From positions 124,001 through 188,000 of the forward strand of contig MTMO01000002.1 in assembly GCA_002011235.1 (NCBI GenBank): 64,000 bases of DNA, given 5' to 3'. Positions 1 through 64,000 of the stretch are shown here, piece after piece. Origin of the DNA: Archaeoglobus sp. JdFR-27 (GTDB lineage: Archaea; Halobacteriota; Archaeoglobi; Archaeoglobales; Archaeoglobaceae). The notes under the pieces are model-generated. The model worked only from the letters and a program-made list of their open reading frames with translations. It was not told the origin of the DNA and did not search any database. Position numbers and translations under genes: made by a program. The number at the start of each line of letters is the position of its first letter. Position 1 is the stretch's first letter.

Positions 1-108
1 AAACCCCTTAGTCCAAAACATGCTTTTCAAAAACCTCCATACTATAGATAAATCTCTCGGTTTCAATTTCTCGAGTTCCGTACCTAAATTTTTAATAACA
101 TCTTTCAT
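1..108 (-). CDS. Partial hypothetical protein (N-terminus only)
   Basis: An open frame starts with ATG at 108 and runs off the left edge of the window after 36 codons without a stop. The peptide begins MKDVIKNLGTELEKLKPRD and looks like a normal charged N-terminus. It diverges from the arsenate-reductase-like gene, and AT-rich DNA with a TATA-like stretch lies just upstream. No family can be recognised from 36 residues, so the call rests on frame openness and composition only. Confidence 0.4.
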   Translation of the reverse strand, partial: MKDVIKNLGTELEKLKPRDLSIVWRFLKSMFWTKGF

Positions 109-176
109 CGCTTTATACTAAATCACATTGAGAAGAAAATCGAGATTAAAAACTTGCAAAAAGAAGAGGTGGTAAC

Positions 177-593
177 ATAGGAGATAAGAAAAAGAGGAGA
201 GTTCTCTTCGTTTGCACCAATAACTCAGCCCGCTCCCAAATGGCAGAAGGGTTACTAAAAAATCTTTATGGAGACAAATACGAAGTTTACAGTGCCGGTA
301 CTTTTCCAACAACGGTTAACGAGTATGCGATCAGGGTAATGGCTGAACTGGGAATCGATATATCGAAAAACCGCTCAAAAAGTGTTGAAGAGTTCAGAGG
401 AATGGAGTTTGACTACGTTGTCACGGTTTGTGATGATGCGAGAGAGAGCTGTCCTTTCTTTCCCAGCAGACAACAGATTCACAAGAGTTTTGATGATCCT
501 GCACTTGTAAAAGGAATTGAAGGGGAAACCCTCAATGCTTTCAGAAGGATAAGAGACGATATTAAGAACTGGATCATTGAGAAGTTTGGCTAA
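177..593 (+). CDS. arsC: ArsC-like arsenate reductase / low-molecular-weight tyrosine phosphatase family protein
   Basis: The product is a low-molecular-weight phosphatase-fold protein of about 138 residues. The catalytic P-loop reads CTNNSARS (Cys codon at 213-215, Arg at 231-233), the CX5R pattern of thioredoxin-linked arsenate reductases. Downstream the segment [15 protein letters not shown] carries the extra cysteines used as redox relay in that family. The first ATG in frame (240) lies after the P-loop and would give an inactive protein, so the true start must be upstream; an in-frame stop at 147 limits it. No ATG, GTG or TTG occurs between. ATA at 177, five bases after a GAGGTG ribosome site, is the best candidate start. 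Role inferred: arsenate reduction; substrate unproven, since no arsenic transporter lies next to it. Confidence 0.75.
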
Positions 594-749
594 TTAGACA
601 GGTTACTAGATTAATGTTAGATTTCAATAAGAAAATGAAAAGATATCTCCATTACAGATTTCAAAGGGAATGAGACCCTTGACACTTAAAGAGAGACTAT
701 AAAAAATTATTTATAACAAATTTTGAAAATAAATAATTTCTCTAAACTT

Positions 750-1367
750 TTAAATAATTCTATATGAAGACATCACCAAAATACTATCTTCAAATTCTAG
801 GGTGTATGAGTCTGAAAACTCTTGCTGTTTTAAAGATAGGTTATTCTCGTGGAACTCTACGAGTAGTTTATCCAGAACATTGTCGTACAAATTTTCTCTT
901 GAGGTGAAAAATAAAGTGCAATCAGGCAAACTTTCATACAAATCCTTTAGCTTATTTAATACAGATTGGCCTTTTAAAGCTACTAAAATATCGAAACCAC
1001 ACAAAATTATCACATCTTTTTCTGTTACATCTTTAAAGATTGATTGTAATTTCCTGAAAATAGCGTCAATATCCTCAGTTTCAGGTATGATTTTATGGAG
1101 TTTGCCGAATGGGACGGACTCAGTTTTACCGATTTTTATCACATTAATGCCCCTAAATTGACTATCATCGATTCCAACTAATTTCATTAGTTTATAAAGT
1201 TTTTTACACTTAAGTTCTGTATATATGGTATAAAAAATTCTTTTCTCTTTCAGATAGTATGGCAAAATTTTCTGAAACAACAGTTTCCCTAGAACTGTTG
1301 AAAAATCATACGTTATCCTTGTTTTTAACCCTTCAAATTGTGGAATGACATTACTAATATTTTCCAT
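750..1367 (-). CDS. Degenerate RecA/KaiC-like protein, function unknown
   Basis: The 205-residue protein has the alternating strands of a RecA/KaiC-type fold: a predicted Walker B-like strand, KDVIILCGFDILVAL, followed by a strand-like DCTLFFTSREN segment resembling archaeal KaiC-family and DUF257-type proteins. No Walker A GxxxxGKT motif is visible, so ATP binding is doubtful. The gene stands alone: 150 bp of non-coding DNA lies on its 3' side and about 260 bp on its 5' side. Family assignment is by overall pattern only; it could be an unrelated alpha/beta protein. Confidence 0.55.
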   Translation of the reverse strand: MENISNVIPQFEGLKTRITYDFSTVLGKLLFQKILPYYLKEKRIFYTIYTELKCKKLYKLMKLVGIDDSQFRGINVIKIGKTESVPFGKLHKIIPETEDIDAIFRKLQSIFKDVTEKDVIILCGFDILVALKGQSVLNKLKDLYESLPDCTLFFTSRENLYDNVLDKLLVEFHENNLSLKQQEFSDSYTLEFEDSILVMSSYRII

Positions 1368-1633
1368 GTATATTGTTCAAGTGATTAAAACATAAAAATT
1401 TTTAGATTTAGAAATGAAACAATCAAGAAGTTAAAACCTCCGTTTTCAAAGTATTATGTGCGGTTTCTATTAATGACTCAAGTTACTAGGTTTTTATAAG
1501 ATCCCATATAATCCCTTTTTGAGAAATGAGAAATTATCCATCTCTTTATCGAGAATAATGGCAAAGATTTTTCCTTTTTTATTCTCATCTATCTCTATAA
1601 ACTAACCACTACCTATGCTTTCCCACCTCCCAA

Positions 1634-2395
1634 TTACTTTTCAACAAACTCCAAAATAGCTCTGCTAACCTCTTCAGGCTTCTCAAGCATTACCATGTGA
1701 CCAGCATTTTCAACTACAACAACCTCTGCATTTATCGTCTTCTTGAAGAATTCGGAGTATTTTGGAGGAGTCATGATGTCGTCACTTCCAACTACACACA
1801 AAACGGGAACATCAACGGAGATTTTTCCTTCTTTGTAATCATTTAGCAGATCAAATTTATCACATGCGTTAAAATCCCGATAAGTTATCTCACTTCCACA
1901 CTCGAGAATCTCTTTCAGCACCTCCTCTTTGATTTCTTCATCTCCAAAGTTCTTCGAAAAGAGCATGTTAACGAGTTTTTTAGCAGTGTTCTCAAAACCA
2001 AATTTTAGGCCATCAAGTAGCTCAGGCAAAACCCTCAGCCTTGCTCCAGTGCCGATGAGAATCAAGCCTTTAACAACATCTTTTCCCATCAGATAAACCT
2101 TCTGAGCGATCGCTCCTCCCAGAGAATGTCCTGCTACATAAGCACTGCCCATTTCATCTCCGATGAATTCAATTACATGTCTGGCATAGTCATCGACAGT
2201 AGAGATGCTCCTGTCATCTTCCGAGTCGCCATGCCCGGGAAGATCAATCGCATAACCACCAACCGATTTAAGCTGATTCTTCCAGACTTTCCCGGTCCCA
2301 CCTGAGCCATGTATGTAAAGCACAGGTGAATCCCCTGATTTGTAAAAATTCAGTATTATTCTTTTTAATTCCATGGTTCCAGCCACTTCAGTCAT
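1634..2395 (-). CDS. Alpha/beta hydrolase
   Basis: A 253-residue alpha/beta-hydrolase. The oxyanion region is HGSGGTGKVW near residue 29, the nucleophile elbow is GHSLGG near residue 95, the acid lies in VVGSDDIMTPP, and the catalytic histidine is in ENAGHMVMLEKPEEV near the C-terminus. The full Ser-Asp-His set is therefore present. It is a cytoplasmic esterase or C-C hydrolase of unknown substrate; no signal peptide is visible. The ATG at 2395 follows GGAGATGG at good spacing; a second ATG at 2374 is possible. It lies 86 bp downstream of the thiamine-binding-protein gene on the same strand and may be the last gene of the ftsZ transcript. Confidence 0.85.
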   Translation of the reverse strand: MTEVAGTMELKRIILNFYKSGDSPVLYIHGSGGTGKVWKNQLKSVGGYAIDLPGHGDSEDDRSISTVDDYARHVIEFIGDEMGSAYVAGHSLGGAIAQKVYLMGKDVVKGLILIGTGARLRVLPELLDGLKFGFENTAKKLVNMLFSKNFGDEEIKEEVLKEILECGSEITYRDFNACDKFDLLNDYKEGKISVDVPVLCVVGSDDIMTPPKYSEFFKKTINAEVVVVENAGHMVMLEKPEEVSRAILEFVEK

Positions 2396-2481
2396 TTAAC
2401 CATCTCCTTCTTCACAATCAAATCGTTATTTACTGCTTGTTTCCCATTCCACCCTTATAAATTTTCTTGAATTTTCTAAAT

Positions 2482-2769
2482 CTAAAGTTTCTCCTCGACC
2501 GATCTAACCTTGTAATCCAAATCAAAGTCCTTAAATCTCTCGTCAGCTTTTACAACCACGTAAATTCTCGGACATTCAGCTTTTAATTCCCCCACAATCC
2601 CATCCAAGAGCTTCCCTAACTCCTGAAAGTTGTTTACCTTTAAGATTGTTCCCATTGCTGTCAGCCTGAATTCAAAACCCGATTTTTCTATGATTTTCAC
2701 CGCTTTGGTTACATACTTACTCAAAGACTCCCCAACACCGATTGGAACAACAGACACTTCAACAATCAT
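2482..2769 (-). CDS. MTH1187-family thiamine-binding protein
   Basis: The 95-residue protein matches the MTH1187/YkoF-like family (DUF77): it opens IVEVSVVPIG and has the paired ferredoxin-like beta-alpha-beta layout with FRLTAMGTIL in the middle strand. Characterised members bind thiamine or related pyrimidines and form tetramers; a cytoplasmic thiamine-binding or salvage role is inferred. It lies 40 bp after ftsZ on the same strand and is probably cotranscribed. Confidence 0.8.
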   Translation of the reverse strand: MIVEVSVVPIGVGESLSKYVTKAVKIIEKSGFEFRLTAMGTILKVNNFQELGKLLDGIVGELKAECPRIYVVVKADERFKDFDLDYKVRSVEEKL

Positions 2770-2809
2770 AAAAGGAGTTTGAAAAAAAGAAGAAAAATTT
2801 TTTGCTCAG

Positions 2810-4039
2810 TTACAGGAAATCCAATCCTCTAACACTCAGTTTTGATGCTTTTAGGGGTTTTACCTTAGTTCTTACTCTCGTTGCGGTTGCCGTGTAGGTT
2901 TTTGTTGTTCTTGAAGGGGTTCCCACTTTTACCTCAGCTCTTTTCTGGGGCTTTGAAAATATTCTATCATCGTAGGCGGAGCTGCTCTTTGTAAAGCTCT
3001 TGAAGGTCAGAGACTCCTTTGCAATTACATTCGGTGATGTTACTCCGGTCATAATCGCCATGACCCTCACGCATCCCTCAAGTTCGTTGGAGATCCTTGC
3101 CCCCCAGATAACGTTTGCAGTGCTGTCTATCTCGAAGGTTAGATTTTCAACGATCTCTTCTGCCTCCTTTATAGTCAGATCTGGTCCACCACTGATGTGA
3201 ATGAGTGAGCCTTTGGCTCCTCTATAATCAACCTCGAGCAAGGGATGATTCAGGCAGTCTTTAACCACGTCTTTCGCCTTTGACTGTGATTTAGCCTCGC
3301 CAACGAGCATCACAGCCACGCCTCCTTGACCCATGATTGCTCTGACATCTGCAAAGTCAATGTTCATGAGCGATGGCTTCGTTATCGTATCAGAGATTCC
3401 CTTGATCGTCTCAGCAACAAGCTGATCCATAACACTGAAAGCCTGCTCGATGGGAAGATTTGGAACGTATTCGAGCAGTTTGTTGTTATCCAACACAACT
3501 ACAGTGTCAGCATTCTTTCTCAGCTCTTCAAGCCCCTCCTCAGCCTTGAAGATCCTTGCCCTTTCAACCCTGAAGGGGGTTTGGACCATTCCTATAACGA
3601 TAGCTCCCTGCTTCTTTGCAATCTCGGCTATTACGGGCACACTCCCTGTGCCGGTTCCACCACCCATCCCGGCACAGACGAAAACTAGATCTGCCTCCTC
3701 AAGCAATTCTTCAATTGTACCTCTGGCAAGCTCGGCAGCTTTCCTGCCAATCTCGGGATAGCCGCCTGCACCCAATCCCTTCGTTAAAGTCCTACCTATC
3801 AAAACTTTCTTATCGGCCCTAATACTTAGGAGGTGTTGTTTGTCTGTGTTTATGGCAATCGTGTTTACTCCATCAACGCCAAGCTGCTTAAGCCTGTTTA
3901 TTGTGTTGTTCCCACTTCCACCACAGCCGACAACAACGATCCTTGGCAGTCCAAATTCCTCGATATCAAAGTTCTCGCTCATTCTTCTGTTTCTTTCCTC
4001 CTCATAAAACTTCTGGGCTTTACTAACAAACGACTTCAT
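2810..4039 (-). CDS. ftsZ2: Cell division protein FtsZ, FtsZ2 type
   Basis: The 409-residue tubulin-fold GTPase assembles the division ring. It has the N-terminal nucleotide loop [11 protein letters not shown], the tubulin signature GGGTGTGS, the T7-like region and the NxD-type synergy segment [14 protein letters not shown]. The segments [28 protein letters not shown] and [10 protein letters not shown] are those of the archaeal FtsZ2 clade rather than FtsZ1. The globular part is followed by a Thr/Lys-rich linker and a short C-terminal tail ending GLDFL, a likely binding site for a membrane partner. Its ribosome site GGAGG overlaps the stop codon of the upstream ribbon-helix-helix gene, so the two are translated from one transcript. 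Confidence 0.97.
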
Positions 4040-4052
4040 ACAAAATTCCTCC

Positions 4053-4226
4053 CTAAATATAAGAGTTAAGCCTCTGGCTCCTCTCTATTACCTCAACTTT
4101 CTCCGCAACCAACTTCCTGATCGCATCTCTAATCGCCTCACTAACTGAGGCGTACTCTCCCACCGTCACCAAAGCTTCAAGCATTTCATAATGCTGATCC
4201 GTTAGCCGAATCGATATTTTTCTCAT
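4053..4226 (-). CDS. cdrS: Ribbon-helix-helix regulator of ftsZ (CdrS-like)
   Basis: A 57-residue protein, [19 protein letters not shown] at its N-terminus, with the RHH layout: a beta strand (KISIRL), helix A, and helix B with [18 protein letters not shown]. This is the pattern of archaeal CdrS, a short RHH factor known in haloarchaea to control ftsZ2 and cell division. Its TAG stop merges with the GGAGG ribosome site of ftsZ and lies 13 bp before the ftsZ start, so the genes form an operon as in haloarchaea. Another ATG at 4230 is out of frame. It probably autoregulates through the paired palindromes at 4293-4323. Confidence 0.88.
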
Positions 4227-4239
4227 TCATATCCCTCTA

Positions 4240-4282
4240 CAGGAAGTGAGGGGTGGCGCACGGATTGCGAACGCCACCCACT
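4240..4282 (-). promoter_or_regulatory. Leader hairpin upstream of the RHH-ftsZ2 operon
   Basis: On the minus strand, AAGTG plus GGTGGCG pairs with CGCCACC plus CACTT, broken only by a three-base bulge, around a loop of about 13 bases. The GGGTGGCG arm is at 4251-4258 and the CGCCACCC arm at 4272-4279. It sits in the predicted 5' leader, about 15 bases before the ribosome site, so it could act in attenuation or translation control. That role is inference. Confidence 0.55.
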
Positions 4283-4292
4283 TGTACTCCTC

Positions 4293-4340
4293 TTGTCCGA
4301 CAATGTATGTCTATTGTCCGACATTATACTATTTAAAGAT
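4293..4340 (-). promoter_or_regulatory. Promoter and paired operator of the RHH-ftsZ2 operon
   Basis: Reading the minus strand, a TATA-like CTTTAAATAG lies at about 4330-4339. Between it and the predicted start, and just past it, the ten-base sequence TTGTCCGACA (plus strand) occurs twice, at 4293-4302 and 4314-4323, exactly 21 bp apart. Its core TGTCCGACA is palindromic around the central base. Two full sites two helical turns apart on the same face fit a cooperative RHH dimer pair, which is the expected binding mode for the adjacent regulator. Confidence 0.6.
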
Positions 4341-4525
4341 TTTGGTTGATTTATGCAAATTACCTATATTTTTATTGGACAACGTTGTAAGGCGTAGAGT
4401 TCAAATGAAAAACTTTTTTACGATTTTAGAATAGAGAGGGAAAAAATATTCCTCTAAGCTTGCTGGTAAAAGAATTATGCCTAAAAAAATTAAAAATACG
4501 GAATTAAATTGAAATTTTGATTTAA

Positions 4526-5065
4526 TTATAATTTCTTATAATCTTTAAACCCCTCAACTTTCAAATGCATTTTAGCGAGTTCTCTATAGTCCTTCCACCT
4601 CTCAGTAACTTCTCTCTCGAACTCTTCGTCTGTTATCTCTCTAACAACTCTGGCTGGAATCCCCATTAAAACAGAGTTAGGGGGATACTTCTTCCCTGTA
4701 ACTACAGCACCAGCTGCGACTATACTCCTTTCAGAAATGTGAGCTCCATTGAGAATGCACGAATTCATACCAATCATGATATTGTTTTCGATAACACATC
4801 CATGGATAACAGCTGAATGGCCAACTATTACGTAATCCCCTATTTCTACAGGTAATCCCCTGTCAACATGTACGACCACATTATCCTGGATGCTGGTGTA
4901 TCTACCGACTTTAATCCTTTCCAGATCTCCCCTCAAAACAGCATTGTACCAAACGCTGGAAAAGTCCCCGATTTCAACTTCTCCTATTACCGTTGCCGTT
5001 TCAGCAAGAAAAACATCCCTGCCTAACTTTGGTATTTTCGATCCAATTTTGAACAGGTAAGCCAT
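4526..5065 (-). CDS. Gamma-carbonic-anhydrase-like hexapeptide-repeat protein
   Basis: About 179 residues from the ATG at 5065 (MAYLFKIGSKIPKLGRDVF). The left-handed beta-helix repeats run from residue 15 to 150, with the family hallmarks AVLRGDLERIKVG, SIQDNVVVH and VGHSAVIHGC, which supply three metal-binding histidines of gamma-class carbonic anhydrases. It ends in the usual C-terminal helix. Some family members are acetyl-CoA-binding or structural, so enzyme activity is not certain. A longer TTG start at 5131 would overlap the upstream oxidoreductase and adds non-conserved sequence, so it is rejected. Confidence 0.88.
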   Translation of the reverse strand: MAYLFKIGSKIPKLGRDVFLAETATVIGEVEIGDFSSVWYNAVLRGDLERIKVGRYTSIQDNVVVHVDRGLPVEIGDYVIVGHSAVIHGCVIENNIMIGMNSCILNGAHISERSIVAAGAVVTGKKYPPNSVLMGIPARVVREITDEEFEREVTERWKDYRELAKMHLKVEGFKDYKKL

Positions 5066-5127
5066 AAAAAATCCCAAGATCGAGTAAGATAAAACTCTTT
5101 TTGATTTTTGTAAAGATGCTGCTAAAA

Positions 5128-6366
5128 TCAAGCGAAGCCAAAATCCCTCTTAACCACTTCTGCAACCTCTAAACCAGCTTTTATACTCCCGTTCATGCTC
5201 CTCTCGGGATAGTTTGGTGGAGATGTCATTCCAGCGATGTAGAAGTTTTCGAGAGAAGTCCTGTATTCGGTGACCTTTTTCAGATAAGCCTTTTCAAATA
5301 TCGGCCCGCTATACTTCGCTTTAAAAATTTTAATCCAGTTAATGTTCTCCTCTTTGAAACCATATCTCTTCAGCTCTTTGAGGTAAAGCTTCTTCAGCTC
5401 CTCTTCAGGAGCGTTGAAAAGTTCACTATCTGGTGTTGAGTAGCTCGCGAGATATATCAAATCCTCTCCATAGTCTTCCCTGGGCATGAAATTCGTATGC
5501 TCTATGATGGCCCCAAAAACCGAAGCATCCTTAATGTTCGTCCAGTAAATGTCTTCAGTAATTTTGCCGTTCGCTCCTATCAACGCACAGACAGAACTCT
5601 GGTAATCGATTCTTGGTATGTTCGCAGCATACCTTACTTCATCGCTAAGAAGTGGCAGGGGGGCAGTATAGATTACCGCATCATAATCCTTTCCGTTTAT
5701 GGAGAATCTTGCATTTTTGCTTATTTTTGGTGAGGAGTATTCGATTTCAACTTCTCCAGCCATCCTTTCGATGAGTTGTTGAAATCCATTTCTCAGGTAG
5801 CCCAGCTCTTCCCCAGAATACTTTCTGTTGCTTCTTATTGAAACTCTGGCGAGAAGCCAGGCATAACTAACTCTAGAATAATTCTCCCCAAATTTGCTCT
5901 TCAGCAAAGGCATGAAAAACTCGTCAAGCAACTTATCTCCGAGTTCATCTCTGATTCCTTCGATAACCCCATAATCGTCAAACTCCCGATAGTTCTTTTT
6001 TTTCGAGGAAATGGTAAATAATGCAAGCCTTATCTTATCGAAGAACGAGAGAAAAGGATAACGAAGAATTTCAAAAGGAGTATTTAGGGGATAAATTTTT
6101 CCTTCAAAAGCGAATCCTGTTCTTGCAATCTTCCATACAAGTTTATTTGAGAGTTTAAATTTTTTAATCATTTTCAATAATGCATCGTCTCCTCGAAAAC
6201 AGTGGTGATAGAATTTCTCTATCCAGTAATCTTTTTCTTCATTTTTGTATGAGGCTGCAAGCCCACCTTCCTTATATTTTTCGAAGATAGTAACGTCTGC
6301 ATACTCTTTTAAACTGTTTGCTGCTGTTAAACCACTCAAACCAGCTCCAATTATCGCTATTCTCAT
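5128..6366 (-). CDS. FAD-dependent amine oxidase-like / protoporphyrinogen-oxidase-like oxidoreductase
   Basis: A 412-residue flavoprotein starting MRIAIIGAGLSGLTAAN: the dinucleotide-binding GxGxxG motif, then the FAD ribose-binding acid in TIFEKYKEGGLAASY. The C-terminal FAD segment reads FYIAGMTSPPNYPERSMNG. The organisation is that of amine oxidase/phytoene desaturase/HemG-like proteins; the substrate cannot be told. The ATG at 6366 follows GGTGTGG and begins at the Rossmann motif; an earlier ATG at 6405 overlaps argJ and adds 13 unlike residues. It lies directly after argJ and before the carbonic-anhydrase-like gene on one strand. Confidence 0.85.
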   Translation of the reverse strand: MRIAIIGAGLSGLTAANSLKEYADVTIFEKYKEGGLAASYKNEEKDYWIEKFYHHCFRGDDALLKMIKKFKLSNKLVWKIARTGFAFEGKIYPLNTPFEILRYPFLSFFDKIRLALFTISSKKKNYREFDDYGVIEGIRDELGDKLLDEFFMPLLKSKFGENYSRVSYAWLLARVSIRSNRKYSGEELGYLRNGFQQLIERMAGEVEIEYSSPKISKNARFSINGKDYDAVIYTAPLPLLSDEVRYAANIPRIDYQSSVCALIGANGKITEDIYWTNIKDASVFGAIIEHTNFMPREDYGEDLIYLASYSTPDSELFNAPEEELKKLYLKELKRYGFKEENINWIKIFKAKYSGPIFEKAYLKKVTEYRTSLENFYIAGMTSPPNYPERSMNGSIKAGLEVAEVVKRDFGFA

Positions 6367-6385
6367 TGCCACACCATTTGAACTT

Positions 6386-7564
6386 TTAAGTTGTGTATTC
6401 TGCATTAAGCTTCACGTAATCATAGGTTAGATCACAACCCATCGCATAACCTTCGCCATCCCCGGTATGTAAATCGATAATAATCTTAAAATCATCGTTT
6501 TCCCTTAAAAACTCCGAAGCCTCATCTTCACACCCTGTTGGTTCGCCTTTATCGATAAGGCAAACCTTTTCAGCTCCATTTTCAAACCAAAGTGAGATGT
6601 TTTCCGTGAGTTCAATCCCTGAATATCCCAAAGCAGCAATAACTCTCCCCCAATTTGCATCACATCCAAAAATCGCTGTTTTTACGAGCAAAGAATTTGC
6701 CACGGCTTTTGCAGCTTTAAAAGCATCCCTATCGTCTTTTGCATTCCTGACTTGAACTTCGAAGACCTTTGTTGCTCCCTCTCCATCCTTCACAATCATC
6801 TTCGCAAGCTGAAAGCAAACCTCAGTTAAAGCTTTACCGAAGAGTTCCTTGCCCACCTTCTTCTTACCTGTCGAAACAAGCAATACTGTGTCGTTTGTAG
6901 AAGTATCTCCATCAACCGTTGCAACGTTAAAAGATCTCTCAACTGCATCCGCCAGAAGTTCATCCATCTCCGTTTTATCGAGGTTGGCATCGGTGAAGAG
7001 AAAAGCGAGCATCGTAGCTGACCTCATAGATGGAGCTATCATTCCAGCTCCCTTCGCAACTCCCGCAATAACAGCACTATCAACCTCTACCGCATACTCC
7101 TTTAGAAACCTGTCAGTGGTTGTAATGGCTTTTGCAAAGTTCTTAGCCGCCTGTCTGCTGTTTTCCAGCTTTACAAAAACCTCCTCTATTTTTGATTCTA
7201 TCCATTCCATTTCGAGTTGCCTGCCAATAACGCCAGTGGAGCAAACGGCAATCTCATCAGGCTTGCATGAGAGCTTTGACGCCAGTATCTCTGCCATTCT
7301 CTTTGCATTTTCAATTCCCTTTTCCCCCGTGAAGGCATTCGCATTTCCACTATTTACAACCAACCCTTTAAACCTCCCCTTTCTCACATGTTTAGCCGTG
7401 ATAAGCACAGGAGCAGCCTTTATTCGATTAGTTGTAAAAACTCCTGAAACTTTCCCCTCACATTTCACTATCCCTAAGCCATTTTTTCCCTCTTTAATCC
7501 CCCAGCATTTTAGACCATCTATTGCATTTATGGAATCGTTTATTTTGGTAAATCTCTTTTGCAT
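6386..7564 (-). CDS. argJ: Glutamate N-acetyltransferase (ornithine acetyltransferase)
   Basis: A 392-residue ArgJ, which moves the acetyl group from N-acetylornithine to glutamate in arginine synthesis; many forms also use acetyl-CoA. Visible hallmarks are NSGNANAFTG, CSTGVIG, the self-cleavage region KGAGMIAP...ATMLAF with the nucleophilic threonine, and the C-terminal FGCDANWGRVIAALGYSG. The proenzyme cleaves before that threonine into two chains. An oddity: two extra residues (Arg-Ser) stand between the usual PxM and ATML elements. The gene has the family's usual length, diverges from thiD, and its ATG at 7564 is the natural start. Confidence 0.95.
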   Translation of the reverse strand: MQKRFTKINDSINAIDGLKCWGIKEGKNGLGIVKCEGKVSGVFTTNRIKAAPVLITAKHVRKGRFKGLVVNSGNANAFTGEKGIENAKRMAEILASKLSCKPDEIAVCSTGVIGRQLEMEWIESKIEEVFVKLENSRQAAKNFAKAITTTDRFLKEYAVEVDSAVIAGVAKGAGMIAPSMRSATMLAFLFTDANLDKTEMDELLADAVERSFNVATVDGDTSTNDTVLLVSTGKKKVGKELFGKALTEVCFQLAKMIVKDGEGATKVFEVQVRNAKDDRDAFKAAKAVANSLLVKTAIFGCDANWGRVIAALGYSGIELTENISLWFENGAEKVCLIDKGEPTGCEDEASEFLRENDDFKIIIDLHTGDGEGYAMGCDLTYDYVKLNAEYTT

Positions 7565-7700
7565 GGAAGAATTGATTCTCTGTTGTTTATAAATTATTTC
7601 AGAACCGTATGTTGGTCTTGATTAACCTGACTGAAATGAATTCTAAGTTTCAGATAAACTTCGAAAAACCAAAATCCAAAAACCTAAAAACTCCATTTGA

Positions 7701-8546
7701 ATGAAAAATCATATGGAAAAAGAACATTTCAAAGGAGCCCAAGAAAATCGTAAAAAAGAATATAGAAAACCTTCTTTAATTTCTATCGCCGGCCTCGATC
7801 CATCGGGTTGTGCGGGACTGCTTTTGGATGTGAGAGTGATAAGAGCCCTCGGTTTCCATCCGTGTGGTGTTGTTACGGCATTGACCTTTCAGAACACTTG
7901 TAGAGGATATGGATTTGAGCAAGTTTCTCCATCAGTGGTTGAAAAGCAGTTGAACTCAATTCTTGAAGATAAACTCGTCGCAGGAGTTAAAATCGGTCTT
8001 CTCAACTCCGTAGAGGTTGCAGAAGTTGTTGCGAATTTGCTTAAGGATTACGAGTTTGATAATAGAGGACCTGTAGTGTGGGACCCTGTTTTCAAATCCA
8101 CAACGAAACTCGAATTTTTCAATGAAAGTTTTGTTGGAGTGGCTGAGTCCCTTTCGGCTATAGTTGACGTTGCAACTCCAAACGTTGAGGAGGCTGAACT
8201 TCTCTCAGGAGTGAAAATTAATGAAAGAACCTCAGCTGAAAAGGCAGCGATGATTATTTCAAGAAAACTTAATTCAGCCGTTGTGATAACAGGAGGAAAG
8301 CTAAACGGAATTGACGTGGTTTTTGATGGCAAAAAAGCGTTTACAGTTGAAGCAGAATTCTCTCCCGTTGAAATTAGGGGAACCGGATGCATCTACAGTT
8401 CAGCCCTAACTTGCTATCTTTCAAAAGGTGAGAGCCTTGAGGATGGTGCCAGACTCTCAAGACTCTACCTCTTAGAATCCGTGAAAAGGGCGAGACTGAC
8501 GGGAAAGTGCCTCCCATGTTCTGATCCGGTACTGAATTTTGATTAG
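7701..8546 (+). CDS. thiD: Hydroxymethylpyrimidine phosphate kinase (ThiD-like)
   Basis: The 281-residue ribokinase-fold protein has SIAGLDPSGCAG near residue 28 (family form AGSDPSGGAG), the substrate segment VVTALTFQNT, VWDPVF for the phosphate site, TPNVEEAELLSG, and the anion hole/catalytic base in RGTGCIYSSAL. It phosphorylates HMP-P in thiamine synthesis. The glycine replaced by cysteine in the first motif and the Ile-Tyr after GTGC are mild departures. No fused ThiN domain is present. The first 26 residues are lysine-rich and may not all be translated, but no better in-frame ATG is seen. Confidence 0.87.
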   Translation: MKNHMEKEHFKGAQENRKKEYRKPSLISIAGLDPSGCAGLLLDVRVIRALGFHPCGVVTALTFQNTCRGYGFEQVSPSVVEKQLNSILEDKLVAGVKIGLLNSVEVAEVVANLLKDYEFDNRGPVVWDPVFKSTTKLEFFNESFVGVAESLSAIVDVATPNVEEAELLSGVKINERTSAEKAAMIISRKLNSAVVITGGKLNGIDVVFDGKKAFTVEAEFSPVEIRGTGCIYSSALTCYLSKGESLEDGARLSRLYLLESVKRARLTGKCLPCSDPVLNFD

Positions 8547-8563
8547 AAATTAGATCAAAGAAA

Positions 8564-8799
8564 TCAAACCTTCAACCTGTATTTTGTCGTTTCAGAACCT
8601 CCTTCGTAGAATACTGTCAAAATAGCATCGACATAACCCTTATCTTCTGGGTTTGCTTAATACTCGATTGTTCACCTAAATTGAAGAACTTCGCCTCAAC
8701 TCTGTCATTGTGATTGGGTATCTCAGACTCATCCACATACACAGTGATGGAGACAAGTATCGTAAGGAGTATGAATAACATCAGGAAATTTTTATCCAT
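8564..8799 (-). pseudogene. Frameshifted small secreted or membrane-anchored protein
   Basis: From the ATG at 8799 the frame gives MDKNFLMLFILLTILVSITV, a clear signal/anchor segment, then a polar region ending at a stop at 8617. A neighbouring frame continues with NPEDKGYVDAILTVFYEG and ends TTKYRLKV at a stop at 8564-8566. Joined near 8655-8665, the two frames make a plausible 77-residue exported protein with a hydrophobic anchor. A one-base loss best explains the break. It may be a real pseudogene or a sequencing error. No family is recognised. Confidence 0.55.
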
Positions 8800-8914
8800 A
8801 ATTCAAACAGAAAGTAAAAAGAGATAATTTTTAGGAAATTGACATGATTATGATGTCTTCAGGAAAATTCACCGAACCACTACCTTTTTAAATTCCGTGG
8901 AAGTTGGGAAGGTG

Positions 8915-9610
8915 ATGAGGATTCCGCTTTACATTGAGATGGCAGGGAAAAATGTTCTCATAATTGGGGGAGGAGGGGTTGGTACATCTAGAGCTAAAAA
9001 ATTTCTCGAAGCAGGAGCGAATGTCAGAGTTCTCAGCATCGAATTCACACCTGAAATAAAAGATTTGGAGAGGAACAATCCGAGACTCGAACTAATTGAA
9101 GATGATGCTAATACCTTCGATCTAGAGCCCCTTTTTGAGTGGGCTCATTTCGTTACCGTTGCAGTTGGAGATCTAAGGCTTAATGAGGTTGCAAAGGTTT
9201 TAGCTGCAAAAAAGAAGTGCTTTTTGAACTTGGCCAATGATTCCTCACAGACAGAAGTTGTAGTCCCGTTCGATGGGGAATATGAAGGGGTTAGGTTTGC
9301 TGTCACAACAGAAGGCAAGAGCGGTGTTGTTGCAAGAATGATAAGGGATTCAATCCTGGAAATGCTCAAAAAGGATGATGAGAAAATTTATCTTTTAAAG
9401 GCAATGGATTATCTCAAAAAATACATGAAGGCAGAAAAGGTTCCAATAGATCTAAGAATGAGTCTTTATTTCGAAATAAGTTCTGATGAAGAGTTCAGAA
9501 ACCTTGTTAAAGATGGAAACATCGATGAGGCAAAGAGCCTTGCAGAGAAACTCGTCCAAGAGTACGTCAGCGGAAAGAGGATACCCAAATCGAAGTCCTT
9601 GACATTCTAA
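8915..9610 (+). CDS. Precorrin-2 dehydrogenase / sirohydrochlorin ferrochelatase (Met8/CysG-B-like)
   Basis: The protein of about 231 residues starts MRIPLYIEMAGKNVLIIGGG, with the NAD-binding GGGGVGTSRAKKFLEAGA and the typical LVTVAVGDLRLNE-like, NLANDSSQTEVVVPF and VTTEGKSGVVARMIRD segments of Met8p/CysG N-terminal domains. It converts precorrin-2 to sirohydrochlorin, and possibly on to siroheme. The ATG at 8915 is preceded by GGAAGGTG; a GTG at 8897 is a poorer start. It is followed 20 bp later by the fused siroheme decarboxylase, placing both in the siroheme-to-heme route used by sulfate-reducing archaea. Confidence 0.92.
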   Translation: MRIPLYIEMAGKNVLIIGGGGVGTSRAKKFLEAGANVRVLSIEFTPEIKDLERNNPRLELIEDDANTFDLEPLFEWAHFVTVAVGDLRLNEVAKVLAAKKKCFLNLANDSSQTEVVVPFDGEYEGVRFAVTTEGKSGVVARMIRDSILEMLKKDDEKIYLLKAMDYLKKYMKAEKVPIDLRMSLYFEISSDEEFRNLVKDGNIDEAKSLAEKLVQEYVSGKRIPKSKSLTF

Positions 9611-9630
9611 GTGTAACTTTAGGTGTAATT

Positions 9631-10650
9631 ATGTTACCAACCACAGAAACAAATGGAGATGAGTCGAATAAGTTCAGTGAGGAAGAAAAAATTCTTTTAA
9701 TGGCTTTACAGTATAATTTTCCCCTTTCTGAGGAGCCGTATTTTGATGTGGCAGATTTTACAGGACTAAAAATTGAATACATACTCAGCAAAACAAAGGA
9801 TTTTTTAAAAAAAGGGGTAATAAAAAGGGTTGGTGCCCAGTTGAATTACAAAGCCTTCAAAGAGATTGGATTTGCGGCACTCATAGGAGCTTCCGTTAAT
9901 TTAGAAGATGTTACGAGGGTTGCCCAGATAATCAATTCCTTTAATCCAAAACATAATTATCTGAGGGATGATGAGGAATATAACGTTTGGTTTACCCTAA
10001 AAGAGAGAAGTCCTGAAAAACTAAAAGAGCTTGTAAGGAAGGTTATGGAAAAATGTTCAATCGGCGATTATGTTTACCTACCATCGAAAAGGGTTTATAA
10101 AATGGATGTGAAGTACGATCTTTTCCGGGGCATTTCTTACAGTGAAGCAGGAATTGAGAATCCATCTGTCCCAAAGGTGGAAGATGTCGGAGTTAATGCT
10201 AAGCTGTTGCTTGAACTTGAGAGGAGCTTCAAGGTTGAAGAAAGACCTTTCAAAAGGATTGCCCAAAAATACGGTTTGGGGGAGGGAGAGTTAATTTCTT
10301 TGATTGGAGAACTCATTGAACTGAGAGTTATCAGAGGATTTTACGCTGTTTTAAAGGAAAGGAAAATTGGATTTGCTGAAAATGCGATGAACATGGTTGA
10401 AACGGAAAAAACAAAAAAAGTTGCCCTGAAATTGCTGAAGAACTTTCCTGAGATCACCCACCTTGTGGAAAGAGAAACAGATAGTAAATGGAGGTATCCG
10501 CTTTACTTCATGATCCATGCATCGCGTAAGGAGGCGATTGAGGAAATAAGAGAGAGAGCTTTGAGCGTCCCTGAAGTAAACTCAATAAAAACACTATATA
10601 GCTTAAAAGATCTTAAAGGGGAAAACGACTCATCGGTGGCTAAAGCATAA
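9631..10650 (+). CDS. ahbAB: Fused siroheme decarboxylase AhbA-AhbB
   Basis: A 339-residue protein made of two Lrp/AsnC-like units. Each has an N-terminal winged helix (residues 15-60 and about 190-240: VIKRVGAQLNYKAFKEIGFAA and VIRGFYAVLKERKIGFAEN) followed by a RAM-like alpha/beta domain. In other organisms AhbA and AhbB are separate and form a heterodimer that decarboxylates siroheme to didecarboxysiroheme. The halves here are joined by a short linker around residue 175. Position after the Met8-like gene supports the assignment over a transcription factor. The 3' end overlaps the end of the convergent Cas4-like gene by 21 bp. Confidence 0.88.
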   Translation: MLPTTETNGDESNKFSEEEKILLMALQYNFPLSEEPYFDVADFTGLKIEYILSKTKDFLKKGVIKRVGAQLNYKAFKEIGFAALIGASVNLEDVTRVAQIINSFNPKHNYLRDDEEYNVWFTLKERSPEKLKELVRKVMEKCSIGDYVYLPSKRVYKMDVKYDLFRGISYSEAGIENPSVPKVEDVGVNAKLLLELERSFKVEERPFKRIAQKYGLGEGELISLIGELIELRVIRGFYAVLKERKIGFAENAMNMVETEKTKKVALKLLKNFPEITHLVERETDSKWRYPLYFMIHASRKEAIEEIRERALSVPEVNSIKTLYSLKDLKGENDSSVAKA

Positions 10651-11178
10651 CTCCCTACATAATTCCTTATAGCTGCAGTTAAAACACTCTCCAACCCTTC
10701 CAGGTGGAATTTCTCCTTTTTTGATAATATTATAAACTCCTTCATAGAATTCTATGCTCCTTTCAAAAAGAAGTTGGTTGAACTTCCATTTGCTCTTTCT
10801 GATTTTATTCTTTGAGATTTCTAGTATAAATCCATTCTTAAGCCCTTCCATTTCAAGATATAAGTTGAGCTGTGCAATCCACCTCTTTTTTGGGATTCTG
10901 GTAATGTTCGAAACCCTTTTTACCTCCACGATCTCGAAACGATTCTTTCCTAACACCCTGAAATCTGGTTTTCCTGTAATGTTAAAGCTATCAAAGTGAA
11001 GTTTTCTTTTCCTAGTGGGATAAAGACGATACCTCTCTTTTAAGAAGTTTAATGCGATTTTTTCTCCCAAATTACCGGCTTTCTTGACTTTTGGGTCGAT
11101 TCTTTCCAAATCAGGGTATTTTAGCTTGAAATATATCCATTTTGGACAACGAAAAACCCAACTTGCGAAAAAATTCAT
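10630..11178 (-). CDS. Cas4/RecB-like PD-(D/E)XK nuclease with an iron-sulfur cluster motif
   Basis: The 182-residue protein has one cysteine near the N-terminus (FRCPKW) and three near the C-terminus (CFNCSYKELC), the arrangement that holds a 4Fe-4S cluster in Cas4 and Dna2/AddB nucleases. The nuclease core is GKPDF followed by FEIVEVKR, the D and ExK catalytic residues, then a QLNLYLEME helix. No CRISPR array or other cas gene lies in the window, so this is a stand-alone Cas4-like nuclease, probably in DNA repair or end processing. It is convergent and overlaps the heme gene's end. Confidence 0.8.
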   Translation of the reverse strand: MNFFASWVFRCPKWIYFKLKYPDLERIDPKVKKAGNLGEKIALNFLKERYRLYPTRKRKLHFDSFNITGKPDFRVLGKNRFEIVEVKRVSNITRIPKKRWIAQLNLYLEMEGLKNGFILEISKNKIRKSKWKFNQLLFERSIEFYEGVYNIIKKGEIPPGRVGECFNCSYKELCRELCFSHR

Positions 11179-11252
11179 GCAGAACAGGGATAAATTTACA
11201 AAATAAAATTATTGGGTGGAATGAAAGTAATGGTTTTATAGACAAAAGAAAT

Positions 11253-11360
11253 GGGGCCGCCGAGATTCGAACTCGGGTCTCCAGCATTTTGGACGGTTTT
11301 AGATTTTCACTTCAACCAGCACCCCAAGCTGGGAGGATAACCAGGCTACCCTACGGCCCC
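11253..11360 (-). tRNA. tRNA-Pro with an intron of about 35 nt
   Basis: The acceptor GGGGCCG pairs with CGGCCCC, and the T arm CCGAG-TTCGAAT-CTCGG is intact. The anticodon stem CCAGC pairs with the second GCTGG copy; the loop reads TTGGGG, giving anticodon GGG (TGG is possible if the stem is shifted by one). About 35 bases lie between the loop and the 3' stem, at the canonical 37/38 intron position; the intron's TCCAA can pair with TTGGG of the loop, as expected for a bulge-helix-bulge splice site. Exons total about 73 nt. Confidence 0.9.
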
Positions 11361-11450
11361 TTTATGAAACTTTCATGAGACCCCTCACAATTTTGAAATA
11401 GCTTGCCTTTTAAAGATTATGGTCTTCACCGGGTAAAAACTATAAGCGAT

Positions 11451-11570
11451 ATGGTGTGGGACACGTTTATCTCTCTACAACTCACCTAAGCCAACTCAAG
11501 AGATAAATCCAGAAATCTTGAATCTTAAGGAAGAGAATTAGGAGAATCTTAAAAGATGTCACCACACCAT
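11451..11570. other. 120-bp structured element: candidate non-coding RNA or MITE-like element
   Basis: ATGGTGTGG at 11451-11459 is matched by CCACACCAT at 11562-11570, and the next four bases GACA/TGTC extend the stem to 13 bp with one bulged A. Inside it, TTTATCTCT (11466-11474) pairs perfectly with AGAGATAAA (11499-11507). The region is non-coding, between the tRNA-Pro gene and pyrB. No target-site duplication is seen. It could be a small RNA gene, an operator structure of pyrB, or a miniature inverted-repeat element; the sequence alone does not decide. Confidence 0.5.
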
Positions 11571-11623
11571 TTTTAGTAAAAGCTTTGGCAAAATTTATAT
11601 CTCCTATATCCTAAAAATATCTG

Positions 11624-12568
11624 ATGTCGATTCTGAAAAAAGAGGGTGTTGGGAGATTCAAACATCTAATTTCTATTGATGAACTTACTAAAGAGGACAT
11701 CATTTATATTTTAAGGCTGGCAGAGAAATTTGAGCCTATTGCAAAGGGTAAAAAGGTGAATAAAAGCTTAGAGGGGAAAATACTTGCGAACCTCTTTTTC
11801 GAACCATCGACAAGAACTAGGATGTCGTTCGAGGCTGCTATGAAAAGGCTGGGTGGAGATGTGATCAACATGACAGCTCAGGAGGTAAGCAGTGTTGCAA
11901 AGGGTGAGACGCTTGCCGACACGATAAGAGTGGTGGGAAACTACGCAGATATAATCGTTCTGAGACATCCCCTAGTTGGAGCTGCCAAATTCGCCGCTGA
12001 GAATTCGATAGTGCCTGTGGTGAATGCTGGTGATGGAGCTGGACAGCATCCAACACAAACCTTGCTCGATTTATACACGATGATGAAGGAGGCAAAGCTT
12101 GAGGGGTCAAAGATAGCTCTTATGGGAGATTTGAAGTATTCAAGGACTGTTCATTCCTTGATTAAGGCCCTGGCTCTTTTCAACACAACAATCTACCTCA
12201 TAAGCCCTCCTATGTTAAGACTATCTGAGGAATTCATCGAGGGATTGGATACCAAGACATCCAAGGTGTTTGAGGTAAGCTTAGAAGAGGTAATCGATGA
12301 GATCGATGTTCTTTATGTTACGCGAATTCAAAAGGAGCGATTTCCCGATGAAGAGGAATATAGAAAGGTAGCGGGGAGCTACGTGATCACCCTCGATTTG
12401 TTGAGAAATACGAAGGAGAGCATGATCATCATGCATCCTCTACCCAGAGTAAACGAGATAGCAACAGATGTTGATAAAACCAGACATGCGAGGTACTTCG
12501 AGCAAGCTTTCTACGGCGTGCCGATAAGAATGGCAATTCTGAGCGAGCTTCTTGATGGTAATGGTTAA
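11624..12568 (+). CDS. pyrB: Aspartate carbamoyltransferase catalytic chain
   Basis: A 314-residue ATCase catalytic subunit: the carbamoyl-phosphate motif FEPSTRTRMSFE, the catalytic VLRHP region, HPTQTLLDLYTM for aspartate-side contacts, the MGDLKYSRT strand and HPLPRVNEI near the C-terminus. It makes carbamoyl-aspartate in pyrimidine synthesis. It is followed 23 bp later by pyrI, so the holoenzyme is the allosteric two-chain type. A TATA-like stretch lies about 25-40 bp before the ATG. Confidence 0.97.
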   Translation: MSILKKEGVGRFKHLISIDELTKEDIIYILRLAEKFEPIAKGKKVNKSLEGKILANLFFEPSTRTRMSFEAAMKRLGGDVINMTAQEVSSVAKGETLADTIRVVGNYADIIVLRHPLVGAAKFAAENSIVPVVNAGDGAGQHPTQTLLDLYTMMKEAKLEGSKIALMGDLKYSRTVHSLIKALALFNTTIYLISPPMLRLSEEFIEGLDTKTSKVFEVSLEEVIDEIDVLYVTRIQKERFPDEEEYRKVAGSYVITLDLLRNTKESMIIMHPLPRVNEIATDVDKTRHARYFEQAFYGVPIRMAILSELLDGNG

Positions 12569-12591
12569 GGTGTTAGTTTAAGGTGATAAAA

Positions 12592-13092
12592 ATGTCGATG
12601 GAGAAAGGCACGAAGGATAAAGGTGCGAAAAGCGATAGAAAACATCTGGTTGTGAGCAAAATCAAAAACGGTACAGTAATAGACCATATCTCGCCAGGAA
12701 TGTCACCTCTCGTCCTTAAAATCCTTGGAATCGGGCCGGGTTCTAAGGAAGCTGTCTCGATGGCGATGAATGTGCATAGCAGCAAGATGGGTAAAAAGGA
12801 CATCCTTAAGGTAGAGGGAAAGTTCATAAGTGACGAAGAGCTGAATAAGATCGCTTTAATAGCCCCAGAAGCTACGATAAACCTTGTTGAGAACTTTGAA
12901 ATAACAAGGAAGTTTAGGGTTGAGCCACCGGAGGTTGTTGAGAACATAATAAAATGCCCGAATCAATACTGCATCTCCAATAGCAATGAACCTATAAAAT
13001 CGAGGTTCAGAATATTCACCGATGGTAGAAAGGTTGTTGCCAAATGCGATTACTGCGGAAAGAAACTCTATAGTCTCCAAGATTACATTTAG
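12592..13092 (+). CDS. pyrI: Aspartate carbamoyltransferase regulatory chain
   Basis: About 166 residues. The N-terminal nucleotide-binding domain carries VSKIKNGTVIDHI, and the C-terminal zinc domain holds four cysteines as CPNQYC and CDYCGKK. It binds CTP/ATP and modulates PyrB. The ATG at 12592 has AGGTG at good spacing; a GTG at 12583 overlaps that ribosome site and is rejected. A nine-base in-phase duplication, TACATTTAG then TACATTTAT, covers its stop codon. Confidence 0.96.
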   Translation: MSMEKGTKDKGAKSDRKHLVVSKIKNGTVIDHISPGMSPLVLKILGIGPGSKEAVSMAMNVHSSKMGKKDILKVEGKFISDEELNKIALIAPEATINLVENFEITRKFRVEPPEVVENIIKCPNQYCISNSNEPIKSRFRIFTDGRKVVAKCDYCGKKLYSLQDYI

Positions 13093-13182
13093 TACATTTA
13101 TATCTATTCATATCGTTTCAATTGAAGGATGCAAATCGAATTTAACAAAAAAGTTTAAGGTTTTACATTCTACATTTTTCCA

Positions 13183-13919
13183 ATGAAATTGAAAGTAACC
13201 ATTTGCGAACTTGAGTCTGCGTTGAATGGCTGGAGTCTTCTAAAAAATCACGTGAAAAAGGAGAGAAGTGATCTTGTAATCTTACCTGAAATACCTGCTT
13301 ATTTCTGGTTTCCTTCCTTACCGGAATTCGACAAATACGTCTGGTAAGAGGCTTTAAATGCTATAACAGATTTATGCCAAAGCTTCATGAGCTTTCTACA
13401 ACGGTAATCTCAACAAGACTAATACAAGAGGGAGATCTACGATTAAACCAAGCTTTTTACTATTTCAATGGCTACCAACCTCTTCGAAATAAACACTACT
13501 TCCCGAATGAGAGTGGATTTTATGAGGCGAGATGGTTTCATAGAGGAGAGAAAAATTTCAAAGTTTTTAAAGTCAATAGAATTTCAACGGGCATTCTTGT
13601 CTGTAGTGAGTTGATGTTTAACGAAATTGCGCGTCACTACGGAAAGCAGAATGCGCTTATAATTGCTGTTCCAAGAGCCACAACAGATTTGAAGCGATGG
13701 AAGGTTGCATTACAAATGGCAGCGATAGTGTCTGGTTCGTATGTTTTGTCATCCAACCGTGTTGGAGAAATTGGTTTTAACGGTTTCGGATGTGTAGTTT
13801 CTCCAAATGGCGACATAATTGCTAATACGTCAAAAAGTGAGCCTTTTGTCACAGTTGAGATTGATTTGAAGGAGGCAGAGAAAGCAAAGACAACATACCC
13901 AAGATATATCCCTGAGTGA
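13183..13919 (+). pseudogene. Broken nitrilase / carbon-nitrogen hydrolase family gene
   Basis: The first frame (ATG 13183) contains LVILPEIPAYFWFPSLPEF, holding the nitrilase glutamate, but stops with TAA at 13345. After a further frame change near 13370-13400 the next frame carries LRNKHYFPNE with the catalytic lysine region and GILVCSELMFNE with the catalytic cysteine, and continues to a normal end at 13919. All three catalytic positions survive, but a stop and a frameshift interrupt them, so decay looks recent. Total length of about 245 codons is normal for the family. The original substrate is unknown. Confidence 0.8.
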
Positions 13920-14008
13920 TTTTTCAGCATATCAAAAACTGGGATTTGCAAAAAGCTATAATGCTAAAAATTCAGCAGTTACTACGAGCGCTTTAGTTTA
14001 TTCCTTAT

Positions 14009-15247
14009 TTATTCTTTATCAAAATATTTTAAAAGATCTCCGATATTCACGATTATCTGTTCTCCCTCCTCTAAATCCCTCAAAATCACTTTTCCATCTT
14101 TAAACTCGTTTTCAGCAACGATCACAGCATATTTAGCTCCAACCGTATTTGCGAAGCTCAGCTGCTTTTTCAGACTTCTCTCCATAACATCGCTCAACAC
14201 AGTTTTACCACTCTTCCTCAGCCTTTCAGATATCTTCAAAGCCTCCAGTTCCATTCCCGCTGTGTATGCAACTAAAATGCTCTTGGCAGCATCCGCCTTC
14301 ATTTTGCATATCTCTGCTATCCTGTCAAAGCCAAGGGCAAAACCAGTAGATGGAACGTCACCACCGCCAAAAAGATGTGTTAGGCGATAGCTCCCCCCTC
14401 CACAAATCTGGTTTTGAGCTCCTAACCCCTTTTTTGCAAAAGCTTCGAAAACAACGCCAGTATAATAGTCTAAGCCCCTAACTATACTGAAGTCAAGGTT
14501 GTATTCTATTTCAAGCTTTTCAAGCCCTTTACAGAGATTTTCTAAGTAAGAGAAATCAAAATCTGGGATTATTTCTTTTGCAGAGTTGATGACCTCAGTT
14601 CCACCTTTAAGCCCGATGAGATCTTTGATAGGGTCGAAATAGCCTTCAAGTCTTTCTGAACTGAGATACTTTTCAAGCCCCTCGATATCATTTTTATCGA
14701 TCATTCTCATAATTTTGTAGTATCTTGCCTCATCAACATCCTGCAAAAGCTTTCTCAGCAAGCCTACATGCCCAATGTTGAGCGTGAAATTGAGGTTGAG
14801 ATTTTTCATTATGTTACATGCGAGAACGATGACCTCGAGGTCTGCCAAATAAGAGTCTGAGCCTATTAACTCAACTCCAAACTGCCAGAATTCTCTATAC
14901 CTCCCTTTTTGGGGATTCTCATATCTAAAGCAGTTGGAGAAGTAATAAAATCTCAGGGGCCTAGGCATAACAGAGCACTCATTAACGAACATCCTCATAA
15001 CGGGAGCCGTTAACTCTGGCCTCAAGGCCAGATCCCTTCCGCCCTTATCCTTGAATGCATAGATTTCTTGAACGATTTCCTCTCCACTTTTTATTGTAAA
15101 GAGATTTAAATGTTCAAAGGTTGGGGTATTGATCTCTCTGTAGCCGTAGCTCTCTGCAGTTTCGCGCATTATTCTTTCAATCACTCTCCTTTTTTCCATT
15201 TCATCCGGCAGAAAATCTCTCGTTCCCCTTGGTCTCTCGATCTTCAA
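14009..15247 (-). CDS. hisS: Histidyl-tRNA synthetase
   Basis: A class II synthetase of about 412 residues: the N-terminus reads KIERPRGTRDFLPDEMEKR, motif 2 is FRYENPQKGRYREFWQFG, the histidine-specific loop is GLDYYTGVVFEAF and motif 3 is GFALGFDRI; an anticodon-binding domain closes the protein. The best start is TTG at 15247, which follows GGAGGGTGA and begins exactly at the conserved PRGTRDF region; a TTG at 15265 would place the ribosome site inside the gene. It follows the RNA-ligase-partner gene with 23 bp between, in one minus-strand operon. Confidence 0.96.
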   Translation of the reverse strand: MKIERPRGTRDFLPDEMEKRRVIERIMRETAESYGYREINTPTFEHLNLFTIKSGEEIVQEIYAFKDKGGRDLALRPELTAPVMRMFVNECSVMPRPLRFYYFSNCFRYENPQKGRYREFWQFGVELIGSDSYLADLEVIVLACNIMKNLNLNFTLNIGHVGLLRKLLQDVDEARYYKIMRMIDKNDIEGLEKYLSSERLEGYFDPIKDLIGLKGGTEVINSAKEIIPDFDFSYLENLCKGLEKLEIEYNLDFSIVRGLDYYTGVVFEAFAKKGLGAQNQICGGGSYRLTHLFGGGDVPSTGFALGFDRIAEICKMKADAAKSILVAYTAGMELEALKISERLRKSGKTVLSDVMERSLKKQLSFANTVGAKYAVIVAENEFKDGKVILRDLEEGEQIIVNIGDLLKYFDKE

Positions 15248-15270
15248 TCCTGTCACCCTCCCCAAACCCT

Positions 15271-15939
15271 TTATTCCTCAGCCTCTCCGATTGCTTTTAA
15301 ATATTCCCTTAACATCTTCGGGAACTTCGAGGCTTCAACATACCTTAAGCCGAGCTTCTCCGCCCACTTCCTTATTCCTGCGTCACTGCTCACCACTCCC
15401 GCCTCGAGCTCCTTTGCCAGCAGCAAGACATCAATATCAGGCTCGCTGTCAAGGATTCCACCTCTCAAAGCAATTCTATATCTCTCTCTGAACCTGCTTA
15501 CAAGCTGCCCAACCTCATTCTCGATTTCTTTTCTGCTTTCTTCTGAATTGCAGAGCTTTGAAGTCACTACGGAACTCTCCCAAAGGAATTCTTCTGCCAG
15601 CTTCTTACCCTGATTTATCTTCTGCCTCATCGTTAAAACGTATTCGTAGAAAATGGCCGCAGGAATCTTTACTTCATACCGATTTGGGGTCTTTTTTACA
15701 AGCCATGTATCTATTTTTGAATAAACATCCTCTTCACAGTTATATCTCTTCAAGAAACTCGTTAGCTCGGAATATACTGTAGGATATGGGATATAGCAAC
15801 TTATATCGAGCTTAAGCCTCGCTTTGGCGATGTAGTTGAGCAGTCTATCGGCTGACTCACAGATAGTGGATAAACCTTCTGAATCTCTCATTCCCGTATC
15901 GGTGAGGGCCGTGGTGTCGAGAACGAATCTCTGTTTCAT
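15271..15939 (-). CDS. RNA ligase partner protein (PIN-fold, UPF0278 family)
   Basis: About 222 residues from MKQRFVLDTTALTDTG. The PIN-domain acids are visible in FVLDTTAL near the start, PYPTVYSELTSFL, and DSEPDIDVLLLAKELEAGVVSSDAGI near the C-terminus. This is the archaeal family named RNA ligase partner because it is usually next to an Rnl3-type RNA ligase. No ligase gene is in the window; instead the next genes are fibrillarin and Nop5. An upstream ATG at 16023 would add a 28-residue Lys/Ile-rich leader not seen in the family, so 15939 is preferred. Confidence 0.85.
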   Translation of the reverse strand: MKQRFVLDTTALTDTGMRDSEGLSTICESADRLLNYIAKARLKLDISCYIPYPTVYSELTSFLKRYNCEEDVYSKIDTWLVKKTPNRYEVKIPAAIFYEYVLTMRQKINQGKKLAEEFLWESSVVTSKLCNSEESRKEIENEVGQLVSRFRERYRIALRGGILDSEPDIDVLLLAKELEAGVVSSDAGIRKWAEKLGLRYVEASKFPKMLREYLKAIGEAEE

Positions 15940-16034
15940 AATAACCCAACGGGAGAATTTTACTTTAATCTTTCTAATATTCTTTCGAAATTCCAAAATT
16001 AGATATTCCAAAATCAAGATCAAGATCTAAAAAT

Positions 16035-16694
16035 CTAAAATTCCACATGAACAAAGATGTGATCCTTGTGGTATGGATCGAGTTTTCCATACTTAACTAT
16101 CGAAAAACTCCTCTCAAGCTCGGAAAGCACACGCTTGAAAACCTCTGAAGGTTCAGCAACAGAATCAATACTTCTGGCTTTTACCATGATCAGTCCCCCT
16201 CCACCTTTTTTCAAAAAGAATTCGGCGTTTTTAGCGAAGATCTCACTTTGATTTTTCTGTGCTATATCCTGGTAGATAAAATCTACTTCCTCAACTATTC
16301 CAGCATACTCTTCAGGCCTTGATGCATCCTTTAATAAAGGAATTATGTTCTTTCTCTCCAGAGCCAGTTCGAGGAACTTTTTAAAGGGCCTGGCTGAGTA
16401 TTCTATCGCGTATATATGCCCTTTTTCTAGTATGTCAGAAAGATGGCTCACTGTTGTGCCACTGGCAGCCCCTAAGTACAGTATTTTGATTTCTGGCCTG
16501 AAATCAACCGTATACCCATTTAAAATCATAGCTGCTAGCTTAGACCTATACGGAATCCATTCTCTGAAATCTGAGAACTTCCTTTCCCCATAATGTGGCT
16601 TAAATTTACTTTTAGTGACTAAAAACTCTCTGTTTTCGTATCTTACAAGAAAAACGTTATGAGTTATCTGCTTCAAAATCTCTACATCTGTCAT
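16035..16694 (-). CDS. flpA: Fibrillarin-like rRNA/tRNA 2'-O-methyltransferase
   Basis: The 219-residue archaeal fibrillarin has YRSKLAAMILNG before the SAM-binding ILYLGAASGTTVSHLSDI, then IYAIEYSARPFKKFL, DFIYQDIAQKNQSEIF with the catalytic aspartate, and the KARSID lysine/Ser region. It is the methyltransferase of box C/D RNPs, acting with Nop5 and L7Ae. It lies 30 bp after the nop5 gene, as is usual in archaea. Its stop is followed by short tandem repeats. Confidence 0.97.
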   Translation of the reverse strand: MTDVEILKQITHNVFLVRYENREFLVTKSKFKPHYGERKFSDFREWIPYRSKLAAMILNGYTVDFRPEIKILYLGAASGTTVSHLSDILEKGHIYAIEYSARPFKKFLELALERKNIIPLLKDASRPEEYAGIVEEVDFIYQDIAQKNQSEIFAKNAEFFLKKGGGGLIMVKARSIDSVAEPSEVFKRVLSELERSFSIVKYGKLDPYHKDHIFVHVEF

Positions 16695-16724
16695 CCAGTT
16701 AACCTCCTTTTAGGATTTGATCCC

Positions 16725-17561
16725 TCATTTTCTAGATTTCGCCTTTGATTTTTCTCTGAATTCCTCATACTTTCTTTTCACCGATTCGAAGAGATCCTCC
16801 TTAAGCTCTCCACTGTAATAATCTATTCTTGCTGCGATAGCAAGCTTTGAAGCAAGAAATCTCGCCATCTTTCCTCTAAGCGATTTGGGGAGAGTCCTTA
16901 TGAAGGGGTGCTGGAATATTATACCGTGCTTAGGTGTTTTAGCTTTTTTACCCTTTTTCATCCGAGACATGGCCTTGAACAGGCTTTTTTCAGCCCCTAA
17001 AATCTGAATGGTGCTTGCTGGCAGACTTGAAAGTCTCTTCAAGCTCCCTGCTTTTTCTATAAGTCTTGCGGCAATTATGCCACCAACGATTTCGCTCATG
17101 TTTGGCATGCTTCTTGCTACCCCTGAGTTTATCTCATCTTCTATATCACGCCTCAGTTTTTTAAGGTCTCTAACAATTCTCCTGAATTTCTCCGTATTTT
17201 CGTCGATCTTTATTTCTTCCAGATCCCTAATTTTCTCGGAAAAGAGGTTTATGCCAAGATCTAGTTCATCAAGCGCTTTCAGAAGTGAGATGAGATACCT
17301 CTCTGATCCTTTAAGCTCTCTTTCAATTTCTTTCTCCGCAATCTGAATTGCTGTTCTCCTGAGTGAAGAGTAATAATCCTCTTCCGATCCAAAAACTCTA
17401 ATTCCTGCCTCTTTTAAAGAAAATGGAATTTTATCAAGTTTTTCACTCTTGCTCTCTTCAAAGGACTGTACGAGATCATCAGATTTTCTTACTTCGAGTT
17501 CAGAATCCTTTTCATAAACTCTACCAAACCATACTTTGTATTCTGATTTATATTCTGACAT
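16725..17561 (-). CDS. Nop5/Nop56/58-family box C/D RNP scaffold protein
   Basis: About 278 residues starting MSEYKSEYKVWFGRVYEKD. The central coiled-coil (residues about 85-165) precedes the RNA/L7Ae-binding NOP domain with PNMSEIVGGIIAARLIEKAG and the hallmark ILGAEKSLFKAM, then PKHGIIFQHPFIRTLP, RGKMARFLASKLAIAARID and a basic tail. It bridges guide RNA and fibrillarin. The earlier in-frame ATG at 17624 would overlap the RFAP synthase gene, so 17561 is chosen. Confidence 0.96.
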   Translation of the reverse strand: MSEYKSEYKVWFGRVYEKDSELEVRKSDDLVQSFEESKSEKLDKIPFSLKEAGIRVFGSEEDYYSSLRRTAIQIAEKEIERELKGSERYLISLLKALDELDLGINLFSEKIRDLEEIKIDENTEKFRRIVRDLKKLRRDIEDEINSGVARSMPNMSEIVGGIIAARLIEKAGSLKRLSSLPASTIQILGAEKSLFKAMSRMKKGKKAKTPKHGIIFQHPFIRTLPKSLRGKMARFLASKLAIAARIDYYSGELKEDLFESVKRKYEEFREKSKAKSRK

Positions 17562-17620
17562 AAAGCAAGCATTCCTGATTTTCAGTATTCCATAAATTCT
17601 ATCGATCCGATTAGAATGGA

Positions 17621-18577
17621 TCACTCCACTTCTTCGATTTTAGCCCCCAGATTATTGGCTTTGGTGATTATCGTTTCGCATTCAAATCCCTTTTCTCTAA
17701 AAGCCGAGCTGAGATCCTTTGAGATTGCTCTAGAATCTGTGTCAGTTATCGCATAAACAGATGGGCCAGTTGAACTCATTCCAACCGCAATTCCATCTTT
17801 AACGCTCTCGATAACACTCCAAATGAGGTCTCCATACTGCTCAACCTCAATCCTTTTGAAGCCTATATGCTGAATCCTTGAAATACCATCTGAGAATTCG
17901 TCCAGATCTTTTTCAACCACAGCCGGTAGAATTTTCATCAGAATTATGTGGGCTAGCGTTTTTACCTCGCCAAGGGAGATCGGGCAGTACTTTTGAAAGA
18001 GATTTACCTCCTCTTCACCAAAGTAACCGCTTAATTCTGGCACGGCTAAAACAACTTCCCAATCTGGAAAGTCATACTTTGCAAGGACCGGAGGTGGGGG
18101 AGCTCTGCTAGCAGAAGAAGGCAAGAAATCCTTTTTTACCTTTTTAGAATGTCCTCCATCAAGGATAAAACCACCCATTTTGAAGGCAGCAACTCCTATT
18201 CCTGAAGTCCCACCTCTCCCGACCAGGCTCGCGAGATCCGTCAAAGTGAGATCAAGGTCGTAAATCCTCCGGTAAGCTTCAGCCACCGAAAGAGCTGTCT
18301 GGGTTCCATTCCCAAGTCCAACATGGGTCTTGTAGTTATCCAGGATCTTTATTTTGATACCCCTACCGAAAGCTTCGCTAAGCTTTTTTACTGCCCGCTG
18401 AAAGGCTTCGGTTGCTATTCCATCAATCACAATGTCCTCAGATTGCGAAGCCTCAATCTCTATGAATGGATTTTCCAATGCGAGACCAATCCCACCATCG
18501 ATTCTTCCAAGCTCTCCATTGAGATCTATAAGGGTCATATGAATTCGTGATGGAGTCCTAACCCTCACCCTCTTCAT
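17621..18577 (-). CDS. Beta-ribofuranosylaminobenzene 5'-phosphate synthase
   Basis: The 318-residue GHMP-kinase-fold enzyme makes the first committed C-glycoside of methanopterin from PRPP and p-hydroxy- or aminobenzoate. Evidence is the start RVRTPSRIHMTLIDLNGELGRIDGG, the GHMP motif HVGLGNGTQTAL, GRGGTSGIGVAAFKMGGFILDGGH, the Pro-rich SRAPPPPVLAKYDFP segment and GMSSTGPSVYAI. It is the usual length and starts at ATG 18577. It points to a methanopterin-using C1 pathway in the organism. Confidence 0.93.
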   Translation of the reverse strand: MKRVRVRTPSRIHMTLIDLNGELGRIDGGIGLALENPFIEIEASQSEDIVIDGIATEAFQRAVKKLSEAFGRGIKIKILDNYKTHVGLGNGTQTALSVAEAYRRIYDLDLTLTDLASLVGRGGTSGIGVAAFKMGGFILDGGHSKKVKKDFLPSSASRAPPPPVLAKYDFPDWEVVLAVPELSGYFGEEEVNLFQKYCPISLGEVKTLAHIILMKILPAVVEKDLDEFSDGISRIQHIGFKRIEVEQYGDLIWSVIESVKDGIAVGMSSTGPSVYAITDTDSRAISKDLSSAFREKGFECETIITKANNLGAKIEEVE

Positions 18578-18680
18578 TTTAACCAGTCCCCTCTTTAACT
18601 TTCTTTTAACTTCATTCCTTTTTTCTCACTTTCTCGAATCTAATTCACCAATCCACTTCCATCAAATCAACTTCACTAAA

Positions 18681-19259
18681 TCAATTTTTCCTTTCTAACT
18701 CTATCTTTTTTATGTATCCCGGCTCATCGAAATCAACAACATAAGCCTCGGGGGCTATAACCGGAAGTTGATATCCTGTGAAAATCCTCATTATCTCCCC
18801 CGCCTGAATAGAGCATGTCAAAGCGTACGAAATTGGGTTATGTTCAGGGCGATCGTATTTCACATCGAAGAACGAAACCCCATCAGGGAGAAATGTAGTA
18901 ATTATCTCAGGAATAAATGGGACTCCAAGCTCCTCTGCTACTCTAGCAGCCCTGTTGATATGTTTATGAGCAATTATAACATCTATACCCTTAAGCTGTT
19001 TTTTAAACTCAGCGTAGTCTTCAGGGTAAGGATATGAAATTATACACGAATCGGTACTCATCGGATGTACGACATCGTAGTCATTGGCCTCTAAGGGCTT
19101 TACAGTTGAATCTATTCTTGCATCGACAGGTGTTAAAAAATCCCCTATGTACCTAATGCAGCCAACCCCGCTCCTCCATAGGAGCTCCAAAAGCATCCTC
19201 GATCCAATGATGCCAACGCTGAACTTCTCGAGGTATTCTATTTTCTTTTCACTTGCCAT
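18681..19259 (-). CDS. ThiF/MoeB-like E1-family protein, probably not a standard adenylyltransferase
   Basis: About 192 residues. The Rossmann start FSVGIIGSRMLLELLWRSGVG and the end ISYALTCSIQAGEIMRIFTGYQLPVIAPEAYVVDF follow the ThiF/MoeB/HesA pattern, but the glycine-rich ATP loop GxGxxG is reduced to IIGSRML, and the two zinc CxxC pairs are absent. It may bind a nucleotide without activating a carrier protein, or be a diverged member. The start at 19259 lies inside the last codons of the HTH-CBS gene (11-bp overlap); the earlier ATG at 19283 overlaps further. Confidence 0.65.
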   Translation of the reverse strand: MASEKKIEYLEKFSVGIIGSRMLLELLWRSGVGCIRYIGDFLTPVDARIDSTVKPLEANDYDVVHPMSTDSCIISYPYPEDYAEFKKQLKGIDVIIAHKHINRAARVAEELGVPFIPEIITTFLPDGVSFFDVKYDRPEHNPISYALTCSIQAGEIMRIFTGYQLPVIAPEAYVVDFDEPGYIKKIELERKN

Positions 19260-19842
19260 TCCGTACCAGAATATGTTTCTCATATCCTTTTCCCCTTATT
19301 GACTTCATTATGTCGTGTTTTGTTATTATCCCCTCCATTTCTCCATTTTCTACTACAAGTACGGCGGGATTGTTAATGAGCATCTTGCAAACGTATTCCA
19401 TACTTTCATCAGATGAAACACTCGGCAATGGACTGTCCATGCAGTCCTTCACCTTCATCTTCTCCGTGCTCTCAATGCCTTTATTGAGTATAATCTTTAC
19501 TATTGAACTCTCGGTAACTGTTCCAAGGACTCTGCCAAGCTCAATCACTGGCATCTGTGATATATCATGCTTGAGCATAACCTCAATTACCTCCCTTAAT
19601 GATTGATCTGGGGTTGCACACATAACATCCGGATTCATAACACTCCTTGCATTAACCTTTTTTCCCTCTAAATTTTCCAAAACCTCAAAAATCTTCTTAA
19701 CAAGAGAGAGCTTCGGGTCTATATCTCCTGATTCTATCCTTGCGATGAGTGGTTGGCTCACTCCAACAAGCTCAGCAAGCTTTTTTTGAGTAACGCCAAG
19801 TTTCTTCCTTTTTCTCTTTATTTCCTCGATCTCAAAATGCAT
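19249..19842 (-). CDS. XRE-type HTH regulator with paired CBS domains
   Basis: A 197-residue protein. Residues 5-60 form an XRE helix-turn-helix (KRKKLGVTQKKLAELVGVSQPLIARIESGDIDP in two parts). Two CBS motifs follow: ARSVMNPDVMCATPDQSLREVI to about residue 125, and MKVKDCMDSPLPSVSSDESM to the end with ITKHDIMKSI. CBS pairs bind adenosyl ligands such as AMP, ATP or SAM, so this is a ligand-responsive regulator. It is the first gene of its transcript and overlaps the ThiF-like gene, suggesting control of that gene. Confidence 0.9.
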   Translation of the reverse strand: MHFEIEEIKRKRKKLGVTQKKLAELVGVSQPLIARIESGDIDPKLSLVKKIFEVLENLEGKKVNARSVMNPDVMCATPDQSLREVIEVMLKHDISQMPVIELGRVLGTVTESSIVKIILNKGIESTEKMKVKDCMDSPLPSVSSDESMEYVCKMLINNPAVLVVENGEMEGIITKHDIMKSIRGKGYEKHILVRNGK

Positions 19843-19976
19843 AAAGGTTGTTTACAAAGAGTTATTTAAAATTACCGTTGTGCATTTTTTGAGTTCAGAG
19901 TTAGCAAGAATGGAAAGGTTTTTATTAACTAAGTAAAAACCAAAGAAAGAAATATTCTCGAGTATACGAATTAAAA

Positions 19977-22334
19977 ATGATTGAAAAGGTTGGTTGGCTG
20001 ATAGACATAGATTACCTTACATTAAACGGGAAGGTTGTGGTAAGGCTCTGGTGTAAAGACAAAGACGGCATTTTCGTTGCTTATGATGATTCATTCGAGC
20101 CTTATTTCTATGTTTTAGGCGAGGATCTTTCCGAGAACGATCTTAACATAAAAATTGAAAGGAAAGGAGAAATAATCTCAACAAAGAGGGTTGAAAAGGT
20201 TAGGATGAAGATTTTTGGGAGAGAAAAGGAGGTTTTCAAAGTTTATGCCCAACACCCCCAACACGTTCCCAAACTCCGTGAAGTTTTCTCACAGTTTGCA
20301 GAGGTAAGAGAGGCTGACATACCCTTCGTTTATAGATACCTCATTGATAGGGATCTTGCCTCCTTCGACGGTATTAGATTGAAATGTGAAGAGACCGATT
20401 TTGGTTCGCTGAGATCATACAAAGTATTTGATGTCAGAAGAGAGGAAAAAGAGGGATTTCCAGATGTTTCAACCCTTGCCTTCGATTGCGAGATGCTTAC
20501 AGAGATGGGAATGCCCGATCCAAAGAAGGACCCGATCATAGTCATCTCAGTGAAGTCTGGAGAATACGAGAACATAATAAACGGAGATGATGAGAAAGCG
20601 GTGATAAGAGAGTTCATTCAGGTTTTGAAAGAGATCGATCCCGACATCATCGTGGGTTACAATCAAGATAACTTTGACTGGCCCTATTTGAAGAAAAGAG
20701 CCAACCTACATGGAATAAAACTGAATATAGGGAGAGACGGTTCTGAACTTGCAATAAGAGGTGGGAGACCAAGAATTGCTGGCAGGCTAAATGTGGATTT
20801 GTATGATATTGCAATGAGAACGATAGATGTTAAGATAAAAACCCTCGAGAATATAGCTGAATTCCTTGGAAGAAAAATTGAGATCGCAGATATCGAAGCG
20901 AAAGATATCTCAAAGCACTGGAACAAGGGAGACAGAGAGGCGGTCATCCGTTACTCAAGACAGGATGTTATGCACACATATTTTATCGCCGAAGAGCTTC
21001 TGCCAATGCACTACGAGCTTTCAAGGATGATTAGAATTCCTTTGGATGACGTCACTAGAATGGGGAGGGGAAAGCAAGTAGACTGGCTTCTGCTAAGCGA
21101 GGCATATAAGCTTCGTGAGCTCGCTCCAAATCCAGCTGAATTTTCCCAGCCCTATGAAGGAGCTTTCGTTTTGGAGCCCGAGAGAGGCTTGCATGAGAAC
21201 GTTGTCTGTCTTGATTTTGCCTCAATGTACCCCTCTATAATGATCTCTTTCAACATAAGCCCAGATACATTATCCAGAGAGAACTGCGACTGCTTTATCG
21301 CGCCAGAAGTGGGTCATAGATTCCTGAAAAAGCCGGATGGATTCTTCAAGCGAATTTTAAGAATGCTTATAGAGAGAAGGAAAGAGATCAAAAGACAGAT
21401 GAAGGAACTTGACTACTCTTCTCCCCAATACCTCCTCCTTAACATCAAGCAGGAGACTTTGAAAATCCTGACAAACTCCTTTTACGGGTATACAGGATGG
21501 GGGATGGCCAGGTGGTATTGCAGGGAGTGTGCCGAGGCTACAACAGCCTGGGGAAGGCATTTCATAAAGACCTCTGCCAAGATGGCAGAAGACATGGGGT
21601 TCGAGGTGCTATATGGGGATACAGATTCGATCTTTATAAAGAAAGAAGGTATGAATTTGCCAGAGCTAAAGAAAGAAGTTGGTAAGCTGATTGAGGAGCT
21701 GTCGAAGGAGTTGCCTATCCAAATCGAGATCGACGAGTTTTACCGGACTATATTCTTTGTTGAAAAGAAGCGATATGCCGGATACACAGATAGCGATAGG
21801 ATAATAGTTAGAGGTTTAGAGGTGAGAAGGGGAGACTGGTGCGAACTTGCTAAGAAAGTGCAGAAAAGCGTTATAGAGATAATACTGAGGGAGAAAAACA
21901 TTGATAGAGCCGTTAATCTCGTGAAAGATGTAATCGATAAGATAAGGAGGGGTGAATTTGGAATAGACGAATACATCATCCACAAAAGCTTAACAAGAAG
22001 GCCCTCGAGATATGAGAGCGTTCAGGCGCATGTGAAGGCTGCTATGAAAGCTGAGAAAAAGGGTTTGCACTATGCAATAGGATCAAAGGTAGGATACGTT
22101 GTCACGAGAGGCTCCGGAAATGTTGGAGACAGAGCTTTTCCATCCGACCTCATCGAATCATTCGACGGAGAGACAATTGTCGACGCTGACGGAAACGTTT
22201 ACAGATTGGATAGAGAGTACTACATAAACAATCAGATAATTCCCTCAGTTATGAGAATTTTGGAGAGATTCGGATATACTGATAGTTTTGTAACCGGAAA
22301 GGCAGAGCAGAAAACCCTGGACACTTTCTTCTGA
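19977..22334 (+). CDS. polB: DNA polymerase family B, replicative/repair polymerase with proofreading
   Basis: The 785-residue enzyme has all the expected parts. The exonuclease motifs are FDCEM (Exo I), VGYNQDNFDWPYL (Exo II) and YSRQDVMHTYFI (Exo III). The polymerase motifs are DFASMYPSIMISFN (motif A), ILTNSFYGYTGW (motif B) and YGDTDSIF (motif C). The C-terminus ends QKTLDTFF, a perfect PCNA-binding PIP box. No intein is present. It starts at ATG 19977 behind AT-rich promoter DNA and is followed closely by two small genes on the same strand. Confidence 0.98.
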   Translation: MIEKVGWLIDIDYLTLNGKVVVRLWCKDKDGIFVAYDDSFEPYFYVLGEDLSENDLNIKIERKGEIISTKRVEKVRMKIFGREKEVFKVYAQHPQHVPKLREVFSQFAEVREADIPFVYRYLIDRDLASFDGIRLKCEETDFGSLRSYKVFDVRREEKEGFPDVSTLAFDCEMLTEMGMPDPKKDPIIVISVKSGEYENIINGDDEKAVIREFIQVLKEIDPDIIVGYNQDNFDWPYLKKRANLHGIKLNIGRDGSELAIRGGRPRIAGRLNVDLYDIAMRTIDVKIKTLENIAEFLGRKIEIADIEAKDISKHWNKGDREAVIRYSRQDVMHTYFIAEELLPMHYELSRMIRIPLDDVTRMGRGKQVDWLLLSEAYKLRELAPNPAEFSQPYEGAFVLEPERGLHENVVCLDFASMYPSIMISFNISPDTLSRENCDCFIAPEVGHRFLKKPDGFFKRILRMLIERRKEIKRQMKELDYSSPQYLLLNIKQETLKILTNSFYGYTGWGMARWYCRECAEATTAWGRHFIKTSAKMAEDMGFEVLYGDTDSIFIKKEGMNLPELKKEVGKLIEELSKELPIQIEIDEFYRTIFFVEKKRYAGYTDSDRIIVRGLEVRRGDWCELAKKVQKSVIEIILREKNIDRAVNLVKDVIDKIRRGEFGIDEYIIHKSLTRRPSRYESVQAHVKAAMKAEKKGLHYAIGSKVGYVVTRGSGNVGDRAFPSDLIESFDGETIVDADGNVYRLDREYYINNQIIPSVMRILERFGYTDSFVTGKAEQKTLDTFF

Positions 22335-22343
22335 GGTGATCAC

Positions 22344-22556
22344 TTGAGCTTTAGTGTTTTCAGATGCAGAAGATGCGGGAGATACATCTATGCCAGAAGT
22401 TCCAACAAAACCAGAAAGTGCGTTTGTGGATATACGAACAATTTAGACAGAGTTTTGGTAGTTGCGAAAGTTGAAGATGAGAGATTGGCAGCAGAATTTG
22501 TAAGGCAAAAGCAAGGATCGGGAACAGATTTTGTTAGATTGGGTGAAAAGAGTTAG
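22344..22556 (+). CDS. Small archaeal zinc-ribbon protein (DUF1922-like)
   Basis: A 70-residue protein starting from TTG at 22344, which follows GAGGTGATCAC 10 bp after the polymerase stop. It has one zinc ribbon, CRRCG and CVCG, with the segment YARSSNKTRKCVCGYTN. The layout matches the archaeal DUF1922 family. No function is known; tight linkage to the DNA polymerase gene suggests coordinated expression. Its 3' end overlaps the next gene's possible TTG start. Confidence 0.8.
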   Translation: MSFSVFRCRRCGRYIYARSSNKTRKCVCGYTNNLDRVLVVAKVEDERLAAEFVRQKQGSGTDFVRLGEKS

Positions 22557-22980
22557 AAAAGAGGCTAAAAATGAGAAGGGGGTAGATACCATTTACGAGT
22601 ACGAGATCGAGGTATGGTTTGGAGATCTCGATTCTTTTGGGCATGTAAACAATGCGAAACTCTTCACATATCTTGAAGCTGGAAGGTTTAAATACTTCAA
22701 GACCCGCCTAGGATCGCTGAAGGATGTTGAATTCGTTTTGGCAAGGGCTGAAGTTGACTTTCTTGCTCCAATTTGCCTTGGCGATGTGGTTTTGGTCAAA
22801 ATGTGGGTGGGCAAGATCGGAAACTCAAGCTGGGAATTTCTATACTCGGTTGTTAACAAAGAAACTTCAGAGGAAGTCGCCAAAGCAAAATCGGTGCAGG
22901 TTTGGTATGATTTTAAAAAAATGAGAAGTGAGCCCATACCCGATAATATAAAAAAGGTGCTAGAAGGAGACAAAGAGTAA
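22543..22980 (+). CDS. Hotdog-fold acyl-CoA thioesterase
   Basis: About 145 residues with the 4-hydroxybenzoyl-CoA-thioesterase-like signature: EVWFGDLDSFGHVNNAKLFTYLEAGR holds the catalytic aspartate and the helix start, followed by VLARAEVDFLAPICLGD and the late strand SVQVWYDF. It hydrolyses an acyl-CoA of unknown identity. The start is uncertain: GTG at 22543 is chosen, while TTG at 22531 is possible and no ATG is in frame before the conserved region. The stop is followed by several AGTAA repeats. Confidence 0.85.
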   Translation: MKRVRKEAKNEKGVDTIYEYEIEVWFGDLDSFGHVNNAKLFTYLEAGRFKYFKTRLGSLKDVEFVLARAEVDFLAPICLGDVVLVKMWVGKIGNSSWEFLYSVVNKETSEEVAKAKSVQVWYDFKKMRSEPIPDNIKKVLEGDKE

Positions 22981-23089
22981 GTAAATAGTAATTAGTAAAT
23001 TAAACAGTAATTTAATAAAAACCTTGGATGGTTCAAGAGTCTTTAAACCCAAAACTTAAACCTAGAATCAAAAAATAATAATTGAAGAA

Positions 23090-23500
23090 ATGATACTCGA
23101 AATAAAGAGAACATTTTTGGATAGGATAAAGGAGGAAGCTAAGATAAATCAAGTGGAAATCTGTGGTTTCATTATCGGAGAAATCCGTGGAAGCCGTGCT
23201 ATTGCAACTGAAATAAAATCAGCAAAAAACGTTTTGAATTCTCCCACTAGATTTCAAATTGATCCAGAAGATTTTCTAAAAACACTTGCAAAAGCTGAAA
23301 GCAGAAAACTGGAGATTATTGGATTCTACCATTCACATCCAGCGCCTCCCTACCCATCCTTAGTGGATGAGAAGTTCATGGCTCTTTGGCCGGATAAAAT
23401 ATGGCTTATAGTATCCACAATATCCACATTTGAACCCTCTACAAGGGCATTTATCAAAAGAGCAGAGAAGTTTGAAGAAATTAAAATCATCGAGAAATGA
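23090..23500 (+). CDS. JAMM/MPN+ metalloprotease (Rri1/desampylase-like)
   Basis: A 136-residue single JAB domain. The catalytic glutamate lies in VEICGFIIG and the JAMM motif is HSHPAPPYPSLVD (HxHP, seven residues, SxxD), all intact. Small archaeal proteins of this kind remove ubiquitin-like SAMPs from proteins or free SAMP for sulfur transfer. No SAMP gene is adjacent. The ATG at 23090 is natural for the fold. Confidence 0.88.
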   Translation: MILEIKRTFLDRIKEEAKINQVEICGFIIGEIRGSRAIATEIKSAKNVLNSPTRFQIDPEDFLKTLAKAESRKLEIIGFYHSHPAPPYPSLVDEKFMALWPDKIWLIVSTISTFEPSTRAFIKRAEKFEEIKIIEK

Positions 23501-23562
23501 TGGTTTAATCAAAAGGTAAGGGAAACAAAATAGCTTTTAAAACCAGAGTGGTTGGAAAAACT

Positions 23563-24396
23563 ATGATAGGTATTCTTTTCGCCTTAACGGCTTCCTTCCT
23601 CTGGGGCATAAATGGAATTTTCTTGCGGAAAGGGCTTGAGAATGAAGATGTGGTTTCCGCAACCTTTACAGTTATTCTGATCGTCACGTTTATTACCTTC
23701 ATCTTCTCAGCCGGAGATATCCAGAGTACCGAACTCAGACAAGATAAGGTGCTGATGCTGATTCTGGCTGGTATAATTTCCTATTTCATTGCTAGAGTGA
23801 TAACCTATTTTTCGGTAACAACTATTGGCTCTTCCAGAGCTTTTTCTGGAACCTCAACCAGGATAATGTTTTCTGCGTTTTTCGGCGTATTTTTGCTTCA
23901 CGAGGTTTTAAGTACGCTTGTTTTAACCGGCACGGTTCTTATGATATTCGGATTATACATATTCTCAACCGAAAAGATCGACAAGACTGGAATCTACATC
24001 TCTGTCATTAGCGGATTCTTTTATGGACTTGCATCCTTCTTTATAAAAGCAGGAATGCTGGAGAGCATATTTCTGAGTACTTTTATAGCCTCGATTTCCG
24101 GGCTGTTAATGTTAAGCATTTTTGCAGCTGTTAAAAACCGTCTCAGGTTTGTGAAGAATAGATACCTTGCAATATCGGCAACCTCGCTTGCTTTCGGAAA
24201 TATCTCCTATTACTTTGCTTTATCCCTTGTTCCACTGACCATAGCAGTCCCAATTTCAAATCTTTATCCACTGGTGACAACCGTCCTTTCCTACTTTTTA
24301 ATCCAAAAATTAGAATCTGTTAGTTTAAAAACTTTCATAGGCTCTTTTCTGGCAGTTCTTGGATCGATTTTGATCGCAATAGGGAGAAACGTCTGA
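23563..24396 (+). CDS. EamA/DMT-family transporter
   Basis: About 277 residues with around ten hydrophobic helices in two EamA repeats; the N-terminus MIGILFALTASFLWGINGIF and the second-repeat start IYISVISGFFYGLASFFIKAG are typical. The C-terminus reads SFLAVLGSILIAIG. The drug/metabolite superfamily exports metabolites or amino acids; the substrate is not evident. The ATG at 23563 is preferred over GTG at 23548 because helix 1 begins there. Its stop lies in an 11-bp tandem duplication. Confidence 0.87.
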   Translation: MIGILFALTASFLWGINGIFLRKGLENEDVVSATFTVILIVTFITFIFSAGDIQSTELRQDKVLMLILAGIISYFIARVITYFSVTTIGSSRAFSGTSTRIMFSAFFGVFLLHEVLSTLVLTGTVLMIFGLYIFSTEKIDKTGIYISVISGFFYGLASFFIKAGMLESIFLSTFIASISGLLMLSIFAAVKNRLRFVKNRYLAISATSLAFGNISYYFALSLVPLTIAVPISNLYPLVTTVLSYFLIQKLESVSLKTFIGSFLAVLGSILIAIGRNV

Positions 24397-24435
24397 AATA
24401 AGACTGAAACAAGATAAAACTAAAAAATAAATAAA

Positions 24436-24972
24436 TTATTTAAATTTCTCTTGGATGTATTTCAGTGTTTTGTCTACAAACTCGGCCTCACAAGGAGGTT
24501 CTTCTCCAAGCCATTCCCTGTAAAAGGCATTAATGTCTGGTAAAAAGTCGAATACCACCGGATACCCTGGTGGGACGACCTCGGTTTCGAGAAGAGTGAA
24601 ACACTCCGGACAATAATACTCTCTTATTTCCATCCAGCTAGGGTCAGAATGCATGAATGGTCTATAGAGCTCTTGCAAAGATTCTTCGCTATCCCTAACA
24701 TAGATCTTGGCCTTTAGTTTCCAATTGACTCTGTAATCACCGAATTCAAAGCCACATTTACATTTTACAGTGGGTATGTTGTCCTTGCAAACTATGAAAA
24801 GGCTATCAGAAAGAGGCAAGATTATTTTATCATCCCAAGGAACTTTTTCCTGTAGCACATCCAGAATGAGCTTGAATCTATGTGGATTTTTGTCAGAGCT
24901 TATTACTCTGTAAAGTTCCTCCATTGACAGCTTGCCATCAATTAGATCTCTAACGAGCTCTTTCGTTTCCAT
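24436..24972 (-). CDS. acxC: Acetone carboxylase gamma subunit
   Basis: A 178-residue protein starting METKELVRDLIDGKL. It matches the AcxC family: PWDDKIILPL, then zinc cysteines in CKCGFEFGDYRVNWKLKA, and EYYCPECFTLLETEVVPPGYPV followed by FDFLPDINAFYREWLG. The subunit carries zinc in an alpha2beta2gamma2 enzyme that carboxylates acetone to acetoacetate using ATP. Its start lies 5 bp after the stop of the beta-subunit gene with GGGGGTGAAATT before the ATG. This gene makes the acetone carboxylase call far more likely than hydantoinase or oxoprolinase. Confidence 0.92.
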   Translation of the reverse strand: METKELVRDLIDGKLSMEELYRVISSDKNPHRFKLILDVLQEKVPWDDKIILPLSDSLFIVCKDNIPTVKCKCGFEFGDYRVNWKLKAKIYVRDSEESLQELYRPFMHSDPSWMEIREYYCPECFTLLETEVVPPGYPVVFDFLPDINAFYREWLGEEPPCEAEFVDKTLKYIQEKFK

Positions 24973-24976
24973 AATT

Positions 24977-27115
24977 TCACCCCCTACCATCCTCTTCCAG
25001 CCAGAAAATTCTGTGGTTGTCAAGTTTCGCTTTCCAACCTGGCGGAACAACAAAGGTTGTACTTGGTGCTTCAACAACAGATGGGCCTCTGACGACATTT
25101 CCAGGCATCAGATAATCCATTTCGAAAATCTCTGCCTCATGCCATTTTCCTCCATAGAAGATCTCTCTTTCCTTCTTATACGCTTTTTCATCTGGCGTAT
25201 CTTCGCTCTCTGGAATATCTGGTAGCTTTGGTTTTGGAGTGGGTAGACTGCATGAGAGTATGATTCTGCTTATCATGTAGCCTGCTTCTGGACTTTTCGA
25301 GCCTCTTGCATATATCTTCTCAAACATGTCATCGTAGGTTTGCTTTATATCCTCGATATGGTCCTCCCTTATTGGAAATCTAACCACAGGTACTTCCAAG
25401 TCGTCAAGCATTCCAAAGTACATCATTCTCAGACTTGGCTTGTAAAATACCGACTCAGGATCTATGCCCTCAGCTTTCAATTCTTCTTCCATCAGCTTCT
25501 TCAGCTCTCCCCATCCGTGGTTGAGCATTTCGGTGACTATAACATCCATACTTCCATCTGGAGTGAGCAGTAATTCGGTTGAGAGATCGTGTCTTACTCC
25601 ATAATCTGCAGTAGAAGCTCCAAAGGCAGAGAATGCTGCAGCCCAGGTGGGAACGAGGATTCCCTGGAAGTTTAACCCTTTCGTGTATCCAGCTGTTAAT
25701 AGTGGTCCTCCACCTCCATAACTGACAAGGTGGTAATTTTCAGGAGCGTGCCCGGTTCCGACTATCATTGCGTTTAGATACATCCTCATGTCAAGGTTTA
25801 TAAGCTCCAAACATCCCTCTGCTGCTTCTTCAACATCAACCCTGAGAGGAGAGGAGACCTGATCAATGAACATTTCCTCTGCTCTCTTCCTATTTAATTT
25901 AACCTCTCCACCCAGAAAGTAGTCAGGATTCAGGTGTCCCAATATTACGAGTGCATCATTGATTGTCACCGTGTTTACTCCTCCTTCTACCCAAGAGACT
26001 CCAACCCTGAAAGATGCACTGTCAGGCCCTATTCGAACCCTTTTTGTAACGGGATCAAGTCTGATGTAGCTTCCGGTACCGGCACCAATTGAGTCGACTG
26101 AAATCATCGGGAAGTTCACAAGGAACCTATTTATGGTTGACTCAGTTTTGAGAGAGTACTGGCCTGCCGAAATTAATCCCACATCGAAGCTTGTACCTCC
26201 TACATCCGTACCAACTATGTAATTAAAGCCATATATGTCTCCAAGGTACTTGCATCCGAGAATACCGCCTGTCGGGCCAGATGTTACGGTTGTGATAAGT
26301 TTTTCGTGGGAAGGTGAAACAGTCGTACCATATGAAGTTAGAATCCGGATGGGAGCCTTCATGCCTAGCTCTTTCAAGTGCCTCTTGATGAGTTCAAACT
26401 GCTCCCTTGAAGGTTCAGCCCCATAAATTTGAAGGACCGTGGTATTCAGCCTTCCAAGCTCACCGATCACCGGGTTGATTCTGTGTGATAGGAAGATGGG
26501 AATTTCCACCCCTTCTTCTTTCATCACCCTCTTCGCGATCTCTTCAACCTGGACTTCATGTTCAGGGTTTGCGAACGAGTAAAGCAGGCAAACGGCAATA
26601 GCTTTAACGCCCTTCTTAATGAGGTACCTTACCGCTTCTTCCGCTTCTTTCTCATACAATGGAATCATTTCGAAACCCGATGTAAGGACCCTCTCCCTCA
26701 CCCCTCTGACGTAGGATCTCCCGATTATAGGGGTAGGATAGTAGTGTGAAACTGCATGGAGTCTCTCAGAATAGGGAAGCTCTACCCAGCTCTGTTTTCC
26801 TCTTCCAAACCTTATTGTGTCTTCAAAGCCAGCTGTTGTAATCAATCCGATCGGATGAAGACCTTTTCTTTCTACAATACGGTTGATCATGATTGTTCCG
26901 GTATAAACAAAGGCTTTTAGACCTTCAAGAACATCTCCTATCTCAGCTTCAACCCTTGATGATTTTAAAGCATCAGTTAAAGAGTTCAGAATTCCTGAGT
27001 ACTCCTTATCAGGAGTGGTTTGAGCTTTGCCGATTATGAAGTTACCTTCACCATCAACAAGAAACGTATCAGTCATTGTGCCTCCTGTATCTATGGCAAG
27101 TATCTCGTACCTCAT
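24977..27115 (-). CDS. acxA: Acetone carboxylase beta subunit (HyuA-like)
   Basis: The 712-residue HyuA-superfamily protein has the ASKHA phosphate loop LAIDTGGTMTDTFLVDG at the N-terminus, GTDVGGTSFDVGLI near residue 300, and YGGGGPLLTAGYTKGL near residue 470. It is the nucleotide-using chain that activates acetone and bicarbonate. Length agrees with AcxA (about 717). Its ATG overlaps the stop of the upstream alpha gene by 4 bp, so the chains are translationally coupled. Confidence 0.9.
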   Translation of the reverse strand: MRYEILAIDTGGTMTDTFLVDGEGNFIIGKAQTTPDKEYSGILNSLTDALKSSRVEAEIGDVLEGLKAFVYTGTIMINRIVERKGLHPIGLITTAGFEDTIRFGRGKQSWVELPYSERLHAVSHYYPTPIIGRSYVRGVRERVLTSGFEMIPLYEKEAEEAVRYLIKKGVKAIAVCLLYSFANPEHEVQVEEIAKRVMKEEGVEIPIFLSHRINPVIGELGRLNTTVLQIYGAEPSREQFELIKRHLKELGMKAPIRILTSYGTTVSPSHEKLITTVTSGPTGGILGCKYLGDIYGFNYIVGTDVGGTSFDVGLISAGQYSLKTESTINRFLVNFPMISVDSIGAGTGSYIRLDPVTKRVRIGPDSASFRVGVSWVEGGVNTVTINDALVILGHLNPDYFLGGEVKLNRKRAEEMFIDQVSSPLRVDVEEAAEGCLELINLDMRMYLNAMIVGTGHAPENYHLVSYGGGGPLLTAGYTKGLNFQGILVPTWAAAFSAFGASTADYGVRHDLSTELLLTPDGSMDVIVTEMLNHGWGELKKLMEEELKAEGIDPESVFYKPSLRMMYFGMLDDLEVPVVRFPIREDHIEDIKQTYDDMFEKIYARGSKSPEAGYMISRIILSCSLPTPKPKLPDIPESEDTPDEKAYKKEREIFYGGKWHEAEIFEMDYLMPGNVVRGPSVVEAPSTTFVVPPGWKAKLDNHRIFWLEEDGRG

Positions 27116-29310
27116 AGCATCACCTCATCGAGAAGCCAGAATTGTTTGAACTCTTCACCCCATGTTTTAGAAAGTGCTATACTCTCTCTGAACATCCTTT
27201 TAACAGGCTCAATTAACCTTCCTTCAGTTATTCTTGAACGTTCTCTCTTCCAGAACTCTTCAAAATCGATTGATCTTCTTTTTCTCTTTTCCCTTATTTC
27301 TTTCCTCAGCTTTTCGGACTTCTCTTTGTTGACCACCCATCTATCGCCTTGCTTTTCAACCACAACTCCATAGACCTTTTCGAGCACGTCAGGGGTGTAA
27401 ATTCCTTCATTTGCATCTTTTTCACAGAGTTCATAGCTTCTCTCAATGGGATCTCCGAAGCCTGGCCCCCCACTAATCGTGTAATGGAAGATATCTCCTT
27501 CAGAGAAAACCCTCGGATAAGTTGTTGCATAGGGAAGCCGAGTTACCTCCCCTTCAACAAGGGATTCCGCCTCCGATTCCTTCGGATCTCCATCTCCCAG
27601 AGGATAGGGCTTCTTTTCAGCAACTCTGACCTCAAAATCGGTGTTCTTTATGAAAAACCTGTAGCCAGTTGCTTGTGGGTATCCTCCATACAGCCCTGAA
27701 CCAAAGAAAGAGTAGCCCTCTCTAAGACTGAACAACTGTCCACCTTTAGTTCCATAGAGCACTCTTAGAATCTCCCATCCCGTTCCACCCCTATACTTCC
27801 CGAATCCAGCTGAATTGGGAAGAAGTCTTCTCCCAAGAAACCTGAAACCCCTCTCTATCTGCTCCCAATCCTCCGCATCTCCCATATCACCTTCAGGATT
27901 CCACATCGCATATCCATGATCGAGTCCATCTTTAACCGCTGAAGCTCCTAAACCTGTGCAGCTGATCTCAAAAGTTGCAACGGGCCAGTAAAAGTCTTCT
28001 GGTTCACCAAAAACCTTTCCACTTAGCAAGCCTCCTCCCTGAACCGGATCTCCTGTCATACCATATCCTGAGACCACTTCCTCCCAGAAACCCCTTGCAA
28101 GAAAACCCCTTGAAAGGCACCTCTGCATCCCTGTGAAAGAGGGTATGAGGTAGTACCAAGGACATTGATAAGAGAACTGGGGATTCTGGGGATTACACCA
28201 GGTATTTGGCGGGAATTCATACTCAACAGCATAGTAAGAACCATCGTTCACGATCGCGTTATGGACGAGAAGTTGAGTTAGTTGAACCCAAAGTCCTCCT
28301 TGCATCGGGGTCTCTCCGCAATTCCAGGGAAATGGTACCGGAGCTGATGCTCCATCCATTCCAAGCTTTAGCTTGCCTTCAGGAGTTATCTGGATTTCCA
28401 CTGGAAGATGTGCCAAGTGGTCGATTCTTGCGATGGGCTGCCAAGCTTCCTGAGAAAATGGTGTATCACTAAACGAGACAGCCCTGTATCTTCCTGGAAT
28501 TAAGCGCTCTTTAACCCTTAAAAGAAGGTCTCTCCTCCCCTGCTCAATCACCTCCCTTATAAATTTCCAGTAGAACTCAATTCCCTCTTCTTCAATAAAT
28601 CTCAGGAGAAATCTTTTTATCATATATAGTCCTGCTATCCGGCATTTCTCGTCTAAATCAAAGTAAAGCGGAGCTCTTGTTCCTCTCTGTGATCTTATTC
28701 TCCAGTGAGTAAATGGGATGTCGTTTTCCCCTGTTTTTTCGGCAGTCACATAAAAACCATCCTCGAATCTGGAAGTCGAGGCTGTTATATCGTGTCCAGG
28801 CACGACACCTCCGATATCCACTTCGTGGGTGACCCCTCCTGCCCAAGCGACGAGTTCTCCGTTATAGAAGATTGGAACTAAAGTATGAACATCTGTAGTG
28901 TGGACATTGCCTATCGAAGGATCATTGCAGGTAAATATATCTCCATCCTTGATTCCGGGATTTTCTTCGTAACCGTTGCGTATCATGAATTTGATGTCAT
29001 CACTCATTGTATGGACGTGCACGAGTATGCCCGTTGAATGGGCTATTGCATCTCCTTCAGGTGTATAAAGCACGAATGCAAGCTCACCAATGCTTCGTAC
29101 GATTGGAGAAGAAGAGATGTGAACCGCTATCTCTCTCGCTGTGACAAGCGCCCCTCTTATCTTTGCGTATGCCTGCATCCATCTGAAGGGGTCTTCTTTT
29201 TTCAATTCGAGTTCTCCAGTAAGTCCATAGTATGCTCCAGTCTCCCTATACAGTTTTTCACACAAATCGAGTTTTTCTTTAAGACCCATTTTCTCCAAAA
29301 TCTCAGGCAT
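27112..29310 (-). CDS. acxB: Acetone carboxylase alpha subunit (HyuB-like)
   Basis: A 732-residue HyuB-superfamily protein, slightly shorter than bacterial AcxB (about 776). Seen are YAKIRGALVTAREIAVHIS, VHVHTMSDDIKF, IFTCNDPSIGNVHTTDVHTLVP with metal-type histidines and acids, WAGGVTHEVDIGG, and the C-terminal SGGPGFGDPIERSYE, where such chains usually end in GGGGYGDP. It forms the catalytic metal-bearing chain. It is first in the operon, followed by acxA and acxC. The ATG at 29310 is preceded by AT-rich promoter DNA with repeated sites. Confidence 0.9.
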   Translation of the reverse strand: MPEILEKMGLKEKLDLCEKLYRETGAYYGLTGELELKKEDPFRWMQAYAKIRGALVTAREIAVHISSSPIVRSIGELAFVLYTPEGDAIAHSTGILVHVHTMSDDIKFMIRNGYEENPGIKDGDIFTCNDPSIGNVHTTDVHTLVPIFYNGELVAWAGGVTHEVDIGGVVPGHDITASTSRFEDGFYVTAEKTGENDIPFTHWRIRSQRGTRAPLYFDLDEKCRIAGLYMIKRFLLRFIEEEGIEFYWKFIREVIEQGRRDLLLRVKERLIPGRYRAVSFSDTPFSQEAWQPIARIDHLAHLPVEIQITPEGKLKLGMDGASAPVPFPWNCGETPMQGGLWVQLTQLLVHNAIVNDGSYYAVEYEFPPNTWCNPQNPQFSYQCPWYYLIPSFTGMQRCLSRGFLARGFWEEVVSGYGMTGDPVQGGGLLSGKVFGEPEDFYWPVATFEISCTGLGASAVKDGLDHGYAMWNPEGDMGDAEDWEQIERGFRFLGRRLLPNSAGFGKYRGGTGWEILRVLYGTKGGQLFSLREGYSFFGSGLYGGYPQATGYRFFIKNTDFEVRVAEKKPYPLGDGDPKESEAESLVEGEVTRLPYATTYPRVFSEGDIFHYTISGGPGFGDPIERSYELCEKDANEGIYTPDVLEKVYGVVVEKQGDRWVVNKEKSEKLRKEIREKRKRRSIDFEEFWKRERSRITEGRLIEPVKRMFRESIALSKTWGEEFKQFWLLDEVML

Positions 29311-29333
29311 AAAAACACCTGTAATAATTAATC

Positions 29334-29392
29334 ATGAGCAAATATTTATCGGTTGTGAGGATTAATGCTTATAAATTTTATGAGCAAATATT
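29334..29392 (-). promoter_or_regulatory. Direct repeats at the acetone carboxylase promoter
   Basis: The 13-base sequence ATGAGCAAATATT occurs at 29334-29346 and again at 29380-29392, 46 bp apart, with further TGAGCA fragments at 29401-29415. Read on the minus strand, a TATA-like AAATTTATAAG lies at about 29367-29377 between the copies, so one copy is upstream of the TATA box and the other near the predicted start. They are good candidates for regulator sites controlling acetone use. Confidence 0.5.
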
Positions 29393-29939
29393 AAAAATCG
29401 TGAGCATACATGAGTGCATCTCTATCTCTAAAGTTATGAGTAGGATGAATAGAACTTAAACAAAGATAAGAGCATAACTAAGAGGCGACGCATACTGAAA
29501 TAATGATCAATAACAATAGGATTTTTCAAATTTCATTCGATAATCCTTCAACTCAGAACTCATCAACTTTGGAAAGCAAATTACAAGAATACTGCAAGTA
29601 CTTTAAATTTACTCTACCGGATGATGTCTTCCAGTTTTATGTGCTGATTAATGAACTATAACAGCTTCTTGGAAGACTCGGTTAAAGACAGGATTACTTT
29701 TTCTTTTTCTTGGAGTTTGTTGAAAGTTAAGTTTTCACTATACGGAAGATGGATTTGCCACTCTACTACGTTGCACTTTGGATAGATCAGCGTGGGGAGA
29801 TCCTCAAATATCTGGAAAGGATAGACCTAAAATCTCATGTGTTTTGATTCATGTAAACACAATATCAGCATATCTAACCTTCCACCTAGGTATCGAATAA
29901 TCTTGATAAATATGGAGGTGCTTTCAGAGACAATAATGA
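29393..29939. other. Non-coding or decayed stretch upstream of the carboxylase operon
   Basis: No sustained coding frame is present. A short open frame of about 53 codons begins at ATG 29503 (MINNNRIFQISFDNPSTQNS), with no recognisable family. The stretch is likely a mixture of promoter DNA and eroded genes, continuous with the receiver-domain remnant that follows. Confidence 0.4.
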
Positions 29940-30162
29940 GGTTAAATAAAGGTTACCAAGAGAACTCTAAAAATCGACCCTGAAGCAAAAATAGTTGGAA
30001 TCACAGCCTATAGAAGGAGATGGAGGAATGACCTACTTGGAGAGGGCAGGAGCACTTGAACTGATAGATAAGCCGTTCAAGAGGAAAGAGCTGATTGAGA
30101 CTGTAGAACGTCATCTTATTGTTGGGAAAGATGATTTTTTAATTTGTAAATCTTTTTGAAAA
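29940..30162 (+). pseudogene. Remnant of a response-regulator receiver domain
   Basis: Two neighbouring frames carry pieces of the C-terminal half of a CheY-like domain: LKIDPEAKIVGITAY and then AGALELIDKPFKRKELIETV, with the conserved KPF lysine-proline turn and the last helix. They are separated by a frameshift near 30025-30050, and no start or phosphoacceptor aspartate is found upstream. The element is a dead fragment of a two-component or phosphorelay protein. Confidence 0.6.
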
Positions 30163-30291
30163 TTTTACCATTTCAATCTGTTAAGTATAAAAAACATGAG
30201 ACTTTGGTGAAGAAGGGCAGAAGGGTAAAAGTACTATAAAAAGAAAAGATGGAAGATAAGGTATATTAAAGATTATTACGATTATTTTTCT

Positions 30292-31569
30292 ATGACGTTC
30301 GTTGGGAGAAAGGAGAAGCAAGAGATAATCGAATTGTTTGGAGAGAGAGTTTCTCCTGCAAAAGCCAGATTTTTCACCGCTGTGGGCATCGACTTAATTC
30401 CCGGAAAGCGAGAAGGTGTGTGGTACTGGGATATGAATGGAAAGAAGCTAATGGACTGCCACTGCAATGGTGGAGTGTTCAATCTCGGTCACAGACATCC
30501 AGAGATAATTGAAACACTCAAAAGCGCAGTTGAAGAGTTGGACATAGGCAACCATCATCTGATAAGCGAACATCGTGCATCGCTTGCAGAGAAACTTGCA
30601 GAAGTTATGCCTAAAGACATAAACAGGACTGTGTTTGGAGTTGGAGGAGGAGAGGCTATTGATTTTGCAATAAAACTCGCAAGGGGACACACTGGGAGAA
30701 AGAAGATAATCTATGCCAAAGGTGCTTACCATGGCCATACTGGCTTTGCTCTGGCAGCTGGAGATGAGAAATACAGAAAGCCATTCGAACCTCTCGCTCC
30801 TGGATTTGTCGAAGTTCCATTCGGTGATGCGGATGCTGTTGAAAAGGCAATTGACGATAATACAGCAGCAGTTCTTTTTGAAACAATTCCAGCTACACTT
30901 GGTATGCCTCTGCCTCCTGAAGATTTCTACAAGAGAGTGAGGGAGATATGCGATGAAAAAGGTGTGCTTATGATAATGGACGAAGTCCAGACTGGACTTG
31001 GAAGAACAGGAAGAATGTGGGGTGTAGAACACTACGACGTTGTTCCTGATGTTATTGTAAGTGCCAAAGGGCTTTCCGGTGGTGTTTATCCGATATCCGC
31101 AACCTGCTTCAAGGAAGGTTTAGACGATTTCATGGCTGAAAACCCTTTTATCCATGTTTCAACTTTTGGCGGATCAGAATTAGGATGTGTGGTGGCTGAA
31201 AAGGTACTTGAGATCACCTCAAGAAGCTCTTTTTTGGAGAATGTCGTGAAAATGGCCTCTCTGCTCTCAAGCAACCTCAAGTCACTGATGGATGAGTTCA
31301 GCTTCGTAGAGGAGATAAGACAGAAAGGGCTGTTCATCGGGATAAAAATGGTTGAGGAGGGATACGGACCACTCCTATCTCTCTCATGCTACCACAGCGG
31401 GATCTTGGCTGTCTATGCAAACAACGATACCTCTGTCATGCAGTTACTTCCCCCACTAATCGTGAGCGAGGAACATGTTAATTACATCATTGATAATCTA
31501 AGAGCTGCTCTTACCATAGCGTCTCAACGAACCGACATGCTCGAAGTGATAAAAGCGGTTATATCATAA
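30292..31569 (+). CDS. Class III PLP-dependent aminotransferase
   Basis: A 425-residue fold-type I aminotransferase of the acetylornithine/4-aminobutyrate group. Seen are GVWYWDMNGKKLMDCHCNGG, FNLGHRHPEI, GGGEAIDFAIKLAR for phosphate binding, YAKGAYHGHTG, the IMDEVQTGLGRTGRMWG aspartate region and SAKGLSGGVYP with the PLP lysine. The substrate is unknown: it lacks the argD context and is followed 29 bp later by a kinase-like gene. That pair probably acts in one pathway. Confidence 0.92.
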   Translation: MTFVGRKEKQEIIELFGERVSPAKARFFTAVGIDLIPGKREGVWYWDMNGKKLMDCHCNGGVFNLGHRHPEIIETLKSAVEELDIGNHHLISEHRASLAEKLAEVMPKDINRTVFGVGGGEAIDFAIKLARGHTGRKKIIYAKGAYHGHTGFALAAGDEKYRKPFEPLAPGFVEVPFGDADAVEKAIDDNTAAVLFETIPATLGMPLPPEDFYKRVREICDEKGVLMIMDEVQTGLGRTGRMWGVEHYDVVPDVIVSAKGLSGGVYPISATCFKEGLDDFMAENPFIHVSTFGGSELGCVVAEKVLEITSRSSFLENVVKMASLLSSNLKSLMDEFSFVEEIRQKGLFIGIKMVEEGYGPLLSLSCYHSGILAVYANNDTSVMQLLPPLIVSEEHVNYIIDNLRAALTIASQRTDMLEVIKAVIS

Positions 31570-31598
31570 AAGATGTATCATCATGAGTCGGTGATACC

Positions 31599-32540
31599 TT
31601 GAAAGTCGATAAAGATTTGCTCAGAGAGTTTGAAGAGAACCTAAACCCAGCAAAACCAGAGAAATCCAAAATACCGATAAAGGTACTGGGATACGGAGAG
31701 ATAAGCACCGTGTTCGAAATTCTGCTTGATGAATACAGCGACGTTGCGTTCAAGAGAATACCAATGTTCCGTTCAGTTGAACAGGTTGAAAGATACATTC
31801 AGACATATTACGAGTACATAGACTTTCTCAGCTCTGCCGGGATAAGGATTCCCGGGAGAGGAGCAGAATATATAGTTACAAAGGACGGAAGGATCGTATT
31901 GTTTCTCATACAGGAAAAGCTGGATCCTTCACTCGTATGTAACAAGGTAATCCAGAGGATGAAAGAGAATGAGGCTGTTGAACTTTTTGACAGAGTTCTG
32001 AATGAAATGAAGAAAGTATGGGATTTCAATGCCAAAAAAGTGAGCGAAAGTCTGGAAATCGGACTAGATGGACAGATCTCGAACTGGGCTTTAAGTTCAG
32101 AAGATACATCCTCAGATCTTCTCTACTTCGATACGAGCACACCAATGATAAGAAAAAACGGGATTGACCAGCTTGAAACAGACATATTTCTCAGAGCTTG
32201 CCCACCTGGAGTACGGATACTCCTCAAAAAGTTCTTCCTTCAAGATATTCTCGACAGATACTACGATTTTCGCAAGGTGGTTGTTGACCTCATCGCCAAC
32301 CTCTTTAAAGAAAAGAGGGCTGATTTTATCCCTTCATACATAGATTTTACCAACAGATTTTTTGATGAAATTGGATACAGAATTGAGCCAATAACCTACA
32401 AGGAGGTGGAAAAGTACTACAAGGAAGATGCCTTCATCTGGAGTTTGTATCTCAATTTACGCAAAATCCATAGGTTCATCGTTACTAAAATTCTTCTGAA
32501 AAGGTATGAGTTCATTCTTCCCGGAAAGATCAAGAGGTAA
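31599..32540 (+). CDS. Kinase-like protein of unknown function, paired with the aminotransferase
   Basis: A 313-residue protein starting from TTG at 31599 behind GGTGAT. It is not a standard kinase but shows a protein-kinase/aminoglycoside-phosphotransferase-like order: LGYGEISTVFEI resembles a glycine loop, VAFKRIP supplies a lysine, LFLIQEKLDPSLV a hinge, ISNWAL a catalytic-loop-like element, and LLYFDTSTPMIRK a DFG-like metal site. It may belong to the DUF6206 family, but I cannot confirm this. Phosphorylation of a small amino compound made or used by the aminotransferase is an inference. Confidence 0.7.
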   Translation: MKVDKDLLREFEENLNPAKPEKSKIPIKVLGYGEISTVFEILLDEYSDVAFKRIPMFRSVEQVERYIQTYYEYIDFLSSAGIRIPGRGAEYIVTKDGRIVLFLIQEKLDPSLVCNKVIQRMKENEAVELFDRVLNEMKKVWDFNAKKVSESLEIGLDGQISNWALSSEDTSSDLLYFDTSTPMIRKNGIDQLETDIFLRACPPGVRILLKKFFLQDILDRYYDFRKVVVDLIANLFKEKRADFIPSYIDFTNRFFDEIGYRIEPITYKEVEKYYKEDAFIWSLYLNLRKIHRFIVTKILLKRYEFILPGKIKR

Positions 32541-32732
32541 TACCGAGAGATATTGAGACAATATTTAAATTTTGGAACACAGCAATCCAGTGTGAAGCAA
32601 GGTTAATGAAACCCAAGATCCGCTATAGAATATCAAAGAAGAAAAAGATTAGATGTTTAGCTTCGATTTTCAGTCGTGTATCAGTGCTTTTAGTGTTATT
32701 GCTTTAATTTTTTTGATTGATTCACGAAAAAA

Positions 32733-32804
32733 CGGACCCGCCGGGAGTTGAACCCGGGTCTGAGGCTCCGAAGGCCTCCAGGATATCCGCTACCCTACGG
32801 GCCC
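32733..32804 (-). tRNA. tRNA-Arg (anticodon TCG)
   Basis: The minus strand folds into a full cloverleaf without an intron: acceptor GGGCCCG with CGGGTCC plus discriminator G, D arm with GGTAGC...GGAT, anticodon stem GAGGC/GCCTC around loop CTTCGGA, and T arm CCGGG-TTCAACT-CCCGG. The anticodon TCG reads arginine CGN codons. It stands alone between plus- and minus-strand genes. Confidence 0.95.
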
Positions 32805-32961
32805 ACAGGTATTTAGTGTCTCCCACTATTTTTAGTTTGTTTGGTTCCCATCTACTTTTTCTATTTTTCTAGTTAAATTATCTAGACTTTTTGGTAGTTT
32901 CGAACTCTGGCAATATTAGAGGTAAAAATTCGATTTTCTACCTACATACTCACATATTCAC

Positions 32962-32985
32962 TTACGTATACTTTTAAACCTAAAC
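32962..32985. repeat. 24-bp sequence shared with 61716-61741
   Basis: The sequence from TTACGTATACTTTT to AACCTAAAC recurs at 61716-61741 with a two-base insertion and one mismatch. Both copies lie upstream of minus-strand genes (tRNA-Arg here, the PLP decarboxylase there) and contain a TATA-like TTTAAAAGTAT when read on the minus strand. It may be a shared promoter form or a remnant of a dispersed repeat. Confidence 0.45.
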
Positions 32986-33082
32986 GAGACGCTAAATATT
33001 TCATATTATTTACCATAGTTACAAAATTTGTGGAAATAAGAAACAAACCGCAAAAAACAGTAAAATATTGGAGAAAGAATAA

Positions 33083-33403
33083 TTAAGGCTCAGTTTTCTC
33101 CGTTTTTGGAAGAGCTTTGTTGATCTCCTCCAGAAGTTTTTCATCATCCATTCCTTCAGGCTCAATTCCAAGGTCTTTAGCTATCTTTTCTAGCTTAGCC
33201 CTTTTTTCGGATTGGGAGTACTTTCCTTCAGCAAGATCTTTTTCAAACCTTCTGAGCTCAATTTCAGCCTCTCTCTGAGCTTTTTTAAATTCACCCATAC
33301 TCTTTCCTAAACTTCTCGCAAGTTCAGGAAGTTTGCTTGCCCCGAAAAGTAAAAAGGCGATTATCAGTATGGCGAGAATTTCATTCGGGCCTATCGTGAA
33401 CAT
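33083..33403 (-). CDS. tatA: Sec-independent translocase component TatA
   Basis: The 106-residue protein has one N-terminal membrane helix, NEILAILIIAFLLFGASKLPE, with the FGxxKLPE hinge, then the amphipathic RSLGKSMGEFKKA and a charged cytoplasmic tail. TatA oligomers form the conduit for folded proteins in the Tat pathway. It follows a TatA/TatB-like gene 122 bp upstream on the same strand. No TatC gene is in the window. Confidence 0.92.
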   Translation of the reverse strand: MFTIGPNEILAILIIAFLLFGASKLPELARSLGKSMGEFKKAQREAEIELRRFEKDLAEGKYSQSEKRAKLEKIAKDLGIEPEGMDDEKLLEEINKALPKTEKTEP

Positions 33404-33525
33404 TCAAACACCTCCAACCTATTAAATTTGCTCCCTCCAATTTTTTAAATCTTCCGGTGATTTAGTTCCAAGTTCAGCTTATTTACAGCTTATCTACTAC
33501 ATCTAGCACCCTAATTCTTCTTTTT

Positions 33526-33843
33526 TTAGTCTTTCTCTATTTTGTCCCCCATCTTCTCATCAGAATCCAAAAGAAGTTTTTTGACATTTTCCTCCCATCC
33601 CTTACCTTCCGACTCGAGTTCTGCTTTAACAATCTCATCAATTCTTTTTTGGGACAATTTATCCAAGACATCCTTATCGGGAAGTTTATAGCCATAGAGT
33701 ACTTCAAGCTCGAATCTTTTTTTTGCTTTTTTGTATTCGTAATATACTTTCCCCAAGGTTCTGAAAACTTCCGGTAACCTCTCTGGTCCTAGAAGAACAA
33801 TTGCCAGAATGATTACAATTCCAAGCTCACCCCAGCCGAACAT
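33526..33843 (-). CDS. TatA/TatB-like Tat translocase subunit
   Basis: The 105-residue protein starts MFGWGELGIVIILAIVLLGP, a TatA-type N-terminal helix with GPERLPE in place of FGxxKLP, then an amphipathic VFRTLGKVYYEYKKAK helix. The Pro after the helix is a TatB-like feature. It is probably the second small Tat subunit of a two-TatA system. It starts 4 bp after the stop of the YbjQ-like gene, implying one transcript. Confidence 0.85.
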   Translation of the reverse strand: MFGWGELGIVIILAIVLLGPERLPEVFRTLGKVYYEYKKAKKRFELEVLYGYKLPDKDVLDKLSQKRIDEIVKAELESEGKGWEENVKKLLLDSDEKMGDKIEKD

Positions 33844-33847
33844 TTTC

Positions 33848-34162
33848 TCACTTAAGCTTTACTGCGGTACCATAAGCAAGGAGTTCTGCAGCCCCAGCCA
33901 TTGTTTGTGAGGTGGTGAATCTCACACCTACTACAGCATCAGCTCCGAGCTTTTCAGCATCCTTTATCATCCTGTTTAAAGCCTCCTTTCTAGCATCTGA
34001 GAGCATATCTGTGTATTCCTGAAGTTCTCCACCAACTATATTTTTCAATCCAGCAAGAATGTCCTTGCCAATGTGCTTGGCTCTAACAGTGTTGCCAGTA
34101 ACGATTCCTAAAATCTCCTCAATCTTCCTATCAGGAACTTCGAAGGTAGTTGATACTATCAA
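33848..34162 (-). CDS. YbjQ/UPF0145 family protein
   Basis: The 104-residue protein has the YbjQ pattern: VRAKHIGKDILAGLKNIVGGELQEYTDML and DAVVGVRFTTSQTM. Members form pentamers of unknown function; the heavy-metal-binding label attached to the family is weakly supported. It precedes the Tat genes in an apparent operon. Confidence 0.88.
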   Translation of the reverse strand: MIVSTTFEVPDRKIEEILGIVTGNTVRAKHIGKDILAGLKNIVGGELQEYTDMLSDARKEALNRMIKDAEKLGADAVVGVRFTTSQTMAGAAELLAYGTAVKLK

Positions 34163-34234
34163 TTTCGATCACCCTATTTAGATTGACTAAGGGATTTAAT
34201 TAGTTTTTCTCATGGCTTTAGTTTCAGCTCTTTT

Positions 34235-34402
34235 TTACACTTCCTCGATTACTTCCTCCCTTTTCCGGAAAATTATGAGAGATGCACCGAGCAAAAAAAG
34301 GATAACTGAATAAATTGCTCCTATTACATTCAGCCTCGTTAATGCTAAGATGAGTAATCCTAAAAAGATAAAAAAGATCCCCCATTTCGTCTGACTGCGC
34401 AT
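34235..34402 (-). CDS. Small two-helix membrane protein
   Basis: A 55-residue protein, starting MRSQTKWGIFFIFLGLLILA, with a first hydrophobic segment (residues 7-21), a short turn and a second (28-45), then a basic-acidic tail FRKREEVIEEV. The frame is open and well formed, and the composition is that of real small membrane proteins. It sits upstream of the YbjQ-Tat operon on the same strand. Function unknown. Confidence 0.65.
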   Translation of the reverse strand: MRSQTKWGIFFIFLGLLILALTRLNVIGAIYSVILFLLGASLIIFRKREEVIEEV

Positions 34403-34540
34403 AAACTTAATTTATCTAATCCATTTAAAATGTTTGCTGGATTGTCAAATTTGTCAGATTGCAAAAAATTTCATGGATGTTCATGGAAGTTGCGATATAT
34501 TTTTATATGTGTCCAAGGTTTTTAATTTCGGTGTAATTCT

Positions 34541-35413
34541 ATGGGATTGGTCTATATTGATGGAGAATTTGTCCCTCAGGAAGAAGCAAGAGTAAGCGTA
34601 TTTGACCATGGCTTTCTTTACGGTGACGGTGTTTTTGAGGGAATAAGAGCCTACAACGGAAAGGTTTTCAGACTAGATGAGCATATAGACAGGCTCTATG
34701 ATTCTGCAAAGGTGATTGATCTCGAGATTCCAGTTTCCAAAGAAGAATTCAAGAACATCATTTTGGAGACTTTGAGGAAAAACAACCTTAGAGACGCTTA
34801 TATCAGGCCGATAGTCACAAGAGGAATTGGGGATCTTGGATTAGACCCAAGAATGTGTCCTAAGCCAACGATAATCGTCATAACTATTGAGTGGGGAAAA
34901 CTTTATGGGGATCTTTATGAGAAGGGGCTAAGAGCTGTTACTGTTTGCATTAGAAGGAATGCGATTGATTGCCTCCCGCCAAGCATAAAATCGATGAACT
35001 ACCTCAACAACATACTTGCAAAGATAGAGGCGAATGCTAAGGGAGGTGATGAGGCAATCTTCCTCGATACGAACGGATATCTTTCAGAAGGAAGTGGAGA
35101 CAACATTTTCCTTGTTAAGAATGGGGAAATCTTCACTCCTCCAACCCTTAACAATTTGAGAGGTATAACAAGGGCCGCTACGATAGAACTTATAAATGAG
35201 CTAGGAATTCCATTTAAGGAAATGAATCTTGGGCTTTTTGATCTCTATTCAGCAGATGAGGTCTTTGTCACGGGTACAGCTGCTGAAATAGCTCCAATTG
35301 TGATTATCGATGGAAGAGAGATAGGAGACGGAAAGCCAGGGAAGATCACAAGAATGTTGATGCAGAAGTTTAGAGAACTCACAGAAAGGGAGGGGACCCC
35401 GATTTACGATTAA
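34541..35413 (+). CDS. ilvE: Branched-chain amino acid aminotransferase
   Basis: A 290-residue fold-type IV aminotransferase: [21 protein letters not shown], the PLP lysine in [35 protein letters not shown], and [13 protein letters not shown]. These are class IV hallmarks and the length matches IlvE. It performs the last step of Val, Leu and Ile synthesis. Followed by homoserine dehydrogenase genes, it fits an amino acid operon feeding the Thr/Ile line. Confidence 0.93.
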
Positions 35414-35428
35414 ATTCAGGATGATAGG

Positions 35429-35938
35429 ATGCCAGTAATATCGATTGTCGTTGAACTCCTTGATAAACCAGGGCAACTGCTTAACACGCTTGAACCCATT
35501 TCCAAGGGGGGCGGGAATATCATAAGCATAATCCACCAAAGGGACAAAATAACACCGCTAAAGAGAGTTCCGGTAGAGATCTCTTTTTCAGTTGAAGACC
35601 AGAAAGATGCCATGAGAATAATAGAGAAAATAAAGGAAAGAGGTGTGATAGTCAAAAGTTACAACGAGCTTAGATTACTTGCAACAACTTCCGTCATGCT
35701 CATCGGCCATATCGTAAAAACAGACCTAAGCGATACGATAAACCGCATCGATTCAACTGGTTTTGCGGAAGTCGTAGATATGGAGATGAGCATGCCCGAA
35801 CTAAATAGACCCTCTACCGCGATGATTACAATCTCCGCTACTCGCCAAGACAAGCTTGATGAGGCTTTGGATATATTGAGAGAAATTTGCAAAACAAAGA
35901 ACCTCCTCCTTGTAGAACCAATTAATGAGGAATTATGA
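35429..35938 (+). CDS. ACT-domain regulator associated with homoserine dehydrogenase
   Basis: The 169-residue protein begins VISIVVELLDKPGQLLNTLEPIS, an ACT-domain start, and continues through a second ACT-like unit (TAMITISATRQDKLDEALDIL). It lies 64 bp before the homoserine dehydrogenase gene, which itself lacks an ACT domain, so it is the separate amino acid-binding allosteric subunit. A 12-bp duplication, ATTATGAGACAT then ATTATGAGATAC, includes its stop. Confidence 0.87.
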   Translation: MPVISIVVELLDKPGQLLNTLEPISKGGGNIISIIHQRDKITPLKRVPVEISFSVEDQKDAMRIIEKIKERGVIVKSYNELRLLATTSVMLIGHIVKTDLSDTINRIDSTGFAEVVDMEMSMPELNRPSTAMITISATRQDKLDEALDILREICKTKNLLLVEPINEEL

Positions 35939-36002
35939 GACATATTATGAGATACGAAATATTTGACGAAATAATCGATGTAATAGAGTAATAAATGGTG
36001 AT

Positions 36003-36992
36003 ATGATTAACATAGCAATTTTCGGATTTGGAGCAGTTGGAAAAGGGGTTGCAGAAGTTCTTCATTATAAAAAAGAGTTGATAGAGGGTTTTATTGGTAA
36101 ATACAAGGTTGTAGCTATTACAGACTCAAAAGGTTCTCTTATCGACGAGAAGGGCCTAAACTTGATGGAAGCAATAAAGATCAAGAAGAACAAGGGATTC
36201 AGTGGAATGAAAACGTTAGAGGTTATCGAGAAGGTTGACTTCGATGTGGCAATTGAGGTTACACCGACAAATGTTCATTCAGGCGAGCCAGGACTAAAGC
36301 ATATTGTAAAATCAATGGACAAGGGTGCAAATGTGATAACTTCCAACAAAGGACCATTAGTCAAAGCTTTCAAAAAACTGGAAAGACTTGCGGAAAAGAA
36401 AGGTGTAAGCTTTATGTATGAGGCGACTGTTGGAGGGGCGATGCCTATAATAAAGCTTGCCAAAAATGATCTTGCAGGAAACGAGATTAGAGTGATAAAG
36501 GGTGTCCTTAACGGAACCTGCAACTACATCCTGACAAGAATGGAGAGGGAGAAGATGACCTATTCTCAAGTACTTTCAGAGGCTCAGGAATTAAAAATCG
36601 CCGAGGCGGATCCAAGCTATGATGTAGAAGGGATAGATTCCGCTGCCAAGCTTGTGATTCTTGCAAACTCGATAATGCGGATGGATGCAAGCTTTGAAGA
36701 TGTTGAAATAACGGGAATTACGAAGATCACTCCCGAGTCCTTTGAGGTTGCTGGAAACAAGAACTACACGATAAGGCTAATCGCCGAAGCAAACAAAGAA
36801 AAGGGTTTTCTTAAGGTTTCCCCGAGACTTGTGCCCCACCATCATCCGCTTGCAATTGAGGGAACTATGAATGCAGCGCTGATAAGAACGGATCTCGCTG
36901 GAGATATAGTGGTAATGGGAAAGGGTGCTGGGAAATACGAAACTGCAAGTGCCATAGTCTCGGATCTTATTGAGATCTATCGAAGGGATTAA
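36003..36992 (+). CDS. hom: Homoserine dehydrogenase
   Basis: The 329-residue enzyme has the NAD(P)-binding FGFGAVGKGVAEVL, the VTSNKGPLV-like segment (ITSNKGPLVKAF), EATVGGAMPIIKL, GVLNGTCNYIL and AEADPSYDVEGIDSAAKLVILAN. It reduces aspartate semialdehyde to homoserine for Thr and Met synthesis. No C-terminal ACT domain is fused; the preceding gene supplies it. Confidence 0.95.
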   Translation: MINIAIFGFGAVGKGVAEVLHYKKELIEGFIGKYKVVAITDSKGSLIDEKGLNLMEAIKIKKNKGFSGMKTLEVIEKVDFDVAIEVTPTNVHSGEPGLKHIVKSMDKGANVITSNKGPLVKAFKKLERLAEKKGVSFMYEATVGGAMPIIKLAKNDLAGNEIRVIKGVLNGTCNYILTRMEREKMTYSQVLSEAQELKIAEADPSYDVEGIDSAAKLVILANSIMRMDASFEDVEITGITKITPESFEVAGNKNYTIRLIAEANKEKGFLKVSPRLVPHHHPLAIEGTMNAALIRTDLAGDIVVMGKGAGKYETASAIVSDLIEIYRRD

Positions 36993-37019
36993 AATAATAA
37001 CGATTTTTAGAGGATTAAG

Positions 37020-37781
37020 ATGATTCTCACCACCATATATCTATCAAAATGTTCGATTGCTCTTGTATTTCTGCTTTATGCATGTTTACTCGATCTAAGG
37101 GAGAGAAGGGTACCAAATAGATTGTGGAAATACATGATAATCGCAATAATTCCCTTCGTCATTGCTGAGTTTCTAGCCGGAAAACATGGTTTTTATGATA
37201 TTCTTTTTGCCTGCTTGCAGTTTGCACTGGTTTTCGGGCTTGCCTATGGCCTATACTATTTGGGAGCCTATGGGGGGGCAGATGCAAAAGCGTTGATTGT
37301 TCTTTCCTTACTCTTTCCATTCTATCCAACCCTAAATTTCCAGTCATTTACACTCCCCTTCCTAAATACAGGTTTTGGAGTATTTGCCTTCTCAACCCTT
37401 TCGAACTCAGTAATATCTGCTCCAGCACTTGTTTTGGTTTTATTTATCAGAAATCTGGTTAAAGAAGGGTTAAAAGAGATAAAAGGAAATCTCTTCTACT
37501 ACTTCATAGGCTATAGGGCCGATGCAGCCAATTTGCCAAAGTTCCACAACCTTCTAGAGTATGTGGACTCAAAAGGCAAAGTTGTGAGGCTCAGGAGGGG
37601 AATTGAACCAGATGACGAAGTGCTCTACAGACTTGAGAAAGCTTACAGTAAAGGGACGATTAGAGAAATCTGGGTTACACCAGGACTACCATTCCTCATT
37701 TTCATTACAGCAGGGTTTTTGACATCTATAATTGCTGGAAATTTGCTTTTTGAGCTGATTTTTATTTTAATGAGAATTTAA
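37020..37781 (+). CDS. A24-family prepilin/preflagellin-type peptidase
   Basis: The 253-residue membrane protein has six or so hydrophobic segments. The aspartyl-protease acids are in LLDLRERRVPNRLW near residue 24 and in the GGADAKALIVLSLLFPF segment near residue 88, which supply the GxGD-type catalytic pair. A cytoplasmic region (about 165-215) separates the last helices. It cleaves class III signal peptides of pilins or archaellins. It starts 27 bp after homoserine dehydrogenase. Confidence 0.85.
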   Translation: MILTTIYLSKCSIALVFLLYACLLDLRERRVPNRLWKYMIIAIIPFVIAEFLAGKHGFYDILFACLQFALVFGLAYGLYYLGAYGGADAKALIVLSLLFPFYPTLNFQSFTLPFLNTGFGVFAFSTLSNSVISAPALVLVLFIRNLVKEGLKEIKGNLFYYFIGYRADAANLPKFHNLLEYVDSKGKVVRLRRGIEPDDEVLYRLEKAYSKGTIREIWVTPGLPFLIFITAGFLTSIIAGNLLFELIFILMRI

Positions 37782-38029
37782 AGTTGAAGTAGTCAAATCT
37801 GCAAAATTTTAAAATTCTATTTTTTGACAATTCCTTTCTACAACTAGACTCATTATCCTTCTTTAGATCGTTATGGGTCCAATAGCTTGAGAGAATTTAG
37901 GTTATTTTAGCTCATTAACCTCATTCTTAGAAGTAATGCCAAAAATCCTGAAACCATTTTCAATCTATTAAATATTAAAAATTTTTAAATACAAGAATGA
38001 AAGTAATGCAAGTGCAGAAAGGTGATAGA

Positions 38030-38434
38030 ATGAGGCCTTTTGGTGTAACCTTGCTTGCAATTCTTTACGGAATTGGAGGTGTTCTTTCCATTGCTACAGG
38101 AGTGATGTTGGTCTTCCTTCTACCATCCTTCTCAGTTATGGTTCCAGAGATGGCTTTCAGACCTATGTTTCAAGGATTAAGCATTTTCTACTTGATCTTT
38201 GGTGCTTTTGGTATTGTGATTGCATATGGCCTATGGAACCTCAAAAACTGGGCAAGAATTATTGTTATAATTCTGAGCGTCCTAGGGATACTCTGGAGTT
38301 TAGGGATGGTTGGAATGATGCTCTCTTTTCCAAACCTCACCACAATGCCAGTGTTGACAGGAGGAGTCGTTGGAATTGTTATCTATGCTTTAATAATCTT
38401 CTACATGCTTAGGGTAAAAAATGCATTTACATGA
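38030..38434 (+). CDS. Four-helix membrane protein of unknown function
   Basis: About 134 residues with four membrane helices: VTLLAILYGIGGVLSIATGV, LSIFYLIFGAFGIVIAYGLW, IIVIILSVLGILWSLGMVG and GVVGIVIYALIIFYML. The motif GLWNLKNWAR between helices 2 and 3 is common in small archaeal and bacterial membrane proteins. The ATG at 38030 with GGTGAT just before is preferred over the one at 37997. No partner gene suggests a role. Confidence 0.7.
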   Translation: MRPFGVTLLAILYGIGGVLSIATGVMLVFLLPSFSVMVPEMAFRPMFQGLSIFYLIFGAFGIVIAYGLWNLKNWARIIVIILSVLGILWSLGMVGMMLSFPNLTTMPVLTGGVVGIVIYALIIFYMLRVKNAFT

Positions 38435-38524
38435 GTTTTCATCTCATCAGTTTGTCATAATCCAATGTCAAAGCTCTGACCCTTTGGTTTATCCAACCAT
38501 ATCTCCCTCTAAAAGGAAGATGAT

Positions 38525-39270
38525 GTGCCTAAAGAGGACTACGTCTACTACTTTCTCAGCAAATTCAGCCTTAGCAGCTTTATAAACATGATTCTAAGGA
38601 TTCTTAACCCAATTACAAAGAAAAGGGCAAAGAATTCAAAGCTCATCGTTGATTGCATTGACGTTAGTGTTGACATCAATTACTTTAGAAAACCAATTAA
38701 ACAGGCTAAACTGCTGAAAAAGGACTACAGACGATATTCATCCAAAGGGAAATTCATTGGAATGAAATTAACTCTCGTTATGGAACGTCCCCTCTAAAAC
38801 CATTGTTGTTCCTATGGAAGTAGCTTAGAAGAAGAAAAATTTTAAGGCAGAGAGATGTTTTGATCTTGGATAAGGGATTCTACACCTACAAGAACTATCT
38901 TGTTGGCTTAAAGCACAGAATAAGTCCTTTAATCTTTCTGAGGAGTAACTTTAGAATGGAAAGGCTGGATGGATTGTTGAGCCATCCTCTAAGCATTCTC
39001 AGCAAGAATCTGAAGAAAGGAATAAGATTTTTCAAGGCTTTAAAGAGTAGGTTAATAAATTTGCTTGAGAATTGGAAGGATTTTAAGACAATCAGATCCA
39101 TGATCGAAGATGTTTTCAAACTTGCTAAATCAATGGACTTGAGAAGATTGCATCGCTATACAACGAAATCTGTTTACAAATTCGTTGCTATGAATGTCCT
39201 TTTGGTTGGGATGGTTGTTGCCCTAGGATTTAAGGAGAAGAAGGCTTTGCAGAGGTTGGCTGAAAGCTAG
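38525..39270 (+). pseudogene. Decayed DDE transposase (IS4/IS5 superfamily)
   Basis: Two frames give parts of one transposase: an N-terminal part with LIVDCIDVSVDINYF (first aspartate), then after a break near 38797-38860, ILDKGFYTYKNY (second aspartate) and IRSMIEDVFKLAKSMDLRRLHRYT (the glutamate), ending FVAMNVLLVG. The break and missing N-terminal sequence show that the copy is dead. Terminal inverted repeats were not identified. Confidence 0.75.
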
Positions 39271-39701
39271 ATTACAAACACCCTAAAGAATGGTGGTTAC
39301 GCCTCCAAAAGTCCATATTCAGTTAAAATCTTAATTTTCATGGTTAGTAATTTTTTATTTTCATTTAAAAGATTTAAGCAACAAGTTAATCACTTGAATT
39401 GTAAGCCTGTGAATATGCCTACTTGACTGAGAAATAAAACAATTATTCACCACAATAGAGGGTTCATACTCAGAAAGTCATTTAAAATGTAAATCTGAAG
39501 AAGCCAATTCCAAACCGGGAAGAAGTCCGTGAATTCTCTCCCTCATTTCAAGCTTAAGAACATGGATTGTTCTGTCTTCTTTATCGATGAAGTATCATCT
39601 AAGATCCAATTCTGATTCTTCAAGCATTCCATTCATCGATACAATAGATTAGCTTACTAAAGTGTAGCAAACTTAAATAGTGGCGAGGATGTAGTGGTTA
39701 A
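39271..39701. other. Decayed intergenic DNA with a possible IS630-like fragment
   Basis: No intact gene is seen. On the plus strand at about 39498-39620 two frames give KKPIPNREEVREF and then FKLKNMDCSVFFIDEVSS; the FxxDE turn recalls the second-acid region of IS630/Tc1 transposases. The match is short and frameshifted. The last 60 bases are the promoter of the lipoprotein gene. Confidence 0.3.
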
Positions 39702-40628
39702 ATGGGGGTGATGGATGTGGTAACGAAAAGATTCTTGTTAGTTATTGTTGTTCTCCTAATAGCCACTCTATTGCTAGGCTGCACCCAAGAAGGAAAACCA
39801 ATGTTAGGAAAGCCAGAAATTAGAGGGATAAGCCATGAATGGGGAAAAGTAACACCTTCAACGACCGAAATTCTTACAAGTATCCAAGTCTACAACCCAA
39901 ATCCAATTCCACTGCCACTAAAAGACGTTCTAACAGAAATTTACATGAATGACATAAAGATGGGGCAAGGATCAGCACTAAAAGCAGAAATTAAAGCAAA
40001 TTCAGAGTCAACTATTGTCATTTCAACAAAGCTTGAAAATGCTAAAATTCCAGAATGGTGGATTTCGCATGTAAAGAATGGCGAGAAATCGACTATGAAT
40101 GTAAAGGGCTATTTGGTATTCGACCTAAAAATTACAGAGTTCAAATGGCCTTTTGAACTATCAAACCCAGTTGAAACTGATATATTGGTTGGATTAAACT
40201 CAGATATTCCGCAGAAAATTAACGTTGGGCCAATTACGCTAACAATCAAGTCATTTAAATCTCGCTGGGGAGAGGTCAATGAAGATTACACTGAAATCAT
40301 AACCTTGGCTACAATCTATAATGACAATCCAATTCCGATTCCATTAACGAAGTTCCACTACTTGGTTGAGATGAACGAAATCAAGCTTGTCGAGGGCTCA
40401 AGTGATGCTCTAACCATTATACAGCCAAAATCCGATGCGATGCTCACGTTTGTCACCAGAATTGAGAACAGAATGCTTGATGAGTGGTGGGTTAGCCATA
40501 TTAAAAATGGAGAAAAAACAAAGGTTAAAATCGTCTTGCAGCCTGTTATCGAGGTTACTGGTAAGGAGTTAAAGTTCACATTGGCTAAGGAGGAGTCCGA
40601 ATTCACAACTAAATTGCTTGGCAGCTGA
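39702..40628 (+). CDS. Lipoprotein with two LEA14/WHy-like domains
   Basis: The 308-residue protein begins with a hydrophobic signal and lipobox (LLLIATLLLGC form, cysteine at about 27). Two similar halves follow: EIRGISHEWGKVTPSTTEIL... and SFKSRWGEVNEDYTEIITLA..., each with NPxPIPLP, NDIKMGQGSA/NEIKLVEGSS and a WWISHVKNGEK/WWVSHIKNGEK segment, typical of late-embryogenesis-abundant group 2 beta domains. It is anchored outside the membrane. Function unknown; perhaps desiccation- or stress-related as in the family. An ATG at 39711 is an alternative start. Confidence 0.85.
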   Translation: MGVMDVVTKRFLLVIVVLLIATLLLGCTQEGKPMLGKPEIRGISHEWGKVTPSTTEILTSIQVYNPNPIPLPLKDVLTEIYMNDIKMGQGSALKAEIKANSESTIVISTKLENAKIPEWWISHVKNGEKSTMNVKGYLVFDLKITEFKWPFELSNPVETDILVGLNSDIPQKINVGPITLTIKSFKSRWGEVNEDYTEIITLATIYNDNPIPIPLTKFHYLVEMNEIKLVEGSSDALTIIQPKSDAMLTFVTRIENRMLDEWWVSHIKNGEKTKVKIVLQPVIEVTGKELKFTLAKEESEFTTKLLGS

Positions 40629-40642
40629 TTCAAGGTGATTGC

Positions 40643-41262
40643 ATGAAGTTGAATGAAACGGGTATAGCTCTTTTAACTCTTTTCTCTTTAGTTTATATAT
40701 TTTCGATTTCTCTATTTCCAGCAGTTTAGACATGCTTAAGGTGCAGGCAACACCAACAGAACCAATAGCTGGTGAATTTACGCTGAATGTTAACGATTTG
40801 AAGAGAAAGCTTAAGGAGAAAGTGGAAGAGGTAAGGGAGAAATTACCACCAATCGTTTTAATGAAGGATTTACATCCCAAATACTTTGTAGTTAGAGATG
40901 ATGAAATCCATAAGGTTTCAGCCGCAATATGTGACGAGAATGGATTAAGGTATGCAAAGCTGTTATACTCCACGGATAAGACGAGCTGGAAAGAAGCGGA
41001 AAGTAGTATCAAAACCTTAGCTGATACAGATATACTCAATTTCGAGGTAAATTCTCAAATATACGAGATAAAGGGAACAGTTGCTCTGCAAAAGGCTGGA
41101 ACAGTTGTATTTTACAAGTTCGTTGCTGAAGATGAAGATGGAAATAAAGCTGAGAGTCCAACAGAGGTGTACTTCGTTGTTGATGATGAAAGCAAGCTAA
41201 AGGTTGTTGTAGTTGACACCTGGGTTAAGTTGTGGTTACTCAAAATAAATGCTGAAAAATAA
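40643..41262 (+). pseudogene. Frameshifted secreted protein, upstream part
   Basis: A signal peptide starts at ATG 40643 (MKLNETGIALLTLFSLVYIF) and ends in a TAG at 40727. In another frame SSLDMLKVQATPTEPIAGEF continues for about 176 codons to 41262, ending VVVVDTWVKLWLLKINAEK. The join is near 40715-40725. The middle has a beta-rich domain with TEVYFVVDDESKLKVVVVD. The reading of one interrupted exported protein is inferred from the perfect signal-peptide placement. No family is recognised. Confidence 0.6.
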
Positions 41263-41745
41263 GCTAACACTGCTTCCGAAATGGTTAGTTACAGCATAGA
41301 GGCTGGATGACCAAGCAAGCTTACGATGAGACAAAAAAGGCAAAATTTGATTTGATAAAGAGACATTACTGGGGGAAGTTGCAACACGACTTCATAATCG
41401 TCGATCATGATGAGGTCGAAGAAGTTCTCAGCTTTAAGCCAAAGATCTTCATTCTCTCGAATCTATTAATCCCACAATGGGTGTTCCGCATAAGCTAATA
41501 TAATATATGAAGGGGAACAATGCTGGAATTATTGCAATGTATGGAACTATCTTCGATGAGATCGTGTGGACGGAGATACAAGGAAGATGTATCTAACTTT
41601 CGGGGTAGAAGCTTATCAAACGATGATTCAGCATGGAAGTTGATAAACAATTCTGTTATATGGTATCGAAGTTTGAATACAAAGCAGAAAAAGTAACCCA
41701 AGACTTAGCTGAGATTGTAAAAAAATCTGTTAGGAAAATTTGAAT
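41263..41745 (+). pseudogene. Decayed continuation of the secreted protein
   Basis: After the stop at 41262 the sense continues as ANTASEMVSYSIEAG, then in another frame from 41307 as MTKQAYDETKKAKFDLIKRH...HDFIIVDHDEVEEVLSFKPKIF, then NNAGIIAMYGTIFDEIVWTE and EYKAEKVTQDLAEIVKK in further frames. The pieces fit one protein with repeated indels. The IIVDHDE and NAGIIAMYG segments look like Rossmann-type strands, so the intact protein may have had a second, alpha/beta domain. Confidence 0.5.
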
Positions 41746-41756
41746 CTACGATAATC

Positions 41757-41831
41757 TGGGCCCGGAGGGATTTGAACCCTCGACCGCCCGGTTATGAGCC
41801 GGACGCTCTAACCTGGCTAAGCTACGGGCCC
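41757..41831 (-). tRNA. tRNA with CAT anticodon (elongator Met or Ile2)
   Basis: Acceptor GGGCCCG/CGGGCCC with discriminator A, D arm TAGCTTAGCCAGGTTAGAGC, anticodon stem around CTCATAA and T arm GAGGG-TTCAAAT-CCCTC are all intact, with no intron. CAT anticodon tRNAs may be elongator methionine or lysidine/agmatidine-type isoleucine; sequence alone does not separate them. It is not an initiator type (no G-C run before the anticodon loop). Confidence 0.93.
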
Positions 41832-42074
41832 TTAAAAGAAGTTGTCTCATCTGAATTTATGTTTTTTGGTAATTTTGTTTTGGCATTTGCTTGGGTATAT
41901 TTCTTCTGCCCTCTCCTGAAATCTTCAGCTAACTGATGAAAACAACATAGACCAATTTTATAAATTAAATTTAAAAATAAAAAATAGTTAAATCAATTAT
42001 CCCGCTTATAAATCTGTAACTCCATCAACACAAACCAACATAACTCTAATATATCCACACTTTAACTGGATTTC

Positions 42075-42839
42075 ATGGAAGCTTATGGTAGATTTTATGC
42101 AAACGGAGAACTTTTTGAGGGGTTTTTTGAGATACTTGACGGACTGTTGATCTTCGATAATCTCGAGTTTTCTGCAAAAGCTGTAAAATTTTTGCCTCCC
42201 GTAAAACCCACCAAAATCATTTGTATTGGTGTGAATTATAAAGATCATGCTCAAGAATTCGGGAAAGAGGTTCCAGAAGAGCCAATAATCTTTCTGAAAC
42301 CGGAATCAGCTATAATCGGTGATTTAGATCCGATTATACTTCCACCTCAATCTAGCAGAGTTGACTACGAAGGAGAACTTGCAGTCGTTATATCGAGAAG
42401 ATGTAAGGATGTTTCACAAGAGGGAGCAAAAGATTTTATCCTCGGCTATACCTGCTTCAACGACGTGACTGCAAGGGATTTGCAATTCAAAGACGGACAG
42501 TGGACTAGGGGCAAATCCTTTGACACTTTCGCACCTTTGGGCCCTTACATAGTCTTATCAGAGCAACTAAACCCAGAAAACCTCAGGATCGAGACACTAC
42601 TTAACGGAAAAGTTGTCCAATCCTCAAATACATCCAATATGGCGTTTAACGCTTTTAGACTCATTGAATTCATATCCTCAATTATGACTCTCAAAAAGGG
42701 TGACGTTATCGCTACCGGTACGCCTTCGGGGGTGGGAGCCATGAAAGCGGGTGACGAAGTGGAGGTCAGGATTGAGGGGATCGGAAGCTTGAGAAACCCG
42801 GTAATGCCAAAACAAAAACAAACACTTAGCAAGAAATAA
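42075..42839 (+). CDS. Fumarylacetoacetate hydrolase family protein
   Basis: The 254-residue FAH-fold protein has the N-terminal beta domain, then IICIGVNYKDHAQEFG, FLKPESAIIG, VDYEGELAVVI with the metal-binding acids, GYTCFNDVTARDLQ, KSFDTFAPLGPYIV and GDVIATGTPSGVGAMKAGDEVEV. The family acts in aromatic and sugar acid catabolism as hydrolases, decarboxylases or isomerases. The actual substrate is unknown and the gene is not in an operon. Confidence 0.92.
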   Translation: MEAYGRFYANGELFEGFFEILDGLLIFDNLEFSAKAVKFLPPVKPTKIICIGVNYKDHAQEFGKEVPEEPIIFLKPESAIIGDLDPIILPPQSSRVDYEGELAVVISRRCKDVSQEGAKDFILGYTCFNDVTARDLQFKDGQWTRGKSFDTFAPLGPYIVLSEQLNPENLRIETLLNGKVVQSSNTSNMAFNAFRLIEFISSIMTLKKGDVIATGTPSGVGAMKAGDEVEVRIEGIGSLRNPVMPKQKQTLSKK

Positions 42840-42963
42840 ATATTCCAAAACTCTCAGAAACGCAATCATGATCGGTAATATTTTAAAACGAATATCTTCT
42901 AGGATTTAGAGTTCACTCCGGATGATTTGGTTTATCATAGATAAAAAAATTTAGGGTGATTGG

Positions 42964-45621
42964 ATGAATAGAACGAAAATGGAAATCGATAAAACCGAAG
43001 AGCAAAACTACATAATGGAGAAGGAGTATAACGCCCTCGAAAACGAGAAAAAGTGGATTGAAATCTGGGATGGGTTAGACCTTTACCAATTTGATTGGGA
43101 GTCCAAGAAACCTCATTACATTATCGATACACCTCCACCATATCCAACCGGTTCTTTTCACATAGGAAACACCTTAAACTGGTGTTATATCGATTTTATC
43201 GCTCGATACAAGCGAATGAGGGGTTACGAGGTGATGTTTCCCCAAGGCTGGGATTGTCACGGTTTGCCTACGGAAGTTAAGGTTGAGGAGAAGCATGGGA
43301 TAAGCAAGAACGATGTACCTAGAGACGTTTTCAGGAAGCTCTGTGTTGAATTTACAGAAGAAAACATAGAGAAGATGAAAGAAACAATGAAAAGGATGGG
43401 ATTTTCGGTAGATTGGAGTAAAGAGTACATAACCATGTATCCAGAATATTACTCGAAAACTCAGGTTTCATTTGTAAGAATGTATAATAAAGGCCTAATC
43501 TATCGGGCCTATCACCCTGTCATTCATTGTCCGAGATGTCAGACAACGATAGCTTTGGCTGAGATTGAGTACAGATCTGGAAAAACCCAACTCAGTTACA
43601 TAAAATTTGATGATGACGTTGTGATTGCAACAACCAGACCCGAGTTAATTCCTGCGTGCGTTGCCATAGCCGTACATCCAGAGGACGAGCGATATAAGGA
43701 TTTGATTGGTAAAGAAATAAGGATTCCAACAACCGAGTATAGAGCAAAGGTAATTGAGGACGAAGAGGTTGATCCCGAATTTGGAACCGGAATCGTTATG
43801 ATTTGTACCTTCGGCGACAGACAGGATGTAAAATGGTGGAAGAAACACAACCTCGAGCTTAGAATGATCCTCGACCAAAATGGGAGACTAAACGAGAAGT
43901 CTGGAAGGTATAAAGGGCTTACGATACCTGAAGCAAGGGAAAAGATCCTTGAAGACCTTGAAAAAGAGGACATAGTCCTGAAAAAGGAGGAAATCGAACA
44001 TAACGTCGGGGTGTGCTGGAGGTGCAAAACACCCATTGAGATCGTGGCCGAAGAGCAGTGGTTTGTAAAAGTGGAGAAGGATAGAATTCTGAAAGAGGCT
44101 GAAAGGATAAACTGGATTCCCGAACACATGCTCAGCCGTCTAAAAGCTTGGGTAGAAGGGATGGAGTGGGACTGGGTAATAAGCAGGCAAAGAGTATTCG
44201 CAACCCCAATTCCGGCGTGGTACTGTAAGAAGTGTGGTGAAGTTCTGGTTGCAAAGGAAGAGTGGTTGCCCGTCGATCCAACAATAGATGCTCCCAAGAT
44301 TCCTTGCCCTTCATGCGGCTCGATTGAGTTTGTGGGCGAGGACGATGTCCTCGATACATGGATGGATTCGAGCATTACTCCCCTTGCGATCGTTGGATGG
44401 CCTGATGAGTTAAAGGATTATCCGGTGAGTCTTAGGCCCCAAGGACATGATATCATAAGAACGTGGGCTTTTTACACGATTCTGAGATCACTCTCTTTAG
44501 TGGACGAAATTCCCTGGCATGAGATCGTGATAAACGGAATGGTTCTGGGAGAGGATGGAAGAAAGATGAGCAAAAGCTTGGGAAACATAATTTCTCCAGA
44601 GGAGGTTATTTCCAAGTACGGCTCCGATGCTTTAAGACAGTGGGCTGCGAGCGGTTCAACGGGGAGCGATGTGATATTCACTTGGAAAGAGGTAGTTGCA
44701 GCCACAAGATTTCAGCAGAAATTCTGGAGTATTCTGAGATTTTCCACAAACCACCTTAAAGGCTACAAACCCGATGAAAAGGATGCAGAAATGATGAGAG
44801 ACGCTGACAGATGGATACTTTCAAAGCTAAATAGAGTTATAAAGGAAGCTATCGATTCGATGGATAACTACAGATTTGACGAGGCTTTGAAAGCCATAAG
44901 AAGCTTTGCTTGGTATGAGTTTGCCGACGACTATCTCGAACTTGTTAAAAACAGACTTTATTCAGGGAGTGAAGATGAAAGAAGGGGAGCTCAATTTGTA
45001 CTATACAAAGCTATTAGCGCGATGATAAGAATGCTTGCACCATTCACTCCTTTCCTAGCAGAGGAATGCTGGAATATCTTTTGCAAAACCATTGGGGCAG
45101 AGGAAGAAAGCGTACATCTACAGAGCTATCCTAAAGTAGAGAAGGTTTTTATCAATGCAGATGCAGAAGAAAAGGGGGAGCTTATCAGAAACATAGTCGC
45201 AGAGATAAGGAAGATGAAACACGACAGAGGTATGGCACTTAATGCCCCTCTGAAGAAAGTGATGGTATACTCCCTCCAAAAAATAGATACGAGAGACATA
45301 GCCGGAGCCGTTAATGCTGAGGTTGAGTTTTTGGATGAGATGCCAGAAGTTAAAAGCAGAATAAAGAGATTAAAGCCAAAATATAGCATCCTTGGACCGC
45401 TTTTCAAAGATAAAACAAAACACATTGTGAAGAAAGTGGAAGAACTTAAAGAAGGGCAAATTTTAGAATTATTCAACTCTGGAAAGTACATTCTCGAATT
45501 GGATGGAGAAGACATCGAATTGAGAAGTGATTGGTTTGATGTAGAGACTGAAAAGCAAGTTGGGGGAAGGGATGTTGTAATTCTCGAACTGAAGAAAGCT
45601 AGCGTTATCGTTGAGATCTAG
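42964..45621 (+). CDS. valS: Valyl-tRNA synthetase
   Basis: An 885-residue class Ia synthetase. HIGH motif: [34 protein letters not shown] is valine-type; an editing domain contains [20 protein letters not shown]; zinc knuckles CWRCK, CKKCG and CPSCG are present; the KMSKS loop is [10 protein letters not shown] near residue 535. An anticodon-binding helical domain follows. The start ATG at 42964 has GGTGATTGG before it. Confidence 0.97.
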
Positions 45622-45703
45622 AGCGCTGAAAAAGAAATAAAAAACAAAAATTACAAAAAAATTAATATCATCTAAAGGGGGTTTATCTGATGGGGGTGGA
45701 GTT

Positions 45704-46102
45704 GTGAGTGTGGATGGGCCTGCAGGGCTATTTGAGATCAGTGAGCCTGACTTTGAACACATTGTGAAATGTGTCCTCAGGCTTACAATCTCTGAACTTG
45801 AAGTTTATCTCGCATTAATTGAAAATCCCGGAATTGGAGTGGATGAACTATCTGAAATAATGGGAAAAGATAGGAGCGGGGTTTATAGAAGCCTTCAAAC
45901 CTTGCTCGAGAAAGGTCTGGTGAAGAGAGAATACAGAATACTAAAACACGGTGGCTATAAGTACATCTACAACCCGATCGATTTGGAGATTTTGAAATCT
46001 ATTCTTAGAGAAGAGCTTGAGAAGTGGTTTAAAAAGTTGAACGAGGTTGTTGAAAAGTTCAGTGTTGAGGAGATAAAAGGTATAACTAAATCTGGGACTT
46101 AA
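45704..46102 (+). CDS. TrmB-like winged-helix transcription regulator
   Basis: The 132-residue protein starts at GTG 45704 behind GGGGGTGGA. The winged helix runs from about residue 28: LTISELEVYLALIENPGIGVDELSEIMGKDRSGVYRSLQTLLEKGLV, with a TrmB-like wing and a C-terminal coiled-coil. There is no sugar-binding domain. It lies 116 bp before the ku gene and may regulate the repair pair, but that is only a positional hint. Confidence 0.82.
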   Translation: MSVDGPAGLFEISEPDFEHIVKCVLRLTISELEVYLALIENPGIGVDELSEIMGKDRSGVYRSLQTLLEKGLVKREYRILKHGGYKYIYNPIDLEILKSILREELEKWFKKLNEVVEKFSVEEIKGITKSGT

Positions 46103-46217
46103 AATTTGAGAAGTGTAACAAAGCTAAATTGAAAAATACAAAATATTTTGAATAAAAATCCTTAAAGAAAAATCCTTTGAGAGTAAATGATTTAAAAACT
46201 TGCATTAAATTAAAATT

Positions 46218-46982
46218 ATGAAAGCCATCTGGAAGGGATCGATTTCGTTTGGTCTCGTAAACATTCCTGTAAAGCTCTACACCTCCACCCTCCCAAAGGA
46301 GTTAAGCTTCAAACTTGTACATGCCGAAGATGGCGGAAGGATCAGATACAAAAGGGTTTGCGAAAAGTGTGGTAAAGAGCTATCGAAAGATGAAATTGTA
46401 AAGGGTTACGAGATCTCAAAGGATGAGTTCGTTATTCTGACAGATGATGACTTTTCAAAGATTCCACTGAAAACTGTCAAATACATTGACATAAAGCAGT
46501 TCTTTTCACCTGATGAGCTTGGAGTTATTTTCTACAATGGATTCTTCTTGATTTCACCAGAGAAAGGTGGTGAGAAGCCATACTACCTTCTAAGAAGGGC
46601 GATGGAAGAAACAAATAGCATGGGAATAGGAAAGATAACTTTAAGGAACAGGGAACACCTAGTGGCAATCAAACCTTATGACGGTGGATTAATTCTCGTC
46701 CAGTTACATTTTATTGAAGATCTAAGGAATCCGTCAACGGTTTACGGATGGGGGAAGGAAGTAGAGGTTTCTGATGAGGAACTTGAACTTGCAAAAGAGC
46801 TTGTTATGGCGATGAAAAAACCTCTGAAGATTGAAGAGTTCGTCGATGAATATAAAGAAGCTTTAATGAACCTTATAAATGCGAAGATTGAAGGAAAGGA
46901 AATTCGTGTAGCTGAAGAGATTGAAGTGAGCAAATCTCTTATCGATGCACTGAAGGCAAGTCTTGAAGGAGTTAAATCATAA
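46218..46982 (+). CDS. ku: Ku protein (NHEJ end-binding)
   Basis: The 254-residue prokaryotic-type Ku starts MKAIWKGSISFGLVNIPVKLYTST, the family hallmark, with RIRYKRVCEKCGKEL, VILTDDDF and the YYLLRRAMEETNSMGIGKI segment. It forms the homodimeric ring that binds double-strand ends. The length is typical. It is directly followed by the ligase gene, the pair being the minimal NHEJ system known from a few archaea including Archaeoglobus. Its stop is followed by a degenerate direct repeat. Confidence 0.96.
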   Translation: MKAIWKGSISFGLVNIPVKLYTSTLPKELSFKLVHAEDGGRIRYKRVCEKCGKELSKDEIVKGYEISKDEFVILTDDDFSKIPLKTVKYIDIKQFFSPDELGVIFYNGFFLISPEKGGEKPYYLLRRAMEETNSMGIGKITLRNREHLVAIKPYDGGLILVQLHFIEDLRNPSTVYGWGKEVEVSDEELELAKELVMAMKKPLKIEEFVDEYKEALMNLINAKIEGKEIRVAEEIEVSKSLIDALKASLEGVKS

Positions 46983-47040
46983 AAGTAGAAACAAAAACAA
47001 AAGTAAAAACAAATAAAATGGCTTTGTAGCTTAGAGAAAA

Positions 47041-48003
47041 ATGAGCTGGTTCGATCTTACGATAAAACCAATGCTTGCCATAAAAGGTAAGCCTTTCGAT
47101 AGCAGGGACTACATATTTGAGATTAAATGGGATGGAACAAGATGCATATCCTTTATCGATGTAAAAAATAAGAGATTGAGGTTGCAGAATCGGAGGCTCC
47201 TCGATATAGCCTATCGATATCCTGAGTTTGATTTTCACAATTCCTTCTGCAAAAGCTGTATTCTCGATGGAGAGATAGTTGTTCTGAAAAAAGGCAAGCC
47301 AGATTTTAAGCTTTTACAGCAGAGAGAGCAGATCGAAAACAGAATGAAGATCGAGATCCTTTCTAAAAAGCTTCCGGCAATCTATGCCGTATTCGATATC
47401 CTATGGGTTGAGGGAGAAGGGTGGGTAACCGAAAGACCCCTTATTGAAAGAAAAAAGCTCCTTGAAGGTCTTGTAGAGGGAAAAAACATCATGATTTCTG
47501 AATACGTTTTTGAAAAAGGAAAGTTATTTTTTGAGAAGGCAATCGAGCTCGGATTTGAAGGTGTTATTGGGAAAAGAAGAGATAGCATATATACTCCGGG
47601 AAAGAGAAGTAATTATTGGATAAAACTCAAGAAAAAGAACTCGGTAGATGCAGCTATCCTGGGTTATATGAAAGGAGAGGGCGGAAGGGAGGAGTTTTTC
47701 GGTTCATTAATTCTCGGGCTTTACGATGGAGAACAATATATTTACATCGGAAGAGTAGGAACCGGATTTGATGTAAAATTCATGGAATGGTTTACTGAGA
47801 TATCGAAGGCTTATTTAACTGATAGCTGTCCTTTTGAGGAAACACCAGTAATAAAAAGGGAAGTTCAGTGGCTTAAGCCCTATTTTGTTTGTGAAGTTGA
47901 ATTTTTAGAGGTAAGCAGTGATAAGAAGCTCAGGGCTCCAGTTTTTAAGAGGATGAGGTTTGATAAAAAGCCTGAGGAATGTCTGGTGGATCAGCTAGAA
48001 TGA
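47041..48003 (+). CDS. ATP-dependent DNA ligase, LigD type
   Basis: The 320-residue ligase has the adenylation motif EIKWDGTRCI with the active lysine at residue 30, then LDGEIVVLKKGKP, FDILWVEGEGWV, EGVIGKRRDSIYTPGKRSNYWIKLKKK and an OB domain ending in LRAPVFKRMRFDK. This matches the ligase domain of bacterial LigD rather than the replicative Lig1. No primase/polymerase or nuclease domain is fused, and none lies next to it. It seals ends held by Ku. Confidence 0.95.
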   Translation: MSWFDLTIKPMLAIKGKPFDSRDYIFEIKWDGTRCISFIDVKNKRLRLQNRRLLDIAYRYPEFDFHNSFCKSCILDGEIVVLKKGKPDFKLLQQREQIENRMKIEILSKKLPAIYAVFDILWVEGEGWVTERPLIERKKLLEGLVEGKNIMISEYVFEKGKLFFEKAIELGFEGVIGKRRDSIYTPGKRSNYWIKLKKKNSVDAAILGYMKGEGGREEFFGSLILGLYDGEQYIYIGRVGTGFDVKFMEWFTEISKAYLTDSCPFEETPVIKREVQWLKPYFVCEVEFLEVSSDKKLRAPVFKRMRFDKKPEECLVDQLE

Positions 48004-48013
48004 TCTGAAGTTT

Positions 48014-48031
48014 TGCAATTCCCAAATTGCA
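48014..48031. terminator. Hairpin between convergent genes
   Basis: TGCAATT at 48014-48020 and AATTGCA at 48025-48031 form a seven-base stem with a CCCA loop, between the ends of the ligase gene and the class II aldolase gene. A T-run is lacking, so it is only a possible bidirectional stop structure. Confidence 0.35.
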
Positions 48032-48072
48032 GTCCCCCACAATATTTTCACAATACTTTCAAAATCAAAACT

Positions 48073-48678
48073 CTACTTCTCCAAAAGCTCTTTAAGATAT
48101 ATTATCTGACATGAGTGTTCTACATAGCTAATGAGGTTAAAGGCTTCTCTGAAAGAGTTTCCTGTAGCATAAATTCCGTGCCTCTTAGCAACAGCATAAC
48201 CCTTCTTTGAAATGGAATCTGATATTATTTCAGCGATCTCTTCCGTCATAAACTGACCCTCCAGAACTTCTATTTCTCCCAGGAATAACTTTCCTTCAAG
48301 ATCGAGAGGTTCAATTTTGTTTCTCGTGACAGACAAAACAACGTTGTATACACCATGGCAGTGCAAAATTACCTTGTAATCCGTTTTTAGATATGTTTTG
48401 ATGTGAACAAGCCCATCACTGGATGCTTGCCTATTTTTTATCTCCTGAAGGCTTTGCTCTTTTACCTCCAGCTCAACAAAGGAATTTCTGTTTAGCAATT
48501 CAAGATTTACACCTGTTTTTGTGATGAAGAACTTGTTGTTAATTCTAAAACTCAGATTTCCACTGGCACCATCTACCAATCCTTTTTCATAGAGCTTTTT
48601 TCCATATTCTATTGCCTCCCTAAACCTTTTTTCCAATTCTTTTAACTTTTTCGACTCATCTTTTGAGTCATTTCCCAC
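48073..48678 (-). CDS. Class II aldolase/adducin family protein
   Basis: A 201-residue aldolase with the zinc-binding pattern: GLVDGASGNLSFRI near residue 37, VHIKTYLKTDYKVILHCHGVYNVVLSV (HxH), and a late catalytic/zinc region KRHGIYATGNSFREAFNLISYVEHSCQI. It may be a fuculose- or ribulose-phosphate aldolase, or a methylthio-ribulose/methanopterin-linked variant; no neighbour settles it. Start is GTG at 48678. Confidence 0.87.
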   Translation of the reverse strand: MGNDSKDESKKLKELEKRFREAIEYGKKLYEKGLVDGASGNLSFRINNKFFITKTGVNLELLNRNSFVELEVKEQSLQEIKNRQASSDGLVHIKTYLKTDYKVILHCHGVYNVVLSVTRNKIEPLDLEGKLFLGEIEVLEGQFMTEEIAEIISDSISKKGYAVAKRHGIYATGNSFREAFNLISYVEHSCQIIYLKELLEK

Positions 48679-48718
48679 GAGCCTAACCCCCTATTATAAC
48701 ACTAATTTTCTGGCTTGT

Positions 48719-49357
48719 TCAACATTCCAGTTCCTCAAGTCTATCGAGGAAATTGTGGATGATTACAACACATTGATCTGCCTGAAGCGAAAGCGGGGAA
48801 ACGGAGATTGTCTCCTTTACTTTTTTTAAAATTAACTCCTCGATATCCTCTTTCACGCCGAGATGATCACCGATAATGAAGGCCATTTTCTCTTCTGGTT
48901 CATTTGAGAGGTCGAAAATATCTCTCCCATCTTCCCTGAGATAAAACATCGAGAAATCATTTAAATCTGAAAGAACCTCGTTTATAGATTTTTTAGCAAT
49001 AAAAATTCCAGGAGAGGTTTCTTTCCACTCTTCACTCTTGTGTCTCAACGCTTTTCTGATTAATCCTGCTACATTTCTTTCGTCAGGTGACATGTATCTT
49101 ACTTTACCTCCATGAACGAAGATGGATCTGGGAGGATCTGGTTCGCCAAGAAGGATCGTAATAACTCCAGAATCTTCCCTTATCCCATGAGAAATGAAGA
49201 GAGATTGTGCTATGAACCTGCATATAATATCCATTCTTCCTCCCGATCCAGGAAGATCATTTAGGTTAAAATCTCCAGTTGAGGCTTTGTTTCCAACGAT
49301 TATGAAGAGTTTTTTAAGGGAGTTGAGTTCATCGGAAAGCTTTGATCCCTGACTCAT
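48719..49357 (-). CDS. trmY: tRNA (pseudouridine54-N1)-methyltransferase
   Basis: The 212-residue SPOUT-family protein shows KLFIIVGNKASTGDFNLNDLPGSGGRMDII, LLGEPDPPRSIFV, and the C-terminal knot IIGDHLGVKEDIEELI and VSPLSLQADQCVVIIHNFLD. These are TrmY (DUF358) hallmarks. It makes N1-methylpseudouridine at tRNA position 54 from SAM. Alone on its strand except for the aldolase gene 40 bp downstream. Confidence 0.9.
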   Translation of the reverse strand: MSQGSKLSDELNSLKKLFIIVGNKASTGDFNLNDLPGSGGRMDIICRFIAQSLFISHGIREDSGVITILLGEPDPPRSIFVHGGKVRYMSPDERNVAGLIRKALRHKSEEWKETSPGIFIAKKSINEVLSDLNDFSMFYLREDGRDIFDLSNEPEEKMAFIIGDHLGVKEDIEELILKKVKETISVSPLSLQADQCVVIIHNFLDRLEELEC

Positions 49358-49610
49358 CCTAGAATAATTTTGCTTGATTATTTAAATTTATTTAGTTTTT
49401 CGGCAAATTTTGGACAGTTTATGGTTGTTATAACTCGCTTTATACCCAACCTTTTCCACACCGCTAACAATCCGATTATGCTCGATAAAGAAAATTTTTG
49501 AAAAACCACCGTTAATTGAAAGAGTATACAAAAAATTCAGTTATAAATGAACGAGCAATATTCGAAAGACTAAAATATTATGAATTTTTCAGAGGAAAGG
49601 AGGTGAAACG

Positions 49611-50429
49611 ATGAAGAAGGTGATGGTTGTTGCGGTCGTTTTGATTTTGTCGCTGGCTTTTCTTGGGTGTGCACAACAAGAACAGCCAAAAACAACACCT
49701 AAACCAACAGCAACTCCAGAGAAGAAGTTCGATCTCGTTACAAAAGGTGTACTCACCGTAGGAAGTGATATAGCGTATCCACCTTTTGAGTACACCGACG
49801 AGAAAACGGGGAAATATACCGGATTCGACGTTGATCTCATGACTGAGATTGCAAAAAGACTTGGACTGGAAGTGAAATTCGTCAACACAGCATGGGATGG
49901 AATAATTCCCGGCCTCATGGCTAAAAAATACGATGTCATATGCTCTGCGATGACAATAACGGAGGAGAGAGCCAAACAAGTTGACTTCAGCAATCCATAT
50001 TTCGAAGCAAAGCAGGTTATTCTTACAAGTGCCAGCGATACATCCATCAAGGGTGTGAACGATCTCAATGGAAAGAAGGTTGCAGTTCAGCAGGGTACAA
50101 CAGGTGACTTTGCTGCTCAGAAATTGGTCGAGAAGGGAATAAAACTTGAAATAATCAGGTTCGAAGGTACACCGGAAGCTTTGCTTGCGATTCAGAAGGG
50201 TGATGCCGACGCAGCTATAATCGATAACTTCGTTGCCTATCTTGCGGCAAAGAAGGATCCAAAGACCTACAGAGTGGTGGATGACCCAGAGTTCCCACCT
50301 GAATACTACGGAATAGCAGTCCACAAGGACAATAAGGGATTGCTCAAGGCCATAAATGAGGTTCTAGAAGAAATGAAGAAGGACGGAACCTACGACCAAA
50401 TCTACGAGAAGTGGTTTGGAAAGGGCTGA
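49611..50429 (+). CDS. Polar amino acid ABC transporter, substrate-binding lipoprotein
   Basis: A 272-residue SBP family 3 protein: signal peptide with lipobox LAFLGC (cysteine near residue 21), a Thr/Pro linker, then LTVGSDIAYPPFEYTDEKTGKYTGFDVDLM, the family signature, and later GVNDLNGKKVAVQQGTTGD. It binds an amino acid outside the membrane. ATG at 49611 follows GGAAAGGAGGTG. First gene of an ABC operon; downstream short repeats of GGCTGA/GGGTTAA surround the stop. Confidence 0.93.
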   Translation: MKKVMVVAVVLILSLAFLGCAQQEQPKTTPKPTATPEKKFDLVTKGVLTVGSDIAYPPFEYTDEKTGKYTGFDVDLMTEIAKRLGLEVKFVNTAWDGIIPGLMAKKYDVICSAMTITEERAKQVDFSNPYFEAKQVILTSASDTSIKGVNDLNGKKVAVQQGTTGDFAAQKLVEKGIKLEIIRFEGTPEALLAIQKGDADAAIIDNFVAYLAAKKDPKTYRVVDDPEFPPEYYGIAVHKDNKGLLKAINEVLEEMKKDGTYDQIYEKWFGKG

Positions 50430-50498
50430 TGCTAAAAAGGCTGAAAGGGTTAAAAGAGTTGAAAAAACAACCCTTGACAACCTTATTTTTTGAGAATC

Positions 50499-51173
50499 AT
50501 GGTAGGCGTTGGACAGTTTGACATAGACCTATTCTTAAGAATCCTCCCCGATCTTGCCTTTGGAGCCTTTGTAACACTCGAACTGACATCTCTATCGATT
50601 CTCTTTGGCTTGATCATAGGTTCAATCGCTGGATTGGCAAGGGTCTCAAAGAATCGAATTTTCTTTGGAATTTCAACCCTTTACGTGGAAATCATCAGAG
50701 GAACACCTTTACTCGTTCAGATCCTGATAATTTACTTCGGTCTTCCTGCGATCGGAATCAACCTCCGTCCTGAGCCGGCAGGAATAATAGCACTCAGCGT
50801 TTGCAGCGGGGCATACATAGCCGAGATAGTCCGAGCCGGAATACAATCCGTTCCTTTAGGTCAGATGGAGGCTGCGAGATCCCTTGGAATGAGCTACCTT
50901 CAATCGATGAGATACATAATCTTCCCTCAGGCCTTCAGAAACATTCTACCAGCCTTAGGAAATGAATTCATCGCTTTGCTTAAGGATTCTTCTCTGCTCT
51001 CAGTCATATCAATCGTTGAACTCACAAGGGTTGGAAGACAGATAGTAAACACAACCTTCAATGCATGGACACCTTTCCTTGGAGTTGCTCTCTTCTACCT
51101 TATGATGACGATCCCGCTAAGTAGGCTGGTAACCTACTCTCAGAAGAGAATCGGCACCTATGAGATGAAGTGA
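50499..51173 (+). CDS. Polar amino acid ABC transporter permease
   Basis: About 224 residues in the HisM/GlnP family with five hydrophobic segments. Visible are [42 protein letters not shown] and the EAA loop [22 protein letters not shown]. It pairs with the binding protein and ATPase on either side. ATG at 50499 is preferred to TTG at 50490. Confidence 0.93.
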
Positions 51174-51262
51174 TCTTTGGACTAAGGAACAAAGGATACA
51201 AATCTCCACCAGTAGATCAAAGAATGATAAAATTCATAAAACATCCACCCAATCTTTTTCCA

Positions 51263-51994
51263 ATGAAGTATCTCCTCGAGATTCAGGGGCTCTACAAGAA
51301 ATTCGGCGATATTGAAGTGCTTAAAGATATAAATCTTAGTGTAGAGAGGGGAGAGGTCGTGGTTATAATTGGCCCCTCAGGAAGCGGGAAATCAACTCTG
51401 CTTCGCTGCATAAACAGACTTGAAGAGCCAACAGCCGGAAAAATATTCCTCGATGGCATCGATATAACAGACAAGAAGGTTGACATAAACAAGATCAGAC
51501 AGAGAATCGGGATGGTTTTCCAGCAGTTCAACCTTTTTACTCATCTTACAGCTTTGCAAAATGTGATGCTCGCTCCAGTAAAGATCAAGAAAATTAAAAA
51601 AGATGAAGCGGAGAGAAACGCTATTAAATTACTGGAAAAGGTTGGTTTAGGCGATCAGATTCACAAATATCCTGCTCAGTTGAGCGGTGGACAGCAGCAA
51701 AGGGTAGCAATTGCAAGAGCTTTAGCCATGAATCCAGAGGTTATGCTCTTCGATGAGGTGACTTCAGCCCTCGATCCTGAGCTTGTTAAAGAGGTTTTAG
51801 ATGTCATGAAGCAGCTTGCTCGAGATGGAATGACGATGATTGTCGTCACACATGAGATGGGTTTTGCTAGAGAGGTTGGGGACAGGCTTATTTTTATGGA
51901 TGAGGGAGTTATAGTCGAAGAGGGTGAACCTATCGAGATTTTCAGAAATCCAAAAAATCCGAGGACCAAGAAGTTTCTGAGCGTTATTCTTTAA
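51263..51994 (+). CDS. Polar amino acid ABC transporter ATP-binding protein
   Basis: About 243 residues from [19 protein letters not shown]. Walker A is [19 protein letters not shown]-loop MVFQQFNLF, signature [16 protein letters not shown], Walker [15 protein letters not shown] and H-loop VVTHEMGFA. It energises uptake by the preceding permease. An earlier GTG frame start at 51170 would include 31 non-conserved residues overlapping the permease end. Nine-base tandem repeats follow its stop. Confidence 0.94.
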
Positions 51995-52002
51995 CTTGTT
52001 GG

Positions 52003-52074
52003 TAAATCACCTAAATCACCTAAATCACCTAAATCACCTAAATCGCTTAAATCACTTAAATCACTCAAATTGGT
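52003..52074. repeat. Nine-base tandem repeat after the ABC ATPase gene
   Basis: Eight units of nine bases follow the ATPase stop: four perfect TAAATCACC, three of TAAATCRCT and one decayed unit. The phase equals the ATPase reading frame, so read-through would give repeated Lys-Ser-Pro and Lys-Ser-Leu. The array ends about 70 bp before the aIF2-alpha start. It is not CRISPR-like: no spacers. Confidence 0.9.
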
Positions 52075-52143
52075 CAAAGTTATTGTTAAAAATTATCGAA
52101 TTTTCAGGAATATATTTAAATTCAAGGCAAACATCTTTCGTTC

Positions 52144-52959
52144 ATGGCAAAGGAAAAACCTAATGATAAGCTTGTAATCAAGAGGTCTGGATATCCTACG
52201 AAGGGAGAGTTGGTTATCGGTACTGTTACGAGGGTTCTCGACTTTGGGGCATTTATATCCTTAGATGAATATGAGAATAAAGAAGGCCTTGTCCACATCA
52301 GTGAAATTGCTCCAGGCTGGATTAAGGACATAAGAGACTATGTAAAGAAGGGTCAGAAGGTTGTTTGTAAGGTTCTTGACATAAATCCAAAGAGAGGGCA
52401 TATAGACCTCTCGATAAAGGATGTAAACGAGAGACAGAGAAGAGAAAAGATGCAACAGTGGAAAAGTGAGCAAAGAGCTTTCAAATGGCTAGAGATAGCT
52501 GGAGAGAAGATTAAAGTTCAAAGAGAAGAACTTGCAGATATAGGGAGAAAACTCCTCAAAGAATTTGAGACCATTTATGGAGCTTTTGAGGAGGCAGCCT
52601 TTGAAGGCTACGAGGTTCTTTCAAAAATTACTGGGGAAGAATTAGCCAAGGCGATTGAGGAGATAGCCAAGGAAAACATAAAAACGCATAAAATTAAGAT
52701 TAGAGGTTATTTTGAACTGATGAGCAATGCTTCCGATGGTATCGATAGGATTAAAGAGGCGTTGATGGAGATATACAGTGTAAAACCTGAAGACGCTGAA
52801 GTAAAAGTAGAATACATCGGAGCTCCGAGATATCGCATAATTCTCGAGGGAGAAGACTATAAGTCCGCAGAAAAGATTCTCAAAAAGATAACAGACAGGG
52901 TTATTAAGAAAATAAAGAAACTTGGTGGAGAGGGGAATTTTGTCAAGGAGGCGGCCTAA
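52144..52959 (+). CDS. Translation initiation factor aIF2 alpha subunit
   Basis: The 271-residue protein starts with an S1 OB-fold: GELVIGTVTRVLDFGAFISLDEYENKEGLVHISEI, then GQKVVCKVLDINPKRGHIDLSIKDV, a helical domain and a C-terminal alpha/beta domain (KVEYIGAPRYRIILEGEDYK). It is part of the heterotrimer that delivers Met-tRNAi. The next gene is Nop10 and then a PAC2 protein, the standard archaeal order. Its stop codon is the first codon of a 12-base tandem repeat. Confidence 0.96.
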   Translation: MAKEKPNDKLVIKRSGYPTKGELVIGTVTRVLDFGAFISLDEYENKEGLVHISEIAPGWIKDIRDYVKKGQKVVCKVLDINPKRGHIDLSIKDVNERQRREKMQQWKSEQRAFKWLEIAGEKIKVQREELADIGRKLLKEFETIYGAFEEAAFEGYEVLSKITGEELAKAIEEIAKENIKTHKIKIRGYFELMSNASDGIDRIKEALMEIYSVKPEDAEVKVEYIGAPRYRIILEGEDYKSAEKILKKITDRVIKKIKKLGGEGNFVKEAA

Positions 52960-53016
52960 ATTGCAGCTTAAATTGCAGCTTAAATTGCAGCTTAAATTGC
53001 AGCTTAAATTGCAACC
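52957..53016. repeat. Twelve-base tandem repeat beginning at the aIF2-alpha stop codon
   Basis: Five units of TAAATTGCAGCT (the last ending AACC) run from the TAA stop of aIF2-alpha. Each unit starts with an in-frame TAA, so any read-through meets up to five stops in line. Array purity suggests recent slippage. Confidence 0.92.
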
Positions 53017-53017
53017 T

Positions 53018-53036
53018 AATTGCCTTCCGGCAAAAA
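53018..53036 (+). terminator. Possible terminator hairpin before nop10
   Basis: TTGCC and GGCAA separated by TTCC form a short stem-loop directly after the tandem repeat, followed by an A/T run. Its closeness to the nop10 start makes a processing or partial-termination role more likely than full termination. Confidence 0.4.
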
Positions 53037-53065
53037 TTTATAACGATTTGATCAACTAGTTTAGT

Positions 53066-53245
53066 ATGAAAACAAGATTGAGAAAATGTAAGAAATGTAA
53101 TAGGTATACATTAAGGGATGTATGTCCCGTTTGCGGCTCAAAAACGATAAATCCCACTCCTCCAAGATTTTCTCCTGAGGATCCGTATGGGGAATACAGG
53201 AGAAAGTTGAGAATGGAAAAGGGATTTTTCAGTTTAAGGGGTTGA
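53066..53245 (+). CDS. nop10: H/ACA RNP component Nop10
   Basis: A 59-residue protein, KTRLRKCKKCNRYTLRDVCP..., with the zinc-binding CxxC pairs KCKKC and CPVCG and the Nop10 tail PPRFSPEDPYGEYRRKL. It binds Cbf5 in the pseudouridylation RNP. Length and position between aIF2-alpha and PAC2 genes are the archaeal norm. Confidence 0.96.
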   Translation: MKTRLRKCKKCNRYTLRDVCPVCGSKTINPTPPRFSPEDPYGEYRRKLRMEKGFFSLRG

Positions 53246-53287
53246 GTTATAAAGCCAAATAAATCACAAAATTAGGAGGTGAAGATT

Positions 53288-54067
53288 ATGCTGAACAAGG
53301 TTGACGTCAGGTTTCTGAAGAAGCCAGAAGAAGTTGGATTGAAAGACCCGGTGATGATCGAAGGACTGCCTGGTATTGGCCATGTTGGGAAGCTTGTTGC
53401 AGATCATCTCGTTAAAGAATTAAGAGCGGAGAAGGTTATTGAGATCTACTCTCACCATTTCCCACCCCAAGTTATGGTGGAAGAAGATGGAACGATAAGG
53501 ATGCCCAAAAATGAGGTCTACGTCCACAAATCTACCGATAGCTCGCCAGATCTTGTTATTCTGGTTGGCGATTTTCAGAGCATAAGCAGCGAGGGACACT
53601 TTGAGCTTGTAAACGCTTACATCGATATCGCAAAGAAGTTTGGGGTGAAAAGGATTTTCACACTGGGTGGCTATGGGATAGGGAAGTTGGTTGAAGAAAC
53701 CTATGTTTTAGGGGCTGCGAACAGCAAGAAGCTTATTGAAGAACTTTCAGCCTACGGAATCCAGTTTGAGAAAGGAGAGCCAGGCGGTGGTATCATCGGA
53801 GCTTCAGGCCTGATTCTTGGAGCTGCCCAGCTCGAAGGGATTGAATCTGCATGCTTAATGGGTGTAACGTCGGGCTACATGGTGGATCCTAAGAGCGCTA
53901 AAGCCGTGTTGGACGTTTTAATAAAAATGCTCAATTTGAACGTTAGCGTTGAAGCGCTGGATGAGAGGGCAAAAGAGATGGAGAAGCTCGTCGCTCAGAT
54001 AAGAGAGATGCAGGAGGCAACGGTTCAGCAGTGGAAGAGCGACGAGGATTTGGGATATTTCAGATAA
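53288..54067 (+). CDS. Proteasome assembly chaperone-like PAC2 family protein
   Basis: About 259 residues with the PAC2 pattern: DPVMIEGLPGIGHVGKLVADHLV, IYSHHFPPQVMV, LVILVGDFQSISSEGHFEL and GEPGGGIIGASGLILG. Archaeal PbaB/PbaA homologues chaperone proteasome alpha rings. ATG at 53288 has GGAGGTG before it; the GTG at 53279 sits within that site. Linked to the aIF2-alpha/Nop10 cluster. Confidence 0.9.
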   Translation: MLNKVDVRFLKKPEEVGLKDPVMIEGLPGIGHVGKLVADHLVKELRAEKVIEIYSHHFPPQVMVEEDGTIRMPKNEVYVHKSTDSSPDLVILVGDFQSISSEGHFELVNAYIDIAKKFGVKRIFTLGGYGIGKLVEETYVLGAANSKKLIEELSAYGIQFEKGEPGGGIIGASGLILGAAQLEGIESACLMGVTSGYMVDPKSAKAVLDVLIKMLNLNVSVEALDERAKEMEKLVAQIREMQEATVQQWKSDEDLGYFR

Positions 54068-54076
54068 AATCCCACA

Positions 54077-54793
54077 ATGAAAATAGGTTGCTGCGGTTTT
54101 GCAGTAGCTTTTGAAAAATACATCAGAAATCTTGACGTTGTGGAGGTACAGAAGACATTCTACACCCCTCCAAAACCCGAGACGGCTGAAAAATGGAGAG
54201 AAAAAGCTGACAGCATAAACAAGGATTTTGAATTCACGATAAAGGCTTTTCAGGTAATCACACACCCCCCAAACAGTCCGACCTATCGGAAAGTTAAGCT
54301 TGAGGTTGGCAAAGATATAGGATTTTTCAATCCTGTAAAAGAGGTTTTTGAGGCATGGGAGAAGACAAAAGAGATAGCCGAAATCCTGAGGGCGGATAAG
54401 ATAATTTTCCAGACTCCTGCATCTTTCAAAATGACCAGAAACAATCTAGAAAAAGTTGATGAATTTTTCAACTCGATCGATGGAGACTTTACCTTTATAT
54501 GGGAGCCCAGAGACGTTGCTGTGGAACTTACGGACCATTTTCTGGAGATCTTAACAAGGCATGGAATCGTTCATTGCGTAGACCCGTTCGTTTCCGAACC
54601 CGTGAAGCAAGGAAAGATAAACTATTTCAGGCTCCACGGGGCTTATAAGGGGAAAAAGATAGTTTATTCATATACATACACCAATGATGATTTGGAGAGG
54701 TTGAAAAAGAAGGTGACTTCGTACTCCAATCCTTACGTTATGTTCAACAACAAGACGATGTATCAGGATGCCTTGCGATTTAAAACGATTTAA
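54077..54793 (+). CDS. DUF72 family TIM-barrel protein
   Basis: A 238-residue protein with the DUF72/YecE pattern: GCCGFAVAFEKYIRNLDVVEVQKTFYTPPKPETAEKW in pieces, FEFTIKAFQVITHPP, FIWEPRDVAVEL and INYFRLHGAY. Function unknown; a TIM-barrel nuclease or metabolic role has been proposed. It starts 9 bp after the PAC2 gene. A perfect 12-base duplication lies 8 bp past its stop. Confidence 0.9.
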   Translation: MKIGCCGFAVAFEKYIRNLDVVEVQKTFYTPPKPETAEKWREKADSINKDFEFTIKAFQVITHPPNSPTYRKVKLEVGKDIGFFNPVKEVFEAWEKTKEIAEILRADKIIFQTPASFKMTRNNLEKVDEFFNSIDGDFTFIWEPRDVAVELTDHFLEILTRHGIVHCVDPFVSEPVKQGKINYFRLHGAYKGKKIVYSYTYTNDDLERLKKKVTSYSNPYVMFNNKTMYQDALRFKTI

Positions 54794-54942
54794 GGAGACG
54801 ATTAATATTTCAATTAATATTTCACCTAATAGATGATCTATTTAGAAGAGTTTAATGGGTGAGTTTCTGTCTCAATTAATTACTCTCACTTACTTAAGAC
54901 TATCTATGCATATCTAAGACTTCTAACATCTACAACTATCAT

Positions 54943-55746
54943 CTACCCAAAAATCGACTTCAAATAATCCAACTCCCTCTCCAAAATCTCTACCTTCTTT
55001 TCATAATCGAGCTCACAAGAAAAGCCAAACTCACCAAGGTCATCGAGCTCAACCGTTACCTTTTTGTCGTAACCTTCTTCAACCAAACCTTTCAAAATCC
55101 CTTCTACATCTCTAAATCCGATTGCAGAAACATGCCTACCCTTTGAATCATAACCACTTACATGAACGTTCTCTATTTTATCAATTAACTCCAGAAATTT
55201 TTTTGCATCTTCAAAACTTTTTTTCACCGCATGATTAATGTCGAAAGTTACACTGAGGTTGAATTTTCCGATAACCTCCTCAACCTCATTGGCAGTTTTG
55301 CAGAGATAATTTATTCCTGGTTCGGAATTCTCAAGACAGACTTTTACTTTCTTTATCCTGGCATACTTTGAGGAAACTCTCAGGTATCTACTGAGGGAAG
55401 CATAATCTGCCCAAACCGGCTCTCTTGCGGCACTTCTTTTCCCGGCATGAAGAGTTACAATCGATGAGCTAAGCTTTCTTGCGAGGGAGATTGAATAAAG
55501 TGTCTCCTTCAAAGTGAGTTCACAAACATTATGATTCACGGACACGGGATTCAAATCCAAAACGGGACAGTGAAGGGCGAGAATCTTATCCTTGTAGGGT
55601 TCAATCCTATCAACTCTCCGGTTGATCCAGAAGGATGGTGTTTCAACCCATAGTTCTATTCCATCGTATCCGGCTTTTTCGCATGCATATATTATGCTCT
55701 CCAAGTCATACTCGTAAAGGAACATGCTTGAGAATAAAAATTCCAT
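54943..55746 (-). CDS. Sugar phosphate isomerase/epimerase-like TIM-barrel protein
   Basis: A 267-residue AP-endonuclease-2 superfamily barrel: YDGIELWVETPSFW, ILALHCPVLDLNP, SIVTLHAGKRSA, KVCLENSEPGINY, VTFDINHAVKKSF, IENVHVSGYDSKGRHV and VTVELDDLGEF. The His/Glu/Asp metal ligands of the family are in place. Isomerase, epimerase or repair roles are all possible; no operon partner narrows it. Confidence 0.87.
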   Translation of the reverse strand: MEFLFSSMFLYEYDLESIIYACEKAGYDGIELWVETPSFWINRRVDRIEPYKDKILALHCPVLDLNPVSVNHNVCELTLKETLYSISLARKLSSSIVTLHAGKRSAAREPVWADYASLSRYLRVSSKYARIKKVKVCLENSEPGINYLCKTANEVEEVIGKFNLSVTFDINHAVKKSFEDAKKFLELIDKIENVHVSGYDSKGRHVSAIGFRDVEGILKGLVEEGYDKKVTVELDDLGEFGFSCELDYEKKVEILERELDYLKSIFG

Positions 55747-55876
55747 AAAGTTTCATTTTCGACAGGTAATTGATTTTTTCGGTTTTTGGAGTGTTGTAAA
55801 CGGTTCGAGATATAAGAAAGTTTTTATATATTCAATTGATATCAAAGTTGGAAGTGTGAAAAGGTCAAAAGTTCAA

Positions 55877-57589
55877 TTACTCTACTACTATTCCAATTCC
55901 GTTCACGTTATATTCTTTGTTCTCGTTCACCATCCATTCGTTCGGGTCGAGGATTATTTTCACGGGCTTTTCTTTTAGCTTAAATTCTACCTCAGCTTCT
56001 CCATCAACCCAGACTTTTTTAACGAGTTTCTCATTTTGTGTAATTACTTCAACCTCAAGAGGAATTTTGAAGTTGTTCCTGTCAACAATCTCAAAATTCA
56101 GGTATCCACCTTTTTGCTTTATGCTTAGATTTTCAACTTCATAATCGGGAACTTTTGCAGAATAAAACCATTCTTTGAAAAACCAGTCCAAATTTTGATT
56201 GCTTACTTTTTCAAAAGCATTCTGAACATCCGTTAAGTTGCATTCCTTATTGCAACACTCGTTTAAAAGCTCTCTCAAACCCTTAAAGAAGGTTTCATTC
56301 CCCAGCACAAACTGAAGAGAACGAAAAACAAAGGCACCCTTGTAATACACGATTCCTTCCACGCGTGGATTGTATATGTCTCCCCCGTAAACCTGTGCCA
56401 GCGTATGAGAAGAATTAATTAAAGGAGAGTGCTCAACTTCATCGATTGTTTCGCGGGAGATGTTGGTATATGCTAGTGCAGCATAATTCGCCAGTGTTTC
56501 GTCCATTCTACCAAAAGACGCGTAATCTCCAAACCAGGAGTGGGCAATTTCATGAGCAAGGAGAAGAGTTTCATTTCTTTCAGGGTGTATCAATACAACC
56601 CCCTGGGGAAATTCATAGCCTACCTTGATGCTTAAGCTTTTCAAGTAGAAGATTTTGAGGCTGGAGTACGGATAACTCCCAAGAATCGTAGAATAGGCTT
56701 CCAGAATCTTGGATACTTTGGATGCAACCGGAAGTAAATCTTCTCTGCTTTTTCGCGCTTGATACACTTCAATTTTTACCCCTGAAAGATCTTTATAGAC
56801 GAAAGAGAAATTGCCCGAAATTATTAGAGGGTTTCTTGAATTTTTTGATTTATACACAAGAACATTCCTCTCCTTTGTCGATTCTTTTTGAATGATCTTC
56901 CAAAATCCTTCTCTCCCTTCGTCTATTACCACACTCACCCAGCTTTCGGGGATGTTCAGGTGTATTTGTGATTCCCAGCTTTCAAAGGTTCCGAGTTCCT
57001 TCAATAACCACAGGGATGAAAGGGAGAGTTCGCTTCCATCGTAGGTGGTTCTAAAAATGTTCCAACTTCTTTTCATCTCAACGTAGCTCGTAAAGAGTTC
57101 AAAACGGGTTATGTTAGCATGGTATCCTATCGTTATCGTTCCGGTTTTGTCTTTTGGGATTTTTAAAACAAGTATCAGGGCTTTTGCTTGGGGCATGAGG
57201 GCTATTGAAGTCTCTAACCGACATCCTTTTGCTGTGACACTATCAAGAGTAACTCCACCATCAAAGATAACTCCTTCGGGGTACATTAAAGCTAGCCTGC
57301 TAATATCGCTTTCTCCAACATTTCTTACTACCAAAACCTTCTTTCCGTACAATTTCAAACCTTTTTCGTGAGAAGGATAAACCGTGAGCTCTGTATGAGA
57401 TCTAACTTCGAGTTTAGAAGAGTTATTTTGTATTAGATTGGCGACTTCATGGAGAGAAGTATTAAATTCGGGGATATCTTTTCCATAAATCACTTGGGAG
57501 CTCAGGTAGTTATGGCTAATTTCAAGAGCGAAAAATATAATGCCACTGATAATACCAAGGCATAGCAAGATCACGAACAATTTTTTCAT
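55877..57589 (-). CDS. Membrane-anchored M1-like zinc metallopeptidase
   Basis: The 570-residue protein has an N-terminal membrane helix (VILLCLGIISGIIFFALEI) and extracellular sequence. The gluzincin core is LLAHEIAHSWFGDYASFGRMDETLANYAALAY (HExxH, then 18 residues, then E), preceded by the GYEFPQGVVL helper strand. A C-terminal helical and Ig-like region follows. It differs from full-length aminopeptidase N (shorter). It degrades peptides outside the cell; diverges from an MFS transporter gene. Confidence 0.9.
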   Translation of the reverse strand: MKKLFVILLCLGIISGIIFFALEISHNYLSSQVIYGKDIPEFNTSLHEVANLIQNNSSKLEVRSHTELTVYPSHEKGLKLYGKKVLVVRNVGESDISRLALMYPEGVIFDGGVTLDSVTAKGCRLETSIALMPQAKALILVLKIPKDKTGTITIGYHANITRFELFTSYVEMKRSWNIFRTTYDGSELSLSSLWLLKELGTFESWESQIHLNIPESWVSVVIDEGREGFWKIIQKESTKERNVLVYKSKNSRNPLIISGNFSFVYKDLSGVKIEVYQARKSREDLLPVASKVSKILEAYSTILGSYPYSSLKIFYLKSLSIKVGYEFPQGVVLIHPERNETLLLAHEIAHSWFGDYASFGRMDETLANYAALAYTNISRETIDEVEHSPLINSSHTLAQVYGGDIYNPRVEGIVYYKGAFVFRSLQFVLGNETFFKGLRELLNECCNKECNLTDVQNAFEKVSNQNLDWFFKEWFYSAKVPDYEVENLSIKQKGGYLNFEIVDRNNFKIPLEVEVITQNEKLVKKVWVDGEAEVEFKLKEKPVKIILDPNEWMVNENKEYNVNGIGIVVE

Positions 57590-57725
57590 ATTTGCTTATT
57601 TGTAAATGTATTTTTGGAAATTTAAATAAGTATCTTATATCTATCCAAGAAGTGTTAAGTCCACAAGATTAGCATAACTTTGGTTAAAATTAAGGATTTC
57701 CTGGAAAAGCTTTGGAGGAATGTAA

Positions 57726-58952
57726 ATGGCCAAGACCAGAGTTTTCTCAGCTTCTCAGATCTTTATCACATTGAACGTGCTAACGAATTTTCCCTTCTTT
57801 ATCTTCAGCGCATACTATATCGCATTTCTCAAGTTTAACGGATTGAATTACACCGAAATGGGAATCATATTTGCTGTATCTGCAATCACTATCGGCATCC
57901 TTGATTTTCCAACTGGTAATTTTGCTGACAGGTATGGAAGAAAGAAAAGTATCGTTCTCGCGATCGTATCTGTAGGTTGCGGAATGATACTCTACGGGAT
58001 GGCAAAAGAGATAATAACGTTCGCAGTGGGTGAATTCTTCATTGGCCTCGGTACTGCTTTTATGAGTGGCTCACTGGAAGCTTGGTTCTACGATGAACTT
58101 CAAAGGGATGTTAAGCAAACTGAACAAAAAACCGAGCAAAAAGCTGCTGGCACGTTTGGTATGGGAATGGGCCTCATGAATATTACTGCAATATTAGCAG
58201 GATTTTTTGCAACATTTCTTGCTGGGGTAAGCATTTCACTTCCCTTCCTCGCTTCAGGAGGGCTTCTGTTGATAACGGCTTTATTCGCCTTACTTTTACT
58301 AAATGAGAATTACGGAGAGCGTAGAACTCCTTATACGGTTTTCTTAAAAGAGGCTTTTTCAAAGGTCTCCGAATCCAATCCTTTGAGGTGGTTGGTTGCT
58401 GGCATTGCGATGTTTAATGTCGCTTATCTCTTCTATATGTTCACCTATCAGCCTTTCCTTTTGAAGGAGGGACTGGATATAGTTTTTCTGGGATGGATGT
58501 TCTCTATTTTGATGATTGTAAGGGCACTTTTCAGCTTCTTAAGCAGTTTTCTTGGAAAAAGAATTCCCCATACAAAACTCAACTACTGGGCACCAATGAT
58601 CTTGGGTATGGGATATGCTGTAATGGCATTTGCCAACAATTTAGTAATAGCTGTGATTGGACTGATTTTGTGCGAAATATGTATAGGATTTTGGTTTCCT
58701 ACCAGTATGGTGTGGAGAAATGAGATCATTCCCTCGACTCACAGAGCAACGCTACTTTCTTTCATGAGCACGGTATCTTCCCTCGTAATGGGATTTTTTG
58801 TTCTTGCAATTGGACCACTAATAGATATTTTGATGTTAAATCAAGCATATCTTATTGCTGTTGTATGCTCTTTGCTTTCTGCTTCGATACTATACAAAGC
58901 CTCGATCTTACATAAAAAAGAGAAAATGATGAATTTAGGAGCAGAGGAGTAG
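57726..58952 (+). CDS. MFS transporter
   Basis: The 408-residue protein has twelve hydrophobic segments, the major facilitator motif NFADRYGRKKSIVLAIVSVG between helices 2 and 3, and an Asn/Glu-rich cytoplasmic loop near 140. Substrate unknown. ATG at 57726 follows GGAGGAATGTAA. Confidence 0.9.
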   Translation: MAKTRVFSASQIFITLNVLTNFPFFIFSAYYIAFLKFNGLNYTEMGIIFAVSAITIGILDFPTGNFADRYGRKKSIVLAIVSVGCGMILYGMAKEIITFAVGEFFIGLGTAFMSGSLEAWFYDELQRDVKQTEQKTEQKAAGTFGMGMGLMNITAILAGFFATFLAGVSISLPFLASGGLLLITALFALLLLNENYGERRTPYTVFLKEAFSKVSESNPLRWLVAGIAMFNVAYLFYMFTYQPFLLKEGLDIVFLGWMFSILMIVRALFSFLSSFLGKRIPHTKLNYWAPMILGMGYAVMAFANNLVIAVIGLILCEICIGFWFPTSMVWRNEIIPSTHRATLLSFMSTVSSLVMGFFVLAIGPLIDILMLNQAYLIAVVCSLLSASILYKASILHKKEKMMNLGAEE

Positions 58953-59006
58953 CATTTAGTCTTTACAGACGGAGTAATTAACAGCCATGCTCGGCCTATT
59001 TCCTCG

Positions 59007-59038
59007 ACCCCTCAACCCCTCAACCCTTCAGCCCCTCA
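59007..59038. repeat. Eight-base tandem repeat at the MFS stop codon
   Basis: On the minus strand four units, TGAGGGGC, TGAAGGGT, TGAGGGGT and TGAGGGGT, begin exactly at the stop codon of the MFS gene. Each starts with TGA. Confidence 0.85.
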
Positions 59039-60187
59039 ATCTCTCGCTTCAACCTCCTGATCCTTTGGCAATATCATGGCAAATATCAATGCTACGACAA
59101 AGATCGCTGTCAGAAATGCAAGATAAATTCTTGCATTGAAGATAAAACTTGTTGCGACAAGCATTAAAGCAACAGAAATTGCTCTGCTGATGAGTCCAAC
59201 GAAACCCGTAGCGCTGCCATGAACCTCTTTTTCATGAAACTTCCCTATCCAGTCCATTATTATCGGATAAGCGGGAAGCATAAGGAATCCACATATTGCA
59301 AGGAAAGAAAAGAGCATAAGCTCATTAACAGCCAGCGCAAGGATTGCGAATAGAACTGTAACAATCGGTATAACTGTCCGCAGATAACGAGTTCTTAAAT
59401 TCTTCATTGATATCCTGTCAGGAATGAAAACCACTCCTATCAGCCCGGCAATTATTGCCAGAGCAACAGCATCTCCGGCAACATTCTCCAATCCTACCGA
59501 CTTTAAAGCTGGCTGAAGCCATGTTGCGAGGTTGTCGAAAGCTGCAACTCCAAGTCCGAGTATGATGCCGATAATCCACAAGTCTCTCCTTCCAATCACA
59601 CCTCTCAAATTCAAAATCTTTCTTTCCGTTACCTTTTCCTCAATCGCTGGAATTCCAGCTAAGAAAAACAATAAACCCAGGACTGAGATGATGGCCGGTG
59701 GAATTGCTACAAAGAGTATCCCACCCACATTGTACAGCTTAAACCCGGAAAAAAGAGCAAAGACTGTTCCAAGATACATTGAGAGGCTTAGCAATGAAAC
59801 AAGCAAAGCTCTCCTCTCCTCCCAAACCCTCGAAGCAAATGGGACGAAAGCGTTTAGAAGAAAAGGTTGACCAAAAGCTCCAAAGAGCTGGCATGCAAGA
59901 AGCCACCAGTATGAGAACAGATTTACAAGTCTACCAACTCCTGCGATGAAAGTAAACAGTACACCTAAACCAAGCCAGAGTTTGAAATTTTTATCCAGAA
60001 GAATCCCCGATGGCATCGTTAGTGCAAGAAAGAAAATGGGGTATGTTACCGCGAGAAACCCAATAAGCTCAACCGAAACCCCCAGTTCTTCGGCTGTATA
60101 GGTTACAATGGGTGAGAAGGTAACCCAAACTGCCTGAGAAGCAAAAACGATTAAAATAAAGCCCACAGTAAGTATAAGCTTCCTCAC
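59036..60187 (-). CDS. MFS transporter (second)
   Basis: A 383-residue, twelve-helix protein in the NarK/oxalate-formate-antiporter-like subgroup: LTMPSGILLDKNFKLWLGLG near helix 2 matches the MFS loop, and the N-terminus is VGFILIVFASQAVWVTFSPI. It lies 39 bp after the PLP decarboxylase gene on the same strand, so it may exchange the decarboxylase's substrate and product. Confidence 0.87.
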   Translation of the reverse strand: MRKLILTVGFILIVFASQAVWVTFSPIVTYTAEELGVSVELIGFLAVTYPIFFLALTMPSGILLDKNFKLWLGLGVLFTFIAGVGRLVNLFSYWWLLACQLFGAFGQPFLLNAFVPFASRVWEERRALLVSLLSLSMYLGTVFALFSGFKLYNVGGILFVAIPPAIISVLGLLFFLAGIPAIEEKVTERKILNLRGVIGRRDLWIIGIILGLGVAAFDNLATWLQPALKSVGLENVAGDAVALAIIAGLIGVVFIPDRISMKNLRTRYLRTVIPIVTVLFAILALAVNELMLFSFLAICGFLMLPAYPIIMDWIGKFHEKEVHGSATGFVGLISRAISVALMLVATSFIFNARIYLAFLTAIFVVALIFAMILPKDQEVEARD

Positions 60188-60201
60188 TCACCTCACCTCA
60201 C

Positions 60202-60212
60202 GTATCTACGTA
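60202..60212. promoter_or_regulatory. GTATCTACGTA motif shared with the decarboxylase promoter
   Basis: This 11-base sequence upstream of the MFS gene is the exact reverse complement of TACGTAGATAC at 61717-61727 upstream of the decarboxylase gene. Flanking GTGAG repeats serve as the ribosome site. A common regulator is a possible reason. Confidence 0.35.
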
Positions 60213-60226
60213 TATTTCATCCATAA

Positions 60227-61585
60227 TTACGCATACCACCCGATAACAATCTCCTTTACGATTTCTGTAGCAACCTCTTCGGGCAAGTTTTCAAGCAGAA
60301 TTGGAACGATGCTCGAATCGATCCTTCCCTCCTCAAGATCTCTCAGTATTTCAGCGAATTCCCCCTTCTGAACCATTTCATTCAGGCTTTCAAGCTTTAT
60401 CGATGCTTTTTCTTTCACAGCCACTGAAGCGTCCTTAATGAATTCCTCAGCAACATCGTCATGTATTGGAGAGAGCGTGAGATGGATGTTCGGTGGGATG
60501 TGGAATTCTTTAAGCCCCTTCTGCAAATGGAAATGCCATCCTTTCTCCCTCATTGCAGAAACGAAGCCAAGAAGGTCTACATCCTCGTTGGTGAGAGATA
60601 GAACACTTGACTCAATTGGCGCCACTGATTCGAAGTTCAGCTCTCTCAACCCATCGTAAATCTTCTTCCTTGCGGAGAGAATCTTTCTTGCCAGTTTCAG
60701 ATATCCCTCCTCTCCGAGGTATTTAATTACCGCGTAGGCTGACGCGAGAGGACCAACGGATCTTGAGGAAAGAACAGCGGTATTGACAAAAATGTAGCCT
60801 GGAGAGGAAACATCCACATACATCGAATGCCTTTTGAGTTCTGAGTTTCTGAAAAGCACAACCGATGCTCCTTTTGGAGCGTAACCATACTTATGAGCGT
60901 CCATCGATATTGATGTTACCCCTTCTATCCTGAAATCAAATGAAGAAACTTTTTCACCAATTTTTTCAAAAAATGGCAGTATAAAACCACCGAGACATGC
61001 ATCCACATGAAGTAAGATTTTCTTATCCTGAGCAATTTCAGCAACCTCTCTAATCGGATCAATCGTTCCATAGGGCCAGTTAGGGGCAGATAGAGCAATA
61101 AGAGCTGTTTTATCATTAATGGCCTCATTTAAAGCCTCCACATCAGCTTTCTTTTCTTCAGTTATCCCTATCTTTCTTACTTTCACGCCAAGATAGTGAC
61201 AGGCTTTGTAAAAGGATGGATGGATTGTTAAGGGTGCAATAAGTTCTGGTACGCCCCTTTTACCCTTCGCTTTAAAATAATCCCTTGCAGATTTAACAGC
61301 CAAAAAAATGCTTTCTGTCCCTCCAAATGTGAAAGTTCCAGTAGATTTTTCATCTGCATTAACAAGTTTCTTGCAAAAATCAACAATTTCTCTCTCGAAA
61401 TGTATCGCACTTCTGAAGACAGTAAAGTCAAGAATATTTTTGTCGTAGAATCTCAGCAAAGCCTCTTTTGCAACCTTTTTCAGCTCATTATCACCAGTTT
61501 CGTAAACATATGCGAATAATCTGCCTGTGTAAGGGTTTAAATCTTCTATCTCGATTTTTTCGAGTTCTCTGAGAAATTCGCTCAT
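60227..61585 (-). CDS. PLP-dependent amino acid decarboxylase / sphingosine-1-phosphate-lyase-like protein
   Basis: A 452-residue group II PLP enzyme. GTFTFGGTESIFLAVKSARDY binds PLP phosphate, LHVDACLGGFILPFFE provides the ring-binding aspartate, and SISMDAHKYGYAPKGASVVL has the PLP lysine. The general order agrees with glutamate decarboxylase and S1P lyase; it is longer than archaeal MfnA. The C-terminal 70 residues form an extra helical tail. The neighbouring transporter gene suggests amino acid decarboxylation with exchange. Confidence 0.87.
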   Translation of the reverse strand: MSEFLRELEKIEIEDLNPYTGRLFAYVYETGDNELKKVAKEALLRFYDKNILDFTVFRSAIHFEREIVDFCKKLVNADEKSTGTFTFGGTESIFLAVKSARDYFKAKGKRGVPELIAPLTIHPSFYKACHYLGVKVRKIGITEEKKADVEALNEAINDKTALIALSAPNWPYGTIDPIREVAEIAQDKKILLHVDACLGGFILPFFEKIGEKVSSFDFRIEGVTSISMDAHKYGYAPKGASVVLFRNSELKRHSMYVDVSSPGYIFVNTAVLSSRSVGPLASAYAVIKYLGEEGYLKLARKILSARKKIYDGLRELNFESVAPIESSVLSLTNEDVDLLGFVSAMREKGWHFHLQKGLKEFHIPPNIHLTLSPIHDDVAEEFIKDASVAVKEKASIKLESLNEMVQKGEFAEILRDLEEGRIDSSIVPILLENLPEEVATEIVKEIVIGWYA

Positions 61586-61991
61586 GGATTAATATTTGAA
61601 TTTGTAATATATAAAATTTTTTCAAAATTTATTAAATTAACAATTTTTTTCGTCAAATATACTCTATTAAATCTCTTAAAACCCCTTCAAGTTCAGTTTA
61701 CAGTAAAATAGTCTTTTACGTAGATACTTTTGAACCTAAACACCGGTCAACGACACGATTCAACCTCAGTCCTTACCAACTCCTTATCAAAGTAACTGCG
61801 AATTATCTACAATAACTAAATCAATTGTCTGAACTCTGTTTCACAGATCGGTTTCACGAACTAAACTTGAAGTTAATTAAAAACTAAAGAATTAAATGTC
61901 AACAAATTATTTTAAGAGCTCTTGAAGTTGAAAATATCCAAAAACCGGAAGGATAAAATTTAAATTACCATTCCACATTCAATGGTTTTGA
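61586..61991. other. Intergenic region with promoters
   Basis: No coding frame of note. The left part is the promoter region of the decarboxylase, with a copy of the repeat at 61716-61741 (partner at 32962-32985). The right part, GATAAAATTTAAATTACC near 61950, is a likely promoter for the tRNA-Asn gene. Confidence 0.45.
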
Positions 61992-62096
61992 GCCGCCGTA
62001 GCTTAGCTGGTAGAGCGTCCGGCTGTTAATCAGCTGAACAACTTAAAAGGCTGAACGGATACCGGACGGTCACAGGTTCGAATCCTGTCGGCGGCG
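61992..62096 (+). tRNA. tRNA-Asn with an intron of about 32 nt
   Basis: Acceptor GCCGCCG/CGGCGGC with discriminator G, D arm GCTTAGCTGGTAGAGC, T arm ACAGG-TTCGAAT-CCTGT. The anticodon stem TCCGG pairs with CCGGA, and the loop CTGTTAA gives anticodon GTT. After position 37 an insert of about 32 bases containing a CAGC...GCTG helix lies before the 3' stem. This is a canonical archaeal tRNA intron. An integrase remnant lies right after it. Confidence 0.95.
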
Positions 62097-62172
62097 CTTG
62101 GAACTCAGGTTCGGATTATCCCCATCATAGAAGGGGTGTTCCAACCCCTAAAATTAGTCGGGGGGTGTTTGT

Positions 62173-62641
62173 GTGCAGGCAATCTACTATCCGTATGAAG
62201 AGAAGTTAGGGACTACTGAAAAGAGAATTGAGAAGTTAGAAGTAACAGTGAAAATTTAGACTTAGTATTTGAGTTTAGGGACTTCTTAATTAGTAAAGGT
62301 TTAAAAGCTCCTAGAGTTGAAAAACATCTTTGCAACTTGAGGATTATCTTAAAATGGACTAAAAAAGAGTTAAAAGACAAAAGCTTTCTTAATTTTACTC
62401 GAAAAGATATAGAGAGTTTCTTGAGCAAGATAAACAGGAATAGGAAGCTAAGTGAGTGGACAAAATATGATTACAGGAGAACTGTTAAAGCATTTTGGAC
62501 TTGACTCGGTAAAAGTGAGATTGTAGAGTGGGTTAACCTAACTACTCCTAAAAACTACAAACTACCTGAAGAACTTTTGACAGAGGATGAAATACAGGCA
62601 ATGATTAATGACCCTAATTTAGAGCTGTTGTAGAGACTATG
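62173..62641 (+). pseudogene. Degraded tyrosine-recombinase (integrase) gene beside tRNA-Asn
   Basis: From GTG 62173 (behind GGGGGTG) the frame gives VQAIYYPYEEKLGTTEKRIE and stops; from 62247 another frame gives a SAM-like core-binding domain, DLVFEFRDFLISKGLKAPRV...LRIILKWTKKEL...DYRRTVKAFWTW, with TGA where a tryptophan is expected, then LPEELLTEDEIQAMINDPN, after which it stops. The catalytic domain with R...HxxR...Y is absent. It is an N-terminal fragment of an archaeal tRNA-targeting integrase. Confidence 0.8.
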
Positions 62642-62976
62642 AGAGGTGAAATAGATAGGTTGAAATTAAAGTTGGAGGAGTATAAACGTTTAAAAGTGGC
62701 TAAGAGTTGAGGTTCAAATTCTAATTATTTTTAATTCTCACGTGAGAAATAAGTTATAAAAAAGGAAATCAAATTGTTACCTCAAAGACTCCTTTGAAGA
62801 GCTTATAGCCTGTCCCAACTACCAATAAAGAAGAATTGTAATAACTAAAATATGATAGTTTTGCAACTTTAAATTAAAAGGAGCTTAGAATTAAGAACTT
62901 GCAAAAATAAATTCCCATCTACGTGGGCACATTTTCTAATTTTTCTAAACAAGCTTATCTCAACTATATCTTAAAG
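62639..62976. other. Eroded DNA after the integrase fragment, with a palindrome
   Basis: A short frame MRGEIDRLKLKLEEYKRLKV (62639-62710) may be the C-terminal tail of the deleted integrase or a chance helix. TTCTCACGTGAGAA at 62735-62748 is a perfect 14-base palindrome. Beyond it no gene is seen up to the end of the minus-strand gene at 62977. Confidence 0.4.
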
Positions 62977-63501
62977 CTAATCTACAATCTTTTGAAGCAT
63001 CTCAATTTGTTTTTCTTCCAATTTTACTAAATCTTCAAGCAATCTCCTTAAACCATCACCATCGACCATTGCCCTCTTCAAACCATCGGAGTCAACAATT
63101 TTGAGTAAATTTTTGTAATAATTGAATGAAAAGCATTCCCAGTCGTATATAATCTCTAGTAACTCTTCTTCGCTTTTTCCTGTAAACTTAAAAATTTCGC
63201 TGTCATCCCCCTCATACTTGTATCCAAGCTTTTCAATAGCCTCAAGTAACATGTCCTTGTGGATTAGATTGCCGATGTGTACTTGGAAAATTGTATCCCA
63301 TACCTTTTCATCTTTTAATCTGAGAAGGGTTTCCATAATTACATTTCTTTTTGCCTGTTCAACAAAATAGGCTTCAAGAAGAATTCTGACAATCAATTGT
63401 ATTTTTCCTACTTTAGAAAAGACAGAAAGGTCAGAAAAAGTCCTGAGTATCTCGTCATCGCCGATTGTATCTTCGAATATGTTTTTTAAATCAGTAATCA
63501 T
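62977..63501 (-). CDS. Helical protein of unknown function, ferritin-like in character
   Basis: The 174-residue protein is almost wholly helical. Segments EAYFVEQAKRNVIMETLLRL, VWDTIFQVHIGNLIHKDMLLEAIEKLG and KLEEKQIEMLQKIV have the heptad and Glu/His spacing of ferritin-like four-helix bundles, but the full metal-ligand set cannot be placed. It is a normal-looking gene in otherwise eroded DNA beside the integrase, so it may be element-borne cargo. Confidence 0.6.
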   Translation of the reverse strand: MITDLKNIFEDTIGDDEILRTFSDLSVFSKVGKIQLIVRILLEAYFVEQAKRNVIMETLLRLKDEKVWDTIFQVHIGNLIHKDMLLEAIEKLGYKYEGDDSEIFKFTGKSEEELLEIIYDWECFSFNYYKNLLKIVDSDGLKRAMVDGDGLRRLLEDLVKLEEKQIEMLQKIVD

Positions 63502-64000
63502 AATACTTCACTAGTTCTATTCCAAAATAAAACTTTCTTTGAAGATTCTAATTTCAAATTTACAATTTCAATTTTGTAATTGCAATTTTAAGTAAATGAA
63601 GTTTCACGGATTTAACTGCGACAGAGAGTTTTTAAAACAGCTAAAACACTTATTTAAATAAGTGCTACACAATAACTACTCTGATGAAATTTTTTTAATT
63701 ATTTTATATAGTTCTTCTATGACATACACAAATGCTGAATTTTTCAAAACTTCTTTGGGAATATCAAAAAACTCTTAAAATACGCTCTAAAAATAGATTG
63801 AATCGTGAATTCGCCAATTACGTTTAACGGCTCTTAGTATCTCCCTGAATTTTGATAGATATTCAGCGATTTCCTCGATTATTCCCATATATTTGCTCTA
63901 ATCTAAATAATTATATAATATTTTTCAAGATTTGTAAAAAAAGATTATAATAAGTGGAGGTAGGGACAGCAGAGGCTTTAATCTATTATCTTTATTCTCC
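63502..64000. other. AT-rich region with no firm gene
   Basis: The first 100 bases hold a possible promoter for the minus-strand gene. A 33-codon minus-strand frame (63787-63888, MGIIEEIAEYLSKFREILRA) is open but too short to classify, and its sequence resembles an N-terminal helix of a larger decayed gene. Nothing else is recognised. Confidence 0.35.

Follow-up and report, generated by a model that had tools for sequence, protein, structure and literature searches.

The 57-aa ribbon-helix-helix (RHH) protein encoded upstream of ftsZ2 in the window (the whole 64-kb stretch of DNA that was analysed) is likely the Archaeoglobi orthologue of CdrS, with TGTCNGACA as its predicted operator and with autoregulation, probably repression, of cdrS-ftsZ2 as the ancestral circuit, as judged from sequence comparison. 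The comparison covered two phyla, Halobacteriota and Thermoplasmatota, and established the gene pair and an operator candidate that is conserved, phased and dependent on the presence of the RHH gene. The open literature searched yielded no published operator of this sequence, no CdrS autoregulation and no experiment on Archaeoglobi. Nor did it mention the phasing of the operator, its distribution across both phyla or the haloarchaeal switch.

Locus architecture and gene identities

The locus is read from the minus strand in the order TATA box, operator copy 1, predicted transcription start, operator copy 2, leader hairpin, cdrS-like gene, and ftsZ2. The TATA-like TTTAAATA (4330–4337), preceded by a BRE-like CCAAAATC, places the expected start near 4306 (predicted range 4304–4308, from a spacing of ~24 nt after this box), between the two palindrome copies. 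Copy 1 of TGTCCGACA (4315–4323) lies between the TATA box and the predicted start, at a distance of 14 bp from where that box begins, and copy 2 (4294–4302) lies 21 bp further downstream; each is part of a TTGTCCGACA repeat (4314–4323 and 4293–4302, respectively). These coordinates confirm the initial annotation, which had described two identical palindromes 21 bp apart, behind a TATA box and on either side of the predicted start. The cdrS-like gene (4053–4226) is preceded by the ribosome site AGAGGG (4233–4238), and its stop codon TAG (4053–4055) overlaps the ftsZ2 ribosome site GGGAGG (4048–4053), so that the stop is indeed fused to that site, as had been proposed. The ftsZ2 gene extends over 2810–4039, with its start codon at 4037–4039.

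The RHH protein was identified by profile search and with an AF2 model. It consists of a single small RHH domain (Pfam RHH_1, 29.1 bits, cut-off 20.5), and the model showed the RHH shape with a pLDDT of 88.8. Its best NCBIfam match, also the top match in the library, was the CdrS model NF058555 at 35.8 bits, under the cut-off of 100; synteny and similarity are therefore the grounds on which the protein is called a CdrS orthologue, and membership of that equivalog is not claimed. The short name of this model, TransRegCdrSHalo, suggests that it was built for haloarchaea. The synteny is close to complete within the class, the RHH gene being located directly upstream of ftsZ2 in 50 of the 52 Archaeoglobi loci. 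In the strand predicted to contact DNA, residues K3, R7, and T9 were invariant among 27 Archaeoglobi proteins, and S5 was nearly so.

The nearest solved folds in a Foldseek search were ParD-type RHH antitoxins, with E-values that are weak for so small a protein. The partner here, in contrast to ParD, CopG, Arc, and omega, is a division protein, and a role as a type II toxin–antitoxin antitoxin (ParD) was rejected because the adjoining gene is ftsZ2 and no toxin gene accompanies it.

The downstream gene matched TIGR00065 with 432 bits. Its product was ~60–72% identical to the products of cdrS-adjacent ftsZ genes in other Halobacteriota and 94% identical to FtsZ2 of the closest class-mate; the host genome is of the Archaeoglobus type. 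The other FtsZ of the genome was 63–66% identical to the haloarchaeal FtsZ1 loci but only ~46% identical to cdrS-linked FtsZ. The gene downstream of cdrS is, on the basis of orthology, assigned to FtsZ2.

Conservation and helical phasing of the palindrome

The ftsZ2 upstream region was obtained from 52 genomes of the class, 50 of which carried the RHH gene. At least one perfect TGTCNGACA was found upstream of that gene in all 50, against a chance expectation of 0.1–0.6% estimated by dinucleotide shuffling; conservation in related genomes, the test set beforehand to refute the reading, was thus seen in every case. The two remaining Archaeoglobi genomes had no RHH gene, either at the locus or elsewhere (E ≤ 1e-6), and no palindrome. 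The middle base was C or G in 66 of 68 perfect Archaeoglobi copies. The operator first proposed, TGTCCGACA, holds for Archaeoglobi; in its general form it reads TGTCNGACA. In promoters with a recognisable TATA box, the distance from the start of that box to the start of the first copy was 13–29 bp: 13–14 bp, as in the window, in approximately half of the Archaeoglobi and 25–29 bp in most others.

The sequence is rare outside this promoter. The window contained exact TTGTCCGACA copies at the two promoter positions only, and the 2.36-Mb genome contained 5 exact palindrome matches at 5 places, the 3 outside the window all being inside ORFs. Across 31 genomes, TTGTCSGACAA occurred about once or twice per genome. 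No perfect site was found in the ftsZ1 promoters of 20 Archaeoglobi or at the remaining RHH genes of the host genome. A broad Archaeoglobi regulon was rejected, since the examined TTGTCSGACAA matches outside cdrS were mostly intragenic and the ftsZ1 promoters were empty. SegB and aCcr1 of Sulfolobales are likewise RHH proteins with links to the cell cycle in archaea, and the segB promoter itself contains SegB sites (PMC12284271). However, the SegB motif, TCTAGASTCTAGA, is found at dozens of chromosomal sites, whereas the Archaeoglobi palindrome is nearly confined to one promoter.

Beyond the class, the RHH gene was followed by ftsZ at every one of 40 further Halobacteriota loci. The suggestion that the linkage with ftsZ2 is older than haloarchaea is correct, although its occurrence outside haloarchaea had already been published by Darnell 2020 (PMC7439475). 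A perfect TGTCNGACA was present upstream of the RHH gene in 26 of the 31 non-halophilic Halobacteriota outside Archaeoglobi and at 16 of the 20 Thermoplasmatota cdrS-ftsZ loci, and imperfect copies only were found in 5 and 4, respectively. The non-halophilic Halobacteriota carried arrays of TGTC(A/T)GACA, and named methanogen or ANME relatives and one Thermoplasmata record behaved in the same way. In some methanogen relatives, up to approximately eight copies spanned the region from the TATA box to the start codon in an 11-bp phase.

The extra copies were stepped by 10/11, 21/22, and 32/33 bp. Near-site autocorrelation in the 31 Halobacteriota outgroups counted lags of 11, 22, 33, 44, and 55 bp 55, 56, 43, 28, and 21 times, respectively, where ~0.1 was expected for each; in Archaeoglobi, lags of 10, 11, 21, and 32 bp were counted 16, 25, 21, and 13 times. 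Such sharp peaks at helical steps place the copies on the same side of the DNA helix. RHH autoregulators such as ParD, CopG, Arc, and omega bind as dimers to phased palindromes over their own promoters, and the cdrS promoter was likewise found to carry palindromes in helical phase. By analogy with other RHH operators, this phasing suggests that RHH dimers would bind cooperatively.

At one Thermoplasmata locus, the RHH gene before ftsZ encodes two tandem RHH domains in 106 aa, resembling a built-in dimer. Similar double RHH matches were observed in four further genomes (G417, G372, G338, and G334).

Haloarchaeal ftsZ1 and cdrS promoters

Haloarchaeal CdrS resembles the window protein in being a small RHH protein encoded directly upstream of ftsZ2 that regulates division genes. 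The Archaeoglobi site, however, is located at cdrS-ftsZ2 and not at ftsZ1, whereas a 20-nt tandem of the 9-mer was found in 9/9 haloarchaeal ftsZ1 promoters, with 10 to 12 of the 12 core letters. The tandem has a fixed place upstream of the TATA box, its 10th nucleotide being 56–58 nt before the ATG. CdrS of H. volcanii was mapped by ChIP-seq at ftsZ1, at −50 counted from the 10th nucleotide of the motif (PMC8406309). The haloarchaeal tandem lies at about the same distance, and the symmetric motif reported there would fit the same 9-mer in tandem; the published ChIP motif probably contains a related motif. Perfect tandem pairs numbered 25 in eight haloarchaeal genomes, versus 0 for a reversed control pattern. 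Among these pairs were ones at ftsZ1 and at the promoter of a haloarchaeal tubulin-like (cetZ-type) gene, where the perfect CdrS-type tandem precedes the start codon. General conservation of the H. volcanii CdrS targets across haloarchaea was rejected, as the tandem motif was found at dacZ in 3/10 cases and at none of the proteasome genes.

The haloarchaeal cdrS promoters differ from those of Archaeoglobi. A perfect site was found in 0/9, and these promoters instead carried GTAAGAC/GTCTTAC pairs 11–12 bp apart, one base from the 9-mer. In the 200 bp upstream of nine haloarchaeal cdrS genes (L147–L155), GTAAGAC-N4/5-GTCTTAC was a shared element just 3' of the TATA box, often with a further GTCTTAC before the start codon. 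This element is a candidate operator of CdrL, which was found on the cdrS-ftsZ2 promoter in Halobacterium and has been reported from haloarchaea only (PMC7439475). The cdrS promoter is not among the 18 sites of the H. volcanii CdrS ChIP list (PMC8406309). It is plausible that control of the haloarchaeal cdrS promoter passed to CdrL and that CdrS shifted to ftsZ1 and further genes.

A search for a viral CdrS mimic with its operator gave three RHH matches in viral sequences. The match on one viral contig (IMGVR_UViG_3300046060_000019) is a CdrS-like protein of haloarchaeal type, which might serve to influence division of the host; only 1-mismatch sites were found there.

Proposed circuit and alternative readings

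We propose that CdrS dimers would bind the phased 9-mer copies, which run from behind the TATA box past the start site into the leader, and, once bound, would hinder transcription initiation at cdrS-ftsZ2. The resulting negative feedback would hold the levels of CdrS and FtsZ2 steady, balancing both together. Physical binding, cooperative dimer–dimer contact, and repression rather than activation are the elements that we infer; as regards the last, the position of the copies, between the TATA box and the start and in the leader, suggests repression of initiation. In haloarchaea, the perfect site is gone from the cdrS promoter, and a tandem form is present ahead of the ftsZ1 promoter, for which activation is suggested by published data.

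Points that count against this reading are the absence of the cdrS promoter from the H. volcanii ChIP list and the opposite sign of the effect on ftsZ2 in Halobacterium, where loss of CdrS lowers ftsZ2 (PMC7439475). The general lack of the tandem motif at dacZ and the proteasome genes and the outgroup loci with imperfect copies only (5 of 31 and 4 of 20) also weigh against it. The same protein and operator could instead serve activation of the operon by CdrS, for example by DNA bending or TBP/TFB recruitment, as the need for CdrS in Halobacterium ftsZ2 expression (PMC7439475) and the activation that accompanies H. volcanii CdrS sites upstream of promoters (PMC8406309) would favour. We nevertheless regard activation as unlikely, because the copies in Archaeoglobi and their methanogen relatives come after the TATA box and extend across the start and the leader, which is the usual place for repression; the haloarchaeal ftsZ1 site, in contrast, is upstream of the TATA box.

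Whether CdrS itself is the binding protein was addressed by the co-occurrence of site and gene. The site follows the RHH gene and not ftsZ. In 19 genomes without a CdrS match, representing seven families, neither the perfect site nor the RHH gene was found at any of the 20 ftsZ2 loci. The contrast between presence with CdrS and absence without it gave a Fisher p of 8e-17 before correction for relatedness, a value that overstates independence because the genomes are related. Within a single family (f5), members with CdrS carried the site and members without CdrS did not. Conversely, among eight Thermoplasmatota RHH genes without ftsZ within 1.5 kb, one of them near a contig end, the site was present in seven. 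A third comparison that points to CdrS is the agreement of the haloarchaeal ftsZ1 tandem with the mapped CdrS position in H. volcanii. As the palindrome is kept in almost all relatives with CdrS and missing where CdrS was lost, CdrS most likely binds it and controls cdrS and ftsZ2. A different regulator, controlling the operon by coincidence, might bind the palindromes instead, given the RHH paralogues in the genome and the presence of CdrL on the Halobacterium cdrS-ftsZ2 promoter (PMC7439475), but this is highly improbable: the site vanishes with the cdrS gene in several families and is retained at RHH genes unlinked to ftsZ, CdrL is reported from haloarchaea only, and the promoters of the RHH paralogues lack a perfect site.

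Six of the Thermoplasmatota CdrS-like genes away from ftsZ (L332, L334–L336, L343, and L349) were noted to carry TGTCNGACA, and several had a AGAGGTCTA-like element between TGTCNGACA and the start codon.

The leader of the window contains a hairpin (4251–4279; arms 4251–4258 and 4272–4279; RNA fold z = −2.3). It had been described as a 12-bp hairpin; the hairpin is present, but its uninterrupted stem is 8 bp, reaching ~12 bp only with a bulge. The cdrS leaders were often structured, with a mean z of −1.9 and z < −1.5 in 27/47. In one Archaeoglobi clade (13 sequences), 7/13 pairs of a 13-bp stem were changed on both sides, above all 500 shuffles. The window stem is analogous to this sister-clade stem but not alignable with it, and no significant Rfam match was found for the leader. 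A cdrS leader stem-loop was also noted at L036–L049 and L057; in one Archaeoglobi clade, compensatory changes have preserved the stem despite a divergent sequence, and a degenerate copy of the operator overlaps with it. Control at the RNA level by the conserved leader (through the hairpin, a protein, or the ribosome), with the palindromes as a by-product of RNA structure, would accord with these common stems and paired changes but has almost no likelihood, since copy 1, being located before the predicted start, would not be transcribed, 10–11 bp phasing is a property of DNA, and the leader sequence and stem vary between genera while the 9-mer is constant.

The autorepression circuit may also be extended, although the idea is speculative and probably wrong: the 11-bp phased array might nucleate a CdrS filament that switches the supply of FtsZ2 in a cooperative, dose-counting manner, and might perhaps act as a chromosome-linked marker tying division to replication, as in plasmid RHH partition proteins.

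Most of what is known about how archaea control FtsZ-based division comes from two salt-loving species. Our analysis provides a concrete candidate for the CdrS operator and predicts an ancestral feedback circuit common to Halobacteriota and Thermoplasmatota, from which haloarchaea appear to have switched to control of ftsZ1 instead of self-control. The same arrays are carried by genetically tractable methanogens.
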